Shown: positions 1 to 64,000 of the stretch, one piece after another
Layout of the letters: each line of letters starts with the position of its first letter
How positions within the stretch are numbered: position 1 is the first letter of the stretch
NCBI RefSeq assembly: GCF_016924655.1
Contig: NZ_JAFFJU010000001.1
Coordinates: forward strand, 186,001-250,000
DNA: 64,000 nt
DNA from: Sphingomonas arenae
GTDB lineage: Bacteria; Pseudomonadota; Alphaproteobacteria; Sphingomonadales; Sphingomonadaceae
Reading direction: 5' to 3'
Made by a program: the position numbers and the translations under genes
The notes under the pieces: generated by a model
Database searches by the model: none
Told to the model about the DNA's origin: nothing
What the model saw: the letters and a program-made list of their open reading frames with translations, nothing else

Positions 1-264
1 GTCCAGCTCGGCCGGATCGATCCGCCAACGCCCCGACATGCCCAGGTGGAACACCAACGTGTCGCCGCGGTCCGTGTCGACCAGCCCGTACTTGGCGCGC
101 CGCCCCAAGCCGGTGACCACGGCCCCGGTCAGCCTCTGTCCGAGATCCTCGGGAAACGCCCGCCGCATGTCTCCCCGGCGCGGCTCCACCCGCACCAGCC
201 GCCGCCCTAGCAGGATGCGCTCCAGTCCGCGAACGGTGGTTTCGACTTCGGGGAGTTCCGGCAC
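1..264 (-). CDS. mutM: Formamidopyrimidine-DNA glycosylase MutM (5' part only)
   Basis: Base-excision repair enzyme that removes 8-oxoguanine and formamidopyrimidines. Only the first 88 codons are in the window; the gene runs off the left edge. A GTG start at 264 gives the protein start M-PELPEVETT, the hallmark of the Fpg/Nei family. Pro2 is the Schiff-base nucleophile and Glu3 the general acid. An ATG at 274 is out of frame. The gene is divergent from ubiE (312), an arrangement common in alphaproteobacteria. The zinc finger and H2TH domain lie outside the window, so intactness cannot be judged. Confidence 0.93.
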   Translation of the reverse strand, partial: MPELPEVETTVRGLERILLGRRLVRVEPRRGDMRRAFPEDLGQRLTGAVVTGLGRRAKYGLVDTDRGDTLVFHLGMSGRWRIDPAELD

Positions 265-311
265 GGAAGGCCATATGGCGCGCGGCGTGCCGGCCCGCTA
301 GAGCCCCCGCC

Positions 312-1043
312 ATGCAGGAAAAGGTGAACTTCGGCGACCAGCTCGTCACCCCCGAGGAGAAGACCCGCCGGGTCGGCTCGGTCTTCTCGTCGGTGGCGCG
401 TCGCTACGACGTGATGAACGATCTCATGAGCGGCGGCATGCACCGCTTGTGGAAGGACCGGTTCGTCAATCGCGTGAAGCCGCAGCGAGGCGAGCAGATC
501 CTCGACATGGCGGGCGGCACCGGCGACATCGCCTTCCGCATGGCCAAGCGCGGGGCGCTGGTCACGGTTTCGGACATCAACGCCGACATGCTTGGCGTCG
601 GGCAGGAGCGCGCCGAGAAGCGCGGCATCGCCGGGCTGACCTGGCAGGTCGAGAATGCCGAAACGCTCAGCTTCGCGGACAAGAGCTTCGACGCCTACAC
701 GATAGCCTTCGGGATCCGGAACGTGACGGATATCCCCGCCGCCCTGCGCGAAGCCCACCGGGTTCTTCGCCGCGGCGGCCGCTTCTTCGTCCTGGAGTTC
801 TCGACCAGCGAATGGCCCGGCTTCGGCGAAGCCTACGAACTTTATGCCGACAAGGTCATCCCCCGGATCGGCAAAGCGGTCGCGGACGACGAGGAAAGCT
901 ATCGCTACCTGGTCGAGTCGATCCGCCGCTTTCCCCGGCCGGACGCCTTCCGGGCGATGATCGCCGACGCCGGTTTCGTCCGCACCCACGTCGAGCCGCT
1001 GCTCGGCGGGCTGGTCTGCATCTGGTCGGGTTGGCGGATTTGA
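312..1043 (+). CDS. ubiE: Ubiquinone/menaquinone C-methyltransferase UbiE
   Basis: SAM-dependent C-methyltransferase of ubiquinone biosynthesis, acting on the 2-polyprenyl-6-methoxy-benzoquinol ring. The 243 aa match the family length. Visible features are the N-terminal VFSSVARRYDVMNDLMSGG block (about residues 24-42), the SAM-binding motif DMAGGTGD (65-72) and the downstream family motif FGIRNVTD. The ATG at 312 directly follows the divergent mutM. The stop codon overlaps the TTG start of ubiB, so the two are probably translationally coupled. Confidence 0.96.
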   Translation: MQEKVNFGDQLVTPEEKTRRVGSVFSSVARRYDVMNDLMSGGMHRLWKDRFVNRVKPQRGEQILDMAGGTGDIAFRMAKRGALVTVSDINADMLGVGQERAEKRGIAGLTWQVENAETLSFADKSFDAYTIAFGIRNVTDIPAALREAHRVLRRGGRFFVLEFSTSEWPGFGEAYELYADKVIPRIGKAVADDEESYRYLVESIRRFPRPDAFRAMIADAGFVRTHVEPLLGGLVCIWSGWRI

Positions 1044-2578
1044 CCACGGCCGTCACGCACCTCTGGCGACTGCTTAAGTGGGGGCGAACGCTCGCCAAGC
1101 ATGGCGCGCTCCAAGGCATCGAGCGCGACCCGCTGACCCCGCCGCCCGTTCGCCGGCTCGTGAAGCTCGCCCGCTTCGGCGCGCGGGTGCCGGCGGAACC
1201 GGACTATGCCACTGCGCTGCAGGCGATCGGCCCTGCTGCGATCAAGCTCGGGCAGGCGCTGGCGACCCGCCCCGACCTTGTCGGCGAAAAGGCCGCACAC
1301 AACCTCTTCGCACTGCAGGACTCTCTTCCCCCCGCGCCGTTTCCGCTGATCCGGCAGGCCGTCGAGCAGGCGCTCGAAGCGCCGCTGGAGAAGCTCTTCC
1401 TCGAGTTCGACGAGATCCCGGTCGGCGCCGCCTCCATCGCGCAGGTCCATCGCGCGGTCACGACGGAGGGCCGGCAGGTCGCCGTCAAGGTGCTGCGACC
1501 GGGGATCGAAGAGGAGTTCGCGCAGGCGCTGGAAACCTACGAATGGGCCGCGGCGCACGTCGAAGTTCATGGCGGGGACGAGGCGCAGCGGCTCCGACCC
1601 AAGATGGTCATCGCGCACTTCAAGCAGTGGACCCGGCGCGAGCTCGACCTTCAGCGGGAGGCGGCGTCCGCGTCGGAGCTCAAGCAGAACATGGTCGCCG
1701 AGCCCGGCTTCTACGTGCCGGAGATCGACTGGCGCCGGACGGCACGCCGCGTGATGACGCTCGAATGGCTGGACGGGATCAAGCTGTCCAAACGTGACGA
1801 CCTCATCGCGGCCGGCCATGACCTGCCACATCTCGCCGGCACCCTGGTGCGGGCCTTCCTGCGCCAGGCGGTGATCGACGGCTTCTTCCACGCCGACCTG
1901 CACCAGGGAAATCTGTTCGCCCTGCCCGACGGCCGGATCGCCGCGATCGACTTCGGGATCATGGGCCGAATCGACCGTCGCGCGCGTCGCTGGTTGGCCG
2001 AGATCCTGTACGGCCTCATCACCGGCAATTACCAGCGCGTCGCCGAAATCCACTTCGAGGCGCAGTACGTGCCGAGGCACCACAGCGTCGCCGAGTTTAC
2101 CACGGCGCTACGTGCCGTCGGTGAGCCGATGCGCGGTCTGCCCGTCAAGGAGATCAGCGTCGGGCGGATGCTCGAAGGCCTGTTCACCATCACCCGCGAC
2201 TTCGACATGCCGACTCAGCCGCACCTGCTGCTGCTGCAGAAGACGATGGTGATGGAAGAAGGCGTCGCGACCTTTCTCGACCCGGACATCAACATGTGGG
2301 AATCGGCCGAGCCTTTCCTGCGGGAATGGATCCGGACCGAACTCGGGCCCGAGGCCTATTATGCGGACCGGATCACGCATTGGGTGCGGACGTTCAAGAA
2401 GCTGCCGGACCTGGTCGACCGCATTGACCACTATTTCCCGGCACCGGGGGCCGCTCCTCCACCGATCCCGCATGCGGAAGTCGAGGTCACTCAGTTGCCG
2501 ACGCCGCGCTGGCGCGACCTGCTGATCGCCGCCGTGGCGGCAGCCGGAGGAGCCGCAGCCGTCCTGCTGCTGATCTAG
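1040..2578 (+). CDS. ubiB: UbiB-family atypical kinase/ATPase (ubiquinone biosynthesis)
   Basis: Membrane-associated atypical protein-kinase-like ATPase (ADCK/ABC1 family) needed for coenzyme Q biosynthesis. With a TTG start at 1040 that overlaps the ubiE stop (TTGA), the product is 512 aa, the family norm; no ATG or GTG lies nearby in frame. It shows the family KxGQ motif (K69-Q72), the VAVKVLRPG strand with the ATP lysine near residue 150, a HADLHQGN catalytic loop and a DFG metal motif. A C-terminal hydrophobic segment (about the last 20 residues) is the membrane anchor. The stop codon shares the palindrome CTAG with the stop of the convergent PEP-CTERM gene. Confidence 0.94.
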   Translation: MTTAVTHLWRLLKWGRTLAKHGALQGIERDPLTPPPVRRLVKLARFGARVPAEPDYATALQAIGPAAIKLGQALATRPDLVGEKAAHNLFALQDSLPPAPFPLIRQAVEQALEAPLEKLFLEFDEIPVGAASIAQVHRAVTTEGRQVAVKVLRPGIEEEFAQALETYEWAAAHVEVHGGDEAQRLRPKMVIAHFKQWTRRELDLQREAASASELKQNMVAEPGFYVPEIDWRRTARRVMTLEWLDGIKLSKRDDLIAAGHDLPHLAGTLVRAFLRQAVIDGFFHADLHQGNLFALPDGRIAAIDFGIMGRIDRRARRWLAEILYGLITGNYQRVAEIHFEAQYVPRHHSVAEFTTALRAVGEPMRGLPVKEISVGRMLEGLFTITRDFDMPTQPHLLLLQKTMVMEEGVATFLDPDINMWESAEPFLREWIRTELGPEAYYADRITHWVRTFKKLPDLVDRIDHYFPAPGAAPPPIPHAEVEVTQLPTPRWRDLLIAAVAAAGGAAAVLLLI

Positions 2579-3300
2579 GCGGCCGCCACCGCCCGGCGGC
2601 GCGACCGCCGCAGCGCGACCCCCACCCCTGCAAAGCCCAGCAGCAGCATGGCCCAGGTTCCCGGCTCGGGCACGGCCGTGGTCGCCGGAGTGTAATCGTA
2701 GGTCAGCTTGTAGCTGGTCCAGCCGCAATAATCCTCGCTCTCCTCGTAAGGTCCCCACGGACCGAAGCACGCGCCGGCGAGCGGGATGAGGTTGGGCGAG
2801 CCGGGTGTGTTGATTGTCGTGTCCGCGCCTGACGGATCGAAATACCCCATGTCGTACCCGTTCAGGACGATGTGGCCGCCCAGGAACGCGCTGGGATCGA
2901 GGGCCAGGCTCGCCGCGCCGGTTCCCTCCACCCCGAAGAACCCAAAGGCGAGGCCATCCTCCAGAAACTCCAGCAGGACCGCCGTACTTCCGGATCCGAG
3001 CAGCGGCACAAAGACGTCCACTCCTCCGGTCGCGCTCGATCCGGGAAGAACCCACTGACCGTTCACGCTCCAGTCCACGACCGTCGAGACGGGCTCGTCC
3101 GAGGGCGTGCTGATCACCCAAGCCCGCGGCCGGAACAGCTGCACCTCAAGGGTGACGCTGTTCAGCGTGCCGAGCGAACTATCGAACGGGTCGAACCCGC
3201 CGAGGATGAGTTCATTGTCGGTCTGCACCAGCGTGGCGGCAGAGGCCGGAAGCGATGCGCCGCCGATCACCAGCGCAGCCAGACAAGCGAGTCCCCTCAT
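2575..3300 (-). CDS. PEPxxWA-CTERM sorting-domain protein
   Basis: Exported protein of 241 aa with an N-terminal signal peptide (cut likely after ASAAT, about residue 21). Its C-terminal sorting signal begins VPEPGTWAMLLLG, followed by a hydrophobic helix and an Arg-rich tail (RRSRRR). This PEPxxWA variant is typical of sphingomonads and is a substrate class of exosortase/EpsH systems. The mature part is Gly/Ser/Phe-rich and probably beta-sandwich; its function is unknown. It is divergent from a second PEP-CTERM gene at 3515, with a shared 214-bp upstream region. No exosortase gene is in this window. Confidence 0.88.
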   Translation of the reverse strand: MRGLACLAALVIGGASLPASAATLVQTDNELILGGFDPFDSSLGTLNSVTLEVQLFRPRAWVISTPSDEPVSTVVDWSVNGQWVLPGSSATGGVDVFVPLLGSGSTAVLLEFLEDGLAFGFFGVEGTGAASLALDPSAFLGGHIVLNGYDMGYFDPSGADTTINTPGSPNLIPLAGACFGPWGPYEESEDYCGWTSYKLTYDYTPATTAVPEPGTWAMLLLGFAGVGVALRRSRRRAVAAA

Positions 3301-3384
3301 TCACTTACCCCCATCGGCGATTCCGTCGCTCTTGGACGTCGGAGGCTACCGAACAACAAGGAAGTTACAAGAGGTTCGCTTCGC

Positions 3385-3437
3385 AAATGCTAAACCTGTG
3401 TTGCTGATTCACCATGGTAAATGCTAAGTAAACCTGT
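3385..3437. promoter_or_regulatory. Paired direct repeats between divergent PEP-CTERM genes
   Basis: The intergenic region 3301-3514 is locally AT-richer than its surroundings. It carries AAATGCTAAACCTGT at 3385-3399 and a second copy AAATGCTAA-gtaa-ACCTGT at 3419-3437. Their starts are 34 bp apart, about three helical turns. Between them lies the perfect 8-bp palindrome ACCATGGT (3411-3418). The placement between two divergently transcribed PEP-CTERM genes suggests a shared regulator site. No known regulator motif is claimed. Confidence 0.4.
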
Positions 3438-3514
3438 TTTCAGGCCGACTCGCGTCCTTGATCGTGTTCGAGGAGTTCGGCCGCATGGAAGCACAGTGAA
3501 CAGGGAGGCATGAG

Positions 3515-4222
3515 ATGCTCAGGTCAATTGGAGCGGCTTCCGCCGCCCTCGCTCTTGCATGCGCTCCGCAGGTCGCGGAAGCATCGGTCATCGTCCTCGA
3601 CTTCGAAGGTGTCGGCGACCAGGTCAGCGTCGGCGAGTTCTACAACGGCGGAACCGACGGTGCCGGCAACAGCGGAACCAACTACGGCGTCAGCTTCTCG
3701 ACAACATCGCTGGGCATCATCGATCAGGATGCGGGCGGCTCCGGCAACTTTGCCAATGAGCCGTCCCCGAGCACGGTCCTCTTCTTCCTGAGCGGCGGCG
3801 CGGCCACGATGAACTATGCGGCCGGCTTCGGGACCGGCTTTTCGTTCTTCTACTCCAGCAGTGCATCGCTCGGAGGCACGATCAACGTCTACGAGGGACT
3901 GAACGCCACGGGCGCCCTCCTGGCTAGCCTGACGCTCTCTCCCAATGGCGGCACCTGCAGCGGTGATCCGAGCGGCTTCCCGTTCTGCACCTGGACCAAC
4001 ATCGGCGTCGGCTTCAGCGGGATCGCCCGGTCAGTGGACTTCGGCGGCACCGCCAACCAGATCGCGTTCGATAACATCACGCTCGGTTCGACCACCGCAG
4101 GCGGTGGCGGAAACGCGGTTCCCGAACCCGGGACATGGGCGATGATGCTGCTGGGCTTTGGCGCGATCGGCTTCACGCTCCGCCGCCGTGCAAGGCGCGG
4201 CGAGCTCGCACAAGCCGCCTGA
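3515..4222 (+). CDS. PEPxxWA-CTERM sorting-domain protein
   Basis: Exported protein of 235 aa. The signal peptide runs to about AEAS (residues 1-24). The mature domain is Gly/Ser/Thr/Phe-rich and beta-rich, of the kind seen in PEP-CTERM extracellular proteins. The C-terminal signal AVPEPGTWAMMLLGFG is followed by a hydrophobic stretch and the basic tail RRRARR. A GGGAGG Shine-Dalgarno lies about 8 nt before the ATG at 3515. It is divergent from the PEP-CTERM gene at 2575-3300, with which it shares the sorting-signal sequence but little of the mature domain. The substrate or structural role is unknown. Confidence 0.88.
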   Translation: MLRSIGAASAALALACAPQVAEASVIVLDFEGVGDQVSVGEFYNGGTDGAGNSGTNYGVSFSTTSLGIIDQDAGGSGNFANEPSPSTVLFFLSGGAATMNYAAGFGTGFSFFYSSSASLGGTINVYEGLNATGALLASLTLSPNGGTCSGDPSGFPFCTWTNIGVGFSGIARSVDFGGTANQIAFDNITLGSTTAGGGGNAVPEPGTWAMMLLGFGAIGFTLRRRARRGELAQAA

Positions 4223-4244
4223 CAAGAGGGAAAGACGTCAGCGT

Positions 4245-4273
4245 ACCGGCCGTGACCTCCGTTCACGGCCGGT
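4245..4273 (+). terminator. Perfect 11-bp inverted repeat after PEP-CTERM gene
   Basis: ACCGGCCGTGA (4245-4255) and TCACGGCCGGT (4263-4273) form a perfect 11-bp stem with a 7-nt loop, 23 bp after the stop of the upstream gene. No run of T follows, so it may be a weak or factor-dependent terminator or an mRNA-stabilising hairpin. Confidence 0.45.
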
Positions 4274-4331
4274 TCAAGCCGCATGGAGATAACCGCCTGC
4301 GGGCAGGGGCTGTTTTGTTGGAGAGTCCCAC

Positions 4332-4925
4332 ATGTTCTCCCCTCGCGTTCGGACCGCCGTGCTGGCGGTGCTTGGCAGCCTGACCCTCGGCGGCTGTGCC
4401 ACCTATGCCGATCCCTATTACGGCGGCGTCTCTGTCGGATACGGCAGCCGCTACGGCTATGGTGATCCATACTACGGATCCAATTACGGCTACGGCTATG
4501 GCGATCCCTATTACGGGTCGCAGTACGGCTATGGCTACGGCAGTCCGTATTACGGTCGCAGCTATCCCCGGACCGGCTGGTACAACGGCTACTATTATCC
4601 CGGCACGGGCGTGTACGTGTACGATCGCAATCGCCGGGCCTACCGCTACAATGACGTCCAGCGCCGCTACTGGGGCAATCGGGACGTGCGCGAGGATCGC
4701 CGCGAGGTTCGGCAGAACCGCCGGGCCTACCGCGTCGAACGCCGGGACGACCGTCAGGAGTACCGGCAGGAACGCCGCTCGGACCGCCAGGCCGTTCGGC
4801 AGGGCCAGGTCACGCGCGAGCAATATCGCCAGGACCGCCGCGCCGACCGGCGCGAGTACCGGCAGGACAAGCGCAAGGACAAGCGCCAGCTGCGCCGGGA
4901 AAACCGCCGCGACCGGCGCGACTGA
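4332..4925 (+). CDS. Tyr/Gly-repeat, Arg-rich lipoprotein
   Basis: Predicted outer-envelope lipoprotein of 197 aa. The signal peptide ends in a lipobox (L-G-G-C22). Residues about 26-85 are a low-complexity Tyr/Gly repeat (DPYYG..YGYGYG). Residues about 95-197 are a strongly basic, probably helical tail of R/D/Q/E heptad-like units (DRREVRQNRR, QEYRQERR, REYRQDKR). The overall plan resembles exported Arg-rich RcnB-like or glycine-zipper-like envelope proteins, but no catalytic motif is visible. It stands alone between a PEP-CTERM gene and a GST. The function is unknown. Confidence 0.75.
   Translation: MFSPRVRTAVLAVLGSLTLGGCATYADPYYGGVSVGYGSRYGYGDPYYGSNYGYGYGDPYYGSQYGYGYGSPYYGRSYPRTGWYNGYYYPGTGVYVYDRNRRAYRYNDVQRRYWGNRDVREDRREVRQNRRAYRVERRDDRQEYRQERRSDRQAVRQGQVTREQYRQDRRADRREYRQDKRKDKRQLRRENRRDRRD
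4410..4556 (+). repeat. 39-bp in-gene tandem repeat encoding DPYYG-(X)-YGYGYG
   Basis: Four repeat units start at 4410, 4464, 4503 and 4542. The last three are spaced exactly 39 bp (13 codons) apart; the first is spaced 54 bp. The repeats lie in frame in the lipoprotein gene, so copy-number change would lengthen or shorten the protein without a frameshift. Confidence 0.8.
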
Positions 4926-4943
4926 GGGACCGGCCCGGGCCGC

Positions 4944-5825
4944 TTACTGCGCGGCCTGGGCCTGAACCTTGTCTCCGGTGCGTAGGTCGAAGTCGCTGGC
5001 ATCGTGCCGTTCCCGCAGCTGCTCGTGCGGCTCGCCGCTCGTGCGGTTCACCATGCGGCCGCGTTGAACACCCGGCCTCTCCAGCAACTGCTTCGCCCAG
5101 CGCTGGACGTGCTCGTACTCATGAGTCGCCAAGAAGATGTTGGCGTCGCCATAGACCTGCCCAAGCGCAACCGCCCCATACCAGGGCCAGATCGCCATGT
5201 CGGCGATCGTGTATTCGTCACCCGCGATGAACTCGCTGGTTGCCAGGCGGCGGTTCAGCACGTCCAGCTGCCGCTTGGCCTCCATGGCATAGCGGTTGAT
5301 CGCATATTCGATCTTCACGGGCGCATAGGCATAGAAGTGCCCGAACCCGCCGCCAAGGAAAGGCGCCGAACCCATCTGCCACATCAGCCAGGACAGCGTC
5401 GCCGCCCGTTCCGCACCTTCCGTCGGCAGGAAGGCGCCGAACTTTTCCGCCAGGTAGATGAGGATGGCGCCGCTCTCGAACACGCGCACGGGCTCCGGCC
5501 CTGACCGGTCCACCAGCGCCGGGATCTTGCTGTTCGGATTGACCTCGACAAAGCCCGACGAAAACTGGTCGCCTTTCATGATGTCGATCAGCCAGGCATC
5601 GTATTCGGCTCCCGAGCGACCGGCGGCCAGCAGTTCCTCCAGCAGGATCGTCACCTTCTGTCCGTTCGGAGTGCCCAGCGAATAGAGCTGCAGCGGGTGC
5701 TTCCCCACCGGCACTTCCTGCTCGTGAGTCGGCCCTGCGATCGGCCGGTTGATGCTGGCGAACCGGCCACCGCTTTCGCTCTCCCACGTCCAGACCTTTG
5801 GCGGCGTGTAGTCGGTGTCGGCCAT
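4944..5825 (-). CDS. yghU: YghU-type glutathione S-transferase / disulfide-bond oxidoreductase
   Basis: Nu-class GST family member of 293 aa that uses two glutathiones and has disulfide-bond reductase activity in characterised homologues. An N-terminal extension (to about residue 45) precedes the thioredoxin-fold domain, which has LYSLGTPNGQKVTILLEE, NPNSKIPAL (cis-Pro) and FESGAILIYLAEK. The all-helical C-terminal domain contains YTIADMAIWPWYG. It is cytoplasmic. The gene is divergent from the small hydrophilic-protein cluster at 5960, sharing a 134-bp control region, so a stress link is plausible but not shown. Confidence 0.92.
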   Translation of the reverse strand: MADTDYTPPKVWTWESESGGRFASINRPIAGPTHEQEVPVGKHPLQLYSLGTPNGQKVTILLEELLAAGRSGAEYDAWLIDIMKGDQFSSGFVEVNPNSKIPALVDRSGPEPVRVFESGAILIYLAEKFGAFLPTEGAERAATLSWLMWQMGSAPFLGGGFGHFYAYAPVKIEYAINRYAMEAKRQLDVLNRRLATSEFIAGDEYTIADMAIWPWYGAVALGQVYGDANIFLATHEYEHVQRWAKQLLERPGVQRGRMVNRTSGEPHEQLRERHDASDFDLRTGDKVQAQAAQ

Positions 5826-5959
5826 TCATTGTCTCCTTGCTGAGGTCCGGAGCTAGGAAGCCTCCGCTCCGCTTTCCAGCGGGACACCCGAACGTTCCGG
5901 CAGAATAACCTTTGCTGCTCCCGGGCGAGCCCCCGCGTTGAGGCCGCAGGAGGATGCAA

Positions 5960-6169
5960 ATGAGCAACCGTGACCAGAACCGGCGCGACAATGACGCGCT
6001 GCAATCGAGTGAGGCCGACGCCGCCTTGGGTGACGACGAACGGGCCTTCGGAGCGGGCGGTCAGCAGACCAGCGGACCGCTCTCGAGCGACGATGACCGG
6101 AGCGACCGCGATCCGGACCGCGACACGACGATTCCAGAAACGGCGTCCGCCCGAGGTGACCAGCAATGA
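5960..6169 (+). CDS. Small acidic disordered protein (cluster member 1)
   Basis: A 69-aa protein, almost free of hydrophobic residues and rich in Asp, Arg, Ser and Gln (SDDDRSDRDPDRD). It is probably intrinsically disordered. An ATG at 5954 is also in frame, but AGGAGG at 5948-5953 lies six bases before the ATG at 5960, which is therefore preferred. The stop overlaps the next start (ATGA at 6166). It is first of four tiny hydrophilic genes read in one direction. No family is recognised; the composition resembles hydrophilin or stress proteins. Confidence 0.65.
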   Translation: MSNRDQNRRDNDALQSSEADAALGDDERAFGAGGQQTSGPLSSDDDRSDRDPDRDTTIPETASARGDQQ

Positions 6170-6366
6170 CCAGCGGCAAGCACGACAAGGGTCCCAGCCC
6201 CTTCCAGGACGATCTCGAGCGCAATCCTGGCATCGGCCAGTCGAAAGGCGGCACTGGGCCCGAGGACCTCGATGGCGACAACACGATCGAGGGCGATATC
6301 GAGAATGACGTCGATCCACGCACCGGAGCGGTTCGCGAGGACCAGCTCGGCCACACCAATAGCTAG
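6166..6366 (+). CDS. Small acidic hydrophilic protein (cluster member 2)
   Basis: A 66-aa protein rich in Gly, Asp, Asn and Pro (NPGIGQSKGGTGPEDLDGDN) with no membrane segment or Cys, probably disordered. Its ATG overlaps the previous stop by 4 nt, indicating translational coupling within the cluster. The KGG-containing composition recalls small general-stress proteins, but no domain can be assigned. Confidence 0.65.
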   Translation: MTSGKHDKGPSPFQDDLERNPGIGQSKGGTGPEDLDGDNTIEGDIENDVDPRTGAVREDQLGHTNS

Positions 6367-6377
6367 GGAGCACTGCC

Positions 6378-6539
6378 ATGCGCACCAACAGCGGCGCCGG
6401 TGAGGCGAAGAACAACAATCACGATCCGACCCTGCGCGATCATGAAGGTGGCAAGGGCCCGGCTCGAACTGCGCTTCGTGACCGGGAGTTCGACGAGAAA
6501 CCCAAGGCTCCGGCTGACCACAGAGGAGCTCGCAAGTGA
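6378..6539 (+). CDS. Small hydrophilic protein (cluster member 3)
   Basis: A 53-aa protein beginning MRTNSGAGEAKNNNHDPTL and ending in GARK. It is rich in Lys, Arg, Asp and Asn with no hydrophobic core. The ATG at 6378 lies 11 bp after the previous stop, with GGGAG just upstream. Its TGA overlaps the GTG of the next gene (GTGA). The unbroken chain of start/stop overlaps is the main evidence that this short frame is real. Confidence 0.55.
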   Translation: MRTNSGAGEAKNNNHDPTLRDHEGGKGPARTALRDREFDEKPKAPADHRGARK

Positions 6540-6676
6540 CTGACCACAAGAAGAAGGGCGACTTCGATCAGGCCCGCAAGCATGACGTGGGCGGCAACCA
6601 GAAGGCCCATGCCAAAGGCGAAAGCGACAGCCGCACGGGCAGCAAGCAGAACGCCGGCCACGGCGGACACAAGTAG
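6536..6676 (+). CDS. Small Lys/Gly/His-rich protein (cluster member 4)
   Basis: A 46-aa basic protein (MTDHKKKGDFDQARKHD at the start, GHGGHK at the end). The GTG start at 6536 overlaps the previous TGA. It is Lys/Gly/His/Asn-rich, likely disordered, and opposite in charge to cluster members 1 and 2. It is followed by coaBC after 52 bp. No homologue is recognised. Confidence 0.5.
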   Translation: MTDHKKKGDFDQARKHDVGGNQKAHAKGESDSRTGSKQNAGHGGHK

Positions 6677-6728
6677 GTCTCGCACAGACCACCGCTTGCC
6701 GAGGGCCATCGCCAGCCGCTAGTCGGCG

Positions 6729-7982
6729 GTGATGGCCCGAGTGCTGCTCATCGTCGGCGGAGGAATCGCCGCCTTCAAGGCGAGCGAACTCATTCGTCTG
6801 CTGCGCCGGAACGGTCACTCGGTGACCCCCGTACTGACCGCGGGCGGTGCGCACTTCGTGACGCCAATGACGCTTGCCGCCCTAGCCGAAAGCCCTGTCT
6901 ACACCTCGCTCTGGGATCTCAAGGACGAGACGGAGATGGGCCACATCCAGCTCTCTCGCGCCGCCGACCTGGTGCTCGTTTGCCCCGCGACCGCCGACTT
7001 GTTGGCAAAGTTGGCGGCCGGCATCGCCGACGACCTCGCGACGACATTGCTGCTCGCGACCGACAAGCCCGTGGCAGTCGCCCCGGCGATGAACGTCCGC
7101 ATGTGGCAGCATGCCGCGACCCAATCCAACATCGCCACGCTGAAAGCCCGCGGCATCCAGGTGATCGAGCCCGTCGAGGGCGAGATGGCCTGCGGCGAAT
7201 ATGGCCCGGGACGATTGCCGGAGCCGGGGGAGATCCTTGCGCACCTGGATCTTGCAGGCTCCACGCTCGTGCCGAGCGGAGGCGAAGCCGCAATTGAGGC
7301 GCGCCTGGACCAACGCCCCCCGACTACGCTCGGGACGAGTGGGTCTCTTGTGGGGAGACACATCCTCATCACCGCCGGACCCACCCATGAGCCGATCGAC
7401 CCGGTCCGCGTCATCGCCAACCGCTCGTCGGGCAAGCAGGGCTTCGCCATCGCCGCCGCAGCTGCGCGCGCCGGTGCACGCGTGACCCTGGTCGCAGGCC
7501 CCGTCAGCCTCCCGACGCCCGGCGGAGTTGCTCGCATCGACGTGGAAACAGCTGACCAGATGCTTGCGGCCGTCGAGGCCGCGCTTCCCTGCGACGCGGC
7601 GATCCTGGTGGCTGCAGTGGCCGACTGGAAGGTCGATCCCTCCCCGACCAAGCTTAAGAAGGGCGACGGACCGCCCTCCATTCAGCTCCTCCCGAACCCC
7701 GACATCCTGGCGACCCTTGCCCAGCACCCGCTCCGCCCGCGCCTGCTGGTCGGTTTTGCGGCCGAAACCAATGACCTGCTTCCCAACGCGTCCGCCAAGC
7801 GAGAGCGCAAGGGCGCCGACTGGATCGTCGCCAACGACGTGTCCGGTGACGTGATGGGAGGCAGCCACAATCACGTCCACCTGATCACTCGGGACGGCAC
7901 CGAATCTTGGGACAGCGCGCCCAAGGACGAGGTCGCCCGCCGTTTGGTCACCCGTATTGCCGAGGAACTCGAACCCGAATGA
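6729..7982 (+). CDS. coaBC: Bifunctional phosphopantothenoylcysteine decarboxylase / ligase CoaBC
   Basis: Coenzyme A biosynthesis: the CoaB domain joins 4'-phosphopantothenate to cysteine and the FMN-dependent CoaC domain decarboxylates the product. The CoaC domain (about 1-178) has the APAMNVRMW motif and the active-site flap [13 protein letters not shown] with its Cys. The CoaB domain (about 206-416) has [25 protein letters not shown] and LKKGDGPP. Starts at GTG 6729 or ATG 6732 are both possible. Oddity: the interdomain linker (about residues 178-204) is encoded by a palindromic REP-like element (7265-7341) also found upstream of moeB. The stop overlaps dut (ATGA). Confidence 0.95.
7265..7341. 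repeat. Palindromic REP-like element (copy 1), inside coaBC
   Basis: A 77-bp element beginning GCTCGTGCCGAGCG and ending CGCTCGGGACGAGT, so its ends are inverted repeats matching at 12 of 14 positions. It aligns without gaps over most of its length to 8431-8507. Here it is translated in frame between the two CoaBC domains. The twin-arm layout matches a pair of inverted REPs (a REPIN). Confidence 0.85.
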
Positions 7983-8416
7983 TCCACATCCAGATCGCCC
8001 GCCTGCCCCACGGCGAGGGCCTGCCCCTGCCTGCCTACTCAACGCCCGGCTCAGCCGGCATGGATGTGGTCTCCGCCGAGGATCTCGACCTGGCCCCAGG
8101 CCAACGCCACGCGGTCGCCACCGGCCTCAAGGTCGCCATTCCCGACGGGTACGAGATTCAGGTCCGCCCCCGCTCCGGCCTTGCACTCAAGCACGGCATC
8201 AGCGTGCCGAATACGCCTGGCACGATTGACAGCGACTATCGCGGCGAACTCAAGATCATCGTCATCAACCACGGCTCCGAGACCTTCCCCATCCGCCGCG
8301 GCGAGCGCATCGCCCAGCTCGTCCCGGCCGCCGTGACGCAAGCCGGCTGGGACGAAGTTGAGGAACTCGACGAGACCCACCGGGGCACCGGTGGGTTCGG
8401 CAGCACGGGTAGGTAG
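7979..8416 (+). CDS. dut: Deoxyuridine 5'-triphosphate nucleotidohydrolase (dUTPase)
   Basis: Hydrolyses dUTP to dUMP and PPi, limiting uracil in DNA and feeding dTMP synthesis. The 145 aa are typical of the homotrimeric family. The five family motifs are present, including [40 protein letters not shown] and the C-terminal [10 protein letters not shown] that closes the active site. The ATG at 7979 overlaps the coaBC stop by 4 nt. The coaBC-dut pairing is conserved in alphaproteobacteria. Confidence 0.97.
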
Positions 8417-8430
8417 ACGAAGCAGGTTCC

Positions 8431-8507
8431 GCTCGTGCCGACCGGAGGCGCAGCCGAAGTCGAGTTGCGCTTGGACCAACGCCCCTGGACTACGCTCGGG
8501 ACGAACG
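8431..8507. repeat. Palindromic REP-like element (copy 2), upstream of moeB
   Basis: This 77-bp element is homologous to 7265-7341, including the GCTCGTGCCGA start, the GGACCAACGCCCC centre and the CTACGCTCGGGACGA end. It lies between dut and the ThiF/MoeB gene and ends 8 bp before that ATG. It reads in frame with that gene, so a longer N-terminus is formally open but is not part of the protein family. Confidence 0.85.
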
Positions 8508-8515
8508 AGACACAG

Positions 8516-9271
8516 ATGACCTTCTCCGACGAAGAACTGACCCGCTACGCCCGCCACCTCGTCCTGCCCCAGATCGGCGGGCAGGGACAGCAGCGACTCA
8601 AGGCGGCGCGGGTCTGCGTCGTCGGCGCGGGCGGCATCGGCGCGGCGGTCGTACCCGCGCTGGCTGGAGCGGGCGTCGGCAGCCTGACCATCATCGACGG
8701 CGACACGGTCGACCTCTCCAACCTGCAGCGCCAGCCCCTCTACCGCTCGCGCGACATCGGCGAGCCTAAGGCCGCCCTTGCCGCCCAGTTCGTGCGCCGC
8801 CTCAACCCCTTCGTGGAGGTTCGCCCCATCGAGCGACGCATCGACAAGCTCAATGCTCCCGACCTGCTCGCCGGCCACGACCTCATCCTCGACGGCACCG
8901 ACAATTTCGCGACCCGCCTGACCGTCAGCGATGCCGCGGTGAAGCTCGGCATCGCGCTCCTGTCCGCCGCCGCCGTGCAGTTCCAGGGGCAGGTCGGCTT
9001 GTTCCGGGGCAAGCCCTGTTACCGCTGCTTCGTCGGCGATGCGCACGACACCGACGACTGCGACACCTGCGTCGAGCTTGGCGTGCTCGGCGCGCTGACC
9101 GGCACGGTCGGCAATTTCGCGGCGCTGATGGCTATCCGGATGCTGGCCGGCGCCGGAGACGACCCGGCGGGCAAGCTCCACCTGTTCGACGGCCTGACTG
9201 GCGAATGGCGGCAGATGCGACTCCCGGCCGATCCGGGCTGCCGAACCTGTGGAGAACAGCGGTCACCCTGA
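8516..9271 (+). CDS. HesA/MoeB/ThiF-family adenylyltransferase (E1-like)
   Basis: E1-like enzyme of 251 aa that adenylates the C-terminal Gly of a sulfur-carrier protein (MoaD or ThiS type). It shows the N-terminal RYARHLVLPQIGGQGQQRL block, the Rossmann motif GAGGIGAAV, DGDTVDLSNLQRQ, the DGTDNFATR motif, and two zinc CxxC pairs (CYRC, CRTC). The chosen ATG 8516 begins at the family's usual position. MoeB or ThiF cannot be decided without the genome's moaD/thiS genes. Oddity: the last codons and the TGA stop lie in a CCCTGAGCTTGTCGAAGGG repeat. Confidence 0.88.
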   Translation: MTFSDEELTRYARHLVLPQIGGQGQQRLKAARVCVVGAGGIGAAVVPALAGAGVGSLTIIDGDTVDLSNLQRQPLYRSRDIGEPKAALAAQFVRRLNPFVEVRPIERRIDKLNAPDLLAGHDLILDGTDNFATRLTVSDAAVKLGIALLSAAAVQFQGQVGLFRGKPCYRCFVGDAHDTDDCDTCVELGVLGALTGTVGNFAALMAIRMLAGAGDDPAGKLHLFDGLTGEWRQMRLPADPGCRTCGEQRSP

Positions 9272-9317
9272 GCTTGTCGAAGGGTGGTGAGCACGCTTCG
9301 ACATGCTCAGCGTGAGC
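9263..9317. repeat. Inverted CCCTGAGCTTGTCGAAGGG-type repeat pair
   Basis: CACCCTGAGCTTGTCGAAGG followed by its inverted partner CGCTTCGACATGCTCAGCGTG forms a long imperfect hairpin between moeB and the convergent topA. It is the same family as the array at 27843-28120. It supplies the stop codon of moeB (TGA at 9269) and may act as a bidirectional terminator. Confidence 0.75.
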
Positions 9318-9326
9318 GCAAGGTCA

Positions 9327-11813
9327 TCAGGCCTTCTTCTTCCGTGCCGGAGCCTTCCGCTTACCCTTGCCCTTAACCGGCCCCTTCGCAGCCTTGGCAC
9401 TGATCAGCTCAATCGCTTCCTCCAGGGTGACCGTCTTCGGGTCAGCCCCCTTCGGCAGGGTCGCGTGCGTCGTGCCGTCGCTCACGTAAGGCCCGAACCG
9501 ACCTTCCAGCACCTTCAGTTCCTTCGCCGTCTCCGGATGCGCACCCAGCACCGCGAGCGGCTCGCGAGAACCACCCCGTGCCTTGCCGCCCCCGTTGGCC
9601 GCATCCGCCAGCTTCGCGACTGCCGCGTTCATGCCGGTCTCGAACACTTCCGCGGTCGACGACAGCCGCGCATACTTGCCTTGGTGCTGCAGGTACGGCC
9701 CATAGCGGCCGATGCTCGCCAGGATCGGCTCGCCGGTCTCCGGATGATTGCCGATGGTACGTGGCAAGGACAGCAGCTTCTCGGCCCACTCGAGGTCCAC
9801 GTCACCGAGCGGCACGTCCTTCGGGATCGACGCCCGCTTCTCGCCCTGCTCCACGTAAGGCCCGAACCGGCCCGATTTCAGCAGAATGCCGTTGCCAAGC
9901 TCCTGCGGACCGTCGTTCGCCGCCTCCTCGGCCCCGCCCTGCCCGAACTTCCGCGTGTACTTGCACTCAGGATAGTTGGAGCAGGCAACGAAGGCACCGA
10001 ACTTGCCACCACGCAGAGCCAGCCGCCCGTTGCCGCAATTCGGGCAGATGCGCGGATCGCTGCCGTCCTCCTTCTCCGGGAAGAGGAAGGGCGACAGGAA
10101 CTCGTCCAACGCGGCCGTCACCTCTGATGGCTTCTGCTCCATGACCTCGCCCGCCTTGGGCTTGAAGTCACGCCAGAAGGCCTCGAGCAGCTTCTGCCAG
10201 TCGAGCCGCCCGCCCGACACGTCGTCCAGCTCCTCCTCGAGCTCGGCCGTGTAGTCGTAGCTGACATATTTCTCGAAGAAGCGCTCCAGGAAGGCGATCA
10301 CCAGCCGGCCGCTCTCCTCGGGGATGAAGCGGTTCTTCTCCAGCCGGACATAGTCGCGGTCCTTCAGCGTCTGCAGCGTCGCGGCGTAGGTCGAGGGCCG
10401 ACCGATGCCGAGCTCCTCGAGCCGCTTGACCAGGCTGGCCTCCGAATAGCGCGGCGGGGGCTGGGTGAAGCTCTGCACGGAATCCACGCCGACCTTGGCC
10501 GGCACGTCGCCGCGGCTGAGGTGCGGCATCCGCGCGCCCTCCTCGTCCTGCGGATCATCGCGCCCCTCATCGTACAGCGCCATGAACCCGGGGAAGAGCA
10601 CCACCTGCCCCGTCGCCCGCAAGGTCGCCCGTCCCGCGCCGTCGGTCAGCTCCACCGTGGTCCGCTCCAGCCGCGCGGAGGCCATTTGGCTGGCCAGAGC
10701 CCTATTGTAGATCAGCTCGTAGAGGCGGGCATGGTCCCCGCTCGCCGCTTTGGCGCGAGAGAAGTCCGTCGGCCGGATCGCTTCGTGCGCTTCCTGCGCG
10801 TTCTTCGCTTTGCTGGAGTAATGCCGCGGCTTGTCGGGCAGGTAGCCGGCATCATAACGATCCGCGACAGCCTTCCGCGCCGCGCTGATCGCCTCGCCGG
10901 CCATCTGCACGCCGTCCGTACGCATGTAGGTAATCGCGCCGTCTTCATAGAGCTGCTGCGCCACCCGCATGGTGTGGCTGGCCGAGAAGCCGAGCTTGCG
11001 CGCCGCTTCCTGCTGCAGGGTCGAGGTCGTGAACGGCGGCGGCGGGTTCTTCGACAGCGGCTTGGTTTCGGTCGAGGTGACCGTGAACCGTCCCGCCTCG
11101 ACAACCGCGCGCGCCGCGTCGGCCGAGCCCTTGTCGCCAATGGTCAGCCGGTCGATCTTCTTGCCGTCGAGCCCGACCAGCCGTCCGGTGAAGCGCTGGC
11201 CATCCTTCTCGAACTGCGCGCTGACTGTCCAATATTCCTGCGGCCGGAACAGCTCGATCTCGCGCTCCCGGTCGACGATCAGCCGCAGCGCCACGGATTG
11301 CACGCGGCCCGCCGACTTCGCTCCGGGCAGCTTGCGCCACAGGATCGGGGAGAGGGTGAACCCGACCAGGTAATCGAGCGCCCGCCGGGCGCGATAAGCG
11401 TCGATCAGGTCCTCATCCAGCTCGCGCGGTCGGGCCATCGCCTCCGTCACGGCCGACTTGGTGATGGCGTTGAACGTCACCCGCTCGACCTGCTTCGGCA
11501 GCGCGCGGCGCTTCTTCAGCACTTCCTGCACATGCCAGCTGATCGCCTCCCCCTCGCGATCGGGGTCGGTCGCCAGGATCAGCGCGTCCGCCTTCTTCGC
11601 CTCGTCCGTGATGGCCTTCAGCTGCTTCGCCTTGTCCGGATAGGTCTCCCACTCCATGGCGAAGCCCTCGTCCGGGTTCACCGACCCGTCCTTTGGCGGC
11701 AGGTCGCGCACATGCCCGAACGAGGCGAGCACACGGTGACCCGCTCCCAGATATTTCTCGATGGTCTTCGCCTTGGCGGGCGATTCGACGACAACCAGCT
11801 TCACTTCGAACAT
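9327..11813 (-). CDS. topA: DNA topoisomerase I
   Basis: Type IA topoisomerase that relaxes negative supercoils. The 828 aa contain an N-terminal Toprim domain (VVESPAKAKTIEKYLG; metal motif DPDREGE with D83 and D85) and the catalytic Tyr296 in AITYMRTDG. A central domain includes GRPSTYA. The C-terminal region has a four-Cys zinc ribbon (CPNC..CSNYPEC, about residue 590-615), repeated TopoI C-terminal domains (GRFGPYVEQG, GRYGPYLQHQG, GRFGPYVSDG) and a Lys-rich tail. It follows dprA in the same direction. Confidence 0.97.
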   Translation of the reverse strand: MFEVKLVVVESPAKAKTIEKYLGAGHRVLASFGHVRDLPPKDGSVNPDEGFAMEWETYPDKAKQLKAITDEAKKADALILATDPDREGEAISWHVQEVLKKRRALPKQVERVTFNAITKSAVTEAMARPRELDEDLIDAYRARRALDYLVGFTLSPILWRKLPGAKSAGRVQSVALRLIVDREREIELFRPQEYWTVSAQFEKDGQRFTGRLVGLDGKKIDRLTIGDKGSADAARAVVEAGRFTVTSTETKPLSKNPPPPFTTSTLQQEAARKLGFSASHTMRVAQQLYEDGAITYMRTDGVQMAGEAISAARKAVADRYDAGYLPDKPRHYSSKAKNAQEAHEAIRPTDFSRAKAASGDHARLYELIYNRALASQMASARLERTTVELTDGAGRATLRATGQVVLFPGFMALYDEGRDDPQDEEGARMPHLSRGDVPAKVGVDSVQSFTQPPPRYSEASLVKRLEELGIGRPSTYAATLQTLKDRDYVRLEKNRFIPEESGRLVIAFLERFFEKYVSYDYTAELEEELDDVSGGRLDWQKLLEAFWRDFKPKAGEVMEQKPSEVTAALDEFLSPFLFPEKEDGSDPRICPNCGNGRLALRGGKFGAFVACSNYPECKYTRKFGQGGAEEAANDGPQELGNGILLKSGRFGPYVEQGEKRASIPKDVPLGDVDLEWAEKLLSLPRTIGNHPETGEPILASIGRYGPYLQHQGKYARLSSTAEVFETGMNAAVAKLADAANGGGKARGGSREPLAVLGAHPETAKELKVLEGRFGPYVSDGTTHATLPKGADPKTVTLEEAIELISAKAAKGPVKGKGKRKAPARKKKA

Positions 11814-11857
11814 TCCTCACGCATGCGTACGAGGGTGGGGAGCGCTCCCCGGCCGCG

Positions 11858-12952
11858 TCAAGCCGCCTGCAGGCTGACCTTGCCGCCCGCATGACGGTCG
11901 AGCCGTCCAGCCAGGTCCAGCTCGAGCAGCACCAGCTGCACCGCGCCCGCGGAAAGCCCCGACAGGCGAACGATCTCGTCCACTGGCGCCGGAGATGGTC
12001 CAAGCAGTTCTTCCACCGCCTGCCGCTCGGACGCGTCAGGCTCGGCCGGGCTCTCGGGCGACAGGGGTTCATACATGGACCTCGGCGACGCCACCCCACC
12101 GGCCATGGGCCGGATGAGCTCCAGCACGTCCGCGGCATTCTGGATCAAGGTCGCTCCATCCCGGATCAGCCCGTTGCAGCCCTGCGCCCGAGGATCGAGC
12201 GGCGACCCAGGTACGGCCATCACCTCGCGCCCCATCTCAGCGGCGAGCCGCGCCGTGATCAGCGAGCCGGATCTCGGCGCCGCCTCCACCACCACCGTGC
12301 CTGCGCTGAGCCCGGCTATGATCCGGTTGCGATAGGGAAAGTGGCGGGCCCGCGGCTCGGTCCCCGGCGGCATCTCGGCCAGGACCAGCCCACGCTCGAA
12401 CAGCTGCCGCTGCCGGGTCTCGTTCTCCGGCGGGTAGAAGATGTCGATCCCGCCTGCGATCACGCCAATCGTGCCGGTCTCGAACGCGCCGTCGTGCGCG
12501 GCCGTGTCGATGCCGCGGGCGAGGCCGGACACGACTACCACGCCCTCCTGGCCGAGGTCGTGCGCAAGCTGGCGGGCGAAGCGGCAGGCGGCGGCGCTGG
12601 CGTTGCGCGCACCGACGATCGCCACCAGCGGGCGGTCCAGCAGCTGCAGGTCGCCCTTGGCCACGATCAGCGGCGGAGCATCGTCGATCTCGGCCAGCGC
12701 ACCCGGATAGAGCCCCTGCCCAAGGGCTAGGTAGCGCGCGCCGAACGCCTCCACCTTGGCGACCTCCGCCCGGGCAACCGCTTCCGGACAGAGCGCAGGC
12801 GCCTTCCCACCACCCCGGCGAGCCAGGTCCGGAACGGCGGCCAGCGCTGCTTCTGCACTTCCGAACCGCGTGATCAGCTGGCGATAGCTGACCGGACCGA
12901 TGCTCGGCGTGCGGATCAGGCGGATGCGGGCGAGCAGGTCCGGTGGGGTCAC
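11858..12952 (-). CDS. dprA: DNA-processing protein DprA
   Basis: Loads RecA on incoming single-stranded DNA during natural transformation. The product is 364 aa from a GTG at 12952 whose GTGA overlaps the plsY stop. The Rossmann-like core has VAIVGARNASAAACRFA, VVSGLARGIDTAAHDGA, the Gly-rich GVIAGGIDIFYPPEN, FPYRNRIIAGLS and AAPRSGSLITA. An N-terminal HhH/SAM-like region and a C-terminal winged-helix (DML1-like) segment flank the core. The reading frame remains open upstream through plsY, but that extension is not family sequence. Confidence 0.94.
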   Translation of the reverse strand: MTPPDLLARIRLIRTPSIGPVSYRQLITRFGSAEAALAAVPDLARRGGGKAPALCPEAVARAEVAKVEAFGARYLALGQGLYPGALAEIDDAPPLIVAKGDLQLLDRPLVAIVGARNASAAACRFARQLAHDLGQEGVVVVSGLARGIDTAAHDGAFETGTIGVIAGGIDIFYPPENETRQRQLFERGLVLAEMPPGTEPRARHFPYRNRIIAGLSAGTVVVEAAPRSGSLITARLAAEMGREVMAVPGSPLDPRAQGCNGLIRDGATLIQNAADVLELIRPMAGGVASPRSMYEPLSPESPAEPDASERQAVEELLGPSPAPVDEIVRLSGLSAGAVQLVLLELDLAGRLDRHAGGKVSLQAA

Positions 12953-13548
12953 GCCTCCTTGCTCCCCACGCGCGGTTCGGTGCCGGCGCGCAGGCGGGCG
13001 ATGTTGGCCTTGTGTTTCCAGATCACCAGGACGGCGAACCCGGCAAGCGCGGGCACCAGCGCCGTCTGTCCGCTCAGTAGAGCGCTGATCGGGGCGCTGG
13101 CCGCGGCGCTCATGCCTGCGACCGAGCTGATCCGCGCCAGGAGCAATAGTCCGATCCAGACTCCCGCATAGACCACGGCTCCGGTCGGGAAGAGCACCGC
13201 CAGCACGCCCAGGAACGTCGCCACCCCCTTGCCGCCGCGGAACTTGAGCCACACCGGGTAAAGGTGCCCAATCATTGCGCCAGCCGCGGCATAAAGATCC
13301 CCGCCCGGCACGAAGCGCTGCGCGATCCACACGGCCGCCGCACCCTTCACCGCATCGAGGATCAGCGTCGCCGCGGCCAGCCCCTTGCTCCCGGTCCGCA
13401 GCACATTGGTCGCACCGATATTGCCCGATCCGACCTGGCGAATGTCCCCCTTGCCGGCCAGCCGCGTCAGCAGCAGGCCGAACGGGATGGAGCCGAGAAG
13501 ATAGCCGATCGCCAGCGCCGAAAGCGCCAGCTGGAGGGTGGTGGACAT
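12949..13548 (-). CDS. plsY: Acyl-phosphate:glycerol-3-phosphate acyltransferase PlsY
   Basis: Integral-membrane enzyme that makes 1-acyl-glycerol-3-phosphate, the first step of phospholipid synthesis. The 199 aa contain about five membrane helices. The family motifs GSIPFGLLL, GSGNIGATNVLR, GHLYPVWLKFRGGKGVAT and the late KHKANIARLRAGTEPR are present. The ATG at 13548 is preferred; the frame continues upstream to 13665, but that part encodes repeat DNA. Its stop overlaps dprA. Confidence 0.95.
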   Translation of the reverse strand: MSTTLQLALSALAIGYLLGSIPFGLLLTRLAGKGDIRQVGSGNIGATNVLRTGSKGLAAATLILDAVKGAAAVWIAQRFVPGGDLYAAAGAMIGHLYPVWLKFRGGKGVATFLGVLAVLFPTGAVVYAGVWIGLLLLARISSVAGMSAAASAPISALLSGQTALVPALAGFAVLVIWKHKANIARLRAGTEPRVGSKEA

Positions 13549-13602
13549 GGGCGCGGGAAGTAGCAGATGGGGTGGGTTCCGCAAGCAATCGACGCTCGCT
13601 AC

Positions 13603-13656
13603 ATCCTCCCCGCATTTCCGCGGGGAGGGGGACCGTGCGCAGCACGGTGGAGGGGT
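13603..13656. repeat. Two-hairpin repeat, left boundary of the DUF559 unit
   Basis: A 54-bp element made of a CTCCCCGC/GCGGGGAG hairpin (8-bp stem) followed by an ACCGTGC/GCACGGT hairpin (7-bp stem), ending in GGAGGGGT. Its inverted partner is at 13998-14049. The outer and linker bases are identical between the two copies; only loops and inner stem bases differ. Confidence 0.9.
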
Positions 13657-13664
13657 TCTTGGCA

Positions 13665-14051
13665 ATGACCGTGACGAGGGCTCGACAACTACGCCGCCAA
13701 ATGACAGCTCCCGAGGTGAGGCTCTGGTCGCAGCTGCGGACGCGCCCTCTCGGCTTCAAGTTCCGGCGGCAGCATCCGTGCGGCCCTTTCGTATTCGACT
13801 TCTTCTGCAGGGAAGCCGGCCTCGCAATCGAGATCGACGGGTTTGCGCATGAAACCGGCAATCGATACGCGCGGGATCAGCAACGCGACGAGTGGTCTCG
13901 GCAGCGAGGAATTGCCACCCTGCGATACACGGCACGGGAAGTGGGTGAGAACCTGGAGGGCGTGGTGGCACACGTCCTTGATCTATGCGCGCAAAGGACC
14001 CCTCCACCGCCTTCGGCGGTCCCCCTCCCCGCGAAGGCGCGGGGAGGATGA
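13665..14051 (+). CDS. DUF559-domain (Vsr-like/PD-D/ExK fold) protein
   Basis: A 128-aa protein of the DUF559 family, which is related to very-short-patch-repair and restriction-type endonucleases. The core is visible: N-terminal ARQLRRQMTAPEVRLWSQLR, then FKFRRQHPCGPFVFDFFC and LAIEIDGFAH (the acidic active-site core), then an Arg/Asp-rich helix and ATLRYTAREV. The gene starts 8 bp after a two-hairpin repeat. Its last 17 residues (112-128) and stop codon lie in the inverted partner repeat. It is unrelated in function to plsY and murI on either side. DNA cleavage has not been shown here. Confidence 0.85.
   Translation: MTVTRARQLRRQMTAPEVRLWSQLRTRPLGFKFRRQHPCGPFVFDFFCREAGLAIEIDGFAHETGNRYARDQQRDEWSRQRGIATLRYTAREVGENLEGVVAHVLDLCAQRTPPPPSAVPLPAKARGG
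13998..14049. repeat. Two-hairpin repeat, right boundary of the DUF559 unit
   Basis: This 52-bp element is the inverted counterpart of 13603-13656. On the minus strand it reads CTCCCCGCG/CGCGGGGAG, then ACCGCC/GGCGGT, then GGAGGGGT. The inner stem of the second hairpin differs from the left copy on both sides (GTGC/GCAC against GCC/GGC), which keeps pairing. It overlaps the DUF559 stop and the murI start. Confidence 0.9.
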
Positions 14052-14845
14052 TGGTCGACCCCGCCGCCCCCATCCTGTTCTTTGACTCCGGCGTCGGCGG
14101 CCTGTCGGTCCTTCAGCCCACGCGCGAACTGCTGCCGCACGCGCCTCTCGTCTACGCGGCGGACAGCGCCGCTTACCCCTATGGCACCCGGACCGAGCAG
14201 GAGATCGCCGCTCGCGTCCCGGCACTGCTCGGGCGGCTGGTCGAACGGCACCGCCCGCGCCTGGCGGTGATCGCCTGCAACACAGCTTCCACCATCGCCC
14301 TCGACCATGTTCGCGCTGCGCTGGAGATACCGGTCGTCGGCACCGTGCCGGCGATCAAGCCCGCCGCCGAGCAATCCCGCACCCGGGTCATCGGTGTGCT
14401 CGGAACACCAGCCACAGTCCGCCAGCCCTATGTGGATGACCTTGCCGAGCGATTCGCCGGCGACTGCCAGGTCCTGCGCCATGGGTCCGTCGAACTGGTC
14501 GCGCTCGCGGAACGCAAGCTCGCGGGTGAGGACATCGCGCAAGCGGAAGTGGCCGCCGCGGTGCGCCCACTCCTGGATCAGACCGCAGGCACTCCGATGG
14601 ACGTGGTCGTCCTCGCCTGCACGCACTTCCCGCTCCTCGCCGAAGGGCTGGCCCAGGCGCTGCCCGGCGTCGCGCAGGTGGACGGCGGCGCCGGGATCGC
14701 CCGGCGCATCGCCTACCTCACCCGGGGGCAGCCATGGCCGGTTCAGCCTTCGGAAGGTATCGCCATCTTCACCGGGCCTGCTCCAACCGAGCGCCTGGTC
14801 GGGGCGCTCGGCAACTACGGACTTCACCGTATCGAGCATCTCTAG
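14048..14845 (+). CDS. murI: Glutamate racemase
   Basis: Makes D-glutamate for peptidoglycan by cofactor-free two-base racemisation. The 265 aa show FFDSGVGGLSVL, the first catalytic Cys in VIACNTAS, GTVPAIKPAA and the second catalytic Cys in VVLACTHFPLL. Starts at ATG 14048 or 14051 are possible. The start codon lies at the very edge of a two-hairpin repeat and overlaps the DUF559 stop, so its native upstream region may have been displaced. It is followed by hemA after 18 bp. Confidence 0.95.
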   Translation: MMVDPAAPILFFDSGVGGLSVLQPTRELLPHAPLVYAADSAAYPYGTRTEQEIAARVPALLGRLVERHRPRLAVIACNTASTIALDHVRAALEIPVVGTVPAIKPAAEQSRTRVIGVLGTPATVRQPYVDDLAERFAGDCQVLRHGSVELVALAERKLAGEDIAQAEVAAAVRPLLDQTAGTPMDVVVLACTHFPLLAEGLAQALPGVAQVDGGAGIARRIAYLTRGQPWPVQPSEGIAIFTGPAPTERLVGALGNYGLHRIEHL

Positions 14846-14863
14846 AAAAGCTGGAAAAAGCCG

Positions 14864-16120
14864 ATGCCTGCGCGTAAAGGCGCGGGGCTGCGACGGGACG
14901 GACAGTTGGATTACAACCGCATTTTCAAGGCTGCGATCGACCGGCTCCACGACGAGGGCCGGTACCGCGTCTTCATCGACATCATGCGTGAGCGTGGGCG
15001 TTACCCGAACGCCCAATGCTTCGCCGGCCATAACGGCCCGAAGCCGATCACCGTCTGGTGCTCGAACGACTATCTCGGCATGGGCCAGCACCCCGTCGTG
15101 ATCGAGGCCATGGAGCGCGCCCTCCACGAAGTGGGCGCGGGCTCGGGCGGAACGCGCAACATCGGCGGCAACACTCACCTGCATGTCGAGCTGGAGCAGG
15201 AGCTCGCCGACCTGCACGACAAGGAAGCGGCGCTGCTGTTCACCAGCGGCTACGTTTCCAACGAGGCTGCGCTGTCGACGCTCGGCAAGCTGCTCCCGGG
15301 CTGCGTGATCTTCTCGGACGAGCTGAACCACGCGTCCATGATCGCCGGCATCAAGAACTCCGGCTGCGAGAAGCGGATCTTCCGCCACAACGACCTGGAG
15401 CATCTCGAGGAGCTGCTCGCCGCCGAGGACCCGGATGCCCCCAAGCTGATCGCGTTCGAGAGCGTCTACTCGATGGACGGCGACGTCGCGCCGATCACCG
15501 CCATCTGCGATCTCGCGGACCGCTACGGCGCGCTCACCTATCTCGATGAAGTGCATGCGGTGGGCATGTACGGGACACGCGGCGGCGGCATCTCCGAACG
15601 GGACGACGTCGCGCACCGGCTGACCATCATCGAAGGCACGCTAGGCAAGGCGTTCGGCGTCATGGGCGGCTACATCGCGGCCGACCAGACCATCGTCGAC
15701 TGCATCCGCAGCTACGCTCCCGGCTTCATCTTCACCACCTCGCTCTCACCCGTGCTGGTCGCCGGCGTGCTCGCGTCGGTCCGGCACCTGAAGACGTCGA
15801 GTGTCGAGCGGGAAGCTCAGCAGGCTGCTGCGGCGGGCCTCAAGCGCAAGTTCGCGGACGCCGGGCTGCCGGTGATGGACAGCGTCACCCACATCGTCCC
15901 GCTGCTGGTCGGCTGTCCGATCAAGGCCAAGCGCATCAGCGATATCCTGCTCGCCGAGTACGGCCTCTATGTGCAGCCCATCAACTTCCCCACCGTGCCG
16001 CGCGGCACCGAGCGCCTGCGCTTCACGCCCGGGCCGATGCATACGGAAGAGATGCTGGACGAACTGACCGGCGCCCTGGCCGAGATCTGGGACCGGCTGG
16101 AAATGAAGCTCGCCGCCTAG
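14864..16120 (+). CDS. hemA: 5-aminolevulinate synthase
   Basis: PLP enzyme that condenses glycine and succinyl-CoA to ALA, the C4 (Shemin) route to heme used by alphaproteobacteria. The 418 aa carry the alpha-oxoamine synthase motifs [41 protein letters not shown], the [11 protein letters not shown] segment and the PLP lysine in [14 protein letters not shown]. About 16 extra N-terminal residues precede the usual LDYNRIF start. It is convergent with the DUF3429 gene, whose stop overlaps the hemA stop by 4 nt. Confidence 0.96.
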
Positions 16121-16554
16121 CGCGTGCTGGCGTAGGTCGCTGCGGCGACGCAGAGCGCCAGGACGACGGAGAGCGGCACCCGCAGCCGCAACCACCATCG
16201 GGGTGTCAGCCCACGAGCTCGCAGCAGCGCATCGACGCCCGGGGATAGCAGGATCAGCGCGGCCAGTCCGTAGCCGACCAGCGTCTGCGGCCTTGCGGGT
16301 AGCAGGCCCCACGCCAGCAGCGGCGGCGCGACCGCAAGCACCAGCAGGACCAGTCTCGGCCGGTCCTCGCGGCAGGCGAACGCCCACCACGTTCCTCCCA
16401 GGAACGCAAAGATCAGCGCGGCATAGGTGAACAGGAACCCGGCGGCGACCGGGCCGAAGGCGCCCAGGTCGAACCAGGCGATGATCGCCAGCAGCACCGG
16501 CGGGATCAGCCCGGCGACGCCGAGCAGCATTGGAGCAAGAGGAACACGGCCCAT
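16117..16554 (-). CDS. DUF3429 family membrane protein
   Basis: A 145-aa protein with about four to five membrane helices (residues about 7-27, 35-55, 66-82, 88-108 and 122-142). The [17 protein letters not shown] segment is characteristic of the DUF3429 family. The biochemical role is unknown. It is divergent from the large membrane protein at 16650 and convergent with hemA. Confidence 0.8.
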
Positions 16555-16649
16555 CCCTTCAGTCTAGCGAGGCGGACGCCTGCGCCAAGCTGTTAACCCG
16601 GCGTTACCCTGCTATTCTGCCGGAACGCGATTCGGTTGAGGGGGCCGGC

Positions 16650-18410
16650 TTGGGAGTGTTGAGCGCCGTTCTGCGACCGCCGGTGAGGCTGCGGGCCATT
16701 CCGGACCGCGCGGCCAAATGGCTGCGCATAGCCTGGTACATCTGCGCGGCTCTTGCGGCCCTGACCGTCGCGGTAAGCACCCTGTATGCAGTCCGTGCGA
16801 GCTATTCGATTCAGCCGCTCATTCAGGAACATGGCCTCGACTTCGACTTGACGACGGAGGGTGGGCTCCAGGTCTACACCATGCCCGGCAAGTCCCCGCG
16901 TGCCGCGCCGGGATCCAAATTGGTCGCGATCGACGGAAAGCCGGTTCCGGCCGATCTGGTCGTGTCCGATCTCGCCAAAAGGCTGGACGCGACCCGCGGA
17001 AGGCCAGCCAGCGTGACCTTGCGCCAACCGGATGGGCAGCTCGTAGCGGTGCCGGTCGAACGTCGTCCGCTAGACGTCTCTCAGGCTCAGAGGACCAATC
17101 GCGACATACGGATTGGGGCGCGCATGGTGGCGGCGCTGCTGGCCTGCTCCGCCTTGCTCCTGTGCAGCCTTCTGCTTGCCCTCCGCCGCCCGAACGATCC
17201 CGTCGCGATGATGCTGGCATTCGCCTTCCTCGCCTTGGCCGGCAGCATCGATCCGCCCATGCAATACTGGATCTGGACCAACCAGGCGGTGGTCCTGGAC
17301 GTGCTCGGCGTCTTCATCTTCTACCTTCTGATCGTCGGCCTGGCCGCCTTCCCCGATGGTGTCTTCGTGCCACGCCTGCTGCGTTGGCTGCTTCCTCTCG
17401 GCGTGCCGCTCGCCGTCCTCACGTCCATGCCAGGTGTTGATGAGGACATTCAGGGCATCGCGTCCCTCCTCGTCCTCCTCGGAGTCGCGGCAAGCCTGTT
17501 CATCCGCCTGCGCCGTCAGCCCGCGGGGATCGCGCGGCAGCAAATCAAGTGGGCCGCCTTCGGCTTCGGCGTGGGGCTCACGATGATCCTCGGCGCGCTG
17601 GTCCTTGCCGCAGCCCAGGGGGATGATCCGAGCGCCTACTCCATCGTCGCAAGCACAATTATCCTGCTGTCGTTCAGCCTCGGCGTCGCGGTCATGGCAG
17701 CCGGCCTCCTCGTCGCGCTGATCCGCTTCCGTCTGTGGGAAGCAGACACCGTCATCACCCGCTCGGCCGCCTACGCGGTGGTAACCGTGATTGTCGGCGT
17801 CGTCTGGGCGGCAAGCTCGGACCTCGTGAAGCTCGTGATCACGGAGGTGCTTGGCCACGAGAGCGAGGCGGGCGCCACCACCGTCGGCGCGATCATCGCT
17901 GCAGGCGTCTTCTCGCCCACCCAGTCGGCCGTGCTCGGCTGGACCCGCAAGAGGTTCGGCGGTCCACTGGACCGGATCGAGGGTGCGGCCCAGCGGCTGA
18001 AGACCTGGGGCCTGAACGAGACACCGGAAGAGATCGCGGTCCGCTCGCTCGGCATCATCGACGAAGCGGTGCATCCTGCCGCTGCCGCCATCTGCCTCGA
18101 CACGCCGCAAGGGCGGGACGCGCTGGCAGTCCGCGGCATCGAGTCTGCGGAAGACCGCAAGCTGATTGAACGCCTGCCGCTCGCCGATGAGGAAGGTTCG
18201 GTGGGTGAGCTTCGGCTCGGACGCCGGTCCGACGGCAACCGCTACAACCGCCAGGAACTGGAAGCGGTGCGCCAGCTCATCCCGCACATTGCCGATGCCC
18301 TCCGCGTCGCCCGTGGCCGGCACTCGCGCGAGTCGCAGATGCAGCAGCAGCTCGAGGCCATGGCTGCCCGTCTCGCCCAGCTCGAAGGCGGAGCGCCGCG
18401 CCCGGCTTGA
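16650..18410 (+). CDS. Multi-pass membrane protein with PDZ-like and GAF-like domains, no output domain
   Basis: A 586-aa protein from a TTG start (16650, with GAGGGGG upstream); GTG at 16656 is the alternative. In order it has one membrane helix (about 27-48), a periplasmic PDZ-like fold (about 60-140; GSKLVAIDGKPVPADLV), a block of about seven to eight helices (about 150-400), then a cytosolic region resembling GAF (about 425-560; AAAICLDTPQG) and a C-terminal coiled coil (SQMQQQLEAMAARLAQLEG). The plan resembles the sensing half of 7TM histidine kinases, but no kinase, cyclase or DNA-binding domain follows. It precedes rpiB by 47 bp. Function unknown. Confidence 0.7.
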   Translation: MGVLSAVLRPPVRLRAIPDRAAKWLRIAWYICAALAALTVAVSTLYAVRASYSIQPLIQEHGLDFDLTTEGGLQVYTMPGKSPRAAPGSKLVAIDGKPVPADLVVSDLAKRLDATRGRPASVTLRQPDGQLVAVPVERRPLDVSQAQRTNRDIRIGARMVAALLACSALLLCSLLLALRRPNDPVAMMLAFAFLALAGSIDPPMQYWIWTNQAVVLDVLGVFIFYLLIVGLAAFPDGVFVPRLLRWLLPLGVPLAVLTSMPGVDEDIQGIASLLVLLGVAASLFIRLRRQPAGIARQQIKWAAFGFGVGLTMILGALVLAAAQGDDPSAYSIVASTIILLSFSLGVAVMAAGLLVALIRFRLWEADTVITRSAAYAVVTVIVGVVWAASSDLVKLVITEVLGHESEAGATTVGAIIAAGVFSPTQSAVLGWTRKRFGGPLDRIEGAAQRLKTWGLNETPEEIAVRSLGIIDEAVHPAAAAICLDTPQGRDALAVRGIESAEDRKLIERLPLADEEGSVGELRLGRRSDGNRYNRQELEAVRQLIPHIADALRVARGRHSRESQMQQQLEAMAARLAQLEGGAPRPA

Positions 18411-18457
18411 GCCTGGCGGCACTGGCGAATCCCCGGCCATTCGCCTAGGGCAGCGCC

Positions 18458-18904
18458 ATGCGCATCGCCCTCGCCGCCGACCATGCCGGATACGTCCTGA
18501 AGGATGAGCTCGCCGCCTGGCTGCGCGAGTCGGGGCATGAGGTGACGGACCTCGGCACCAACAGCCCCGACAGCGTCGATTATCCCGCCTTCGGCTCCCG
18601 GCTGGCGGAGACCATCGCGTCGGGATCGGCTCACCGCGGAGTCGTCGTGTGCGGCTCCGGCATCGGCATCTCCATCGCCGTCAACCGCAACCCCGCCTGC
18701 CGCTGCGCTTTGGTCAACGAGCCCCTCTCCGCCGCCCTTGCGCGGGAGCACAACGATGCCAATGTCCTGGCGCTCGGAGCCCGCCTGACCGGCCCCGATC
18801 TCGCCAAGGCCTGCATTGCAGCCTTTCTCGACACCGATTTCGCCGGCGGGCGCCACCAGCGCCGCGTCGACATGCTCTCACCCCAGCTTCAGGACAGCGA
18901 CTGA
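18458..18904 (+). CDS. rpiB: Ribose-5-phosphate isomerase B
   Basis: Interconverts ribose-5-phosphate and ribulose-5-phosphate in the pentose phosphate pathway. The 148 aa show the RpiB/LacAB fold with ALAADHAGY, the active-site Cys in [15 protein letters not shown], and [25 protein letters not shown]. Its TGA and the glyA ATG share one base (TGATG), so the two are coupled. The rpiB-glyA-nrdR order recurs in alphaproteobacteria. Confidence 0.95.
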
Positions 18905-20211
18905 TGGCCACCGCCGCGAACTTGAACCACGTGCAGCCCGACGGCTTCTTCACCCGCGCCCTCGCGGACGCAGACCAGGCGGTCGCCGACGCGATCCGGT
19001 CGGAACTCGGCCGCGAACAGACCCAGATCGAGCTGATCGCGTCGGAGAACATCGTCTCCCGCGCGGTCCTGGAGGCGCAGGGCTCCGTCTTCACCAACAA
19101 ATATGCGGAAGGCTATCCGGGCCGCCGCTACTACCAGGGCTGCGACCCGTCGGACGTGGTCGAGCGCATCGCCATCGACCGGGCAAAACAGCTGTTCGGC
19201 TGTGGCTTCGTCAACGTCCAGCCGCACTCGGGCGCGCAGGCCAACGGCGCGGTGTTCCTGGCGCTGCTCCAGCCCGGCGACACGATCCTGGGCATGAGCC
19301 TCGCCGCGGGCGGACACCTCACTCATGGCGCTCCCCCGGCCCAGTCGGGCAAGTGGTTCAACGCGATCCAATATGGCGTCCGCCCCGACGACCACCTTGT
19401 CGACTTCGAGGAGCTCGCCCGGCTCGCCGACGAGCACAAGCCCAAGCTGATCATCGCCGGCGGCTCGGCCTACCCCCGCCACCTCGACTTCGCGAAGTTC
19501 CGGCAGATTGCCGACTCCGTCGGCGCGTATCTGATGGTCGACATGGCCCATTTCGCCGGCCTAGTCGCTGCGGGCGAGCATCCGACCCCGTTCGGCCACG
19601 CCCATGTGGTCACCACCACCACCCACAAGACCCTGCGCGGCCCGCGCGGGGGCATGGTGCTGACCGACGACGAGGCGATCGCCAAGAAGATCAACTCGGC
19701 CGTCTTCCCCGGTCTGCAGGGCGGCCCCCTGATGCACGTCATCGCCGCCAAGGCGGTGGCGTTCGGCGAAGCGCTGCAGCCGGAGTTCAAGACCTACGCG
19801 CAGGCGGTGATCCGCAACGCGCAGACCCTCGCCAACCGCCTCAAGGAGCGCGGCGCCGACCTGGTCGCCGGCGGCACCGACACGCACCTCGCCCTCGTCG
19901 ATCTCCGTCCCCTCGGCCTCACCGGCAAGGACGCGGACGAAAGCCTCGAGCGTGCCGGCATCACCTGCAACAAGAACGGCGTGCCCTTCGATCCGCTGCC
20001 CCCGCTCAAGACCAGCGGCATCCGCGTCGGCTCGCCGGCCGGCACCACGCGCGGCTTCGCCGAGGCCGAGTTCCGGGACATTGCCGACATGGTGGCCGAC
20101 GTGCTCGACGGACTTCAGGCAAACGGGATCGAGAACAACGGCGCCGTCGAACGCCAGGTCAACGCCCGCGTCCGCGACCTCTGCTCCCGCTTTCCGATCT
20201 ACCAGGCGTAA
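18904..20211 (+). CDS. glyA: Serine hydroxymethyltransferase
   Basis: PLP enzyme that converts serine and THF to glycine and methylene-THF. The 435 aa carry the family motifs [45 protein letters not shown], the [12 protein letters not shown] segment and the PLP lysine in [16 protein letters not shown]. The ATG at 18904 overlaps the rpiB stop. It supplies one-carbon units alongside the gcv operon in this window. Confidence 0.97.
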
Positions 20212-20227
20212 GAATGACTGCAGCACC

Positions 20228-20254
20228 GCTCGTCCCGAGCGAAGTCGAGGGGCG
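20228..20254. repeat. Single REP arm between glyA and nrdR
   Basis: GCTCGTCCCGAGCGAAGTCG followed by AGGGGCG closely matches the reverse complement of the right arm of the element at 8431-8507 (CGTTCGTCCCGAGCGTAGTC, CAGGGGCG). It fills most of the 50-bp gap between glyA and nrdR and ends 8 bp before the TTG start of nrdR. Confidence 0.75.
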
Positions 20255-20261
20255 CTGATCC

Positions 20262-20759
20262 TTGCGCTGCCCATTTTGCGGTGATCTCGACAGCCAGGTG
20301 AAGGACAGCCGCTCGTCGGAAGACGGGGCAGCGATCCGGCGCCGGCGCCAGTGCGAGGGCTGCGGCGCCCGCTTCACCACCTTTGAGCGCGTGCAGCTGC
20401 GCGACCTCACCGTGGTCAAGAAGAGCGGTCGGCGCGAAGCCTTTGACCGCGCCAAGCTCGCCCGGTCCATTGGCTTCGCCTGCCGCAAGCGCGACATCGC
20501 CCCCGAGCGGATCGAGCGCCTCGTCAGCGGGATCCAGCGCCAGCTCGAGACCCGCGGCGACGAAGTCCGCGCGGAAGAGATCGGCGAGGCCGTGATGGAG
20601 GGCCTCAAGACCCTCGACCACGTCGCCTACATCCGCTTCGCCAGCATCTACAAGGACTTCAACGAAGCTAGCGACTTCGCCGAGATCGCCGAGGAAGTCG
20701 GGGAGGAACGCCCCGGAATACCCAGTCCGCAGCAACCGCCGGCCGACAAGTTGCTCTGA
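20262..20759 (+). CDS. nrdR: Transcriptional repressor NrdR
   Basis: Zinc-finger/ATP-cone repressor of ribonucleotide reductase genes. The 165 aa begin at a TTG (20262), giving the invariant MRCPFCG start. Two CxxC pairs (CPFC, CEGC) form the zinc ribbon, followed by RFTTFERV and the ATP cone ([28 protein letters not shown]). A C-terminal Pro-rich tail of about 15 residues is not conserved in the family. A REP arm directly upstream leaves little room for a native Shine-Dalgarno. Confidence 0.95.
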
Positions 20760-20760
20760 A

Positions 20761-21504
20761 ATGAGCAAGACGCTGCCCCCCATCATCGTCCTCGTCCGCC
20801 CCCAGCTCGGCCAGAACATCGGCAAGGCCGCTCGCGCCATGCTGAACTTCGGACTTACCGAGATGCGCCTCGTGGCTCCGAGGGACGGCTGGCCCAATCC
20901 CGACGCCGGCCCCGCGGCGAGCGGCGCGGACATCGTGCTGGAACGGGCCACCGTGTGCGACACGGTCGCCGATGCCATCGCCGATTGCAGTACCGTGTTC
21001 GCCTCGACCGTGCGCAAGCGCGAGCTGGTCACTCCAGTCGTCGGGCCGGAGGAAATGGCCCGGACCATCACCACGTCCGCTGGCCGCTCGGCTATCCTGT
21101 TCGGACCGGAACGCTCGGGCCTCGAAACGGAAGACGTGGCGCTCGCCAACGCCATCGTCACCGTGCCGATCAACCCTGAGTTCGGCAGCCTCAACCTCGC
21201 CCAGGCCGTGATCCTGCTCGCCTACGAATGGTCACGGACGCAGGCGCTCGCCCAACCGACGGTGCGGGAGATGGAACCCGCCGCCCCCCATGCCGAAGTC
21301 GACGGGTTGATCGGGCAACTCGAAGGCGCGCTCGATACCGCCGGCTACTTCCACCCGCCCGAGCGCACGCAGGCGACAAAGAACACCATCCGGACCATCT
21401 TCACCAAGACCGGCTGGTCCAGCCGCGAGATCAAGGCCGTGCGCGGAATGCTGAAGGCGCTGACTGGTCAGCCTCGGGTGCGGTCGAAGGCGTCCATCTC
21501 GTAG
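20761..21504 (+). CDS. trmJ: TrmJ-type RNA 2'-O-methyltransferase (SPOUT)
   Basis: SPOUT-class methyltransferase of 247 aa. The family start IIVLVRPQLGQNIGKAARAM is followed by the knot motifs LFGPERSGLETEDVALAN and NPEFGSLNLAQAVILLAYEW. TrmJ homologues methylate position 32 of several tRNAs; the exact target here is inferred. A C-terminal helical region (about 165-247) is typical of TrmJ rather than TrmL. It starts 1 bp after the nrdR stop, and its 3' end overlaps the convergent chorismate mutase gene by 37 bp. Confidence 0.88.
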   Translation: MSKTLPPIIVLVRPQLGQNIGKAARAMLNFGLTEMRLVAPRDGWPNPDAGPAASGADIVLERATVCDTVADAIADCSTVFASTVRKRELVTPVVGPEEMARTITTSAGRSAILFGPERSGLETEDVALANAIVTVPINPEFGSLNLAQAVILLAYEWSRTQALAQPTVREMEPAAPHAEVDGLIGQLEGALDTAGYFHPPERTQATKNTIRTIFTKTGWSSREIKAVRGMLKALTGQPRVRSKASIS

Positions 21505-21776
21505 GCGATCGAAGTCTCGATCAAATCCTCGTAGAGGCGGCTCATCAAGGCACGATCGATCCCGGAGCTCGCCGCTGCGGCATCCACCTTGGCCTTCACG
21601 TCCGCCTTGCGCCACTCGTCGCGCACCGCACTGCGGTCCGGCTTGATCCGCGCGGCCGCATCCATGTAGCCGAACCGGCGGGCGATCAGCGCCACGATCT
21701 GGCGGTCGACCGCGTCCACCCCGGCGCGGACCTCCGCCATGGTGCTGCAATCCTGGGGCTCGCGAGTGTCGGTCAT
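21468..21776 (-). CDS. Chorismate mutase (AroQ class)
   Basis: A 102-aa single-domain AroQ-type helical protein that rearranges chorismate to prephenate for Phe/Tyr synthesis. The pattern EVRAGVDAVDRQIVALIARR...AAARIK...RDEWR is characteristic, with the basic residues that hold the chorismate carboxylates. The start at 21776 is the first Met in family register. A PchB-like isochorismate-pyruvate lyase has the same fold and cannot be excluded. Its 3' end overlaps trmJ on the opposite strand. Confidence 0.85.
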   Translation of the reverse strand: MTDTREPQDCSTMAEVRAGVDAVDRQIVALIARRFGYMDAAARIKPDRSAVRDEWRKADVKAKVDAAAASSGIDRALMSRLYEDLIETSIAYEMDAFDRTRG

Positions 21777-21937
21777 GCCGCGCCCCTTGCCCGCCCAACC
21801 TTGACCTTCGCAAGCCCCTCGGCTAGGCGCGCCGCTCGCAATTGACCCCGCACTCCGGTGAAGCGGTGGTCCTGCCGGCATCCTTGCCCCAGCAGCGCGG
21901 TCCCGGAAAACGACAGAAACGCAATTGGAGTGAACAC

Positions 21938-22552
21938 ATGTCGAAGCGCACCAGCGCCAAGTACAAGCTCGACCGCCGCATGGGCGAAAACGTCTTCGGA
22001 CGTCCCAAGAGCCCGGTCAACCGCCGCGAATATGGTCCGGGCCAGCACGGCCAGCGCCGCAAGGGCAAGATGTCGGACTTCGGCATCCAGCTGCGCGCGA
22101 AGCAGAAGCTCAAGGGCTATTACGGCGACGTCACCGAGAAGCAGTTCAAGCGCACCTTCCAGGAAGCGTCGCGCATGAAGGGCGACGCCTCGCAGAACCT
22201 GATCGGCCTGCTGGAGCGCCGGCTGGACATGATCGTCTACCGCGCCAAGTTCGCGCCGACGATCTGGGCCGCCCGCCAGCTGGTCAGCCACGGCCACATC
22301 CGCGTCAACGGCGTGAAGTGCAACATCGCCAGCCGCCGCGTGAACGTGGGCGAAGTGATCGAGCTCGGGCCCAAGGCCGCCGAAATGGCGCTGGTCCTCG
22401 AAGCGCAAAGCCTCGCCGAGCGTGACATCCCCGACTACGTCGTTCCGGACGGCGCCAACAAGGTGACCTTCACCCGCGTGCCCAAGCTGGACGAGGTGCC
22501 CTACCCCGTCCGCATGGAACCGAACCTCGTGGTCGAGTTCTACTCGCGCTAA
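21938..22552 (+). CDS. rpsD: 30S ribosomal protein S4
   Basis: Primary 16S rRNA-binding protein that nucleates 30S assembly. The 204 aa begin [21 protein letters not shown]. The S4 RNA-binding domain (about 95-160) has [17 protein letters not shown] and [14 protein letters not shown], and the end is [10 protein letters not shown]. It lacks the N-terminal zinc Cys found in some bacterial S4 proteins. It is monocistronic, with a strong terminator 25 bp downstream. Confidence 0.98.
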
Positions 22553-22577
22553 GGTTCGACAGAGCCAACGAGACGAC

Positions 22578-22607
22578 AGGGCGGCTCCCGAAAGGAGCCG
22601 CCCTTTT
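22578..22607 (+). terminator. Rho-independent terminator after rpsD
   Basis: AGGGCGGCTCC (22578-22588), a CGAAA loop and GGAGCCGCCCT (22594-22604) form a perfect 11-bp stem ending in TTTT. This is the clearest intrinsic terminator in the window. Confidence 0.93.
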
Positions 22608-22624
22608 CGTGTCAGGCCAGGCCG

Positions 22625-24601
22625 CTAGCGTCCGATGGCCTTTTCCAGGAACTCGCCAATCCGCATCAGCATCTCGATCCGGGCGCTGCTGTCGTCCAGC
22701 TGATGGTCGAGATCCTTGTATCGGAGGAACTCGGTCCTGACGCCGTTCTTCTGCAAGGCGTCCGCCATTCGCACGCTATGTTGCACACCGACGTTCGCAT
22801 CCATGTCCCCGTGGACGAGCAGGACCGGCACCCTGATTGCATCGGCCCGGCGAAGCGGCGAACCGCTGGACACATGATCGCCCGATCCGACGAACTTCGC
22901 CACCAGCCGTGAGTTGGTGAAGTTCGCCGCCTCCCGCTTCAGCATCGACAGGTCCGTCACGGGAGCGATGGCCACCGCCGCCTTGTACAGGTCCGGCTGG
23001 ACCGCCGCGGATTGCAGCGCCGCATAGCCGCCGTAGGACCAACCCACGATCGCCAGCCTCTGCGGATCGGCAATCCCTTCCGCCACGAGATAGCGCGCCG
23101 CCGAACTGATGTCCGCGATCGACGTTTCCCACTGCCGGAAGCCGTTCGCGCCCAGCCACTCCTCGCCATAGCCGGCGGAGCCGCGATAATTGGGCTGGAT
23201 CACGGCATAGCCTCGCGCCGCCAGGAACTGGGCCAGCCAGTCGAAGCCCCACTCGTCCCGTGCGCTCGGACCGCCGTGCGGAAGCACCACGGCCGGCAGC
23301 CCCTTGCCGCTGCTGCCCACCGGCAATGTGAGGTAGCCCGGGATCTTCACGTCCCCACCCGCCGGGATCAGGATCGGCTTGACGGCTGCGAGTGCCCGGC
23401 CCTCCAGCTGTGGCCGGACCGCGGCGATCTCGTTCAGCCTGCGCGTGGCCCGTTCGTAAAGGTAGAACATCCCTGGCTGGGTGTCGCTGCTCGCGAACAC
23501 CAGCAGCTTGCCCGCGTCTGCGTTCGCACCGACGAACTGCACGACCGGGTTCCCCGGGATGACCTTGGCCAACCCCGCTGCCAGCTTGCTGTATTCCGGA
23601 TCGAAGTAGACCGTGTGGCGGCGATCGTCGGCATAGGTGTAGCCGATGACCTTCTGCCCGTGACCAAGGCGAACGACCGTGTCGATGTCGACCTTCGGAT
23701 TGGCGGCGATGAGCGTCCGTGCGCCGCTCGCGTCCAGCGCGACACGGTAAAGCACATCACGGCCGTTCGTTTCCGTCAGGACAAAAGCCGAATCGCTCTC
23801 CGCCTCGATGGCAATGGGATAGTCGCCGCTGTTGTCGGCCGATCGATACTCCCCGAAGTCCTTCCAGTCCTTGGAGCCCTGCTGCCGGTAGCGGAACTTG
23901 GTGACACCCGTCAGAACGCCGTCGTCATCGTCGTGCGAGATCATCAGGCGCACGTTGCCGCGTCCGTCCGTCAGATAGTCGTTCACACCCTCTCGCGGAC
24001 TTTCCACCCGGGAGACCTTGCCCGAGGCCAGGTCGATCCGGTCGACCCCCAGCCCGCTCCCCTTGCTGATGTTCGTGCCAATCCCGACCTCCGCCAGATA
24101 GTTGCGGGCCATGAGCACATTGCCGGGCTGGTCAGGCAGCCAGTCGAGGATATCGCCGTCCGTCTGCTTGATACCCACCTGCCGTCCATTGTCTGGCGTG
24201 CCAAGCGAGCGGATGTTCTTCCCGTCCGCGCCCAGCGTCACCAGGCGCGAGAAGCCGACGATATCGCTGTCCATACGAACGTCGCCGCCATACTTGCACA
24301 CCAGCTGCGTGTCGGACGCAAAGTCGCACCAGCGGAAGGACTCCGGCTCGCCATCCGCCTTCAGGATCATGGACATCTGCCCCGACGTCATGTCGACCAG
24401 CTGGAGCAGCTGGCTGCGTTTCGGGCCCGGGGCGATCAGCAGGACCTTGTTGCCACTCGGCGAGACGCTCATCGACTGCGCACTTTCCCGCAGGCCGAAG
24501 GCCTCGGCGTCGGCCGCCAGCGAAGCATCGGGCGCTCCCAGCGCAGGTTGGTGGCCGGCGAGCAGCAAGGCACCCGCAGCAAGGCTTAGTCGATAACGCA
24601 T
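22625..24601 (-). CDS. S9-family prolyl oligopeptidase-like serine peptidase, exported
   Basis: A 658-aa exported peptidase with a signal peptide (about residues 1-22; ALLLAGHQPALGAPD). An N-terminal beta-propeller-like region (about 30-390) is followed by an alpha/beta-hydrolase domain. The nucleophile is in GWSYGGYAALQ, the Asp in VLLVHGDMDANVGVQHS and the His near KDLDHQLDD; the HGGPSARDEWGFDW oxyanion region is also clear. The ATG at 24601 gives the signal peptide. It probably degrades peptides in the periplasm. It is divergent from aguA. Confidence 0.92.
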   Translation of the reverse strand: MRYRLSLAAGALLLAGHQPALGAPDASLAADAEAFGLRESAQSMSVSPSGNKVLLIAPGPKRSQLLQLVDMTSGQMSMILKADGEPESFRWCDFASDTQLVCKYGGDVRMDSDIVGFSRLVTLGADGKNIRSLGTPDNGRQVGIKQTDGDILDWLPDQPGNVLMARNYLAEVGIGTNISKGSGLGVDRIDLASGKVSRVESPREGVNDYLTDGRGNVRLMISHDDDDGVLTGVTKFRYRQQGSKDWKDFGEYRSADNSGDYPIAIEAESDSAFVLTETNGRDVLYRVALDASGARTLIAANPKVDIDTVVRLGHGQKVIGYTYADDRRHTVYFDPEYSKLAAGLAKVIPGNPVVQFVGANADAGKLLVFASSDTQPGMFYLYERATRRLNEIAAVRPQLEGRALAAVKPILIPAGGDVKIPGYLTLPVGSSGKGLPAVVLPHGGPSARDEWGFDWLAQFLAARGYAVIQPNYRGSAGYGEEWLGANGFRQWETSIADISSAARYLVAEGIADPQRLAIVGWSYGGYAALQSAAVQPDLYKAAVAIAPVTDLSMLKREAANFTNSRLVAKFVGSGDHVSSGSPLRRADAIRVPVLLVHGDMDANVGVQHSVRMADALQKNGVRTEFLRYKDLDHQLDDSSARIEMLMRIGEFLEKAIGR

Positions 24602-24696
24602 GAAACAGTCCCCCTCGGCCGCCCCAGTCTGCATCAACCCGGCAGGATGGCAAGACCGGGGCGTCGGCCTGTCCCGCTCTTGGCCTCGCCCACGCC

Positions 24697-25689
<993 letters not shown>

Positions 25690-25691
25690 AT

Positions 25692-25735
25692 TCGCTCACC
25701 CTGAGTTACGGCGCAGCCGCGTGTCGAAGGGTCCA
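25692..25735. repeat. Degenerate CCCTGAG..TCGAAGGGT repeat between aguA and aguB
   Basis: TTCGCTCACCCTGAG and GTGTCGAAGGGT are the two ends of the common repeat, separated by an unrelated 16-bp insert (TTACGGCGCAGCCGC). It lies in the 124-bp aguA-aguB gap and may limit or tune read-through within the pair. Confidence 0.5.
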
Positions 25736-25813
25736 CGTGCTTCGAACGGAGCCTTCGGCTCCCACCCGGCATCAGCGGTTGGGTTTGCCCCGCCTCTTCA
25801 CTAGATAGACCCC

Positions 25814-26662
25814 ATGACCACCATCACCGTTGCCGCCCTCCAGCTCGCCTTTACCGAGGACACGGCCGAGAACATCCGCAACGTGTCCGACCTGGTGCGC
25901 GAGGCGGCGAGCAAGGGCGCGCAGGTCGTCCTCCCGCCCGAGCTGTTCGAGGGACCCTACTTCTGCCGGGTCGAGGACGAGAGCCTGTTCGCCACCGCCA
26001 AGCCGACCGCCGAACACCCGTCCGTGCTCGCCATGCAGGCCCTGGCTGAAGAACTCGGCATCTGGATCCCGACCAGCTTCTTCGAGCGCGAAGGGCCGCA
26101 CCACTACAACTCGCTGGCGATGATTGGCCCCGACGGAGAGGTCGCCGGTGTCTATCGCAAGAGCCACATTCCCGACGGCCCCGGCTACGAGGAGAAGTTC
26201 TACTTTCGCCCGGGCAACACCGGCTTCAAGGTCTGGCCCGGCGCGGGCACGACCCTCGGCGTCGGCGTCTGCTGGGACCAGTGGTATCCGGAGACCGCCC
26301 GCGCGATGATGCTGATGGGCGCCGAAATCCTCTTCTACCCCACGGCCATCGGTTCCGAGCCGCACGATCCCGATCTCGACACCTCGCGCCTCTGGCGACG
26401 CGCGATGATCGGTCACGCGGTCAGCAACGTCGTTCCGGTGGTCGCCGCCAACCGCATCGGCACCGAGTGCGGGCAGCGCTTCTACGGCCACAGCTTCATC
26501 TGCGACGAACGCGGCGACATGCTCGCGGAATTCGGGGCCGAGGAGACCGGCGTGCTGGTCGCGACCCTCGACATTGACCAGGCCCGCCGCCACCGCGCCG
26601 CCTTCGGCTTCTTCCGCGACCGCCGGCCCGAACTCTACCGCCGCCTGAGCGAGGACGTCTGA
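25814..26662 (+). CDS. aguB: N-carbamoylputrescine amidase
   Basis: Nitrilase-superfamily amidase that hydrolyses N-carbamoylputrescine to putrescine, CO2 and ammonia. The 282 aa have the catalytic triad: Glu in VVLPPELFEGPYF, Lys in YRKSHIPDGPGY and Cys in GVCWDQWYPE. The FRPGNTGFKV and AANRIGTE segments are typical of the carbamoylputrescine subgroup. It follows aguA in the same direction with a repeat between them. It is convergent with the GNAT gene 1 bp away. Confidence 0.95.
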   Translation: MTTITVAALQLAFTEDTAENIRNVSDLVREAASKGAQVVLPPELFEGPYFCRVEDESLFATAKPTAEHPSVLAMQALAEELGIWIPTSFFEREGPHHYNSLAMIGPDGEVAGVYRKSHIPDGPGYEEKFYFRPGNTGFKVWPGAGTTLGVGVCWDQWYPETARAMMLMGAEILFYPTAIGSEPHDPDLDTSRLWRRAMIGHAVSNVVPVVAANRIGTECGQRFYGHSFICDERGDMLAEFGAEETGVLVATLDIDQARRHRAAFGFFRDRRPELYRRLSEDV

Positions 26663-26663
26663 G

Positions 26664-27158
26664 CTACAGCTCCAGCCGATAATAGATGCTGTCGAACCAC
26701 TCGCCGCCGATGAACCAGGTGTTGGCGGCGTGGCCGGTCTCGACGAAGCCGCACTTCTCCAGCAGCCGGCGTGACGCTGTGTTGCGCGGGTCGGTGTCCG
26801 CCGTCAGCTCCGTCGATCCGCAGCCGCGGCGGTAATCCACGTACGCCCGCAGCCCCTCGTACGCATAGCCGCGGCCCCACACGGCCGGGTCCAGCAGATA
26901 GCCGATCTCCGGCAGCCGCCAGCCGCCCATCTTCCCGATCACCCGCCCGTCCAGCTCCACCAGGAAGTCGTCTCCTCCGTGTGCCGGCCCGTCGATCATG
27001 TCGCGCAGCCAGGCTTCGGTCTGCTCCAGGCGCTCGTGCGGCAGGGTGGACCAGAAGCGCATGGCGTCGGGATTGCGCATGATGCTGTGCATGGCGTGCA
27101 CGTCGTCCAGCCGGGCGCGCCGCAACACCAGCCGCTCGGTACGAATTTCCTCAACCAC
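26664..27158 (-). CDS. GNAT-family N-acetyltransferase (RimJ/RimL-like)
   Basis: A 164-aa GNAT protein starting TERLVLRRARLDDVHAM, typical of the RimJ/RimL branch. The acetyl-CoA-binding motif is around AVWGRGYAYEGLRAYVDY, with the beta4-helix pair LTADTDPRNTASRRLLEKCGF. The substrate is unknown; N-terminal or small-molecule amines are possible. Its start overlaps the end of the uracil-DNA glycosylase gene by 8 bp, so the two are probably co-transcribed. Confidence 0.88.
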   Translation of the reverse strand: MVEEIRTERLVLRRARLDDVHAMHSIMRNPDAMRFWSTLPHERLEQTEAWLRDMIDGPAHGGDDFLVELDGRVIGKMGGWRLPEIGYLLDPAVWGRGYAYEGLRAYVDYRRGCGSTELTADTDPRNTASRRLLEKCGFVETGHAANTWFIGGEWFDSIYYRLEL

Positions 27159-27822
27159 CGCGCAGCTCCAGCGCCCGCTCGAACACCCGCTCGAACATCG
27201 GTGCGTCCAGACGGCCGGTGTTTTGGTTGTATCGGCTCGAATGATAACTCGACAGCAGCACGCGCCCGTCGGGTGTCACGACCTCGGCCGCATGCCCGAA
27301 CTTCGCATGTGCCGGCCGCATGCCGAGCGCCCGGACCGCCGCAGTGTGCGCAATCTGCCCGAGGACGATCAGCACCCGCACGGACTTGAGCTCCGCCAGC
27401 GCCGCCTCGAAGTAGGTGCGGCAGGTGGAGATCTCCACCGGCTCCGGCTTGTTGGCGGGCGGCAGGCATTTCACCGCATTGAGGATGACCGCGCCTCGCA
27501 ATTGCAGCCCGTCGGCCGGGTCGGCGCGATAGGTCCCCTCCGCCAACCCGTACTTGAGCAACGTCGCGTAGAGCAGCTCGCCCGCATAGTCCCCGGTGAA
27601 CGGCCGCCCCGTCCGGTTCGCGCCATGCTTGCCCGGCGCCATGCCGACCACCGCCAGCCACGCAGCGGGATCGCCCCACACCGGCACCGGCGCGTTCCAC
27701 CAGTCCGGGTGCTCGGCCCGGCACTCCTCCCGGAACCGCACCAGCCGCGGGCACAACGGGCAATCGCGCGGCGCTTCGGCCTGCGGCACGGCGGACAGGG
27801 TCGCGGGAGCGCTGAAGAGCAT
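27151..27822 (-). CDS. Family 5-type uracil-DNA glycosylase (Fe-S)
   Basis: A 223-aa UDG-superfamily enzyme that excises uracil or other deaminated bases. It has the Fe-S cysteines (CPLCPRL near the N-terminus, then CLPPANK and CRTYFEA) and motif 1 GMAPGKHGANRTGRPFTGDYAG, where family 5 lacks the usual polar residue. A C-terminal SYHSSRYNQNTGR loop matches the DNA-minor-groove segment. It is upstream of a GNAT gene with an 8-bp overlap. The start at 27822 abuts the 35-bp repeat array. Confidence 0.9.
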   Translation of the reverse strand: MLFSAPATLSAVPQAEAPRDCPLCPRLVRFREECRAEHPDWWNAPVPVWGDPAAWLAVVGMAPGKHGANRTGRPFTGDYAGELLYATLLKYGLAEGTYRADPADGLQLRGAVILNAVKCLPPANKPEPVEISTCRTYFEAALAELKSVRVLIVLGQIAHTAAVRALGMRPAHAKFGHAAEVVTPDGRVLLSSYHSSRYNQNTGRLDAPMFERVFERALELRGG

Positions 27823-27842
27823 GAACTCTCCATAGCGCCTGT

Positions 27843-28120
27843 CCTGAGCCTGTCGAAGGGCTCTCCATCGCGCTCACGCTGAGCCTGTCGAAGCGCTCTC
27901 CATCGCGCTCACGCTGAGCCTGTCGAAGCGCTCTCCACAGCGCTCACGCTGATCTTGTCGGAGCGCTATCCCCAGCGGTCACGCTGATCTTGTCGAAGCG
28001 TCGACGCTGCCCGCCCCTCGCGCTCACCCTGAGCTTGTCGAAGGGTCCTCGGAACAACGCTTCGACAAGCTCAGCGTGAGCGCTCGTGTCAGAAGCCACC
28101 CTTCGACAAGCCCCGGGCGA
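27843..28120. repeat. 35-bp tandem array plus inverted units of the CTGAGCCTGTCGAAG repeat
   Basis: The 315-bp gap between the UDG and folK genes holds almost nothing else. Five direct units have (G/C)CTGA(G/T)C(C/T)TGTCG(A/G)AG starting at 27843, 27878, 27913, 27948 and 27983, exactly 35 bp apart, with intervening GCTCTCCATCGCGCTCAC. A sixth unit at 28028 faces an inverted copy at 28060-28080 and can form a long hairpin. An eighth, inverted half unit lies at 28098-28110. The period includes the 'spacer', so it is not CRISPR. Confidence 0.9.
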
Positions 28121-28137
28121 GCGCCTACAGGCGCCGC

Positions 28138-28620
28138 GTGCCGCACCTCTACGCCATCGCCATCGGCTCCAACCGGCCGCACGGTCGCCACGGCCGACCT
28201 CCACAGGTGGTGCTGGCCGCGATCGCCGAGCTCGACCGCTGCTTCGACCTGTTCGACGCCTCGCCCCTCCTCCTCAATCCGGCAAGCGGCGGCGCCGGAC
28301 GCGACTTCGCCAATGCCGTCGCCTTGCTGGAAAGCCCGCTCGACCCCCCGGCAATGCTCGCCGCGCTCAAGGCCATGGAGCGGGAGTTCGGCCGTCGCCC
28401 CGGTCGCCGCTGGGGCCCGCGCGTGCTGGACCTCGACCTGCTGCTCTGGAGCGGCGGCAACTGGCACTCGCCCAACCTCACCATACCCCACGCGGCGCTC
28501 AGCAAACGCGACTTCATGCTGCGCCCGCTCGCCACCGTCGCGCCGGCCTGTCGGGTGCGCGGGCACCTGACGCCGCGGCACCTGCTGCATCGCCTTGCCC
28601 GCCCGGCTCCACGGGGCTAA
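28138..28620 (+). CDS. folK: 2-amino-4-hydroxy-6-hydroxymethyldihydropteridine pyrophosphokinase
   Basis: Folate biosynthesis enzyme (HPPK) that transfers pyrophosphate from ATP to the pterin. The 160 aa start at a GTG (28138). The family motifs are AIAIGSNRPH at the start, REFGRRPGRRWGPRVLDLDLLLW (metal-binding DLD) and IPHAALSKRDFMLRPL. A repeat array ends 17 bp before the start, so the native promoter or ribosome site is probably modified or further upstream. It is followed by tRNA-Lys 12 bp after the stop. Confidence 0.94.
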   Translation: MPHLYAIAIGSNRPHGRHGRPPQVVLAAIAELDRCFDLFDASPLLLNPASGGAGRDFANAVALLESPLDPPAMLAALKAMEREFGRRPGRRWGPRVLDLDLLLWSGGNWHSPNLTIPHAALSKRDFMLRPLATVAPACRVRGHLTPRHLLHRLARPAPRG

Positions 28621-28632
28621 GCGCCTCCGCGT

Positions 28633-28708
28633 GGGCCGTTAGCTCAGTCGGTAGAGCAACTGACTTTTAATCAGTAGGTCGCTGGTTCGAACCCAGCACG
28701 GCTCACCA
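28633..28708 (+). tRNA. tRNA-Lys (TTT anticodon)
   Basis: A 76-nt cloverleaf. Acceptor GGGCCGT pairs with ACGGCTC (one G-T), then discriminator A and encoded CCA (28706-28708). The D-arm is GCTCAGTCGGTAGAGC. The anticodon arm is CTGAC-TTTTAA-TCAG with anticodon TTT. The T-arm is GCTGGTTCGAACCCAGC. Its 3' part is repeated twice more downstream. Confidence 0.97.
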
Positions 28709-28886
28709 CCTCGATCTTCCGACGCGAACCAGCTGAGTCCCGGAGTGCGGGACCGGGCAGGCCCGGCCCCTTGTGGTTCGAACCCAGCACGGCTCACCCG
28801 ATCTTCCGACGCGAACCAGCTGAGTCCCGGAGTGCGGGACCGGGCAGGCCCGGCCCCTTGTGGTTCGAACCCAGCACGGCTCACCA
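28684..28886 (+). repeat. Three copies of the tRNA-Lys 3' end in an 87-91-bp repeat
   Basis: GGTTCGAACCCAGCACGGCT+CACC occurs at 28684-28707 (in the tRNA), 28775-28798 and 28862-28885. The spacer between copies is the same both times (about 63 bp). It folds into two hairpins, GTCCCG-GAGTG-CGGGAC and CCGGGC-AG-GCCCGG. The copies lack the acceptor 5' half, D-arm and anticodon, so they are not functional tRNAs. No integrase gene is adjacent. Confidence 0.9.
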
Positions 28887-28910
28887 GCCTCGTCGAAGCG
28901 CAGCGGAGGC

Positions 28911-30455
28911 CTACTCCGCCGCCGCCGCCCGAGCACCCGAGGCGCGCGGCGCAGCATAGCCGTCCTCCCGCACCCACAGCATCGCGACCGCCGCCAGCCC
29001 CATGACGACCGCCGCCGCAAGCATGGTCCAGATCGGCTCGCCCGGGAAGAAGGCCTTCATGATGGAGCCCATCACGGTCGCGACCAGCAATTGCGGAATG
29101 ACGATGAAGACGTTGAACAGCCCCATGTAGATGCCAAGCTTCCGCTGCGGCAGGTTCGACGCGAGAATGGCGTAAGGCATCGCCAGGATCGACGCCCAGG
29201 CGATGCCGATGAAGATCTCCGAAATCAGCAGCTGCTGCGGGTCGCGGAACAGGAAGAAACTGGCATAACCCACCGCCCCGCACAGCAGCCCGACCATGTG
29301 CGTGCGGACTTTGCCGATTCGGCTGGCTAGCAAGGGTAGCACTGTCAATGCGGCGATTGCGGCGACGCCATTGTAGACCGCGAATAGCACCCCCACCCAG
29401 TTCCCCGCTTCCTGGTAGGCCGGGCTGTTCGCGTCGGCGGAGCCGTAGAAGTTCAGCGCCACGACGGGCGTGGTGTTAATCCACATGATGAACAGCGCCG
29501 ACCAGCTGAAGAACTGCGCCACCGCGAGCCGCTTCATGATCGTCGGCATTCCGGCGAAATCTCCGACGATGCTGCTCAGCATGTTCGTCGCCGATCCGCC
29601 CCGCGCCAGGCTCACGGCAATGGCGCTAAGCACGCCGTAAGCGATCAGCAGCCCGCCGAGCAGGTACACTTCCTTCTCCAGCCCGAACTCCGCCACCGAT
29701 GCGACGATCAGGACGCCCAGCCCGGTCCATACGGCCGACGTGACGAAGCCTTTCGAGGCAAGCGCACGGATGGTCGATGAACCGTCCGGATGGTCCACCT
29801 CCTCGCCGAACGCCGCCATCTGACCCGGGTCATATTCCCGCGTCGTCAGGATGGTCCACATGACCGCCAGGAACAGGGCCGCTCCGCCGAACCAGAAGCT
29901 CCAGCGCACGGTATCCGGGATGCCGCCGCCCGCCTCCACGTTGGAGACGCCGAGATGCTCGAGCACCCAGGGGAAGATCGATCCGATCACGGCCCCCGCG
30001 CCGATGAAGGCCGTCTGCACCGCATAACCGGCCGTATGCTGGTCCTTGCGCAGCATGTCGCCGACGAAGGCGCGGAACGGCTCCATCGAGATGTTGAGGC
30101 TGGCGTCCAGCGTCCACAGCAGCAAGGCGGCGAGCAGCAGGACATCGCTCAGCGGCATCAGGAACAACGACATCGCCGCCAGCACCGCGCCGGTAAGGAA
30201 ATAGGGCCTGCGACGGCCAAGCCGCCCGAGCCAGGTCTTGTCGGACAGGAAGCCCACGATCGGCTGCACGAGAAGTCCGGTCAGCGGCGCCGCAATCCAC
30301 AGGGCGGGCAGGTCGTCCAGGCTGGACCCCAGCGACTGGAAGATGCGGCTCATGTTCGCGTTCTGCAGCGCAAAGCCGATCTGGATGCCGAAGAAACCGA
30401 ATGAGATGTTCCACAGGCCGGCCCACGACTGCCGGGGTTTCTCCATACGCTCCAT
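28911..30455 (-). CDS. MFS sugar transporter (maltose/sucrose-type, GPH/SLC45-like)
   Basis: An inner-membrane major facilitator of 514 aa with about 12 helices. The N-terminus SWAGLWNISFGFFGIQIGFAL and the PIVGFLSDKTW.RLGRRRPY loop (motif A-like) place it with the sugar:proton symporters found beside alpha-glucan loci in sphingomonads, xanthomonads and Caulobacter. The ATG at 30455 has AGGAGAGGG upstream. It lies just downstream of the lacI-type gene on the same strand and near the TonB operon, so maltose or maltodextrin uptake is the likely job. A LacI-type palindrome lies 85 bp upstream of the start. Confidence 0.88.
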   Translation of the reverse strand: MERMEKPRQSWAGLWNISFGFFGIQIGFALQNANMSRIFQSLGSSLDDLPALWIAAPLTGLLVQPIVGFLSDKTWLGRLGRRRPYFLTGAVLAAMSLFLMPLSDVLLLAALLLWTLDASLNISMEPFRAFVGDMLRKDQHTAGYAVQTAFIGAGAVIGSIFPWVLEHLGVSNVEAGGGIPDTVRWSFWFGGAALFLAVMWTILTTREYDPGQMAAFGEEVDHPDGSSTIRALASKGFVTSAVWTGLGVLIVASVAEFGLEKEVYLLGGLLIAYGVLSAIAVSLARGGSATNMLSSIVGDFAGMPTIMKRLAVAQFFSWSALFIMWINTTPVVALNFYGSADANSPAYQEAGNWVGVLFAVYNGVAAIAALTVLPLLASRIGKVRTHMVGLLCGAVGYASFFLFRDPQQLLISEIFIGIAWASILAMPYAILASNLPQRKLGIYMGLFNVFIVIPQLLVATVMGSIMKAFFPGEPIWTMLAAAVVMGLAAVAMLWVREDGYAAPRASGARAAAAE

Positions 30456-30539
30456 GCCTGTGCCCTCTCCTGCCTGATCGTGACGCTGGCAGAAAGGTTC
30501 GCTTGCGACAACGCCACACGGCCGTTGTGCAGTGCAGCA

Positions 30540-30551
30540 GAATACGTTTTC
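30540..30551. promoter_or_regulatory. LacI-type operator candidate upstream of the MFS gene
   Basis: GAATACGTTTTC is a near-perfect palindrome (one mismatched pair) centred on CG, the usual form of LacI/GalR operators. It lies between the LacI-family gene and the MFS transporter gene. It shares GAATACGT with the palindrome at 31613-31626 on the other side of the regulator gene. Confidence 0.5.
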
Positions 30552-30565
30552 ACAGATCGTCCCGC

Positions 30566-31591
30566 CTAGCCGGCGCTGGACCCCCGGACCCGCAATTCTA
30601 CCGGCAACAGGCGGCTCTGGGCGGCCCGCCCTTCCACATTCTCGATCAGCGCTTCCACCAGCGCAGCGCCTGCGGCCTTGGCATTCTGGGCCACCGTGGT
30701 CAGCGGCGGGGACGCGAGACTGGCGGCCGCGAGGTCGTCGAACCCCACCACCGCCACATCGCCCGGAATTGTGCGCCCGCTGTCCTGCAGCGCGCGCATC
30801 GCACCGATTGCCGCCAGGTCGGACGAGGCGAAGATCGCATCGAAGTCGCAGCCCCGCTTCCCGAGCTCCGCCACCGCCGCGCGCCCTTCCTCCTCGCTTG
30901 GGCCGGCATTCACCGCCAGCCGCGTGTTGGGCAGGATCCCGGCCTCCTTCAGAGCCCGGCAATAACCCGCCCAGCGATCGCGGAACTCTGGATAAGCTTC
31001 GCTCGCCGTGCCGACGAAGGCGATCCGCCGCCGCCCCAGCTCCAGCAGGTGACGCGTCGCCTGGTAGCCCCCGCCCTCATTGTCCGAGCCGAGGATCGCA
31101 CCGAACTCCGCCGCGCGCGGGTTGCCCCAGCAGATGAAGTGCGTACCCCGCGCCACCAGCTGCTCCAGCCGCTCGCGCTGCTGCAGGTAATCGCCATAGC
31201 CGAGCAGGATGATTCCATCGGCCTTCCGGCTGTCCTCATAGTCGACGTGCCAGTCGGACGAGAGTTGCTGGAAGGAGATCAGCAGGTCGTAGCTTCGCGC
31301 CGCGCAGGCGCGGACCATCGATCCCACCATGGAGAGGTAGAAGGGATTGATCAGCGTTTCGTCGGGCGTCGGATCCTCGAAGAACAGCAGCGCCAGCGTT
31401 CGCGACTGCTGCCGGCGCAGGCCGGACGCGTTCTTGTCGACCTTGTAATGAAGCTGCTCCGCCGCGGCGAGCACGCGGGCACGCGTCTCCGCGCTGACCG
31501 CCGGATTCCCTGACAAAGCGCGCGATACCGTCGGCTGCGAAACCCCCGCCAACGCCGCGATATCGAACGATGTTGGCCGTCGCTGCGCCAT
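30566..31591 (-). CDS. LacI-family transcriptional regulator
   Basis: A 341-aa repressor. The N-terminal helix-turn-helix (SFDIAALAGVSQPTVSRALSG, split by the hinge helix at SGLRR) is followed by a periplasmic-binding-protein-like sensor domain (about 60-335; ends VGFDDLAAASLASPPLTTV). The start at 31591 precedes the HTH by 8 residues. The gene is divergent from the TonB receptor and upstream of the MFS gene, so it most likely controls both when a glucan-derived sugar is present. The effector is not known. Confidence 0.92.
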   Translation of the reverse strand: MAQRRPTSFDIAALAGVSQPTVSRALSGNPAVSAETRARVLAAAEQLHYKVDKNASGLRRQQSRTLALLFFEDPTPDETLINPFYLSMVGSMVRACAARSYDLLISFQQLSSDWHVDYEDSRKADGIILLGYGDYLQQRERLEQLVARGTHFICWGNPRAAEFGAILGSDNEGGGYQATRHLLELGRRRIAFVGTASEAYPEFRDRWAGYCRALKEAGILPNTRLAVNAGPSEEEGRAAVAELGKRGCDFDAIFASSDLAAIGAMRALQDSGRTIPGDVAVVGFDDLAAASLASPPLTTVAQNAKAAGAALVEALIENVEGRAAQSRLLPVELRVRGSSAG

Positions 31592-31612
31592 CGGCGGGAA
31601 GGCTAAGCCAGC

Positions 31613-31626
31613 TGAATACGTATGTA
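31613..31626. promoter_or_regulatory. LacI-type operator candidate in the lacI/TonB divergent region
   Basis: TGAATACGTATGTA contains the palindrome ATACGTAT centred on CG, 22 bp upstream of the lacI start and 125 bp upstream of the TonB receptor start. It shares GAATACGT with the site at 30540-30551. The position fits autoregulation and control of the operon. Confidence 0.45.
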
Positions 31627-31750
31627 TAGCCGCCCATCCCGTTCCGCTCCCGAAAATGAATGGTAGCTTACAAATCGGAGGCGTGGCGATTGCTGCGTGA
31701 GAAGAGGTGGACCGCGCGGACAGCGCCGCGGCCAACAGGAGGGGTTCTTC

Positions 31751-34531
31751 ATGAGTGCACTGTTTTCTATCCGCGGGCTGACCACGGGCGTGAGCCCCGT
31801 GGCGCTGGGCTGCGCACTGCTGCTGGCTCCTGCTGCCTTGGCCCAGGAAGCGCCGGTCACGACCGGTGAACAGAGCGCAGCCACCGCTGCCCAGACCGAC
31901 ACCGAAAGCCAGCCGCTCGATAATACGGCCGAGACGGACGACTCCAAGGCCATTGTCGTGACGGGCTTCCGGGCCTCGCTGCAGAGCGCGGTCAATACCA
32001 AGCGCCGCAACGAGCAGATCGTCGAATCCGTCTCTGCGGAAGACATCGGCAAGCTGCCCGATGCGTCCATCTCCGAATCCATCGCCCGCCTGCCCGGCCT
32101 GACCTCGCAGCGTCTGGCTGGACCGGGCCGCAGCAGCCTGATCACGGTGCGCGGATTCGGGCCGGACTTCACGACCACCACGCTCAACGGGCGCTTGCAG
32201 ACCTCGACCAACGACGTCCGCGCGGTCGAGTACGACCAGTATCCTTCCGAAGTCGTCAGCGCCGTCGACGTGTACAAGACGCCGAATGCGCGCCTGATCG
32301 GCCAGGGACTCGCCGCGACCGTCGATATCCGGACCATCCGGCCTCTCGCCTATGGCAAGCGCATCCTCGCCGTGGGCATCAAGGGCATCTACGCCGACCT
32401 CGGCAAGCTCAACCCGGACAGCAACAAGTTCGGCTATCGCGTGAATGGAACCTACGTCGACCAGTTTCTGGACGACCGCCTGGGTGTCGCATTTTCCGCG
32501 GCCTACGTGGACGAGCCGTACCAGACCAAGGAAGAGCGCGCGTGGGGCTACCCGAACGATGTGGGCGGCTTCGCTGGCACCCGGGTCATCGGCGGCCTCG
32601 AAAGCTACAATACGTCGGCGCAGCTGAAGCGCCTCGGCCTGACCGGAACGCTCCAGTACGAAGTCACGCCCGAGGTCACCGCAACGCTCGACGGCTTCTA
32701 CTCCAACTTCAAGGACGACCAGCTCCGTCGCGGCGTCGAGATCCCGCTGGCGTGGGGCGGTGCTACTCTCTCCAACGCCACGATCGAAGATGGAGTCGTC
32801 ACGAGCGGAACCTTCACCAACGTGCCCGCCGTGGTGAACAACAAGGCCGGCTCACGCCACGCCGACCTTTATTCGTTCGGCGGCAACCTGAAGTACGACG
32901 GCGACAATGGCTGGAGCGGACTGATCGACATCGGCTGGTCCAAGACCGACCGCCGCGAGCGGGACCTGCAGACCAACGCGGGCACGGGCCCCGGTGGGCT
33001 CGGCGCGAACGACACCGTGGACTTCGAGATCCGGAACAACGGCATCTACGTCACCGACAATGCTCTGGACTATTCCGACCCCACCCAGATCTTCATCACC
33101 GATCCCAACGGCTGGGGCGGCGGCGCTCCGGGCGGTCGCCAGCACGGCTATCTGAACAACCGCTACGTCGAGGACGAAATCCTGCAGCTCTCCACCGAGT
33201 TGGAGCGCGAACTCGGCACCGGGATCCTCAAGGCCGCACGTATTGGCGCGAACTACGTCAAGCGCGACAAGTCGCTGACCCCCGACGAATATTATCTCCA
33301 GATCGCCGGCGGCGCGCTGCAGGCGGCCGTGCCGAGCCAGTATCTGCTCCGCCCGGTGAACACCTGGGTCGGCCTCGGACCGATGCTCACTTACGATCCA
33401 CGCGAGTTGCTCGCGGACGGTTTCTTCGACCGCGTCGCCAACACCTCGGCCGGCGTTCTGGCGAAAGCGTTCCAGCTGACCGAGAAGGTCACCGGCGTGT
33501 TCGCGATGGTCGACCTGGAGCAGGAGTTCGGCGGCGGCGTGCTGACCGGAAACATCGGCGTCCTTGGCCAGCATACGAAGCAGAGCTCGGACGGCTACAC
33601 GGTGACCGCCGCAACCGGTTTGCAGCCGGTCTCGGACGGCGACGATTTCTGGGACGTCCTGCCCAGTGCCAACCTCAACTTCCGCTTCGACAACGGCATC
33701 GTCGTTCGTGTCGCGGCGGCGCGCGAGATCATGCGTCCCCGCATGGACGACATGGCGTCCAAGTTCAGCTACGGCTACGACGTCAACCAGAACCGGGTCG
33801 TGGGCGAAAGCGGCAATCCGCGCCTTCGGCCGTACCGCGCCAACGCGGTTGATGCGACGATCGAGAAGTACTTCGGCAGCAAGGGCTTCATCGCCCTGCA
33901 GTTCTTCTACAAGAAGCTGCTCAACAACATCTACACGGACGTCCGCCCGTTCGACTTCTCCGATTTCCCGTCACCTGATTTCCCCGATGGCGTGGATCCC
34001 GACACTGTCCCGGGCTTCATCACGCAGCCGGTGAACGGCAAGGGAGGCAAGCTCTACGGCTTCGAACTCGCCGGCACTCTGCCGTTCGAGACCATCACCC
34101 CGGTCCTGACCGGCTTCGGCGTGACCGGCGGACTGAGCTACACCAAGACCAAGGTTCAGGTTTCGCCGACGATTACCAACGGTGTGATCCCGGGCTATTC
34201 GAAGTGGGTCGGCAACGCGACTGCCTTCTACGAAAACTCAGGCTTCAGCGTCCGCGGCTCCCTGCGCTACCGGTCCAAGTATCTGGGTGACTTCGCCAAC
34301 TTCGAGGGCATCCCGACCCGTCGCACCGTGAAGCCGGAGACGATCATCGATGGCCAGGTCGGATATGACTTCCAGGCAGGATCGATGCTCGAGGGTTTGT
34401 CGGTCTTCCTGCAGGGCCAGAACCTCACGGACGAGCCGTTCGTCTCCTACGAGAACAACGACCCGGGCCAGACGCTGAACTATCACACCTTCGGGCGCCG
34501 CTTCATGCTTGGGGCTACCTTCAAGTTCTAA
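31751..34531 (+). CDS. TonB-dependent receptor (carbohydrate type)
   Basis: A 926-aa outer-membrane active transporter. It has a signal peptide (about 1-32, ending AALAQ), a TonB box-like segment (DSKAIVVTGFRASLQSA), a plug domain (DIGKLPDASISESIARLPGL, ITVRGFGPDF, TTLNGR) and a 22-strand barrel ending in the terminal FKF. The long plug-motif variant is typical of sphingomonad/Caulobacter TonB receptors paired with halogenase-like flavoproteins in sugar loci. An AGGAGGGG site precedes the ATG. It is the first gene of the ten-gene glucan/ED operon, so alpha-glucan oligomers are the inferred substrate. Confidence 0.94.
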   Translation: MSALFSIRGLTTGVSPVALGCALLLAPAALAQEAPVTTGEQSAATAAQTDTESQPLDNTAETDDSKAIVVTGFRASLQSAVNTKRRNEQIVESVSAEDIGKLPDASISESIARLPGLTSQRLAGPGRSSLITVRGFGPDFTTTTLNGRLQTSTNDVRAVEYDQYPSEVVSAVDVYKTPNARLIGQGLAATVDIRTIRPLAYGKRILAVGIKGIYADLGKLNPDSNKFGYRVNGTYVDQFLDDRLGVAFSAAYVDEPYQTKEERAWGYPNDVGGFAGTRVIGGLESYNTSAQLKRLGLTGTLQYEVTPEVTATLDGFYSNFKDDQLRRGVEIPLAWGGATLSNATIEDGVVTSGTFTNVPAVVNNKAGSRHADLYSFGGNLKYDGDNGWSGLIDIGWSKTDRRERDLQTNAGTGPGGLGANDTVDFEIRNNGIYVTDNALDYSDPTQIFITDPNGWGGGAPGGRQHGYLNNRYVEDEILQLSTELERELGTGILKAARIGANYVKRDKSLTPDEYYLQIAGGALQAAVPSQYLLRPVNTWVGLGPMLTYDPRELLADGFFDRVANTSAGVLAKAFQLTEKVTGVFAMVDLEQEFGGGVLTGNIGVLGQHTKQSSDGYTVTAATGLQPVSDGDDFWDVLPSANLNFRFDNGIVVRVAAAREIMRPRMDDMASKFSYGYDVNQNRVVGESGNPRLRPYRANAVDATIEKYFGSKGFIALQFFYKKLLNNIYTDVRPFDFSDFPSPDFPDGVDPDTVPGFITQPVNGKGGKLYGFELAGTLPFETITPVLTGFGVTGGLSYTKTKVQVSPTITNGVIPGYSKWVGNATAFYENSGFSVRGSLRYRSKYLGDFANFEGIPTRRTVKPETIIDGQVGYDFQAGSMLEGLSVFLQGQNLTDEPFVSYENNDPGQTLNYHTFGRRFMLGATFKF

Positions 34532-34598
34532 GCGGAACCTGGATCACCCCCGGCCGCCTGTGCAAGGCTGCCGGGGCAGCGATAGAGGGCCGAGGTCC

Positions 34599-36119
34599 AT
34601 GACCCAAGCACCTGAACGCCGGATCGTTGTCGTCGGAGGCGGCACGGCCGGGTGGATGACTGCTGCCGCGCTCGCCCGCTTCTGCATTCCGGGCAGCAAC
34701 GTCACACTGGTCGAATCCGACGAGATCGGCACGATCGGCGTCGGCGAAGCGACCATCCCGGCCATCCGCAACTTCAACAACGCGCTCGGCATCGACGAGG
34801 CCGAGTTCCTGAAGGCTTGCGGAGGCACCTACAAGCTCGGCATCGCCTTCGAAGGCTGGGGCAAGCCAGACGAGGGCTACGTCCATGCGTTCGGTCTCGT
34901 CGGCCGCGGACTGGGGCTTCTCCCCTTCCACCACTACTGGCTGCGCGGGCGCTCGCTCGGCATGGCCAAGCCGTTCGGCCATTATGTCCTGAACACCGTC
35001 GCCCTTGCGCAGAACCGCTTCACCCACGTGGAACGGGCTGCCGACAGCGGCCTACCGCCCGTTCCTTACGCCTTCCATTTCGACGCGGGCCTGTACGCAC
35101 GTTTCCTCCGGCGCTTCGCCGAGCAGCGCGGCGTTGTGCGCCAGGAAGGCAAGATCGTTGCCGTCCAGCGCGATCCGCAGAGCGGAGACATCGCCGGCCT
35201 CCTTCTAGCCAACGGAATGCGGGTCACCGGGGATTTGTTCGTCGATTGCTCGGGCTTCCGCGGCCTCCTCATCGAACAGGAACTCGAAGCGGGGTTCGAG
35301 GACTGGACCGAATGGCTGCGCTGCGACACGGCGGTCGCGGTTCCGTGCGCCAACGTCGCGCCCCTGCTTCCCTACACCCGCTCCATCGCTCGGCGCGCGG
35401 GCTGGCAGTGGCGCATCCAGCTCCAGCATCGCATCGGCAACGGTCACGTCTTCAGCTCCGACCACATGAGCGTCGACGAAGCCACGGCCATCCTGCTGGC
35501 CAACCTCGACGGTGCACCGCTGGCCGACCCTCGGCCCATCCGCTTCAAGACCGGTCGCCGCCGCCGATGCTGGGTCCGCAACGTCGTCGCCGTGGGGCTG
35601 TCGGCCGGGTTCATCGAGCCGCTGGAGTCCACCAGCATCCACCTCATCCAGACCGGCATCAACCGCCTGCTCGACCTGCTGCCGTCGGGCGCCCCGACCG
35701 ACGCCGAGCGCGACGAATACAATCGTCGCAGCGCCTTCGAGATGGAGCGCATCCGCGATTTCGTGATCCTGCACTACCACGCCAACCAGCGCGTCGGGGA
35801 ACCCTTCTGGGACGGGGTCCGCGGCATGGGCATCCCCGAGACGCTCCGCCGCAAGCTCGACCTGTTCCGGTCCTCCGGACGCATTTTCAGGGACGGGGAT
35901 GAGCTCTTCGACATCCCCGGCTGGGTGCAGGTGATGATTGGTCAGAATGTGCAGCCGGAAGGCTGGCACCCGATCGCGGACCAGGTTTCGGCAGACAAGC
36001 TGCGGACCTTCCTCGACACGATCGAGAAAGCCTATGGCGCCGACGCCGCCCGGATGCCCGACCATGCCGCCTACCTGTCGCGGTTCGCCCCCATGCCCAA
36101 GGAGAGTATACCCGCATGA
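34599..36119 (+). CDS. Flavin-dependent tryptophan halogenase-like protein
   Basis: A 506-aa member of the tryptophan halogenase family. The N-terminal FAD fold is GGGTAGW (residues 13-19). Lys79 (GGTYKLGI) matches the essential lysine of PrnA, and the glutamate in GFIEPLESTS (E340) matches PrnA Glu346. The diagnostic WxWxIP motif is altered to W269-Q-W-R-I-Q274. Such genes commonly accompany TonB receptors in polysaccharide loci, where their reaction is unresolved. It starts 67 bp after the receptor and overlaps the amylase start (ATGA). Halogenation of any substrate is not shown. Confidence 0.88.
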   Translation: MTQAPERRIVVVGGGTAGWMTAAALARFCIPGSNVTLVESDEIGTIGVGEATIPAIRNFNNALGIDEAEFLKACGGTYKLGIAFEGWGKPDEGYVHAFGLVGRGLGLLPFHHYWLRGRSLGMAKPFGHYVLNTVALAQNRFTHVERAADSGLPPVPYAFHFDAGLYARFLRRFAEQRGVVRQEGKIVAVQRDPQSGDIAGLLLANGMRVTGDLFVDCSGFRGLLIEQELEAGFEDWTEWLRCDTAVAVPCANVAPLLPYTRSIARRAGWQWRIQLQHRIGNGHVFSSDHMSVDEATAILLANLDGAPLADPRPIRFKTGRRRRCWVRNVVAVGLSAGFIEPLESTSIHLIQTGINRLLDLLPSGAPTDAERDEYNRRSAFEMERIRDFVILHYHANQRVGEPFWDGVRGMGIPETLRRKLDLFRSSGRIFRDGDELFDIPGWVQVMIGQNVQPEGWHPIADQVSADKLRTFLDTIEKAYGADAARMPDHAAYLSRFAPMPKESIPA

Positions 36120-37921
36120 CGTTTCTGCTTGGCGCCGCGATGGCCAGTATGCTCGCCACCGCGGCCCCCGCGACCGCTCCCACGGACGCCGTCCGCGCGC
36201 GGCCGCCGGAAGACGAGATCATCTACTTCCTGCTGCCGGACCGCTTCGAGAATGGCGACACCCGGAACGACACGGGCGGGATCAAGGGCGGGCGGCTGAA
36301 CCATGGCTTCGATCCGAGGCACAAGGGCTTCTACAATGGCGGCGACCTCAAGGGCCTGCTGAAACGCCTCGATTATCTCCAGGGCATGGGCGTCACGGCC
36401 CTGTGGGTCGCGCCGATCTTCAAGAACAAGCCCGTGCAGGGCGGCCCGGGGCAGGAAAGCGCAGGCTATCACGGCTATTGGGTCACCGATTTCACCCAGG
36501 TCGACCCGCACCTCGGCACCAACGCCGACTTCAAGGCCCTCGTCGATGCGGCCCACGCGCGCGGCATGAAGGTCTACATGGACATCATCGCCAACCACAC
36601 GGCCGACGTGATCGCCTTCGCCGAATGCGAGGGCAAGACCGAGTGCCCGTACCGCAGCGTCGCGGACTATCCGTACCAGCGAAAGGGTGGCGTGAACGGC
36701 GCGGCGATCAACCCGGGCTTTGCCGGCCAAGAGGTCCAGACCGCCGAAAACTTCGCCCGGCTGACCGATCCCAATTACGCCTACACCGTCAAGGTCCCGC
36801 CGACCGAGCGCAACGTGAAGGTCCCGGCCTGGCTGAACGACCCCATCCACTACCACAACCGCGGCAACAGCCTGTTCCGCGGCGAGTCCAGCGAACAGGG
36901 CGACTTCGTCGGTCTCGACGACCTGATGACCGAGAGCCCGCGCGTGGTCGCGGGCATGATCGAGATCTTCGGCTCGTGGATCGATCGCTACGGCATTGAC
37001 GGTTTTCGCATCGACACCGCCCGGCATGTGAACCCCGAATTCTGGCAGGCCTTCGCACCGGCGATGCTGGAACGGGCGAAGGCACGCGGCATCCCGAACT
37101 TCCACATCTTTGGCGAAGTCGCCAACGACGACTTCCAGCCCGGCGTTCTCGCCAAGCACACCATCCGCGACAAGCTTCCGGCCGTGCTCGACTTCGCCTT
37201 CAAGCAGGCGGTTCTGCGGAGTGTCGCCGGCAACCAGCCGACCGAGATCTGGCGCGAGTTCTTCAGCCAGGACGTGCTCTATGCCGGCGGCGAAAAGGCG
37301 GCAAACCAATTGCCGACCTTCCTCGGCAACCACGACCAGGGTCGCTTCGCTTATTACGTCCGCCAGGCCAATCCGAACGCCAGCGAGGAGGAGCTCCTGC
37401 AGCGCGTCAAGCTCGGCCACGTCCTGATGATGACCGCGCGAGGCGTTCCGACGATCTACTCGGGCGACGAGCAGGGCTTCATCGGGGACGGCAACGACCA
37501 GGATGCCCGCGAAACCCTCTTCCCCTCCCGCGTGGCCAGCTACAACGACAACAACCTGCTTGGCTCCGACCGAACGACCGCGCAGGAGAACTTCGACACC
37601 AACCACTCGCTATACCGCCTGATCGCCGAGCTTTCCGCCATCCGGAAAGCTCAGCCGGCACTTCGTCGCGGCTCCACCGTCATCCGCGGGACGGAGGACA
37701 ACCCGGGCCTGCTCGCCTTCTCCCGCGTTCTCGGGAAAGAGGAGGTGGTCGTCCTGGTGAACACCAGCACCCAGCCGATCACCCGCAACGTCCAGGTCGA
37801 CGTCGCCGCCAAGGCGCTCCATTCGCTGGCCGGCGAGTGCCCGTCGGCACCGCAGGCGCCCGGCAGCATCCGCATCACTCTCCCGCCGCTCGGATACGCC
37901 ATCTGCCATGCCGCACGTTGA
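36116..37921 (+). CDS. Exported GH13 alpha-amylase-like enzyme
   Basis: A 601-aa glycoside hydrolase. The signal peptide (about 1-25; AAMASMLATAAPATA) precedes a GH13 (beta/alpha)8 barrel. Region I is DIIANHT, region II GFRIDTARH (nucleophile Asp), region III HIFGEVAND (acid/base Glu) and region IV FLGNHDQGR. A C-terminal beta domain (about 510-600) follows. It probably cuts starch or maltodextrin outside the cytoplasm. Its ATG overlaps the halogenase stop by 4 nt, and its end overlaps the next GH13 gene by 14 nt. Confidence 0.93.
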   Translation: MTFLLGAAMASMLATAAPATAPTDAVRARPPEDEIIYFLLPDRFENGDTRNDTGGIKGGRLNHGFDPRHKGFYNGGDLKGLLKRLDYLQGMGVTALWVAPIFKNKPVQGGPGQESAGYHGYWVTDFTQVDPHLGTNADFKALVDAAHARGMKVYMDIIANHTADVIAFAECEGKTECPYRSVADYPYQRKGGVNGAAINPGFAGQEVQTAENFARLTDPNYAYTVKVPPTERNVKVPAWLNDPIHYHNRGNSLFRGESSEQGDFVGLDDLMTESPRVVAGMIEIFGSWIDRYGIDGFRIDTARHVNPEFWQAFAPAMLERAKARGIPNFHIFGEVANDDFQPGVLAKHTIRDKLPAVLDFAFKQAVLRSVAGNQPTEIWREFFSQDVLYAGGEKAANQLPTFLGNHDQGRFAYYVRQANPNASEEELLQRVKLGHVLMMTARGVPTIYSGDEQGFIGDGNDQDARETLFPSRVASYNDNNLLGSDRTTAQENFDTNHSLYRLIAELSAIRKAQPALRRGSTVIRGTEDNPGLLAFSRVLGKEEVVVLVNTSTQPITRNVQVDVAAKALHSLAGECPSAPQAPGSIRITLPPLGYAICHAAR

Positions 37922-39524
37922 GCTTGCCCCCGTGTCGCGCGTCGGAACGTCACCGGAGCCCTGGTGGAAGGGCGCGACCATCTACCAGATCTATCCGCGC
38001 AGCTTCGCCGATACGGACGGCGACGGGATCGGCGACCTCAAGGGCATCGCCGAGCGTCTCGATCACGTGGCGAGCCTCGGCGTCGACTGCATCTGGATCT
38101 CGCCCTTCTACACCTCGCCGATGAGGGACTTCGGCTACGACGTGGCCGATTACTGCGGCGTCGACCCCATCTTCGGCACGCTCGCCGACTTCGACGCCGT
38201 GGTCGCCCGCGCCCACGCGCTCGGCCTCAAGGTCATCATCGACCAGGTCTATTCGCACACCAGCGACCAGCACCCCTGGTTCATCGAAAGCCGCTCCAGC
38301 CGGGGCAATCCGCGCGCCGACTGGTACGTCTGGGCCGATCCGAAGTCCGATGGGTCTCCGCCCAACAACTGGCAGTCGGTGTTCGGCGGGCCGTCCTGGA
38401 CCTGGGACGCGCGGCGGGAGCAATATTACCACCACAATTTCCTGAAGGAGCAGCCGCAGCTCAACTGCCGCCTTCCGGCCGTGCAGGAGGCACTGCTCGA
38501 CATCACCCGCTTCTGGCTGGATCGCGGCGTCGACGGCTTCCGCTTCGATGCCATCAACTTCATGATGCACGATCCCGCGCTCACGGATAATCCGCCGGTC
38601 GAGAACCCGGCCAAGCGCACCCGCCCGTTCGACTTCCAGCACCACATCCACAACCAGTCCCAGCCGGAAATCGCGCTGTTCCTCGAGCGGCTGCGCAGCG
38701 TGGTGGACAGCTACGGCGACCGCTTCGCCCTGGCCGAGGTCGGCGGCGAGCAGGCGCTGAAGGAGATGCACGAATACACCGAAGGTCCGCGCCGCCTTCA
38801 CAGCGCCTACGGCTTCGACTTCCTCTACGCCGACCAGCTGACGCCGCAGATCGTGGCACAAGCCGCACAACACTGGCCGGACCGCGACGGCGTCGGCTGG
38901 CCGAGCTGGGCGTTCGAGAACCACGACGCCCCCCGCGCCATCTCCCGCTGGGTCGCGCCCGACCACGCCGACCAGTTCGCCCGCACCAAGATGCTGCTCC
39001 TCGGCAGCTTGCGCGGCTCCATCATCCTCTTTCAGGGCGAGGAGCTCGGCCTGACCCAGGTCGACGTGCCGTTCGAACGGCTGCAGGACCCCGAAGCGAT
39101 CGCCAATTGGCCGCAGACCCTGAGCCGCGACGGGGTCCGGACGCCCATGCCGTGGCACGCCGACCGGCCCGCGCACGGCTTCACGAGCGGCGAGCCGTGG
39201 CTGCCCTTCGGCCCCGATCACGCGGAGCTCGCGGTCGATCGCCAGTCCGCCGACCCGACCTCCATGCTCGCCTTCACGCGCTCGGTCATCGCGCTGCGGA
39301 GCCGCACGCCGGCGCTCCGCTGGGGCAGCCTCGATGTCAACGAAGCCGGCCCTCAGCTGCTCGTCTTCGAACGAACCTACGGCTCCCAGACGGTGCGCTG
39401 CACCTTCAACCTCAGCGATACCGAAGCGCCGCTGCGGCGGCACAATGGAGCCATGATGACGACCGGCCCCGTCCTCGCCGACGCGCTCGGCCCCTATGCT
39501 GCCCTGATTGAGGAGATTTCCTGA
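37908..39524 (+). CDS. Cytoplasmic GH13 alpha-glucosidase
   Basis: A 538-aa alpha-glucosidase of the GH13 oligo-1,6-glucosidase/alpha-glucosidase group. It starts WWKGATIYQIYPRSFADTDG and has catalytic residues in GFRFDAINF (Asp), FALAEVGGE (Glu) and AFENHDAPR (Asp). No signal peptide is present, so it acts in the cytoplasm on sugars brought in by the MFS carrier and releases glucose for Glk. It is translationally coupled on both sides: a 14-nt overlap upstream, and a 1-nt overlap with GH97 downstream. Confidence 0.93.
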   Translation: MPHVELAPVSRVGTSPEPWWKGATIYQIYPRSFADTDGDGIGDLKGIAERLDHVASLGVDCIWISPFYTSPMRDFGYDVADYCGVDPIFGTLADFDAVVARAHALGLKVIIDQVYSHTSDQHPWFIESRSSRGNPRADWYVWADPKSDGSPPNNWQSVFGGPSWTWDARREQYYHHNFLKEQPQLNCRLPAVQEALLDITRFWLDRGVDGFRFDAINFMMHDPALTDNPPVENPAKRTRPFDFQHHIHNQSQPEIALFLERLRSVVDSYGDRFALAEVGGEQALKEMHEYTEGPRRLHSAYGFDFLYADQLTPQIVAQAAQHWPDRDGVGWPSWAFENHDAPRAISRWVAPDHADQFARTKMLLLGSLRGSIILFQGEELGLTQVDVPFERLQDPEAIANWPQTLSRDGVRTPMPWHADRPAHGFTSGEPWLPFGPDHAELAVDRQSADPTSMLAFTRSVIALRSRTPALRWGSLDVNEAGPQLLVFERTYGSQTVRCTFNLSDTEAPLRRHNGAMMTTGPVLADALGPYAALIEEIS

Positions 39525-41602
39525 TGCGTTTGCTTGGCTTGCTGCTCGCCGGGTTCGTGGTTCTGGCGGCAACACCGGCCCCCGCTCAGGATACGGCCCA
39601 GACCGATGTCGCCCAGCCCAGCGCCTCCAGGCCGGTCGCCACGGCGACATCTCCGGACGGAAAGCTTGCGCTGGCGATCACGATTAACGGCGAGGGCCGC
39701 GTCGGCTACGCCGTCTCGCGTGAAGGCCAGCCTGTCATCGGCGAGAGCCACCTGGGATTCCTCTTCGCCGACAGCCGCCAGCTGCTCCGCAACATGGAGC
39801 TCCAGGGCACCTCCAAAAGCAGCAAGGACGAGAGCTGGCAGCAACCCTGGGGCGAGTGGCGCAGCGTGCGCGACCACCACAACGAGCTCGTCGCCACGTT
39901 CCAGGAAAAGGACAAGCTCCGCCGCACCATGCGCGTGCGCTTCCGGCTGTTCGATAATGCGGTGGCGTTCCGCTACGAGTTTCCAGAGCAGCCGAACCTC
40001 AAGACCGCCAACATCGTCGAGGAGTTGACGCAGTTCCGCGTGGTCCAGCCCGGCGAGGCCTGGTGGGCCCCGGCCTACGAGAGCAACCGCGAGGAATATC
40101 TCTACAACCACACGCCGATCGACGGCATCGGCACCGCCCAAACCCCCTTCACCATGCGGACCAGGAGCGGGCTGCACGTCGCGATCCACGAAGCGGCGTT
40201 GATCGACTATTCCGGGATGAACATCGCGCGGGTGCAGGACGGCCTGCTGAAGGCCTCGCTCACCCCCTCCTCGAGCGGCCCCAAGGTCGTGCGCGACACG
40301 CCATTCGAGACACCCTGGCGCGTGATCCTCATCACCCCCGACGCGCCCTCCCTCTATCATGCGAACACCGTCATCCTGAACCTGAACGCCCCGAACAAGC
40401 TGGGCGACGTGAGCTGGGTGAAGCCGCGCAAATATGTCGGCATCTGGTGGGGCATGCACCTCGACACGCAGAGCTGGAACTCCGGCCCGAAGCATGGCGC
40501 GACCACCGCCTACGCCAAGCGGATGATCGACTTCGCCGCGAAGAACGGCTTTTCCGGCCTGCTGGTCGAAGGCTGGAACAAGGGCTGGGACGGGGACTGG
40601 TTCGCCACGGGCGACGACTTCAGCTTCACCGAGCCCTACCCCGACTTCAACATCCGCGAAGTCAGCCGCTACGGTCTCGCCAAGGGCGTGCACATCATCG
40701 GCCATCACGAGACCAGCGCCAACATCATCAACTACGAGAGCCAGCTGCCCGCCGCCCTGGACTTCGCGCGCTCGCTCGGCATCGACAGCATCAAGACCGG
40801 CTATGTCTCGGATGCGGGAGGGGTGCAGGCTCCCGGTCCGAATGGCGGCCGCGTGTTCGAATGGCACGAAGGCCAGGTCATGAGCCGTCACCACCTGAAA
40901 GTGGTCACCGAAGCGGCCAAGCGTCAGATCGCGATCAATGCGCATGAGCCGATCAAGGACACCGGCCTGCGCCGCACCTATCCCAACTGGATCGCTCGCG
41001 AAGGCCAGCGCGGGATGGAATATAATGCATGGGGAGAGCCCAAGAACCCGCCGCACTACGACACCGAACTTCTGTTCACCCGCATGCTCGCCGGACCGAT
41101 GGATTTCACGCCCGGCATCCTCAGCCTGATGGGCCGCGGCAACACGCCCATTCCCTCGACGCTGGCGCGGCAGCTTGCCTATTACGTGACCATCTACTCG
41201 CCCATTCAAATGGCCGCCGACCTGCCCGAGAACTACGAGGCGAACCCCGGTCCCTTCCAGTTCATCAAGGACGTCGCGGTCGATTGGGACGATACGCGGA
41301 TGCTCGCCGGCTCCGTTGGCGACTATGCGGTGATCGCCCGCAAGGAGCGGGGCAAGCCGACCTGGTTCCTGGGCGGCATCACCGACGAGGAAGCGCGCTC
41401 CATGACCGTGCCGCTCTCCTTCCTCGAACCGGGGCGGCGCTACCGCGCGGAGATCTACAGCGACGGCGACGACGCGGACTTCCGCACCAACCCGCGCAGC
41501 ATCGCCATCGAGCAGCGCACAGTCCGCAGTACCGACAGCCTGCCGGTCCGACTGGCGGCGGGTGGCGGCATTGCGGTTCGCTTCGTGCCGCTGGGTCGTT
41601 GA
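39524..41602 (+). CDS. GH97 alpha-glucosidase (SusB-like), exported
   Basis: A 692-aa protein with a signal peptide (about 1-22, PAPAQ). The N-terminal beta-sandwich (about 35-290) precedes the (beta/alpha)8 domain (KYVGIWWGMH, FSGLLVEGWNKGWDG) and a C-terminal beta domain. Glu residues in INAHEPIKDTG and AREGQRGMEYNAWG match the calcium/acid-base glutamates of inverting SusB-type enzymes, so retention-type GH97 chemistry is less likely. It acts in the periplasm on maltooligosaccharides. It overlaps the next gene by 1 nt. Confidence 0.93.
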   Translation: MRLLGLLLAGFVVLAATPAPAQDTAQTDVAQPSASRPVATATSPDGKLALAITINGEGRVGYAVSREGQPVIGESHLGFLFADSRQLLRNMELQGTSKSSKDESWQQPWGEWRSVRDHHNELVATFQEKDKLRRTMRVRFRLFDNAVAFRYEFPEQPNLKTANIVEELTQFRVVQPGEAWWAPAYESNREEYLYNHTPIDGIGTAQTPFTMRTRSGLHVAIHEAALIDYSGMNIARVQDGLLKASLTPSSSGPKVVRDTPFETPWRVILITPDAPSLYHANTVILNLNAPNKLGDVSWVKPRKYVGIWWGMHLDTQSWNSGPKHGATTAYAKRMIDFAAKNGFSGLLVEGWNKGWDGDWFATGDDFSFTEPYPDFNIREVSRYGLAKGVHIIGHHETSANIINYESQLPAALDFARSLGIDSIKTGYVSDAGGVQAPGPNGGRVFEWHEGQVMSRHHLKVVTEAAKRQIAINAHEPIKDTGLRRTYPNWIAREGQRGMEYNAWGEPKNPPHYDTELLFTRMLAGPMDFTPGILSLMGRGNTPIPSTLARQLAYYVTIYSPIQMAADLPENYEANPGPFQFIKDVAVDWDDTRMLAGSVGDYAVIARKERGKPTWFLGGITDEEARSMTVPLSFLEPGRRYRAEIYSDGDDADFRTNPRSIAIEQRTVRSTDSLPVRLAAGGGIAVRFVPLGR

Positions 41603-42510
41603 TGCGCTGGTTGTGCTCGCTTCTCCTGTGGCTGGCTCTGGCAACGCCGGCGCTGGCACAGGACAAGGGCCGCTTCGTCGAGCACCAGGCGGTGCCATCG
41701 ACCAACATCGCCCCGCCGCATGTCGTGGTCTGGCTTCCACCGGGCTATGACAGCGGCAAGCGGCGCTACCCGGTCGTCTACATGCACGACGGCCAGAACC
41801 TCTTCTTGAAGGAGCGGTCCGGCTACAACAAGATCTGGGCAGCCGATCAGTCCGCCCTGCGCCTGATCGAATCCCGAAAGGTGGCCCCCTTCATCATCGT
41901 CGCCGTCGATCACCCCGGCAAGGAACGCTACCAGCAATATTTCCCGACCAAGGTCGCCAGCGCTCCCCTCCGCGAAGGGATCGCCGGGTTCGCGGGGCCG
42001 CTCAAGGGCGACGCCTACATCCGCTTCCTCGCCGACGAGCTGAAGCCCTTCATCGACCGCAGTTACCGTACCCGCACCGAGCCCCGGCACACGGCCGTCG
42101 CCGGCTCCAGCATGGGCGGCCTCATCAGCCTCTATGCCCTGGCGGAGCGGCCCGACGTGTTCGGCAAGGCCGCCGCCGTCTCGACCCACTCGCCCCTGAT
42201 CGGCCCCGACAACATCGAGAAGGCGCCGGGCCTGACCGACACCATCAAGGGCAGCTGGCGCACCTACCTCTACAACCAGCTCGGCGCGCCCCAAGGCCGC
42301 AAGCTGTGGATGGACCACGGCACCGCCACTCTCGACCAGCACTACGCACCCTATCAGCAGGTCATCGACGCCGAAGTGAAGCGCCTCGGCTGGCGGCCGG
42401 GCAAGGACTTCGAAACGCGCATCTATCTCGGCGCCGAGCATGAGGAGAATGCGTGGGCGGCGCGCCTCGACGACATCTTCGGCTGGCTGTTGAGTGATTG
42501 GCGCGGCTAA
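41602..42510 (+). CDS. Exported alpha/beta-hydrolase esterase (Fes/IroE-like)
   Basis: A 302-aa putative esterase with a signal peptide (about 1-20, ATPALAQ). It has the PVVYMHDGQNLF strand, the nucleophile motif GSSMGGLISL and a late His in GAEHEENAW. The family includes esterases such as Fes, IroE and acyl-sugar esterases. Within the glucan operon it may remove acyl groups from oligosaccharides, which is inference. Its frame overlaps the possible upstream GTG of zwf, but the likely zwf ATG begins 10 bp after its stop. Confidence 0.85.
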   Translation: MRWLCSLLLWLALATPALAQDKGRFVEHQAVPSTNIAPPHVVVWLPPGYDSGKRRYPVVYMHDGQNLFLKERSGYNKIWAADQSALRLIESRKVAPFIIVAVDHPGKERYQQYFPTKVASAPLREGIAGFAGPLKGDAYIRFLADELKPFIDRSYRTRTEPRHTAVAGSSMGGLISLYALAERPDVFGKAAAVSTHSPLIGPDNIEKAPGLTDTIKGSWRTYLYNQLGAPQGRKLWMDHGTATLDQHYAPYQQVIDAEVKRLGWRPGKDFETRIYLGAEHEENAWAARLDDIFGWLLSDWRG

Positions 42511-42520
42511 GAAGGTCCTG

Positions 42521-43981
42521 ATGCCGCAAAAAGCCACCACCCTGATCCTGTTCGGCGCGACCGGCGATCTCGCCGCGCGAATGCTGCTCCCGTCGCTTTA
42601 CGGTCTCGACAGCGACGCTCTGCTCCCGGGCGACCTGCGCATCGTCGCAACCGCCCGCAGCGAACGCACCAGCGACAGCTTTCGCGAACACGCCCGGGCC
42701 GCAGTCCGCGACCATGTTCCGGAACAATTCGTCGACGTCGCCAAGCTCGACCGCTTCGTGGAGCGGCTGAGCTACGTGCAGCTTGATGCTACCGATGCCG
42801 CCGGGTTCAAGCGGCTCGCAGCCGAAGTCGGCGACAACGCCGGCGAGATCGCGATCTTCCTTTCCACCGCGCCTTCCCTTTTCAAGCCGACCATCGACAA
42901 CCTGGAGGCTGCGGGCCTCGCAGGCGAGCACGTCCGCATGGCGCTGGAAAAGCCGTTGGGCACCGACCTCGACTCCAGCCGTGAGATCAACGACGCGGTC
43001 GGGGCCGCCTTCCCCGAAGAGCGCACGTTCCGCATCGACCATTATCTCGGCAAGGAGACGGTCCAGAACCTGCTGGCGTTGCGTTTCGCCAACGTCATCT
43101 TCGAACCGCTGTGGAATGCCCGCGCGATTCAGCACGTCCAGATCACCGTTTCGGAGACGATCGGCCTCGAGGGCCGCGGCGGCTATTATGACGGAGCCGG
43201 CGCGCTCCGCGATATGGTGCAGAACCACATGCTCCAGCTGCTCGCCCTCGTTGCGATGGAGCCGCCCGCCAGCTTCGATGCGACTGCCGTCCGCGACGAG
43301 AAAGTGAAGGTGCTGCGGTCCCTCCGACCGATCACTCCGGAAACGATCGACACCCATGCGGTGCTCGGTCAGTTCGGTGCGGGCGCCGTCGGCGGTCAAC
43401 CGGTCCCCGGCTATGCCGACGAGCTTGGCAGCACGAGCGGGACCGAGACCTTCGTCGCGCTCAAGGCTCATGTGGACAACTGGCGCTGGGCCGGCGTGCC
43501 ATTCTATCTTCGCACCGGCAAACGCCTGCCGGAACGCAAGACGGAGATCGTCGTCCAGTTCCGCGGCGTGCCCCACTCCATGTTCGCGGCGCGCGGCGCC
43601 AGGACGCAGCCGAACCGCCTCATCATCGCCATCCAGCCCGAAGAGAACATCAGCCTCGAACTGATGGCCAAGGTTCCCGGCCTCGACCGCGGAGGCCTTC
43701 GCCTGCGGGAAGTCTCGCTCGACATCGACCAGCCGCATGCCTTCAGCGACGTTCGCCGCCGCATCGCTTACGAACGCCTGCTCTTGGACCTGATCGAGGG
43801 CGACCCCACCTTGTTCGTGCGCCGCGACGAGGTCGAGGCGCAATGGCAATGGATCGACGGGGTCCGGGCGGCATGGACCCAGGCCGGCATGACGCCCAAG
43901 CCTTATGCCGCCGGCAACTGGGGCCCGTCCGCAGCGATCGCGCTGGCCGAGCGCGATGGAGTGAGCTGGAATGACACTTGA
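42521..43981 (+). CDS. zwf: Glucose-6-phosphate dehydrogenase
   Basis: First step of the Entner-Doudoroff and oxidative pentose phosphate routes. The 486 aa have the NADP-binding [14 protein letters not shown], the diagnostic active-site motif [13 protein letters not shown] and [11 protein letters not shown] 42521 is chosen because AAGAAGGT lies about 5 bp upstream and the protein starts in family register; a GTG at 42494 inside the esterase gene is the alternative. It overlaps edd by 11 nt. No pgl gene lies next to it. Confidence 0.96.
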
Positions 43982-45809
43982 CCCGCGCATCGCCGCGGTA
44001 ACCGACCGCATTATCGAGCGGTCGCGCCCGACCCGCCGCCGCTATCTCGACCTGATGGCCGAGCAGGCTGAGCGTGGCATCTCCCGCCCCCGCATGAGCT
44101 GCGGGAACTTCGCCCACGGCTTCGCAGCGGCGGAAGGTGACAAGGACCGGATTCGGACCATCGCGGGTCCGAACATCGGCATCGTCACCGCCTACAACGA
44201 CATGCTTTCCGCGCATCAGCCCTATGCGCGCTTCCCAGAGCAGATGAAGATCTTCGCCCGCGAGGTTGGCGCCACGGCGCAGGTCGCGGGCGGCGTTCCC
44301 GCCATGTGCGACGGCGTCACGCAGGGCCAGGACGGAATGGACCTGTCGCTCTTCAGCCGCGACACCATCGCGCTCTCCACGGCGGTCGCGCTGAGCCACG
44401 GCATGTTCGAGGGCGCGGCGCTGCTGGGCATTTGCGACAAGATCGTGCCCGGGCTGCTGATCGGAGCCCTCCGATTCGGCCACCTGCCGATGCTGCTCGT
44501 CCCCGGCGGGCCCATGCCGACCGGCATCCCCAACAAGGAGAAGCAGCGCGTCCGCCAGCTCTATGCGGAAGGCAAGGTCGGTCGCGACGAACTTCTCGCG
44601 TCCGAGGCCTCCAGCTACCACGCGCCGGGCACCTGCACCTTCTACGGCACCGCGAACAGCAACCAGATGATGATGGAGCTGATGGGCCTCCACATCCCCA
44701 ACGCCGCCTTCATCCAGCCCAACACCCCGCTCCGTCAGGCGCTGACCCGCGCCGCCGTCCACCGCGTCGCCGAACTCGCCGCTTCGCGGCAGCGGCCGCT
44801 CAGCCAGTGCGTCGACGAGAAGAGCATCGTCAACGCCATGATCGGCCTGCTCGCGACCGGTGGCTCCACCAACCACGCCATCCACCTGCCGGCCATCGCC
44901 CGCGCCGCCGGCATCCTGATCGACTGGGAGGATTTCGACGCCCTCTCCGCCGCCGTCCCGCTGATCGCGCGCGTCTATCCCAACGGCTCGGGCGACGTGA
45001 ACGACTTCCACTATGCCGGCGGCATCGGCTTCGTCGCGAAGGAACTGCTCGGCGCGGACCTCCTCCACGGCGACGTGGTCACCGCGGGCGCGGACAGCCT
45101 CTCCGCCTGGACCGCCAACCCGGAGCTCGCCGGCGACCAGCTCGTCTGGAGCGAAGTGACCGAAAGCCGCAACCACACCATGCTCCGTCCGGTGAGCAGC
45201 CCGTTCCTCCCCGACGGCGGCATGCGCCTCGTCCAGGGCAATCTCGGCCGCGCGACCTTCAAGACCAGCGCTGTCGACCCAGAGCGGTGGACCGTCGAGG
45301 CCCCCGCCCGCGTCTTCTCCGACCAGAACGCGGTCCTGAAGGCGTTCCAGGCCGGCGAGCTCGACCGCGACGTCGTGGTGGTCGTCCGCTTCCAGGGCCC
45401 GCGCGCCAACGGCATGCCGGAACTGCACAAGCTCACGCCCACGCTCGGCCTGCTGCAGGACCGCGGCCACCGCGTCGCGCTGGTCACCGACGGCCGCATG
45501 TCGGGCGCCAGCGGCAAGGTCCCCGCCGCCATCCACGTCTCCCCCGAGGCGCTGGGCGGCGGACCGCTCTCCCGTTTGCGCGACGGCGACCTGGTTCGTC
45601 TGTCCGCCGAGGACGGCACGCTCGAGGCCGTCGGCATCGACCTGTCCACCCGCGAGCTCGCCATCGCCCCACCGCCACCCGCCGGCACCGGCCGCGAGTT
45701 GTTCGCCATGATGCGCCTCCACGCCGACGACGCCGAGCGCGGCGCCTCCGCCATGCTCCACCTGATGGAGCAGGAACAGCCGGTCACCGAGAGCCTTGAA
45801 CACGCATGA
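43971..45809 (+). CDS. edd: 6-phosphogluconate dehydratase
   Basis: Fe-S dehydratase that converts 6-phosphogluconate to KDPG. The 612 aa of the IlvD/Edd family have [16 protein letters not shown], the Fe-S Cys in [45 protein letters not shown], the [11 protein letters not shown] motif and the C-terminal [21 protein letters not shown]. It overlaps zwf by 11 nt and glk by 4 nt (ATGA). Confidence 0.97.
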
Positions 45810-46777
45810 CCCGCCGCATCGTCACCACCGACATCGGCGGCACCCACGCCCGCTTCGCGCTCGCCACCATTACCGGCGGCCGCGTCACCGACTTGTCCGA
45901 GCCGGTCACCCTCAAGACCGCCGAGCACGCCAGCTTCCAGACCGCCTGGGAGGAGTTCGGTCGTCGCACCGGCCAGCCCCTGCCCCACGAACTCGCCATC
46001 GCCTTCGCCGGTCCGGTCGGCGGCGAACTGCTGAAACTGACCAACAACCCCTGGGTGATCCGCCCCGCGCTGATCGGCGAGAAGCTCGGCGTCGAGCGCT
46101 ACACCATCGTCAACGACTTCGGTGCGGTCGGCCACGCGGTCGCCGCTCTGGACGGCTCCGCCTACACCCATCTGTGCGGGCCCGATGTCGAGCTGCCCAA
46201 CCCGGGCGTGGTCAGCATCGTCGGCCCCGGTACCGGCCTCGGCGTCGCGGTCCTTGCCCGCGAAGGCACCGCCTATCGCGTGATCGAAACCGAAGGCGGG
46301 CACATCGATTTCGCCCCGCTCGACAGCCTTGAGGACGGCATTCTCAAGGAACTCCGCCGCAGCTTCCGCCGCGTGTCGGTCGAGCGCCTCATCTCTGGTC
46401 GCGGCCTGGTCAACATCTACGAGGCCTTGGGTGCGATCGAGAACCGCCCGCTCGCGATCCGCGACGAAAAGCAGCTGTGGGCCGCCGCCATGGCGGGCAC
46501 CGACAGCCTCGCCGCCGCCGCGCTGGATCGCCTCTGCCTCACCCTCGGCGCCGTGGCCGGTGACCTTGCCCTCGCGCAAGGCAGCAGCGCGGTGGTCATC
46601 GCCGGCGGCCTCGGCCTGCGCTTGGCATCCCACCTGCCCAGATCCGGCTTCCGCGACCGCTTTATCGCCAAGGGCCGGTTCGAGCGGCGCATGGACGACA
46701 TGCCGGTGAAGCTCATCACCCACCCGCAGCCCGGCCTGTTCGGCGCCGCGGCGGCCTTCGCGAGTCAGCACGGATGA
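45806..46777 (+). CDS. glk: Glucokinase (bacterial Glk family)
   Basis: Phosphorylates cytosolic glucose, which in this locus would come from the GH13 alpha-glucosidase. The 323 aa have the N-terminal phosphate-binding [12 protein letters not shown], the [11 protein letters not shown] loop with the catalytic Asp, the Gly-rich [12 protein letters not shown] and EGGHIDFAP. The C-terminal half is an ATPase lobe ([12 protein letters not shown]). It overlaps edd and eda by 4 nt each. Confidence 0.96.
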
Positions 46778-47388
46778 TTGCCATCGATGACGTCATGACG
46801 GCAGCGCCCGTCATCCCCGTGCTCGTGCTCGACGGCACCCTCGACCCGCGCGCCCTCGCCGAAACGCTGGTGGAGGCTGGCCTCCCGGTGCTGGAGGTCA
46901 CCTTGCGCACTCCGCAGGCGCTGAACGCGATCCGCACCATGGCCGACGTCCCCGGCGCCATCGTCGGCGCGGGCACCGTGCTCAACAGCGAACAGCTTGC
47001 CCAGGCGCAGGACGCCGGCGCGCAGTTCATTGTCGCGCCCGGTCTCACGGAACCCCTGACCCGCGCCGCTCTCGACAGCGGCCTCGCCTACCTGCCCGGC
47101 GTCGCCACCGCGGGCGACATCATGCGCGGCCTCGATTTCGGACTCGACCGCTTCAAGTTCTTCCCGGCGGAAAGCAGCGGCGGAATCCCCGCGCTCAAGG
47201 CACTCAGCGGACCATTCGGCAACGTCCGCTTTTGTCCGACCGGCGGCATCAAGCCGGACACGGCCCGCGACTGGCTGGCTCTTCCAATGGTCACCTGCAT
47301 CGGCGGCAGCTGGCTGGTCTCAAGCGGCGAGACGGACCTCCAAATCATCGCGGACCTCGCCCGCAGGGCCGCAGGATTAGGGCACTAG
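46774..47388 (+). CDS. eda: KDPG aldolase
   Basis: Class I aldolase that splits 2-keto-3-deoxy-6-phosphogluconate to pyruvate and glyceraldehyde-3-phosphate. The 204 aa have the Glu in LPVLEVTLRTPQALNAI, IVGAGTVLN, the Schiff-base lysine in FKFFPAESSGG and RFCPTGGIKPDTARDWLALP. It is the last gene of the operon; its 3' end overlaps the convergent aspartyl protease gene by 12 bp. Confidence 0.96.
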   Translation: MIAIDDVMTAAPVIPVLVLDGTLDPRALAETLVEAGLPVLEVTLRTPQALNAIRTMADVPGAIVGAGTVLNSEQLAQAQDAGAQFIVAPGLTEPLTRAALDSGLAYLPGVATAGDIMRGLDFGLDRFKFFPAESSGGIPALKALSGPFGNVRFCPTGGIKPDTARDWLALPMVTCIGGSWLVSSGETDLQIIADLARRAAGLGH

Positions 47389-48354
47389 CGACGCAAGCTG
47401 CGTGCGGTCGACGGAGCTTCCCTGCGGCAGCAGCACCCGCATCTTCTTGTTGGCGAAGTCGATCGACACCTTGTCGAACGCCTGCAGCGCATTCATGCCC
47501 AGCAGCAGGGCCGGCCGTTCGTCCAGCTGCATCTGCCGGAACGTATGCGCATCGGCGAACACGATTGCGAGGTTCTTCAACGTAACGCCGCCAATCTCCA
47601 ATTCGCGCAGCACGGTATAGTCGCCCACCAGCTTCTCGCCGGTCACCGACAGCAGTTCGATCTTGCCGTTCCGCTCCAGCTGCCGCTTCCGCAACAGCGC
47701 CTTCTTCAATGCGGAATTGCCGATCGACACCTCGGATCCCGTATCCAGGACCGCCGTCAGCCGCTGCGTGTCGGCGAACGCGTCCGTCAGGATCAGGCGC
47801 CCGGCACGACGGCTCGCCTGGACCACGATCGTGCCTGCCTCGTCCTTCTGCTTGCGCGGTTGCGACGGCGTGATGGACAACAGCCGGTTCTTGAAATCGA
47901 ACATCACCCGCTGGGCCCGCAGGCTGTCCGTCCCAAGGATGCCTTGTGCACCGAGATGCTCACCCTCGAGCACCGGCGCGTCGATCCTGCTGATCGTCCG
48001 GGCGGTGAGTTGAAGCTGCTTCACCGTCACAGTTTCCACCGGACTGACGCCGGTAACGCTGTGCAGCTGTCCCCCCGGGCCTGCTTGCAGGCGCAGCTGG
48101 CCGGCCAGCTCGCGGGACACGGCCGTGCGGTCCGCACCGGTATCGACCAGGAAGCGGAACGGTCCCGATCCCGCAAGGCGCACGGGCACGGTCATGCGCT
48201 GGTGACCGTCTTCCTTGAACCGGACTTCCTGCGCCTGCGTCTGATCGTCCACCGGGATCGGTCCGCTGACCGTCTCCACATGGGTCACCGTCTGCGCGGC
48301 AAGCGGCGCCGAACATCCGAACGCAACAGCGGCAGCAAGCATCCAGGGTCGCAT
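47377..48354 (-). CDS. Exported double retropepsin-like aspartyl protease
   Basis: A 325-aa protein with a signal peptide (about 1-22; SAPLAAQ). It has two retropepsin-like lobes with one DTG each: FLVDTGADRTAVS (about residue 70) and AVLDTGSEVSIGNS (about 205). Each lobe is followed by a hydrophobic G-I/L-L-G-M/T element (GILGTDSL, LLLGMNALQ). Two lobes in one chain resemble a pepsin-like monomer built from retropepsin halves. ATG 48354 is favoured by GGACGGAG placed 6 bp upstream; ATG 48360 is the alternative. Substrates are unknown. Confidence 0.82.
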   Translation of the reverse strand: MRPWMLAAAVAFGCSAPLAAQTVTHVETVSGPIPVDDQTQAQEVRFKEDGHQRMTVPVRLAGSGPFRFLVDTGADRTAVSRELAGQLRLQAGPGGQLHSVTGVSPVETVTVKQLQLTARTISRIDAPVLEGEHLGAQGILGTDSLRAQRVMFDFKNRLLSITPSQPRKQKDEAGTIVVQASRRAGRLILTDAFADTQRLTAVLDTGSEVSIGNSALKKALLRKRQLERNGKIELLSVTGEKLVGDYTVLRELEIGGVTLKNLAIVFADAHTFRQMQLDERPALLLGMNALQAFDKVSIDFANKKMRVLLPQGSSVDRTQLASLVP

Positions 48355-48452
48355 GGGCATCTCCGTCCACCCCGTTCTACGCCCGAAAGCGTCCAACTGC
48401 CAGAAGCTCGCAACCTTTGGGAAAGGAAGTCGGAATAGGCTCAAGTTTCGAG

Positions 48453-49133
48453 ATGTTTCGACCGCTTGGGTCGCGGTCAGCGTGGAGTGCTGTGGTGGAC
48501 GAACTGCGGGTCGAAACGACGGAATATTCGCTCGGGGCGGAGCCTCCCGGGCCCGCCTTCGAACGGCGTGATGGGGAGCGTCACCTAACGCTGTTCCGGG
48601 TCGGGACGCTGGTGATCGACGATCAGCGCGAGCTCTGCCTGATCAAGAACATCTCGGCAGGCGGCATGATGCTGCGGGCCTATCGCGACCTTGCGGTCGG
48701 CCAGTCCATTTCCGTCGAACTCAAGCACGGGCAGCCGCTCGGCGGTCAGATCAGCTGGATCCGGGACCAGCAGGTGGGCTTCACCTTCGACGAGCCGATT
48801 GACGTGCTCGCCGTCCTTGCTCCGGTGACGGACGGCCCCAAGCCCCGCATGCCCCGCATCGAAACGGAAACCTACGCCACGGTTCGTGATGGCGCGCGAA
48901 CCTTTCACATGCGGACCTGCGACATCTCGCAAGGTGGGGTGAAAGTCGCCAGCACCATCTCGCTGCCGGTCGGAACCGAAGTCGTGGTGACCCTGCCCGG
49001 CCTGTCGCCGCAACCGGGCTCGGTGCGCTGGGCGGAGCGGGGTTACATCGGGATCACCTTCAACCGGCTGCTGGCGCTCCCCGCGCTGGTGGAGTGGCTG
49101 CGCAGCCAGCGGGACGCGAGTTACGCGGCCTGA
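48453..49133 (+). CDS. Tandem PilZ-domain protein
   Basis: A 226-aa (or shorter) cytoplasmic protein with two PilZ domains, each a six-stranded barrel that binds c-di-GMP in many families. The first runs about 35-125 (LIKNISAGGMMLRAY, ISWIRDQQVGFTFDEP). The second runs about 140-220 (MRTCDISQGGVKVAS, SVRWAERGYIGITFNR). The full RxxxR...D/NxSxxG signature is only partly met: the D/NxSxGG part is clear, the preceding Arg pair is not. The start is uncertain: ATG 48453, or GTG 48492/48495 with GGAG upstream. It is convergent with a second PilZ gene. Confidence 0.8.
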   Translation: MFRPLGSRSAWSAVVDELRVETTEYSLGAEPPGPAFERRDGERHLTLFRVGTLVIDDQRELCLIKNISAGGMMLRAYRDLAVGQSISVELKHGQPLGGQISWIRDQQVGFTFDEPIDVLAVLAPVTDGPKPRMPRIETETYATVRDGARTFHMRTCDISQGGVKVASTISLPVGTEVVVTLPGLSPQPGSVRWAERGYIGITFNRLLALPALVEWLRSQRDASYAA

Positions 49134-49150
49134 GCCGGTCCGGCCGGCTC
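49132..49150. terminator. Bidirectional hairpin between convergent PilZ genes
   Basis: GAGCCGG-TCCGG-CCGGCTC is a 7-bp GC stem that overlaps the stop codons of both convergent PilZ genes. It has no T-run on either side, so it may be a weak shared terminator. Confidence 0.4.
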
Positions 49151-49562
49151 ATTCGCCTTGCAGGTCCATGCCCGGGCGCCACGCCCACTCGGACGCAATC
49201 TTGCGCTCCGCGGACGACAGCGGACGTTCGGTCAGGCCCGGCCGGCGAAATTCCGGGAGGACCCGCGGCCGCGGGGTCGGCACGTGACGGAGCAGCGTTT
49301 CCGGAGGCAGCTCGTCCTTGAACGAAACACCGGCTCGCCCGCCACGCACCCAGACGACTCGCGCTGGCATGGCCAGGTCGTTGCGACGGAAGATGACCTC
49401 CGCGCCCTCCACCGGCAGATGCTCGCCTTCCACGAGCGCGCCGTCTGCGGACAGGTTGCGAAGCTTCACGGGAACGGAGGTGCCCGACAGCTCGAGCGCT
49501 GCCGCCATCAGCACGTTCGAACGCCGCTGACGACGACTCTGGATGGTGCTGCCTTCGTACAT
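49149..49562 (-). CDS. Single PilZ-domain protein
   Basis: A 137-aa protein with one PilZ domain (about 10-90). It has a basic start QSRRQRRSNV (RxxxR-like), then KLRNLSADGALVEGEHLP (NxSxxG) and RVVWVRGGRAGVSF, so the c-di-GMP signature is better kept here than in the tandem neighbour. A C-terminal extension (about 95-137) has no known domain. The start at 49562 fits; the frame stays open upstream across the divergent PAP2 gene. Likely a c-di-GMP-responsive adaptor; the target is unknown. Confidence 0.82.
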   Translation of the reverse strand: MYEGSTIQSRRQRRSNVLMAAALELSGTSVPVKLRNLSADGALVEGEHLPVEGAEVIFRRNDLAMPARVVWVRGGRAGVSFKDELPPETLLRHVPTPRPRVLPEFRRPGLTERPLSSAERKIASEWAWRPGMDLQGE

Positions 49563-49607
49563 GAGCCTTGGCGTAGTCAAATGAGGTAAAACTTCGTTTA
49601 ACGCGGC

Positions 49608-50216
49608 ATGCGTCCAATTCTGCTTCTCAGCCTCATCGCCTGCATCACCGCCTTCCTGCTCGCCGGATGGCTCGGCGGGGCTCAGTCCCCTTGGGACCGC
49701 GCGGTCATCGAGAGCGCCACCATCTTCCGACAGCCGAGGCCCGGACTCACCACGGTCAGCATCTGGTGGACCCAGCTCGGCGGCGCCTTCGTCCTCCTCC
49801 CCCTCATGGCGGTTGCCGGGGCTCTCACCTGGTTCCGGGGGCATCGCGGCCAAGCGCTATGGCTGGTCGGCAGCGTGCTCGGCGGCCGTCTGCTGATCGA
49901 GCTTACCAAGTGGTGGACGGACCGCCCTCGCCCCAGCTTTGATGCTCACCCGGTCACGGTCCTCTCGCAGGCCTTCCCGAGCGGACATGCAGGCAATTCG
50001 ATGATCACCTATCTTGCCATCGCCCTGTTCGCGGTTCCGGACCGCTGGAGGAAAGAGGCCCTCGGCGCGGCGATCCTCCTCAGCCTGTCGATCGGCGCCA
50101 CGCGACCGTTTCTCGGGGTACACTGGCCCACCGACGTGATCGGCGGCTGGGCGCTCGGGGCAGCCTGGATGCTCGCAGCATGGCGACTCGCCAAATCGCG
50201 CGTCAGGACCGCCTGA
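49608..50216 (+). CDS. PAP2-family membrane phosphatase
   Basis: A 202-aa integral-membrane phosphatase with about six helices. The acid-phosphatase signature is complete: KWWTDRPRP (about 104-112), PSGHAGNS and GATRPFLGVHWPTDVIGG. Family members hydrolyse lipid phosphates such as undecaprenyl pyrophosphate or phosphatidate at the periplasmic face; the substrate is not determined here. Its 3' end overlaps the convergent methyltransferase gene by 14 bp. Confidence 0.9.
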   Translation: MRPILLLSLIACITAFLLAGWLGGAQSPWDRAVIESATIFRQPRPGLTTVSIWWTQLGGAFVLLPLMAVAGALTWFRGHRGQALWLVGSVLGGRLLIELTKWWTDRPRPSFDAHPVTVLSQAFPSGHAGNSMITYLAIALFAVPDRWRKEALGAAILLSLSIGATRPFLGVHWPTDVIGGWALGAAWMLAAWRLAKSRVRTA

Positions 50217-50796
50217 ACAGCAGCATCCGGTTGTTCGCCGGCATCGCTCGCTGGTCGACCAGGCTCAGCCCCCGCTCCGCCCCCTCTGCCCGGAAGTCCT
50301 CGACCTTTCGCAGGCCCCACTCCGGATTGCGTGATCGCAGGTCCGCATCGAACGCCAGGTTGGACGGCGCGGTCGGCTCCCCTTTTACCAGCCATGGCCC
50401 GTAGAGGATCAGCGGCCCTCCGCTCGGCAGCAGACGCGCCGCCCCGTCCAGCAGCCCGATGCTGGCTTCCCATGGGCTGATATGGACCATGTTGATGGCC
50501 AGCAGAGCATCGGCGGCGTTCACCCCCCAATCTTCCGCCCGGACATCCAGCCGAAGCGGTGGAAGCAGGTTCGTGCACCCCGCCTCCTCGCACCAGGCCG
50601 AGATCGACTCCACCGCCATCCCGTCCGGATCGCTCGGCTGCCACTCCAGCTGCGGAAAGGCCCGCGCGAACGCCACCGCATGCTCGCCGCTACCGCTCGC
50701 GACCTCCAGCATCCGACCGGAGGCCGGCAGCCAGTCGGCGAGCACCTCCAGGATCGGCGTCGTGTTCCGCGCGACGGACGGTGACGCCAGCTTCAC
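50203..50796 (-). CDS. DUF938-family SAM-dependent methyltransferase
   Basis: A 197-aa class I methyltransferase-like protein of the DUF938 family. The SAM motif MLEVASGSGEHAVAFARAFP (about 29-48) and the INMVHISPWEAS and LILYGPWLV segments are typical. The GTG start at 50796 overlaps the stop of the upstream ABA4-like gene (GTGA). The biological substrate is unknown. Confidence 0.87.
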   Translation of the reverse strand: MKLASPSVARNTTPILEVLADWLPASGRMLEVASGSGEHAVAFARAFPQLEWQPSDPDGMAVESISAWCEEAGCTNLLPPLRLDVRAEDWGVNAADALLAINMVHISPWEASIGLLDGAARLLPSGGPLILYGPWLVKGEPTAPSNLAFDADLRSRNPEWGLRKVEDFRAEGAERGLSLVDQRAMPANNRMLLFRRS

Positions 50797-51260
50797 GGCC
50801 GCGCCCGCGCGAGCTTCCGTGCACGCCGCTCCCGAATGAGGAGCCAGAGGAGCAACCCGATCGGCCCTGCCATCAACGTGACGAACAGCACCGGCAGCTG
50901 GATGGCCCGTCCGAAGCCCTTCGCATCCGCATCCCGGGCGATCCACAGCCCGACGAACAGGTCGAAGGCCAGGTAATGAGTCCAGCCGAGCACGATCCCG
51001 CCATCGCTCATGAACAGCGCTCGAAGCCCCGGCAGGCTGTAGTCCCAGATATCCGCCGGCGGCGCCCCCGCCACGCGAACGGGGTCGGCCAATCCGCCGA
51101 ACAATCCGACGAACATCGCGGCGTATGCGAGGCACAGCAGGGCCACTCCCGCATACAGAATCAGGGACAACACACCTGGCCGGCGCGGAAGGAACGCAAG
51201 CGCGGCCCATCCGGTCATTGCGACGACGTTTGTGACGACAAAGAGTGAATTCCAGCTCAT
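50793..51260 (-). CDS. ABA4-like (DUF4281) membrane protein
   Basis: A 155-aa protein with four membrane helices. The FMSDGGIVLGWTHYLAFDLFVGLWIARDA segment (split about residue 95) is the signature of the ABA4-like family, named for a plant neoxanthin-synthesis protein. In bacteria the role is unproven, though a carotenoid link would suit a sphingomonad. It is coupled to the DUF938 gene downstream by a 4-nt overlap. Confidence 0.82.
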   Translation of the reverse strand: MSWNSLFVVTNVVAMTGWAALAFLPRRPGVLSLILYAGVALLCLAYAAMFVGLFGGLADPVRVAGAPPADIWDYSLPGLRALFMSDGGIVLGWTHYLAFDLFVGLWIARDADAKGFGRAIQLPVLFVTLMAGPIGLLLWLLIRERRARKLARARP

Positions 51261-51299
51261 TTTCGGAGCCTAGACGGAGGCTTTTTGTCGCTCAACGTG

Positions 51300-51785
51300 T
51301 CACCTGGCGAGCAGCCGCCGAGCTCGGATCGCGATCTCGATGCGGGTCACGGCCAGCAAGCCGAACACGCAACCCATCATGAAATCGGTCACGATCAGGG
51401 TCGGCGAAGTCTCCGGATCCACTCCCGTGCCGGGACCCACCCATAGGTTCGCGATGAAGCGCAGCGACACCACTCCCACCAGCAAAACCACAGCCGCCCG
51501 CGATCGCCGACGAAGGACGAGGCCGCTCTCCGGATCCACCCGCAAGGCGAACATTCGACCTCGAACCCACCCGATCACGGCACCCGTCAAAACGCCACCC
51601 AGAACCATGAACCAGCCCACGAGAGTCGGCGGATGCCGGACCAGCATGGCCGTGACCGCCGCCAGATACAGGGTCGGCGCAAGCCACAGAAAACGTTTGG
51701 ATAATGGTCGCTCCGACTGCGGTCGCCGCACCCGGATGGCAAGAACCAGGGCCAGCGTCAGCAACGGCCCGATGACGGTCATCAT
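51300..51785 (-). CDS. CcdC/DUF1453-like membrane protein
   Basis: A 161-aa protein with about four membrane helices and a basic cytosolic loop (RFLW, RGRMFALRVDPESGLVLRRR). This layout resembles CcdC-type (DUF1453) membrane proteins; the assignment is tentative. It is last in the minus-strand gcv gene run, 23 bp after gcvPB, and may be co-transcribed with it. Function unknown. Confidence 0.6.
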   Translation of the reverse strand: MMTVIGPLLTLALVLAIRVRRPQSERPLSKRFLWLAPTLYLAAVTAMLVRHPPTLVGWFMVLGGVLTGAVIGWVRGRMFALRVDPESGLVLRRRSRAAVVLLVGVVSLRFIANLWVGPGTGVDPETSPTLIVTDFMMGCVFGLLAVTRIEIAIRARRLLAR

Positions 51786-51808
51786 CAGGCCATCCGGAGC
51801 GAGCCAGG

Positions 51809-53425
51809 TCAGCGGTCCCCCACGGGACTTGGCGTCGGCAGGTCCGCTCCATCCGGCGCCGGCGTGCGATAGGCAATGACCGGCTTGCGCGCCGCCAGCG
51901 TCTCGTCCAGCCGCCGCCGCGGAGCATGGACCGGCGCCGACTTCAGCGCCGCGTCGCCCGCCCGAGCCCGCTCGGCAATGGAGCGCAGCGCCGCAATGAA
52001 CTGGTCAAGCGCCGCCTTGGACTCCGTCTCCGTCGGCTCCACCAGCATCGCGCCATGCACCACCAGCGGGAAGTACATGGTCATCGGGTGGAAGCCCTCG
52101 TCGATCAGCGCCTTGGCGAGGTCCAGCGTGCTCACCCCGTCGGCGAAGCCCTTATCTGAGAACAGCGCCTCGTGCATGCACGGCCCCGAATGCGCGAAGG
52201 GCGCGTCGAGCACGTCCTCCAGGCTGCGCAGCACGTAATTGGCATTGAGCACGGCGTCCTCGGCCACCTGCTTGAGGCCGTCGGCGCCGTGACTGAGGAT
52301 GTAGCTCAGCGCGCGGGTGAACATGCCCATCTGCCCATGGAAGGCGGTCATGCGGCCGAAGCTCTGCAAGGCACCGCCGAAATGCTCCTCACTGAACTCG
52401 TCGGCCTGCTCTTCCTCGATCAGGTGCACCACGCCATCCTTGGTCCGCGCCGTGTAAGGCAACGGTCCGAAGGGCGAGAGCGCTTCGGACAGCACCACCG
52501 GCCCAGAGCCCGGTCCACCACCGCCGTGAGGCGTGGAAAAGGTCTTGTGGAGGTTGATGTGCATGGCGTCGATCCCGAGATCGCCCGGCCGCACCTTGCC
52601 AACGATCGCGTTGAAGTTCGCGCCGTCGCAATAGACGAACCCCCCCGCCGCATGCACCGCGTCGCTGATCTCCTTCATCTGCGGCTCGAACAGCCCGCAG
52701 GTGTTGGGATTGGTGATCATCACCGCGGCAACGTCGGGGCCCAGCCGCGCCTTCAGGGCTTCCAAGTCCACCCGGCCTGCATCGGTCGCCGGAATGCTTT
52801 CAACGCGGTAGCCACAGAAAGCCGCGGTCGCAGGATTGGTCCCATGCGCGCTCTCCGGCACCAACACGACCTCGCGGGCATCGCCGCGCGCCTCCAGCGC
52901 GGCGCGGATGCACAGCAGGCCGCACAGCTCGCCATGCGCACCGGCCTTGGGGCTCATCGCCACGCCATGCATGCCGGTGAGATCGATCAGCCAGAAGGCC
53001 AGCTCGTTGATCACCTCCAGCGCCCCCTGCACCGTCTCGCGAGGCTGCAGCGGGTGGATGTCGGCGAAGCCCGGCAGCCGAGCCATCTTCTCATTGAGGC
53101 GCGGGTTGTGCTTCATGGTGCACGATCCGAGCGGAAACAGCCCAAGGTCGATCGCATAGTTCTGCCGCGACAGCCGCGTATAGTGGCGCACCGTCTCCGG
53201 CTCGCTGAGGCCCGCCAGCCCGATCTCAGCCGAACGCGCCAGCGCGCCCAGCCGGCTCTCCACGGCCGGAGCCCCGGCAATATCAACGCCCGTCGTCTCG
53301 GTGTCGCCGATCTCGAAGATCAGCGCCTCTTCCAGCATCAGCGCGCGATTGCCGGTGGTGGTGCCGATGTCCCCGGGACCCGCGATCGGCGCGGCGGGCT
53401 TCCATCCGCTCTGGTTGATCGTCAC
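51809..53425 (-). CDS. gcvPB: Glycine dehydrogenase (decarboxylating) subunit 2
   Basis: C-terminal half of the split P-protein of the glycine cleavage system; with GcvPA it decarboxylates glycine and loads aminomethyl onto GcvH. The 538 aa have [49 protein letters not shown] and the PLP lysine in [19 protein letters not shown]-terminal tail of about 25 residues ([17 protein letters not shown]) is extra. It overlaps gcvPA by 4 nt. Confidence 0.96.
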
Positions 53426-54780
53426 GCCACAACCTCCTTCAGCGCCGCTTCGAGCGCGTCCACATCCTCGTCGGTGACCGTCTCGGTGACCGCCACCACC
53501 AGCCCGTTCCTGAGCGCATCAACATTCGGGTAGAGACGCGCCAGCGACACCCCGCCGAGCACGCCCTTCTCCACCATTGCATGCACCGCCGGCCGCGCCT
53601 CGACGGGCAATCCCAGCGTGAACTCGTTGAAGAAGCTGTCGTTGACCAGCCGCACGCCCGGGATCGCTGCCAGCCGCTCCGCCACCTGTACCGCCCGCGC
53701 ATGGTTCAGCGCCGCCAATTGCCGCAGCCCCTTCTCACCCAGCAATGTCATGTGGATGGAGAAGGCCAGGGCGCAGAGGCCGGAGTTGGTACAGATGTTG
53801 CTGGTCGCCTTCTCGCGCCGGATATGCTGCTCGCGGGTGGAGAGCGTCAGCACATAGCCGCGCTTGCCCTCGGCATCGACCGTCTCGCCAGCCAGACGTC
53901 CGGGCATCTGTCGGACATGCTTCTCGCGGCAGGCGAACAGGCCGACATACGGTCCACCGAACTGCAGGCCGACACCCAGGCTCTGCCCCTCGCCGACCAC
54001 GATGTCCGCGCCCATCTCGCCGGGAGACTTGATCGCTCCCAGCGCTACCGGCTCCGTCACGACGGCAATCAGCAACGCGCCCTTTGCCTGCGCCGCCTCG
54101 GCAATCGGCTTGAGGTCCGTGATCCGGCCCAGAATGTCCGGATATTGCACCACCACCGCGCTGGTCTCGCCATCGATTGCCGCGATCAGCCGCTCGGCGT
54201 CGGTCTCGGCCGTCAGTTCGGGCGTCGCCGTCTCCAGCACGTCGCCGGTAAATCGCGCCATGGTGTTGCAGACGGAGACATAATGCGGATGCAGCCCGGA
54301 CGAGATGATCGTCTTCTTCTTCCGGGTGATGCGACGGGCCATGCCGATTGCTTCCCAGCAGCCGGTTGAGCCATCGTACATCGACGCGTTCGCCACCTGG
54401 CAGCCGAACAGCCGCGCGACCTGGGTCTGGAACTCGAACAGCACCTGCAGCGTGCCCTGCGCGATCTCCGGTTGATAGGGCGTGTAGGCGGTCAGGAACT
54501 CGCCGCGCTGGATCAGGTGGTCGACGCTGGCCGGGATGTGGTGCTTGTACGCACCGCAGCCGAGGAAGAAGGGCACCTGCCCCGCGACCATGTTCTTGGC
54601 CGCCAGCTTGGTCATGTGCCGCTCGACCGCCAGCTCCGACGCATGCATCGGCAGGCCGTCGATCGGCCCCGTCAGCCGCGCCTCCTCCGGCACGTCACGG
54701 AACAACTCGTCGATCGCTGCAGCACCAATGACGCCGAGCATCTCTCGGCGGTCGGCATCGGAAAGGGGAAGGTAGCGCAT
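53422..54780 (-). CDS. gcvPA: Glycine dehydrogenase (decarboxylating) subunit 1
   Basis: N-terminal half of the two-subunit P-protein. The 452 aa begin [19 protein letters not shown], with [46 protein letters not shown] and [20 protein letters not shown]. The split P-protein form is usual in many alphaproteobacteria. It overlaps the small exported-protein gene by 1 nt upstream and gcvPB by 4 nt downstream. Confidence 0.96.
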
Positions 54781-55148
54781 TATTGGTCCTCTGGCGGGGC
54801 CGGAGTGGCAAGGATGGAGCGGAGAAGAACGTTGCGGAGCTGTGGCGGTCGGTCCGTGCAGACCTCGTCATCGAGGCAGACGGGATCGACGATGGCCTCC
54901 AACTCAATCCATGTGGGGACGAGAGCGGTCAGCTGCGAGTCCACGCGCGCGCTTGGTTCGAGCGACAGGCGAGCGCCGCCCTTCTCAGTTTCGCTGATTG
55001 CGCAGTCGAGCGCGTTGCAGCGCGTGACCCAGCCCTGGAGCACCACCCGCTTGCCTGCATAACGCGCAGGAGCCTCCCGCACGGCCTGGATGGACGCAGA
55101 AGGCGGGCTCGCAGGCGCCAGAATGAGAAAAGCGGCAAGCGCGATCAT
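54780..55148 (-). CDS. Small exported protein embedded in the gcv operon
   Basis: A 122-aa protein with a signal peptide ([19 protein letters not shown]). The mature part has an OB-like beta pattern ([20 protein letters not shown]) and two Cys pairs (CNALDC, CLDDEVC) that could form disulfides. No family is recognised. Overlaps of 4 nt with the methyltransferase and 1 nt with gcvPA place it firmly in the operon. A role in the glycine cleavage reaction is unlikely, since it is exported. Confidence 0.7.
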
Positions 55149-55894
55149 GCGGGCTTCCGCATGTGGAAGCGCAAACGAACATAGTCGGCGAGGTTCGATC
55201 CGACCCGCTCGGCCACGACATCCGCCAAGGCAGCACGTTCCTCCTGCGGGACACCCGCACGGTCAAGCCAGCCGGCGCGAAACACCGTGACCCAGCTCTG
55301 CACGCCATGCTCGAGCTCGGTCGGGCGCTCCAGCAGCCGCGCATCGATCTCGTCGAAGCCGACCGTCTCGTAGAGCGCGGCGAACTCCTCTGCCGGCGCA
55401 TACCAGTTGGCAGCTTCAAGCGGCGGCACGTAGCCGCGGGCGATCAACTCGGTGTCGAGTGCCTCGCGCAACCGGGCGAGGTTGCCCTCGCCGCCCATCT
55501 CACCGGCGAACCGGCCTCCGGGCTTCAGCGCGCGGAACACCGCCTCGGCGACCCGCCGCTTGTCCAGCATCCAGTGCAGCGCCGCGTTGGAGAAGGCCGC
55601 GTCGAACTCGCCATTGAAGGTCATGTCGGCCGCATCCATCAGCCGCACGTCGAGCCCGGCCGAACTGGCTGCCTCGACCATGCTCGCGCTGCTGTCGACA
55701 CCCACCGCGCTGGCACCGCGCGCTACGATGTGCCGCGTCAGCGCGCCGTCCCCGCAACCGACGTCGAGCACCCGCTCACCCGGCTGCGGATCCAGCAGGT
55801 CGAGCGCCGCCGCGCCCAAGGCCGGGACGAACGCGCCGACGCGGGCGTAATCGCCCGCGTTCCAGCTGCTGGTCGAGGCGACCGCCTGGTTCAA
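55145..55894 (-). CDS. Class I SAM methyltransferase embedded in the gcv operon
   Basis: A 249-aa methyltransferase with the SAM motif [17 protein letters not shown] (about 42-58) and the [12 protein letters not shown] segment typical of the trans-aconitate/UbiE-like group (Tam). The substrate is not known. Its start overlaps the gcvH stop and its stop overlaps the small exported-protein gene, 4 nt each, so it is under glycine riboswitch control with gcvTH. Confidence 0.87.
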
Positions 55895-56262
55895 AGCGTC
55901 TCACACCATGCGCGATAGGCGGGCTCGTCCATCAGGCCTTCCAGCTCGCCCTGGTCTGCGAGCCGCAGCTTGAAGAACCAGCCCTCGCCTTCCGGATCGG
56001 AGTTGATGATCGACGGGTCGTCGGCGATCGCCGGATTGGCCTCGACCACCTCGCCGCTGACCGGCGCATAGACGTCGCTCGCCGCCTTCACCGATTCCAC
56101 GACGGCCGCTTCCTGACCCTTGTTCAGCGTCTTGCCCGGCTCCGGCGCCTCCGCGAACACGATGTCGCCCAACGCGCCCTGCGCATGCTGGGAGATGCCC
56201 ACGGTGGCCGTGTCGCCCTCGACGCGGATCCACTCATGTTCCTTAGTGAAGTAGAGGCTCAT
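55891..56262 (-). CDS. gcvH: Glycine cleavage system H protein
   Basis: Lipoyl carrier that shuttles the aminomethyl group between the P, T and L proteins. The 123 aa have a biotinyl/lipoyl fold with the lipoylated lysine in [19 protein letters not shown] and the family's [10 protein letters not shown] near the end. It lies 6 bp after gcvT and overlaps the methyltransferase gene by 4 nt. Confidence 0.97.
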
Positions 56263-56268
56263 GGATGT

Positions 56269-57387
56269 TCAGGCTCCCTTGCGATGGTAGCGGTGGGGGA
56301 CGAAAGATGTTGGCGTGACCGTGGCGGTGAACAGCTTGCCGCGCTGCTCCAGCGTCAGCGCGCCGCCCGGCTGAGCGAGCGCGGCCGCGACGTACCCCAT
56401 GCCGATGGGCTTCTGCAGCGAAGGGGAGAAACCGCCGCTGGTTACGCGGCCGACCTCGTTACCCTCGCCGTCGAAGATGCGGGCACCCTCACGCACCGGC
56501 TGGCGCCCTTCGACAACGAAGCCAACGCGCTTCTGCACCGGGCCGTTCTCAAGCTCCGACATGATGCGCTCGGCGCCCGCAAAACCGCCTTCGGCGCGGC
56601 GACGCTTGGAAATGGCGAAGCCAAGGTCGGCCATCACCGGTGTCGTTTGCTCGTCGAGGTCATGACCATAAAGCGGCAACCCCGCCTCGAGCCGCAGCGA
56701 GTCCCGTGCGCCGAGGCCGATGGGCTTGACGAACTCGCTTGCCAGCAGTGCATCTGCGACCTGCTCGACTACCGATGCGGGCACCGAGATCTCGAACCCG
56801 TCCTCCCCCGTGTAGCCGGAGCGGCTGATCCACGCGTCCACGCCGGCAATGGTGAACCGCCCGCCCTGCATGAAAGTCAGCTCCGACACGCCGGGCGCCA
56901 GCGGCTCCAGCACCTCGGCGGCCCGTGGGCCTTGCAGGGCCAGTAGGGCCTGGCTCTCGAGATAGTCGACGACGGTCCCCTGCGGCAGCCGGCTCCGCAG
57001 CTGCTCGATATCGCCATGCTTGGTTGCACCGTTGACCACCACGTAGAAGGTTTCGCCCTGACGCGTCGCCATGAGGTCGTCGACGATCCCGCCAGCCTCG
57101 TTCAGCAGCAGCGAGTAGCGCAGCCGCCCATCCTTCAGCCCCTTGAGGTCACCCGGCAGCAAGGTCTCCAGTGCCGCGTCGGCATCCGGGCCGGACACCA
57201 CCAGCTGTCCCATGTGGCTGACGTCGAACAGCCCCGCGGACTGCCGCGTCCACAGGTGCTCGGCCATGATGCCTTCGTACTGGACGGGCATGAGATAGCC
57301 GGCAAACGGCACCATGCGCGCGCCACGCGCGCGGTGCCACGTGTCCAGCGGCAGGGTAGCTAGCGGGGTGTCGGCAACGTCGGCCAT
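56269..57387 (-). CDS. gcvT: Aminomethyltransferase (glycine cleavage T protein)
   Basis: Transfers the methylene group from GcvH to THF, releasing ammonia. The 372 aa have MVPFAGYLMPVQYEGI, SAGLFDVSHMGQ, the folate-binding Asp region (ISRSGYTGEDGFEISV) and LRLEAGLPLYGHDLDE. It is the first gene of the gcv operon, about 60 nt downstream of the tandem glycine riboswitch. Confidence 0.96.
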   Translation of the reverse strand: MADVADTPLATLPLDTWHRARGARMVPFAGYLMPVQYEGIMAEHLWTRQSAGLFDVSHMGQLVVSGPDADAALETLLPGDLKGLKDGRLRYSLLLNEAGGIVDDLMATRQGETFYVVVNGATKHGDIEQLRSRLPQGTVVDYLESQALLALQGPRAAEVLEPLAPGVSELTFMQGGRFTIAGVDAWISRSGYTGEDGFEISVPASVVEQVADALLASEFVKPIGLGARDSLRLEAGLPLYGHDLDEQTTPVMADLGFAISKRRRAEGGFAGAERIMSELENGPVQKRVGFVVEGRQPVREGARIFDGEGNEVGRVTSGGFSPSLQKPIGMGYVAAALAQPGGALTLEQRGKLFTATVTPTSFVPHRYHRKGA

Positions 57388-57448
57388 CGATCAAGCGCTC
57401 CCGGGCAAGTCCGTGCGAGGCGGCACAAGCGCCCTCCCCAACGAACCC

Positions 57449-57634
57449 CCGTCTGTCACTTTGGACCTGAGAGCTTTCCCCCGCTGAGAAGCGAGGTTAC
57501 CCCTTCGGCGGCCCCGGCCATGAGCCGGAGCACTTTCCAGACTGTCGGCCCCGCGCGGTCCTGGGTGCCTGAGAGATTCCGGGGGTGGTTGCTCCTTCGG
57601 CGGCAGCGGTTTCCCGCCACAACTCTCCCGCGCT
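57449..57634 (-). promoter_or_regulatory. Tandem glycine riboswitch upstream of gcvT
   Basis: On the minus strand this leader has two glycine aptamers. Aptamer 1 (about 57634-57545) has GGGAGAG, CCGAAGGAGCAA, AATCTCTCAGGCA and GGACCG. Aptamer 2 (about 57540-57449) has CCGAAGGGGTAA, GCTCTCAGGT and the closing GACAGA. This is the classic arrangement of cooperative gcv riboswitches, usually turning expression on with glycine. The switching element would lie in the 60 nt before gcvT. Confidence 0.95.
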
Positions 57635-57668
57635 GGGCCCCCGACGGCGAGCCGTCGGCGACAAGGCG

Positions 57669-57698
57669 AGCCTTGGCCGTGCCGGCTGGCCGAGTCAA
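57669..57698 (-). promoter_or_regulatory. Possible promoter for the gcv riboswitch operon
   Basis: On the minus strand, TTGACT (57698-57693) is followed after 18 bp by AAGGCT, a poor match to TATAAT, about 35 bp upstream of the riboswitch. A 7-bp hairpin (57641-57658) lies between them. Nothing else is seen in 57635-57764. Weak evidence. Confidence 0.3.
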
Positions 57699-57764
57699 CG
57701 CGGATTCGGCCTGCACCACCGCTCGTGGTAAAAGGCCGGCAGCTATCGACAAGCGGAGTCGATC

Positions 57765-59000
57765 ATGCGTCACCTTCTACTGTTCACTGCTTCCGCCTTC
57801 CTTTTCACAGGGTCCGCATCTGCCGACACGGTCTGCGAGTGGATGGACTTCGCCGACAAGATTGAGAAGGCTGCCGCACCACCGCCCGATGTACCGATCG
57901 GCCCCGAGCACGCCCATGCGCAGGCCCAGGTCGCCCTTGCCATGTTCGAGGCACTGAACGCCATCGACCGCCGGTACGAGCCCTATCTGAAGCTGCCGGC
58001 TGGCGACCCAAAGGCCTCGCAGGACGCTGCCGCCACCACTGCGGCCTACAAGATCCTGCTCGATCACTACCCGGGGCAGAAGAGCGCCTTGGAAGAGAGC
58101 TACACCATCGCCATGGACGCAATCGCGGACAGCCCGGCCAAGGTGGCGGGCAAGTCCCTGGGCGAGCGGGCTGCCGCGGCGGCCCTGAAGGCTGGGCTGA
58201 TCGATCCCGCCGTAACGCAGCAGCCCTACCGCCCGGTTGCGCCGGCCGGCGTCTGGGTACCCACGACACTTCCCGTCTTTCAGCCATGGTCCACGGCCTT
58301 CAAACCCTGGTTCATCGGCTCGGCGAACGCGTTCCGGCCTGCTCCCCCGCCGCCGGTGACCAGCAAACGCTATGCCCACGATCTTGCGGAAGTGCAGCGT
58401 CTTGGCGGCAAGGTGAGCAAGGAACGCAGCGCTCACCAGACCCTGATGGCGCGCTATCGGATCACGCCCGACATGATGCCGGCGCTGCGACTGATTGCCG
58501 ACCAGAAGGGCCGGCGCGCGGTCGACAACGCCCGTCTGTTCGCCTTGTACCAGATGATCGGGGACGATGCCGGCATGGCGATGGCCGACGCCAAGCTCCA
58601 TTACAACTACTGGAGGCCCATCACCGCGATCCGTAACGCCGCGGAGGACGGCAACCCTGCAACGCAGGCCGATCCCTCATGGGAGCCGCTGATCCGGACG
58701 CCCAATCATCCTGAGTACCCTTGCGGTCACTGCATCTTTGCAGGGGCTACCGCCGAGCTGATGAAGAGCGTCGACGCGGACAGTCCCGCCTGGGGCGTGC
58801 GCGTTGCATCCCGGTCGATCCCGACGGCAGCCATCCAGGTGCTGCCAAGCTGGGACAAGTGGGCGGAGGAAGTGAATCTCTCCCGCACGCTTGGCGGAGT
58901 GCATTACCGCTTCAGCAACGAGGCTGGCGAGGACATGGGTCGCAAGATTACGCGACAGGCGCTCGCCACCATCATGCGCCCGCTGCCCGGAACTAGGTAA
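57765..59000 (+). CDS. Exported vanadium-dependent haloperoxidase/PAP2-related protein
   Basis: A 411-aa exported protein (signal peptide about 1-20, GSASAD). The C-terminal half has the vanadate/phosphate-binding triad of the vanadium haloperoxidase-acid phosphatase superfamily: YNYWRPITAIRNA (Lys/Arg side), HPEYPCGHCIFAGATAEL and SRTLGGVHYRFSNEAGEDMG. The classic PSGH serine is Cys here (PCGH). It may oxidise halide or act as a phosphatase. It is alone and divergent from the gcv operon. Activity is not shown. Confidence 0.85.
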   Translation: MRHLLLFTASAFLFTGSASADTVCEWMDFADKIEKAAAPPPDVPIGPEHAHAQAQVALAMFEALNAIDRRYEPYLKLPAGDPKASQDAAATTAAYKILLDHYPGQKSALEESYTIAMDAIADSPAKVAGKSLGERAAAAALKAGLIDPAVTQQPYRPVAPAGVWVPTTLPVFQPWSTAFKPWFIGSANAFRPAPPPPVTSKRYAHDLAEVQRLGGKVSKERSAHQTLMARYRITPDMMPALRLIADQKGRRAVDNARLFALYQMIGDDAGMAMADAKLHYNYWRPITAIRNAAEDGNPATQADPSWEPLIRTPNHPEYPCGHCIFAGATAELMKSVDADSPAWGVRVASRSIPTAAIQVLPSWDKWAEEVNLSRTLGGVHYRFSNEAGEDMGRKITRQALATIMRPLPGTR

Positions 59001-59005
59001 GTGCC

Positions 59006-59638
59006 CTAGCGCGTCGCGTTGTAGCGCAGCTGGTCCTGGGTCAGCTGAAAACCCAGGAGATGCTCGAACGTAGCGGTGGCAACCGCATCCCGGATCTTGG
59101 GATCGGACAGTGGATCGATTGCCGCATCGGCGTCCCCGGGGCGCCGCTCACGCGTGAGCTCGCGCTGAACATCCGCAGGAAGCGCGGCCGCGGAGCGCGC
59201 AACGCGGATAACGGACTGCCCGCGGCCCTGACCCCGGACGCTGCCGGCCGCGAAATCGACCGCGACCGCGCCGACCCGCTTGGCCACGACATTGGTCCCA
59301 CCCTGCGTGGCGACCGAAAAGATCGGCAGCACCACCTGACGCGCCTGGGTCGGATCGCGCCGCGTCGCCACGACATCGTAGCTCGCGGTCGAGACAAGGT
59401 AGGCGCCCTCCTCGGTACAATTCGAGCGTACGTTGGTGATTGCCGCGCTAACGTCGATCGCAGCCGCCGTACGGAAGTTCACCGGATCGAACAGGGTGAT
59501 GTCGCCCGTAGCGGCCGGGATGGCCACCTGCGGACAGCCGGTGCGCTTTACGTAGACGCCCCCCGCGGTGATCTCGCCCTGCCGGGAACAGCCGGTCAGC
59601 AGAAGGGCAATCGTCAGGGGAACGAAGAGCGCTCTCAC
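59006..59638 (-). CDS. Exported lipoprotein of unknown function
   Basis: A 210-aa protein with a lipobox LLTGC (Cys17). The mature region is beta-rich and holds a CPQVAIP segment and a second Cys (RSNCTEEGAYL) near a beta strand, a pattern seen in hypothetical sphingomonad lipoproteins. No catalytic motif is seen. It is convergent with the haloperoxidase-like gene 5 bp away and divergent from ispH. Confidence 0.72.
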   Translation of the reverse strand: MRALFVPLTIALLLTGCSRQGEITAGGVYVKRTGCPQVAIPAATGDITLFDPVNFRTAAAIDVSAAITNVRSNCTEEGAYLVSTASYDVVATRRDPTQARQVVLPIFSVATQGGTNVVAKRVGAVAVDFAAGSVRGQGRGQSVIRVARSAAALPADVQRELTRERRPGDADAAIDPLSDPKIRDAVATATFEHLLGFQLTQDQLRYNATR

Positions 59639-59718
59639 GTGGGTAATTCCTTGCAGTCGGTCGCCGGCCTTCTAGGAACCGCCTAGCAGTCAGGCAAGCA
59701 ATCGCTTACATCGCCGCC

Positions 59719-60666
59719 ATGCCGTCTTCCCGCCCGCCCCTCCAGGTCATCATCGCCGCGCCGCGCGGGTTCTGCGCGGGCGTGGACCGCGCCATCCGTA
59801 TCGTGGAGCTGGCGATCGAGCGCTACGGCGCACCGGTCTATGTCCGGCACGAGATCGTTCATAACAAGTTTGTGGTGGACCGGCTGCGGGGCCTCGGCGC
59901 GGTGTTCGTCGAGGAGCTGGAAGAAGTTCCCGACGGCGTGCCGGTAGTCTTTTCGGCGCACGGCGTGCCGAAGTCCGTGCCTGCGGCGGCGCAGGACCGT
60001 GGCCTCGACTACCTGGATGCCACGTGCCCCCTGGTGAGCAAGGTCCACCGCCAGGCCGAGCGGCTGATCGAGACCGGCCGGCACATCATCTTCATCGGCC
60101 ACGCGGGACACCCCGAAGTAATCGGCACCTTTGGCCAGGTTCCGGAGGGCAGCATGACCCTCGTCGAAACCATCGAGGATGTGGCGAGGATCGAGCCCGC
60201 GGACCCCGAGAACCTTGCCTTCCTCACCCAGACCACGCTTTCCGTGGACGACACCTCCGCTATCGTCGGTGCATTGCAAGCTCGTTTCCCGTCCATCCGC
60301 GCTCCTCGGGGCGAAGACATCTGCTATGCGACCTCCAACCGTCAGGCAGCCGTGAAGCAGATCGCGCTCCGCTGCGAACGCATGCTGGTGATCGGCGCTC
60401 CCAACAGCAGCAATTCGCTCCGGCTGGTCGAGGTGGCGGAGCGGGAGGGCGTGCCCGCTCGGCTGATCCAGCGCGCAAGCGAGATCGACTGGGAGTGGCT
60501 TGGACAGCCGGCCAGCCTTGGCCTGACAGCCGGTGCCTCGGCACCCGAGGTTCTGGTGCAGGAGGTGCTAGAGGCGCTCGGCACCCGATTCGACGTGCAT
60601 GCCGAGGAAGCCGAGCACACGCGCGAGGCGCTCACCTTCAAGCTGCCCCGCGAACTGGTCGCGTGA
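59719..60666 (+). CDS. ispH: 4-hydroxy-3-methylbut-2-enyl diphosphate reductase
   Basis: Last enzyme of the MEP isoprenoid pathway, making IPP and DMAPP. The 315 aa hold the three Fe-S cysteines in [21 protein letters not shown] and [25 protein letters not shown] and GHPEV carry the HMBPP-binding His and Glu residues. It is followed by rnhA after 6 bp, an arrangement common in alphaproteobacteria. Confidence 0.97.
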
Positions 60667-60672
60667 ATCTTC

Positions 60673-61125
60673 ATGAGCGAGATGGTTAAGGTGGAGATGT
60701 TCACGGACGGCGCTTGCCGGGGGAATCCCGGTCCCGGCGGCTGGGGGGTGCTGATCCGTTCCGGTGAGCGGGAGAAGGAGCTCTCCGGCGGCGAGCCGCT
60801 GACCACCAACAATCGGATGGAACTGCTCGCTGCCATTCGGGGGCTTCAGGCGCTGACTCGACCGTGTCATGTCCTGCTTCATACGGACAGCATGTACGTC
60901 CGCGACGGCATCACCAAGTGGGTGCACAACTGGCGCCGCAACGGCTGGCGCACGTCCGACAAGAAGCCGGTCAAAAATGCCGAACTCTGGCAGGAACTCT
61001 GCGCCGCGGCCGAACGGCACCGGATCGACTGGCGATGGGTTCGCGGCCATTCGGGACACCCCGAGAACGAGCGGGTGGACGTTCTTGCCTGCGCCGCCGC
61101 CGATACCTTCAGGAAAAGCGCCTAA
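60673..61125 (+). CDS. rnhA: Ribonuclease HI
   Basis: Degrades RNA in RNA-DNA hybrids. The 150 aa have the DEDD residues in [35 protein letters not shown] and [15 protein letters not shown]. It follows ispH closely and is convergent with the DAO-type gene, overlapping its stop by 4 nt. Confidence 0.96.
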
Positions 61126-62183
61126 CCGAACCGCGCTGGATCGTAAGGCGACGGATCGACCGGCGGTACCCGGTCCCGCAGGATCAGCGCCGCGCAGAGC
61201 TCCGCTGCAGCGGGAGCGGTCTGGATGCCGAACCCGCCTTGCCCCGCGCACCAAAAGAAGCGGGGCTCTCGCACATCATGGCCGAATACGGGCAGCCGGT
61301 CCGGCGCGAAGGTCCTCAGCCCCGCCCAGCTGCGCTCCACCCGCTCCACAGGCCAGTCCACGACATGCTCGAACCGATCGATCGCGACAGCGATATCCAG
61401 CTCCTCGGGTGCCGCGTCACATGGGTCCGTATCGATTTCGTCGTGCGGGCTGAGCCAGATCGAGCGATCCCCTTCCCCCTTGAAGTAAAAGCTTCCATCC
61501 GCACCAACGATCAGGGGGAGCCGTGACAGGCCCGATCGTCCGACACGCAGTTGGACCATCGTCCGGCGCTTCGGAGCAAGGCCAAGTCCCCTCACCCCGC
61601 TGCTTTTCGCGACCTCGTCGGCCCAGGCTCCTCCAGCGTCGACCAGCAGTTCGCAATGGACTGCGCTGCCATCGGTCAGGCGGACGGCCCACTCCTCCCC
61701 CTGCCGCCGCGCCTGGACGAGGCCCGCGCGGGTGCGAACCTCCCCGCCATGTCGGCGGACTGCGGCCAAGAAAGTGGCATGCAGCCGGGCAACATCGATG
61801 TCGGCAAGGGATGGCTCACGCAGTCCGTGCCTCCAGTCGGGTCGGAGACCTGGCAACACCTTGTCCAGCGCGCTCCGATTCAGCGGCTCGCCAACGCACC
61901 CGGCGACCAATTCGATGTTCTCCCCGGCACGGGCAATATGGATAGCGCCACGCGGCGAGAGGTATCCCCCGGCCTCGAGCATCGGCCGGCTTGCCCGGGT
62001 CAGCGGCGCGACCTGTGCGCCGCCATAACCCTCGTGCCAGAAGGCTGCCGAACGGCCGGTGGAATGATGCCCAGGCTGATCCTCCGTCTCGACCAGCAGT
62101 ACGCGGCGGTGCGGAGCCAGCGCGGCGCCAAGGCTGGCGCCGGCGATCCCGGCTCCAACGATGAGGATGTCCACTGAAGTCAC
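61122..62183 (-). CDS. DAO-type FAD-dependent oxidoreductase
   Basis: A 353-aa flavoprotein of the glycine oxidase/D-amino-acid oxidase group. The N-terminal [19 protein letters not shown] (residues about 4-22) is the FAD fold. [18 protein letters not shown] lies at the usual flavin loop, and [12 protein letters not shown] and [19 protein letters not shown] near the C-terminus close the FAD site. The substrate is an unidentified amine or D-amino acid. It is divergent from the cpa pilus genes and convergent with rnhA. Confidence 0.87.
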
Positions 62184-62226
62184 GTCCCGTGCTGGTTACG
62201 GTTTGGAAAGCCCCGCCGTCTAGACG

Positions 62227-62706
62227 GTGAAAATGATGAATCTGCCGTTCACCGTCTTGCTGCCTGCTATTCTCGCGGTTCTGCTGGTCGTCGCCGCGAT
62301 CATCGACGCGCGAACCTACCGCATCTCCAATCGCCTGAATTTCACGATCGGTGCGCTGGCCCCCGCCTACTGGTGGGCTTTGGGTTTGCCGCTCTGGCCA
62401 GACGTGGCGGTGCAGCTAGGCGTTGCCGCGCTGGTGTTCGGGCTGCTGGCGGGCGCTTTCTACGCGGGCATGATGGGCGGTGGGGACGTCAAGCTCGCGG
62501 CCGCCGTGTCGCTATGGTTCCCGCCCTTCTTTGTCGCGAAGTTCTTGGTCTGGATGTCGATCGCAGGCGGATTGCTCACGCTCGCCCTCCTGCTCGCTCA
62601 TCGGGTCCGGCGCCAACCAGGGCGCCCGAAAGTGCCTTACGGCATCGCAATTGCGACGGCCGCGCTCACGATTCTGGCCGAACGATATCTTAACCATTTT
62701 GCCTGA
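62227..62706 (+). CDS. cpaA: Prepilin peptidase CpaA (Tad pilus)
   Basis: A 159-aa A24-type aspartic peptidase that cleaves the leader of Flp/Tad pilins. The two catalytic aspartates are in IIDARTYRISNRLN and MGGGDVKLAA. It lacks the methyltransferase domain, as in CpaA/TadV. There are about four to five membrane helices. Possible starts are GTG 62227, ATG 62233 and ATG 62236. It begins the cpa locus; no pilin gene is seen in the window. Confidence 0.9.
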   Translation: MKMMNLPFTVLLPAILAVLLVVAAIIDARTYRISNRLNFTIGALAPAYWWALGLPLWPDVAVQLGVAALVFGLLAGAFYAGMMGGGDVKLAAAVSLWFPPFFVAKFLVWMSIAGGLLTLALLLAHRVRRQPGRPKVPYGIAIATAALTILAERYLNHFA

Positions 62707-62752
62707 TGTCTGACACCATTGAGTGGACCCTTTCTGGGGAGGCGTTTGCGCC

Positions 62753-63811
62753 ATGGATGTGAAGAAGATCGCGCTTCTGGTCGGAGCGTTGCTGGTTGCC
62801 GCGGTGACCGCCGTGTTGGCCAAGAACATGTTTGCCGGGGCCAGCGCGCCTGAGGCCACCGCTGCTGTTGCGGCTCCCGTGGGGCCCAAGATCCTGGTGG
62901 CCCGCAAGGCACTAGCGGTCGGCACCATCGTGGATGCGGAGTCCTTCACCTACCAGCCTTGGCCGGAGGAGCTGATGCAGAGTGCCTACTATACGGAAGG
63001 CAGCCCTGACTCAGATCCCAGCAAGCTGATCGGTACGGTTGTTCGCAATCCCGTGACCGCAGGCCAGCCGCTGACCCGCGGCACCCTGGTAGGTCCGCAG
63101 GACCGTGGCTTCCTGGCCGCGGCGCTGGGCCCGGGCATGCGCGCCATCACCATCAAGACCGACAGCGACACTGGCGGTGTCGGCGGGTTCGTCTTCCCGG
63201 GTGACCGCGTCGACCTCGTCCTGACCCAGGAGGTCGAGGGTGGAGGCGATGGTCCGCCGCTGAAGGTTTCCGAGACGATCGTCCGCAACCTGCGGGTCCT
63301 CGCCATCGACCAGAAGGTCGACAGCAAGGGCGAAGACGGCAAGACAGAGATCCTGAAGCCAGATACGGTGACGCTCGAGGCAACTCCCCGGATCGCCGAG
63401 AAGATCGCTGTGTCGCAGGCGATGGGCAAGCTGTCCCTCTCGCTCCGCTCCATTGCCGATACCACGGCGGAGCTCGAGAGGGCGGTCGCCTCGGGTGAGG
63501 TCAAGCTGCCTAACAGCCGGACTCCGGCCGAAGAGCGCAGCATGATGCTTGCTCTTGCCAACCGTCCGATCGACACGGCGACGACATATACCACCGGCGG
63601 CGATGTGTCCCGCTTCCAGCGTCGCACGGTTCCGGCCAAGCCGGCCGACCGCTCGGCCCAGGCCGCGGATGCGCTCACCAAGTTCGCCGGCGCCCTGTCC
63701 GGCAACCCGGTCGCGGCGACCGGCGCCGGCGGCGCAGGCATTCCCGCCGGCCCGGTGGTCCGCGTCGCTCGTGGCAACAACGTCAGCTACGTTCCAGTGG
63801 GGGCTCGTTAA
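62753..63811 (+). CDS. cpaB: Flp pilus assembly protein CpaB (RcpC-like)
   Basis: A 352-aa inner-membrane-anchored periplasmic component of the Tad/Flp pilus machine. An N-terminal membrane helix (about 5-23) precedes a SAF-like domain (about 50-115; KILVARKALAVGTIVD, GQPLTRGTLV) and the RcpC/CpaB domain (GMRAITIKTDS, VFPGDRVDLVLTQEVEG, VLAIDQKVDS, TVTLEATPRIAEKIAVSQAMG). ATG 62753 follows GGGGAGG. It is followed by the cpaC start 1 bp after its stop. Confidence 0.93.
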   Translation: MDVKKIALLVGALLVAAVTAVLAKNMFAGASAPEATAAVAAPVGPKILVARKALAVGTIVDAESFTYQPWPEELMQSAYYTEGSPDSDPSKLIGTVVRNPVTAGQPLTRGTLVGPQDRGFLAAALGPGMRAITIKTDSDTGGVGGFVFPGDRVDLVLTQEVEGGGDGPPLKVSETIVRNLRVLAIDQKVDSKGEDGKTEILKPDTVTLEATPRIAEKIAVSQAMGKLSLSLRSIADTTAELERAVASGEVKLPNSRTPAEERSMMLALANRPIDTATTYTTGGDVSRFQRRTVPAKPADRSAQAADALTKFAGALSGNPVAATGAGGAGIPAGPVVRVARGNNVSYVPVGAR

Positions 63812-63812
63812 G

Positions 63813-64000
63813 ATGATCGCCAACAAGACCCGCCGCCAGTCGCGCCTGGGCACTGCCCTCGCCGCCCTGGCCCTCGGCCTCGGCACCGCCGCGACCCTCG
63901 CCAGCCCGGCCGCCGCGCAGCCCATGGCCGCGCGACCGTCGGAAACGCTGAACCTCAGCCAGAACACCGGGACATTGGTGCGCCTGTCCTCGCCGATGAG
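63813..64000 (+). CDS. cpaC: Secretin CpaC, N-terminal part (runs off the window)
   Basis: The first 62 codons of a gene that starts directly after cpaB (ATG 63813). The product begins MIANKTRRQSRLGTALAALA, a signal peptide that would be cut near SPAAAQP, followed by SETLNLSQNTGTLVRLSSPM. That resembles the BON/N-domain start of the CpaC secretin, which forms the outer-membrane pore of the Tad pilus. The cpaA-cpaB-cpaC order supports the call. The rest lies outside the window. Confidence 0.82.
   Translation, partial: MIANKTRRQSRLGTALAALALGLGTAATLASPAAAQPMAARPSETLNLSQNTGTLVRLSSPM

Follow-up and report, generated by a model that had tools for sequence, protein, structure and literature searches.

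An inverted pair of hairpin-plus-mirror-tail repeats around a DUF559 nuclease gene in Sphingomonas arenae: a candidate two-part element analogous to RAYT-REP

Between the divergent genes plsY and murI, the genome of Sphingomonas arenae carries a small gene that is enclosed by two inverted copies of a structured repeat. The locus raises the question of whether the gene and its repeats belong together and, if they do, what kind of unit they form. The window referred to here is the whole stretch of 64,000 nucleotides that was analysed. A preliminary description of this DNA, which placed the unit correctly between plsY and murI, had proposed a nuclease-linked analogue of the RAYT-REP systems. The best reading of the comparisons presented here is a nuclease-repeat partnership that is analogous, but unrelated, to RAYT-REP. 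At a rough probability of 0.6, it represents a single copy of a selfish-type element with two parts, the DUF559 nuclease gene and the structured repeat that is cognate to it, which would be copied through the action of the nuclease.

The left repeat (13602..13656, + strand) opens with a pyrimidine/purine hairpin, hairpin 1 (13605..13628, +), whose core purine arm is GGGGAGG. This is followed by hairpin 2 (13632..13648, +), which has a C-GCA-G triloop on its G-rich strand, and by a purine tail (13649-13655, +) that reads GGAGGGG, faces the gene, and is the mirror image of the purine arm of hairpin 1. The right repeat (13998..14050, - strand) is an inverted copy with different hairpin stems; its purine tail lies at 13999-14005, its hairpin 2 at 14006..14020 (C-GAA-G triloop on the G-rich strand), and its hairpin 1 at 14024..14047, all on the - strand. 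In both copies, hairpin 2, with a C-GNA-G loop, is placed between hairpin 1 and the tail, and the mirror tail is a third element that the preliminary description lacks. Either strand of the repeats forms the two hairpins, and the repeat pattern has two matches in the window and none in 100 dinucleotide shuffles, which bears out the inverted two-hairpin repeats reported earlier around this gene. The paired stem changes described between the two copies also hold on a wider scale, since a simple pairing rule distinguishes 57 different stems among the 150 matches listed of 185 in 61 genomes; the constant linkers of those 185 matches are a consequence of the search pattern, which fixes them.

The enclosed gene (13665..14051, + strand; 128 aa) matches the DUF559 profile PF04480 (E 4.4e-26), in agreement with its first assignment, and its 3' end lies, as had been noticed, in the right repeat, which contains the last codons and has the stop at its edge. 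Repeat-encoded protein C-termini (proline-rich tails) are frequent, and are seen in many units, among them those at window positions 13998-14051 and at loci L046, L047, and L002. Conserved residues of the window protein are D45, E56, D58, and H62; among 183 full-length unique domains, the corresponding catalytic residues are D in 183, E in 182, D in 183, and H in 181. The nearest solved structures to the predicted fold (pLDDT 87.6) are NGO0050 (3hrl) and the homing endonuclease I-Bth0305I (3r3p), followed by PvuRts1I and AbaSI. By sequence and modelled fold, the gene product belongs to the PD-(D/E)XK/Vsr-like family and is a predicted nuclease. Purifying selection is observed in most pairs tested (pN/pS 0.15-0.43 in ten of twelve); of the remaining two, one is identical and the other, the recent pair L046/L051 of genome G019, differs only at amino-acid-changing sites.

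Nucleases of the Vsr/EDxHD type (YcjD, NGO0050, I-Bth0305I, and VsrA) share with the DUF559 proteins a common fold and near-invariant acidic and His residues, whereas a tie to flanking repeats is undescribed for them in the accessible text of the literature. The YcjD profile detects Vsr (PMC1189080, accessible portion). Caulobacter VsrA, which has a DUF559 domain, is required for the DNA damage response upon loss of cytosine methylation (PMC12907096, accessible portion), and this role in vivo means that the DUF559 family can act on DNA. Matches to the protein occur in 2 of 50,697 phage records and 42 of 72,556 plasmid records, and phage or plasmid carriage was rejected; identity as a known defence gene was likewise rejected on a short, weak DpdF match only.

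The host genome (2.76 Mb) holds three DUF559 genes, each boxed by an inverted repeat type of its own. At the other two genes (C2:253522 and C2:255951), the inverted repeats belong to two additional types, with lengths of 50 and 41 nt and 90% complementarity. In a test for the mirror tail, the six flanks of the three genes score 1.00 in five cases and 0.75 in one (right of L001). An inverted pair of the window type without a gene, with a spacer of 31 nt, is located at C2:716275.

DUF559 genes elsewhere are also regularly flanked by inverted repeats, a prediction of the preliminary description that is upheld in all four sets of loci compared. The flank score is the best inverted match between the 220 nt upstream and the 220 nt downstream of the DUF559 domain, with a threshold of at least 20, and the control is the same score at random positions of the same loci. 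Inverted flanks are found at 45 of 58 DUF559 genes of relatives, against 6 of 1042 random positions (60 loci, two without flank; the weak place G004:C1:2313566 was left out), and several of the misses in this set are weak matches within large other proteins. The figures for the class are 41 of 58 against 4 of 772 (from 59 loci, of which one lacks a flank; restricted to places at about 1e-24 or stronger), those for named records from many groups 58 of 80 against 14 of 1436 (the best 80 of at least 560 confirmed stretches), and those for new loci across the phylum 13 of 26 against 4 of 567. The four sets share a few loci and are hence kept unpooled. The random-position rate of 0.5-1.0% across the sets rules out chance or general repeat abundance as the cause of the flanks. 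Controls across loci are weaker: 16% of mismatched pairs reach 20 in the named-records set, and in the relatives set the best mismatched partner often equals or outscores the true one, owing to repeat types common to several loci or to orthology. Four of the five loci from the plasmid collection are without an inverted pair (scores 11-12), and three of those four (two of E. coli and one of Azospirillum) have repeats on one side only. At the fourth, the DUF559 gene of N. gonorrhoeae (L309), BoxC-like repeats flank the gene left and right, but as direct and not inverted copies. The records NZ_CP141089, NZ_OL790696, and NZ_CP119142 are chromosome-sized E. coli and N. gonorrhoeae records filed as plasmids.

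The type of repeat is matched to the type of protein. DUF559 proteins fall into two types, with R-F-W-N near the C-terminus (FW) and without it. Over all sets, the window-type repeat is found at 0 of 138 FW proteins and at 22 of 45 others, a contrast that partly reflects taxonomy. Within the genus, it stands at 0 of 17 FW loci and 22 of 25 other-clade loci (p 4.5e-9); this test covers 42 of 45 loci (L033, L062, and L063 were left out as weak matches within other proteins), counts L042 (F-T-N) as FW, and uses a repeat pattern slightly looser than that of the all-sets count. In genomes with both clades, the window type is at no FW gene in 7 of 7 and at every other-clade gene in 6 of 7, the remaining genome (G033) having it at one of two (L048 is without it). 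The other-clade genus loci that do not have the window type are L029, L030, and L048; at the last two of these, the two-hairpin repeats differ in their linkers. Within genomes, repeat type follows protein clade.

Repeats of the window type also occur apart from the gene. The pattern that gives 185 matches gives none when reversed as a control. Among the 150 matches listed, 17 neighbouring (+,-) pairs lie 300-460 nt apart, each (by eye) around a DUF559 place, and the close pairs within 120 nt comprise 14 in (+,-) orientation versus 3 (-,+) and 1 (--). The fourteen gene-less pairs have spacers of 0-57 nt (nine at 17-21 nt) and hairpin stems that differ from one another. Solo repeats, about which the preliminary description had asked, exist alongside these REPIN-like pairs. 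Across the genus, a DUF559 match is present in 18 of 21 genomes with the window-type repeat and in 2 of 16 without it (one of the two a weak match), and three genomes (G008, G017, and G028) carry the repeats without DUF559.

Multiple copies of a single unit are found in G019, where four copies, full to partial and 92-97% identical, stand at four places, and where the same two different arms accompany the gene. A fifth DUF559 unit of this genome is present as halves at the two ends of contig C1 (L285, L286), and the assembly probably broke within the repeat. Four of the five units (L046, L051, L058, and L285/L286) lie between outer palindromes of the TGTCCGCTTTCNACCC...GCGGACAT type; a larger segment, about 590 bp, was therefore copied in this genome. 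Many units stand at conserved places in several genomes, and movement would therefore be rare or occasional. The plsY-murI interval, whose emptiness in sister strains had been raised as a point in favour of mobility, has no DUF559 gene in 27 of 30 genus genomes examined (of 37), and the unit is present in three (the host genome, G011, and G030). Among the 27 sites without the gene, the interval does not exceed 183 nt in 20, and in the other 7 it contains 0.8-1.2 kb of unrelated sequence. Flanks at plsY-murI are too diverged for a clean junction or target duplication to be read there.

Many FW-type genes have flanking repeats that conform to the layout published for the E. coli TM/BoxC repeats (PMC4666352, accessible portion), which links the DUF559 genes to a known class of repeats. 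The preliminary description mentions neither this shared layout nor the presence of the gene in E. coli K-12. BoxC/PIT/TM repeats number 23 copies in MG1655, including five inverted pairs, and occur in more than 260 prokaryotes; a single strand of the E. coli TM forms a triplex in vitro, and genetic mobility activities are stated never to have been found beside these repeats (accessible portion of PMC4666352). The words "DUF", "endonuclease", and "ycjD" are absent from the main text of that paper. BoxC/PIT/TM repeats have the same pyrimidine arm, purine arm, and purine tail as the DUF559 repeats, form inverted pairs, and vary between E. coli strains, but they are described, in the same accessible text, without any partner gene. 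The window copies differ from them in their shorter core arms and in a second hairpin before the tail, so that the literal consensus CCCTCNCCCN3-6GGGNGAGGGN3GGGNGAGGG is not matched by the window repeats (by reading). The canonical BoxC-like pattern occurs at 4 places in the host genome, all on contig C2 and none in the window.

The mirror tail is found on the expected side of most hairpins compared. In 340 hairpin flanks (from 199 loci, a few of which occur in more than one set), a mirror purine tail is present on the gene side only in 205, on the far side only in 32, on both sides in 23, and on neither in 80. For 278 asymmetric arms, the mirror reading wins 163 times and loses 42 times, with ties in the rest. 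Both window repeats score 1.00 (a 7-nt core, with hairpin 2 inside the gaps, which are 20 and 18 nt long); shuffled arms reach at least 0.88 in 19.7% of draws, which makes single cases weak and leaves the set of 340 flanks to carry the test. With a purine arm and a mirror-image tail, a single strand of the repeat could fold either as a hairpin or as a triplex. There is thus good support, in the genus of the window and across its phylum, for a partnership between DUF559 genes and repeats that face inward and consist of a hairpin and a mirror tail.

Strict DUF559 matches (E <= 1e-20) and canonical BoxC repeats co-occur in 249 phylum genomes, with both present in 44, DUF559 only in 29, the repeat only in 13, and neither in 163. 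The odds ratio is 19 (p 3.5e-18), and the association persists within families at a z of 5.67. Canonical BoxC is absent from 29 of 73 strict DUF559 genomes, and strict DUF559 is absent from 13 of 57 BoxC genomes. One genome (G391) has 83 BoxC copies and only a weak DUF559 match, and another (G320) has 24 copies and no match. Stable DNA mini-hairpins are the basis for reading C-GNA-G loops as a sign of single-stranded DNA. A GNA loop is present in 94 of the 150 window-type repeats listed, 89 of these with a C-G closing pair, and CGNAG occurs 122 times versus 8 for its complement; comparison of DNA and RNA energy models gives no separation of GNA from other triloops. A known RNA element was also considered and rejected: no Rfam family reaches its gathering score, and the best chance match has 19.8 bits against 80.

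In E. coli K-12 (MG1655p, L310), the DUF559 gene is ycjD (PF04480, E 1.4e-49), which stands between sapF and fabI and has BoxC-type repeats downstream only. The coordinates listed for TM number 9 are those of what we take to be the ycjD-fabI place. The TM number 9 sequence itself (Table 1 of PMC4666352, accessible portion), which numbers 16, 19, and 22 share, is found in L310 in the interval from ycjD to fabI. At the sapF-fabI position, ycjD alternates with the eef operon (PMC12817139, accessible portion). Strains without ycjD (L311, L312) have efflux-pump genes beside sapF, oppositely oriented. An E. coli genome used as a control has a Y1_Tnp match and no DUF559 match, and may be a strain without ycjD. 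A ycjD query is held at 80% or more in 3361 of 5426 E. coli genomes, as against matches to a 50-nt BoxC query in 5100 of 5426 (1-7 places each), so many genomes without ycjD keep the repeats. In E. coli, gene and repeats co-exist, and the repeats are on one side of ycjD only.

Individual BoxC places vary between E. coli strains. The pstB-pstA stretch is held at 80% or more in 2089 of 5426 genomes; in one genome read without it (L321), a 92-bp segment is missing that ends in the 8-bp direct repeat AACCGTGT, and the difference can equally be an insertion with duplication or a deletion between direct repeats. At yjdP-phnP, an inverted pair, one copy, or none is present depending on the strain, and the difference at alx-sstT is a deletion between repeat arms. 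The inverted BoxC pairs of MG1655 at alx-sstT, ygfF-gcvP, and fepB-entC have a common spacer of 27-28 nt. A further such pair lies at gldA-yijF (L368), where the stretch is held at 80% or more in 621 of 5426 genomes, and two other strains read there have a different sequence. Given the common spacer and the polymorphic pair, whole pairs with their spacer are dispersed units, like REPINs.

In the proposed mechanism, the repeat would fold when single-stranded (e.g., on the lagging strand), the nuclease would recognise its own repeat type in this folded state and nick there, and repair or replication would then copy the bounded segment elsewhere. The autonomous form would be the gene-bearing units, with a length of about 0.45 kb, and the short-spacer inverted pairs and solo repeats would be their non-autonomous relatives, as REPINs are to RAYTs. 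In common with the RAYT-REP/REPIN system (REPtron), the DUF559 units have a nuclease-type gene within palindromic repeats, inverted pairs that enclose a short spacer and no gene, repeats that stand alone, and a repeat type matched to the protein type. The analogy first suggested therefore stands as far as the genome anatomy goes; that the nuclease recognises, cuts, and moves its repeats is what we infer from the likeness. The enzyme differs, in that DUF559 is PD-(D/E)XK/Vsr-like and not HUH/Y1, and the DUF559 repeats have a mirror-image purine tail. The GTAG tag is absent (by reading) from 13602-13656 and from the reverse complement of 13998-14050. With enzyme and tag both different, the unit is not a RAYT-REP member. 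The CGTC-tagged REPs of alphaproteobacteria are also palindromic and are said to lack a dedicated transposase, but with their 8-9-bp stems and CGTC tag they are not the repeats seen here (PMC3733652, accessible portion). A tie of the DUF559 family to the repeats described here was not found in the open-licence literature, to the extent that its text is accessible.

The same anatomy could arise in other ways. The gene alone might be selfish, as in homing, with the nuclease cutting gene-less pairs and repair copying the gene into the spacer. The nearest solved folds include a homing endonuclease, I-Bth0305I, and the gene occupies exactly the place of the spacer in gene-less pairs, in the same orientation. 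However, the 27 of 30 relatives without the gene have no window-type repeat pair at plsY-murI (24 of them are without any of four short repeat words, and 3, with intervals of 940-1242 nt, have one or two isolated words), and in G019 the copies bring both of their different arms with the gene. Homing is for these reasons an unlikely account. A Vsr-like repair enzyme, or genome guardian, would have the repeats as substrates or by-products (replication-stalling hairpins), and clustering would be a side effect. The dependence of the Caulobacter DNA damage response on VsrA and the detection of Vsr by the YcjD profile both speak for such a role. Yet a repair enzyme would need neither a matched, two-sided repeat type that differs by protein clade within one genome nor units in multiple copies, and this account is regarded as improbable, more so than homing.

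Two further explanations leave the nuclease out of the process. In one, another enzyme (RAYT/Y1 or IS) moves the repeats and DUF559 is a mere passenger, for which the link of GTAG REPs in other bacteria to RAYTs (PMC3733652, accessible portion) offers a precedent. Against it, searches with the Y1_Tnp profile (this profile only) give no Y1/HUH transposase match in the host genome, in G019, G030, G025, G032, and G011 (15-24 window-type repeats each), or in 35 of 37 genus genomes, and the DUF559 link holds across clades and the phylum; this explanation is very unlikely. In the other, the repeats merely serve to terminate transcription or stabilise RNA and happen to be common around small genes, a view that their nature as GC-rich hairpins in intergenic DNA would fit. 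Such flanks are, however, found at only 0.5-1% of random positions in the same loci (a control of positions, not of other small gene families), the mirror-image tail is a DNA-triplex layout, and PIT/BoxC is reported to show neither promoter nor terminator activity (PMC4666352, accessible portion), which leaves this the least probable explanation, with only the slimmest of chances.

The nuclease-repeat partnership remains the preferred reading, and a broader proposal may be built upon it more tentatively, at somewhat short of even odds. DUF559/YcjD may be the long-missing mover of the BoxC/intrastrand-triplex repeats, and would represent a Vsr-like class of mobile element, unrelated to RAYT-REP, that reads folded single-stranded DNA (a hairpin, or a triplex with GNA-loop hairpins) and copies any segment between two repeats that face inward; E. 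coli K-12 would be a living case of it. Known since the 1990s, the BoxC/PIT/triplex repeats coincide with unstable places in the E. coli genome. Their tie to one nuclease family (ycjD in K-12) provides a candidate cause for their hitherto unexplained spread, and one that is testable in a laboratory strain. If the proposal is true, DUF559, still named as a domain of unknown function, would gain a function, and REPIN-like repeat populations would have arisen with an unrelated enzyme.

A close pair of genomes (G045 and G051) differs by four indels of at least 18 nt, all of which belong to other sequences or repeat families, and no window-type insertion polymorphism is seen among them. Near positions 66579 and 99058 of G051:C3, compared with G045:C50, a 106-bp MITE-like element and a palindrome repeat of the CTTCGACAAGCTCAGG type differ by presence or absence. 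Repeats of the CTTCGACAAGCTCAGG type are also found (by reading) in the plsY-murI interval of L111 and L113 and, in part, of L115.
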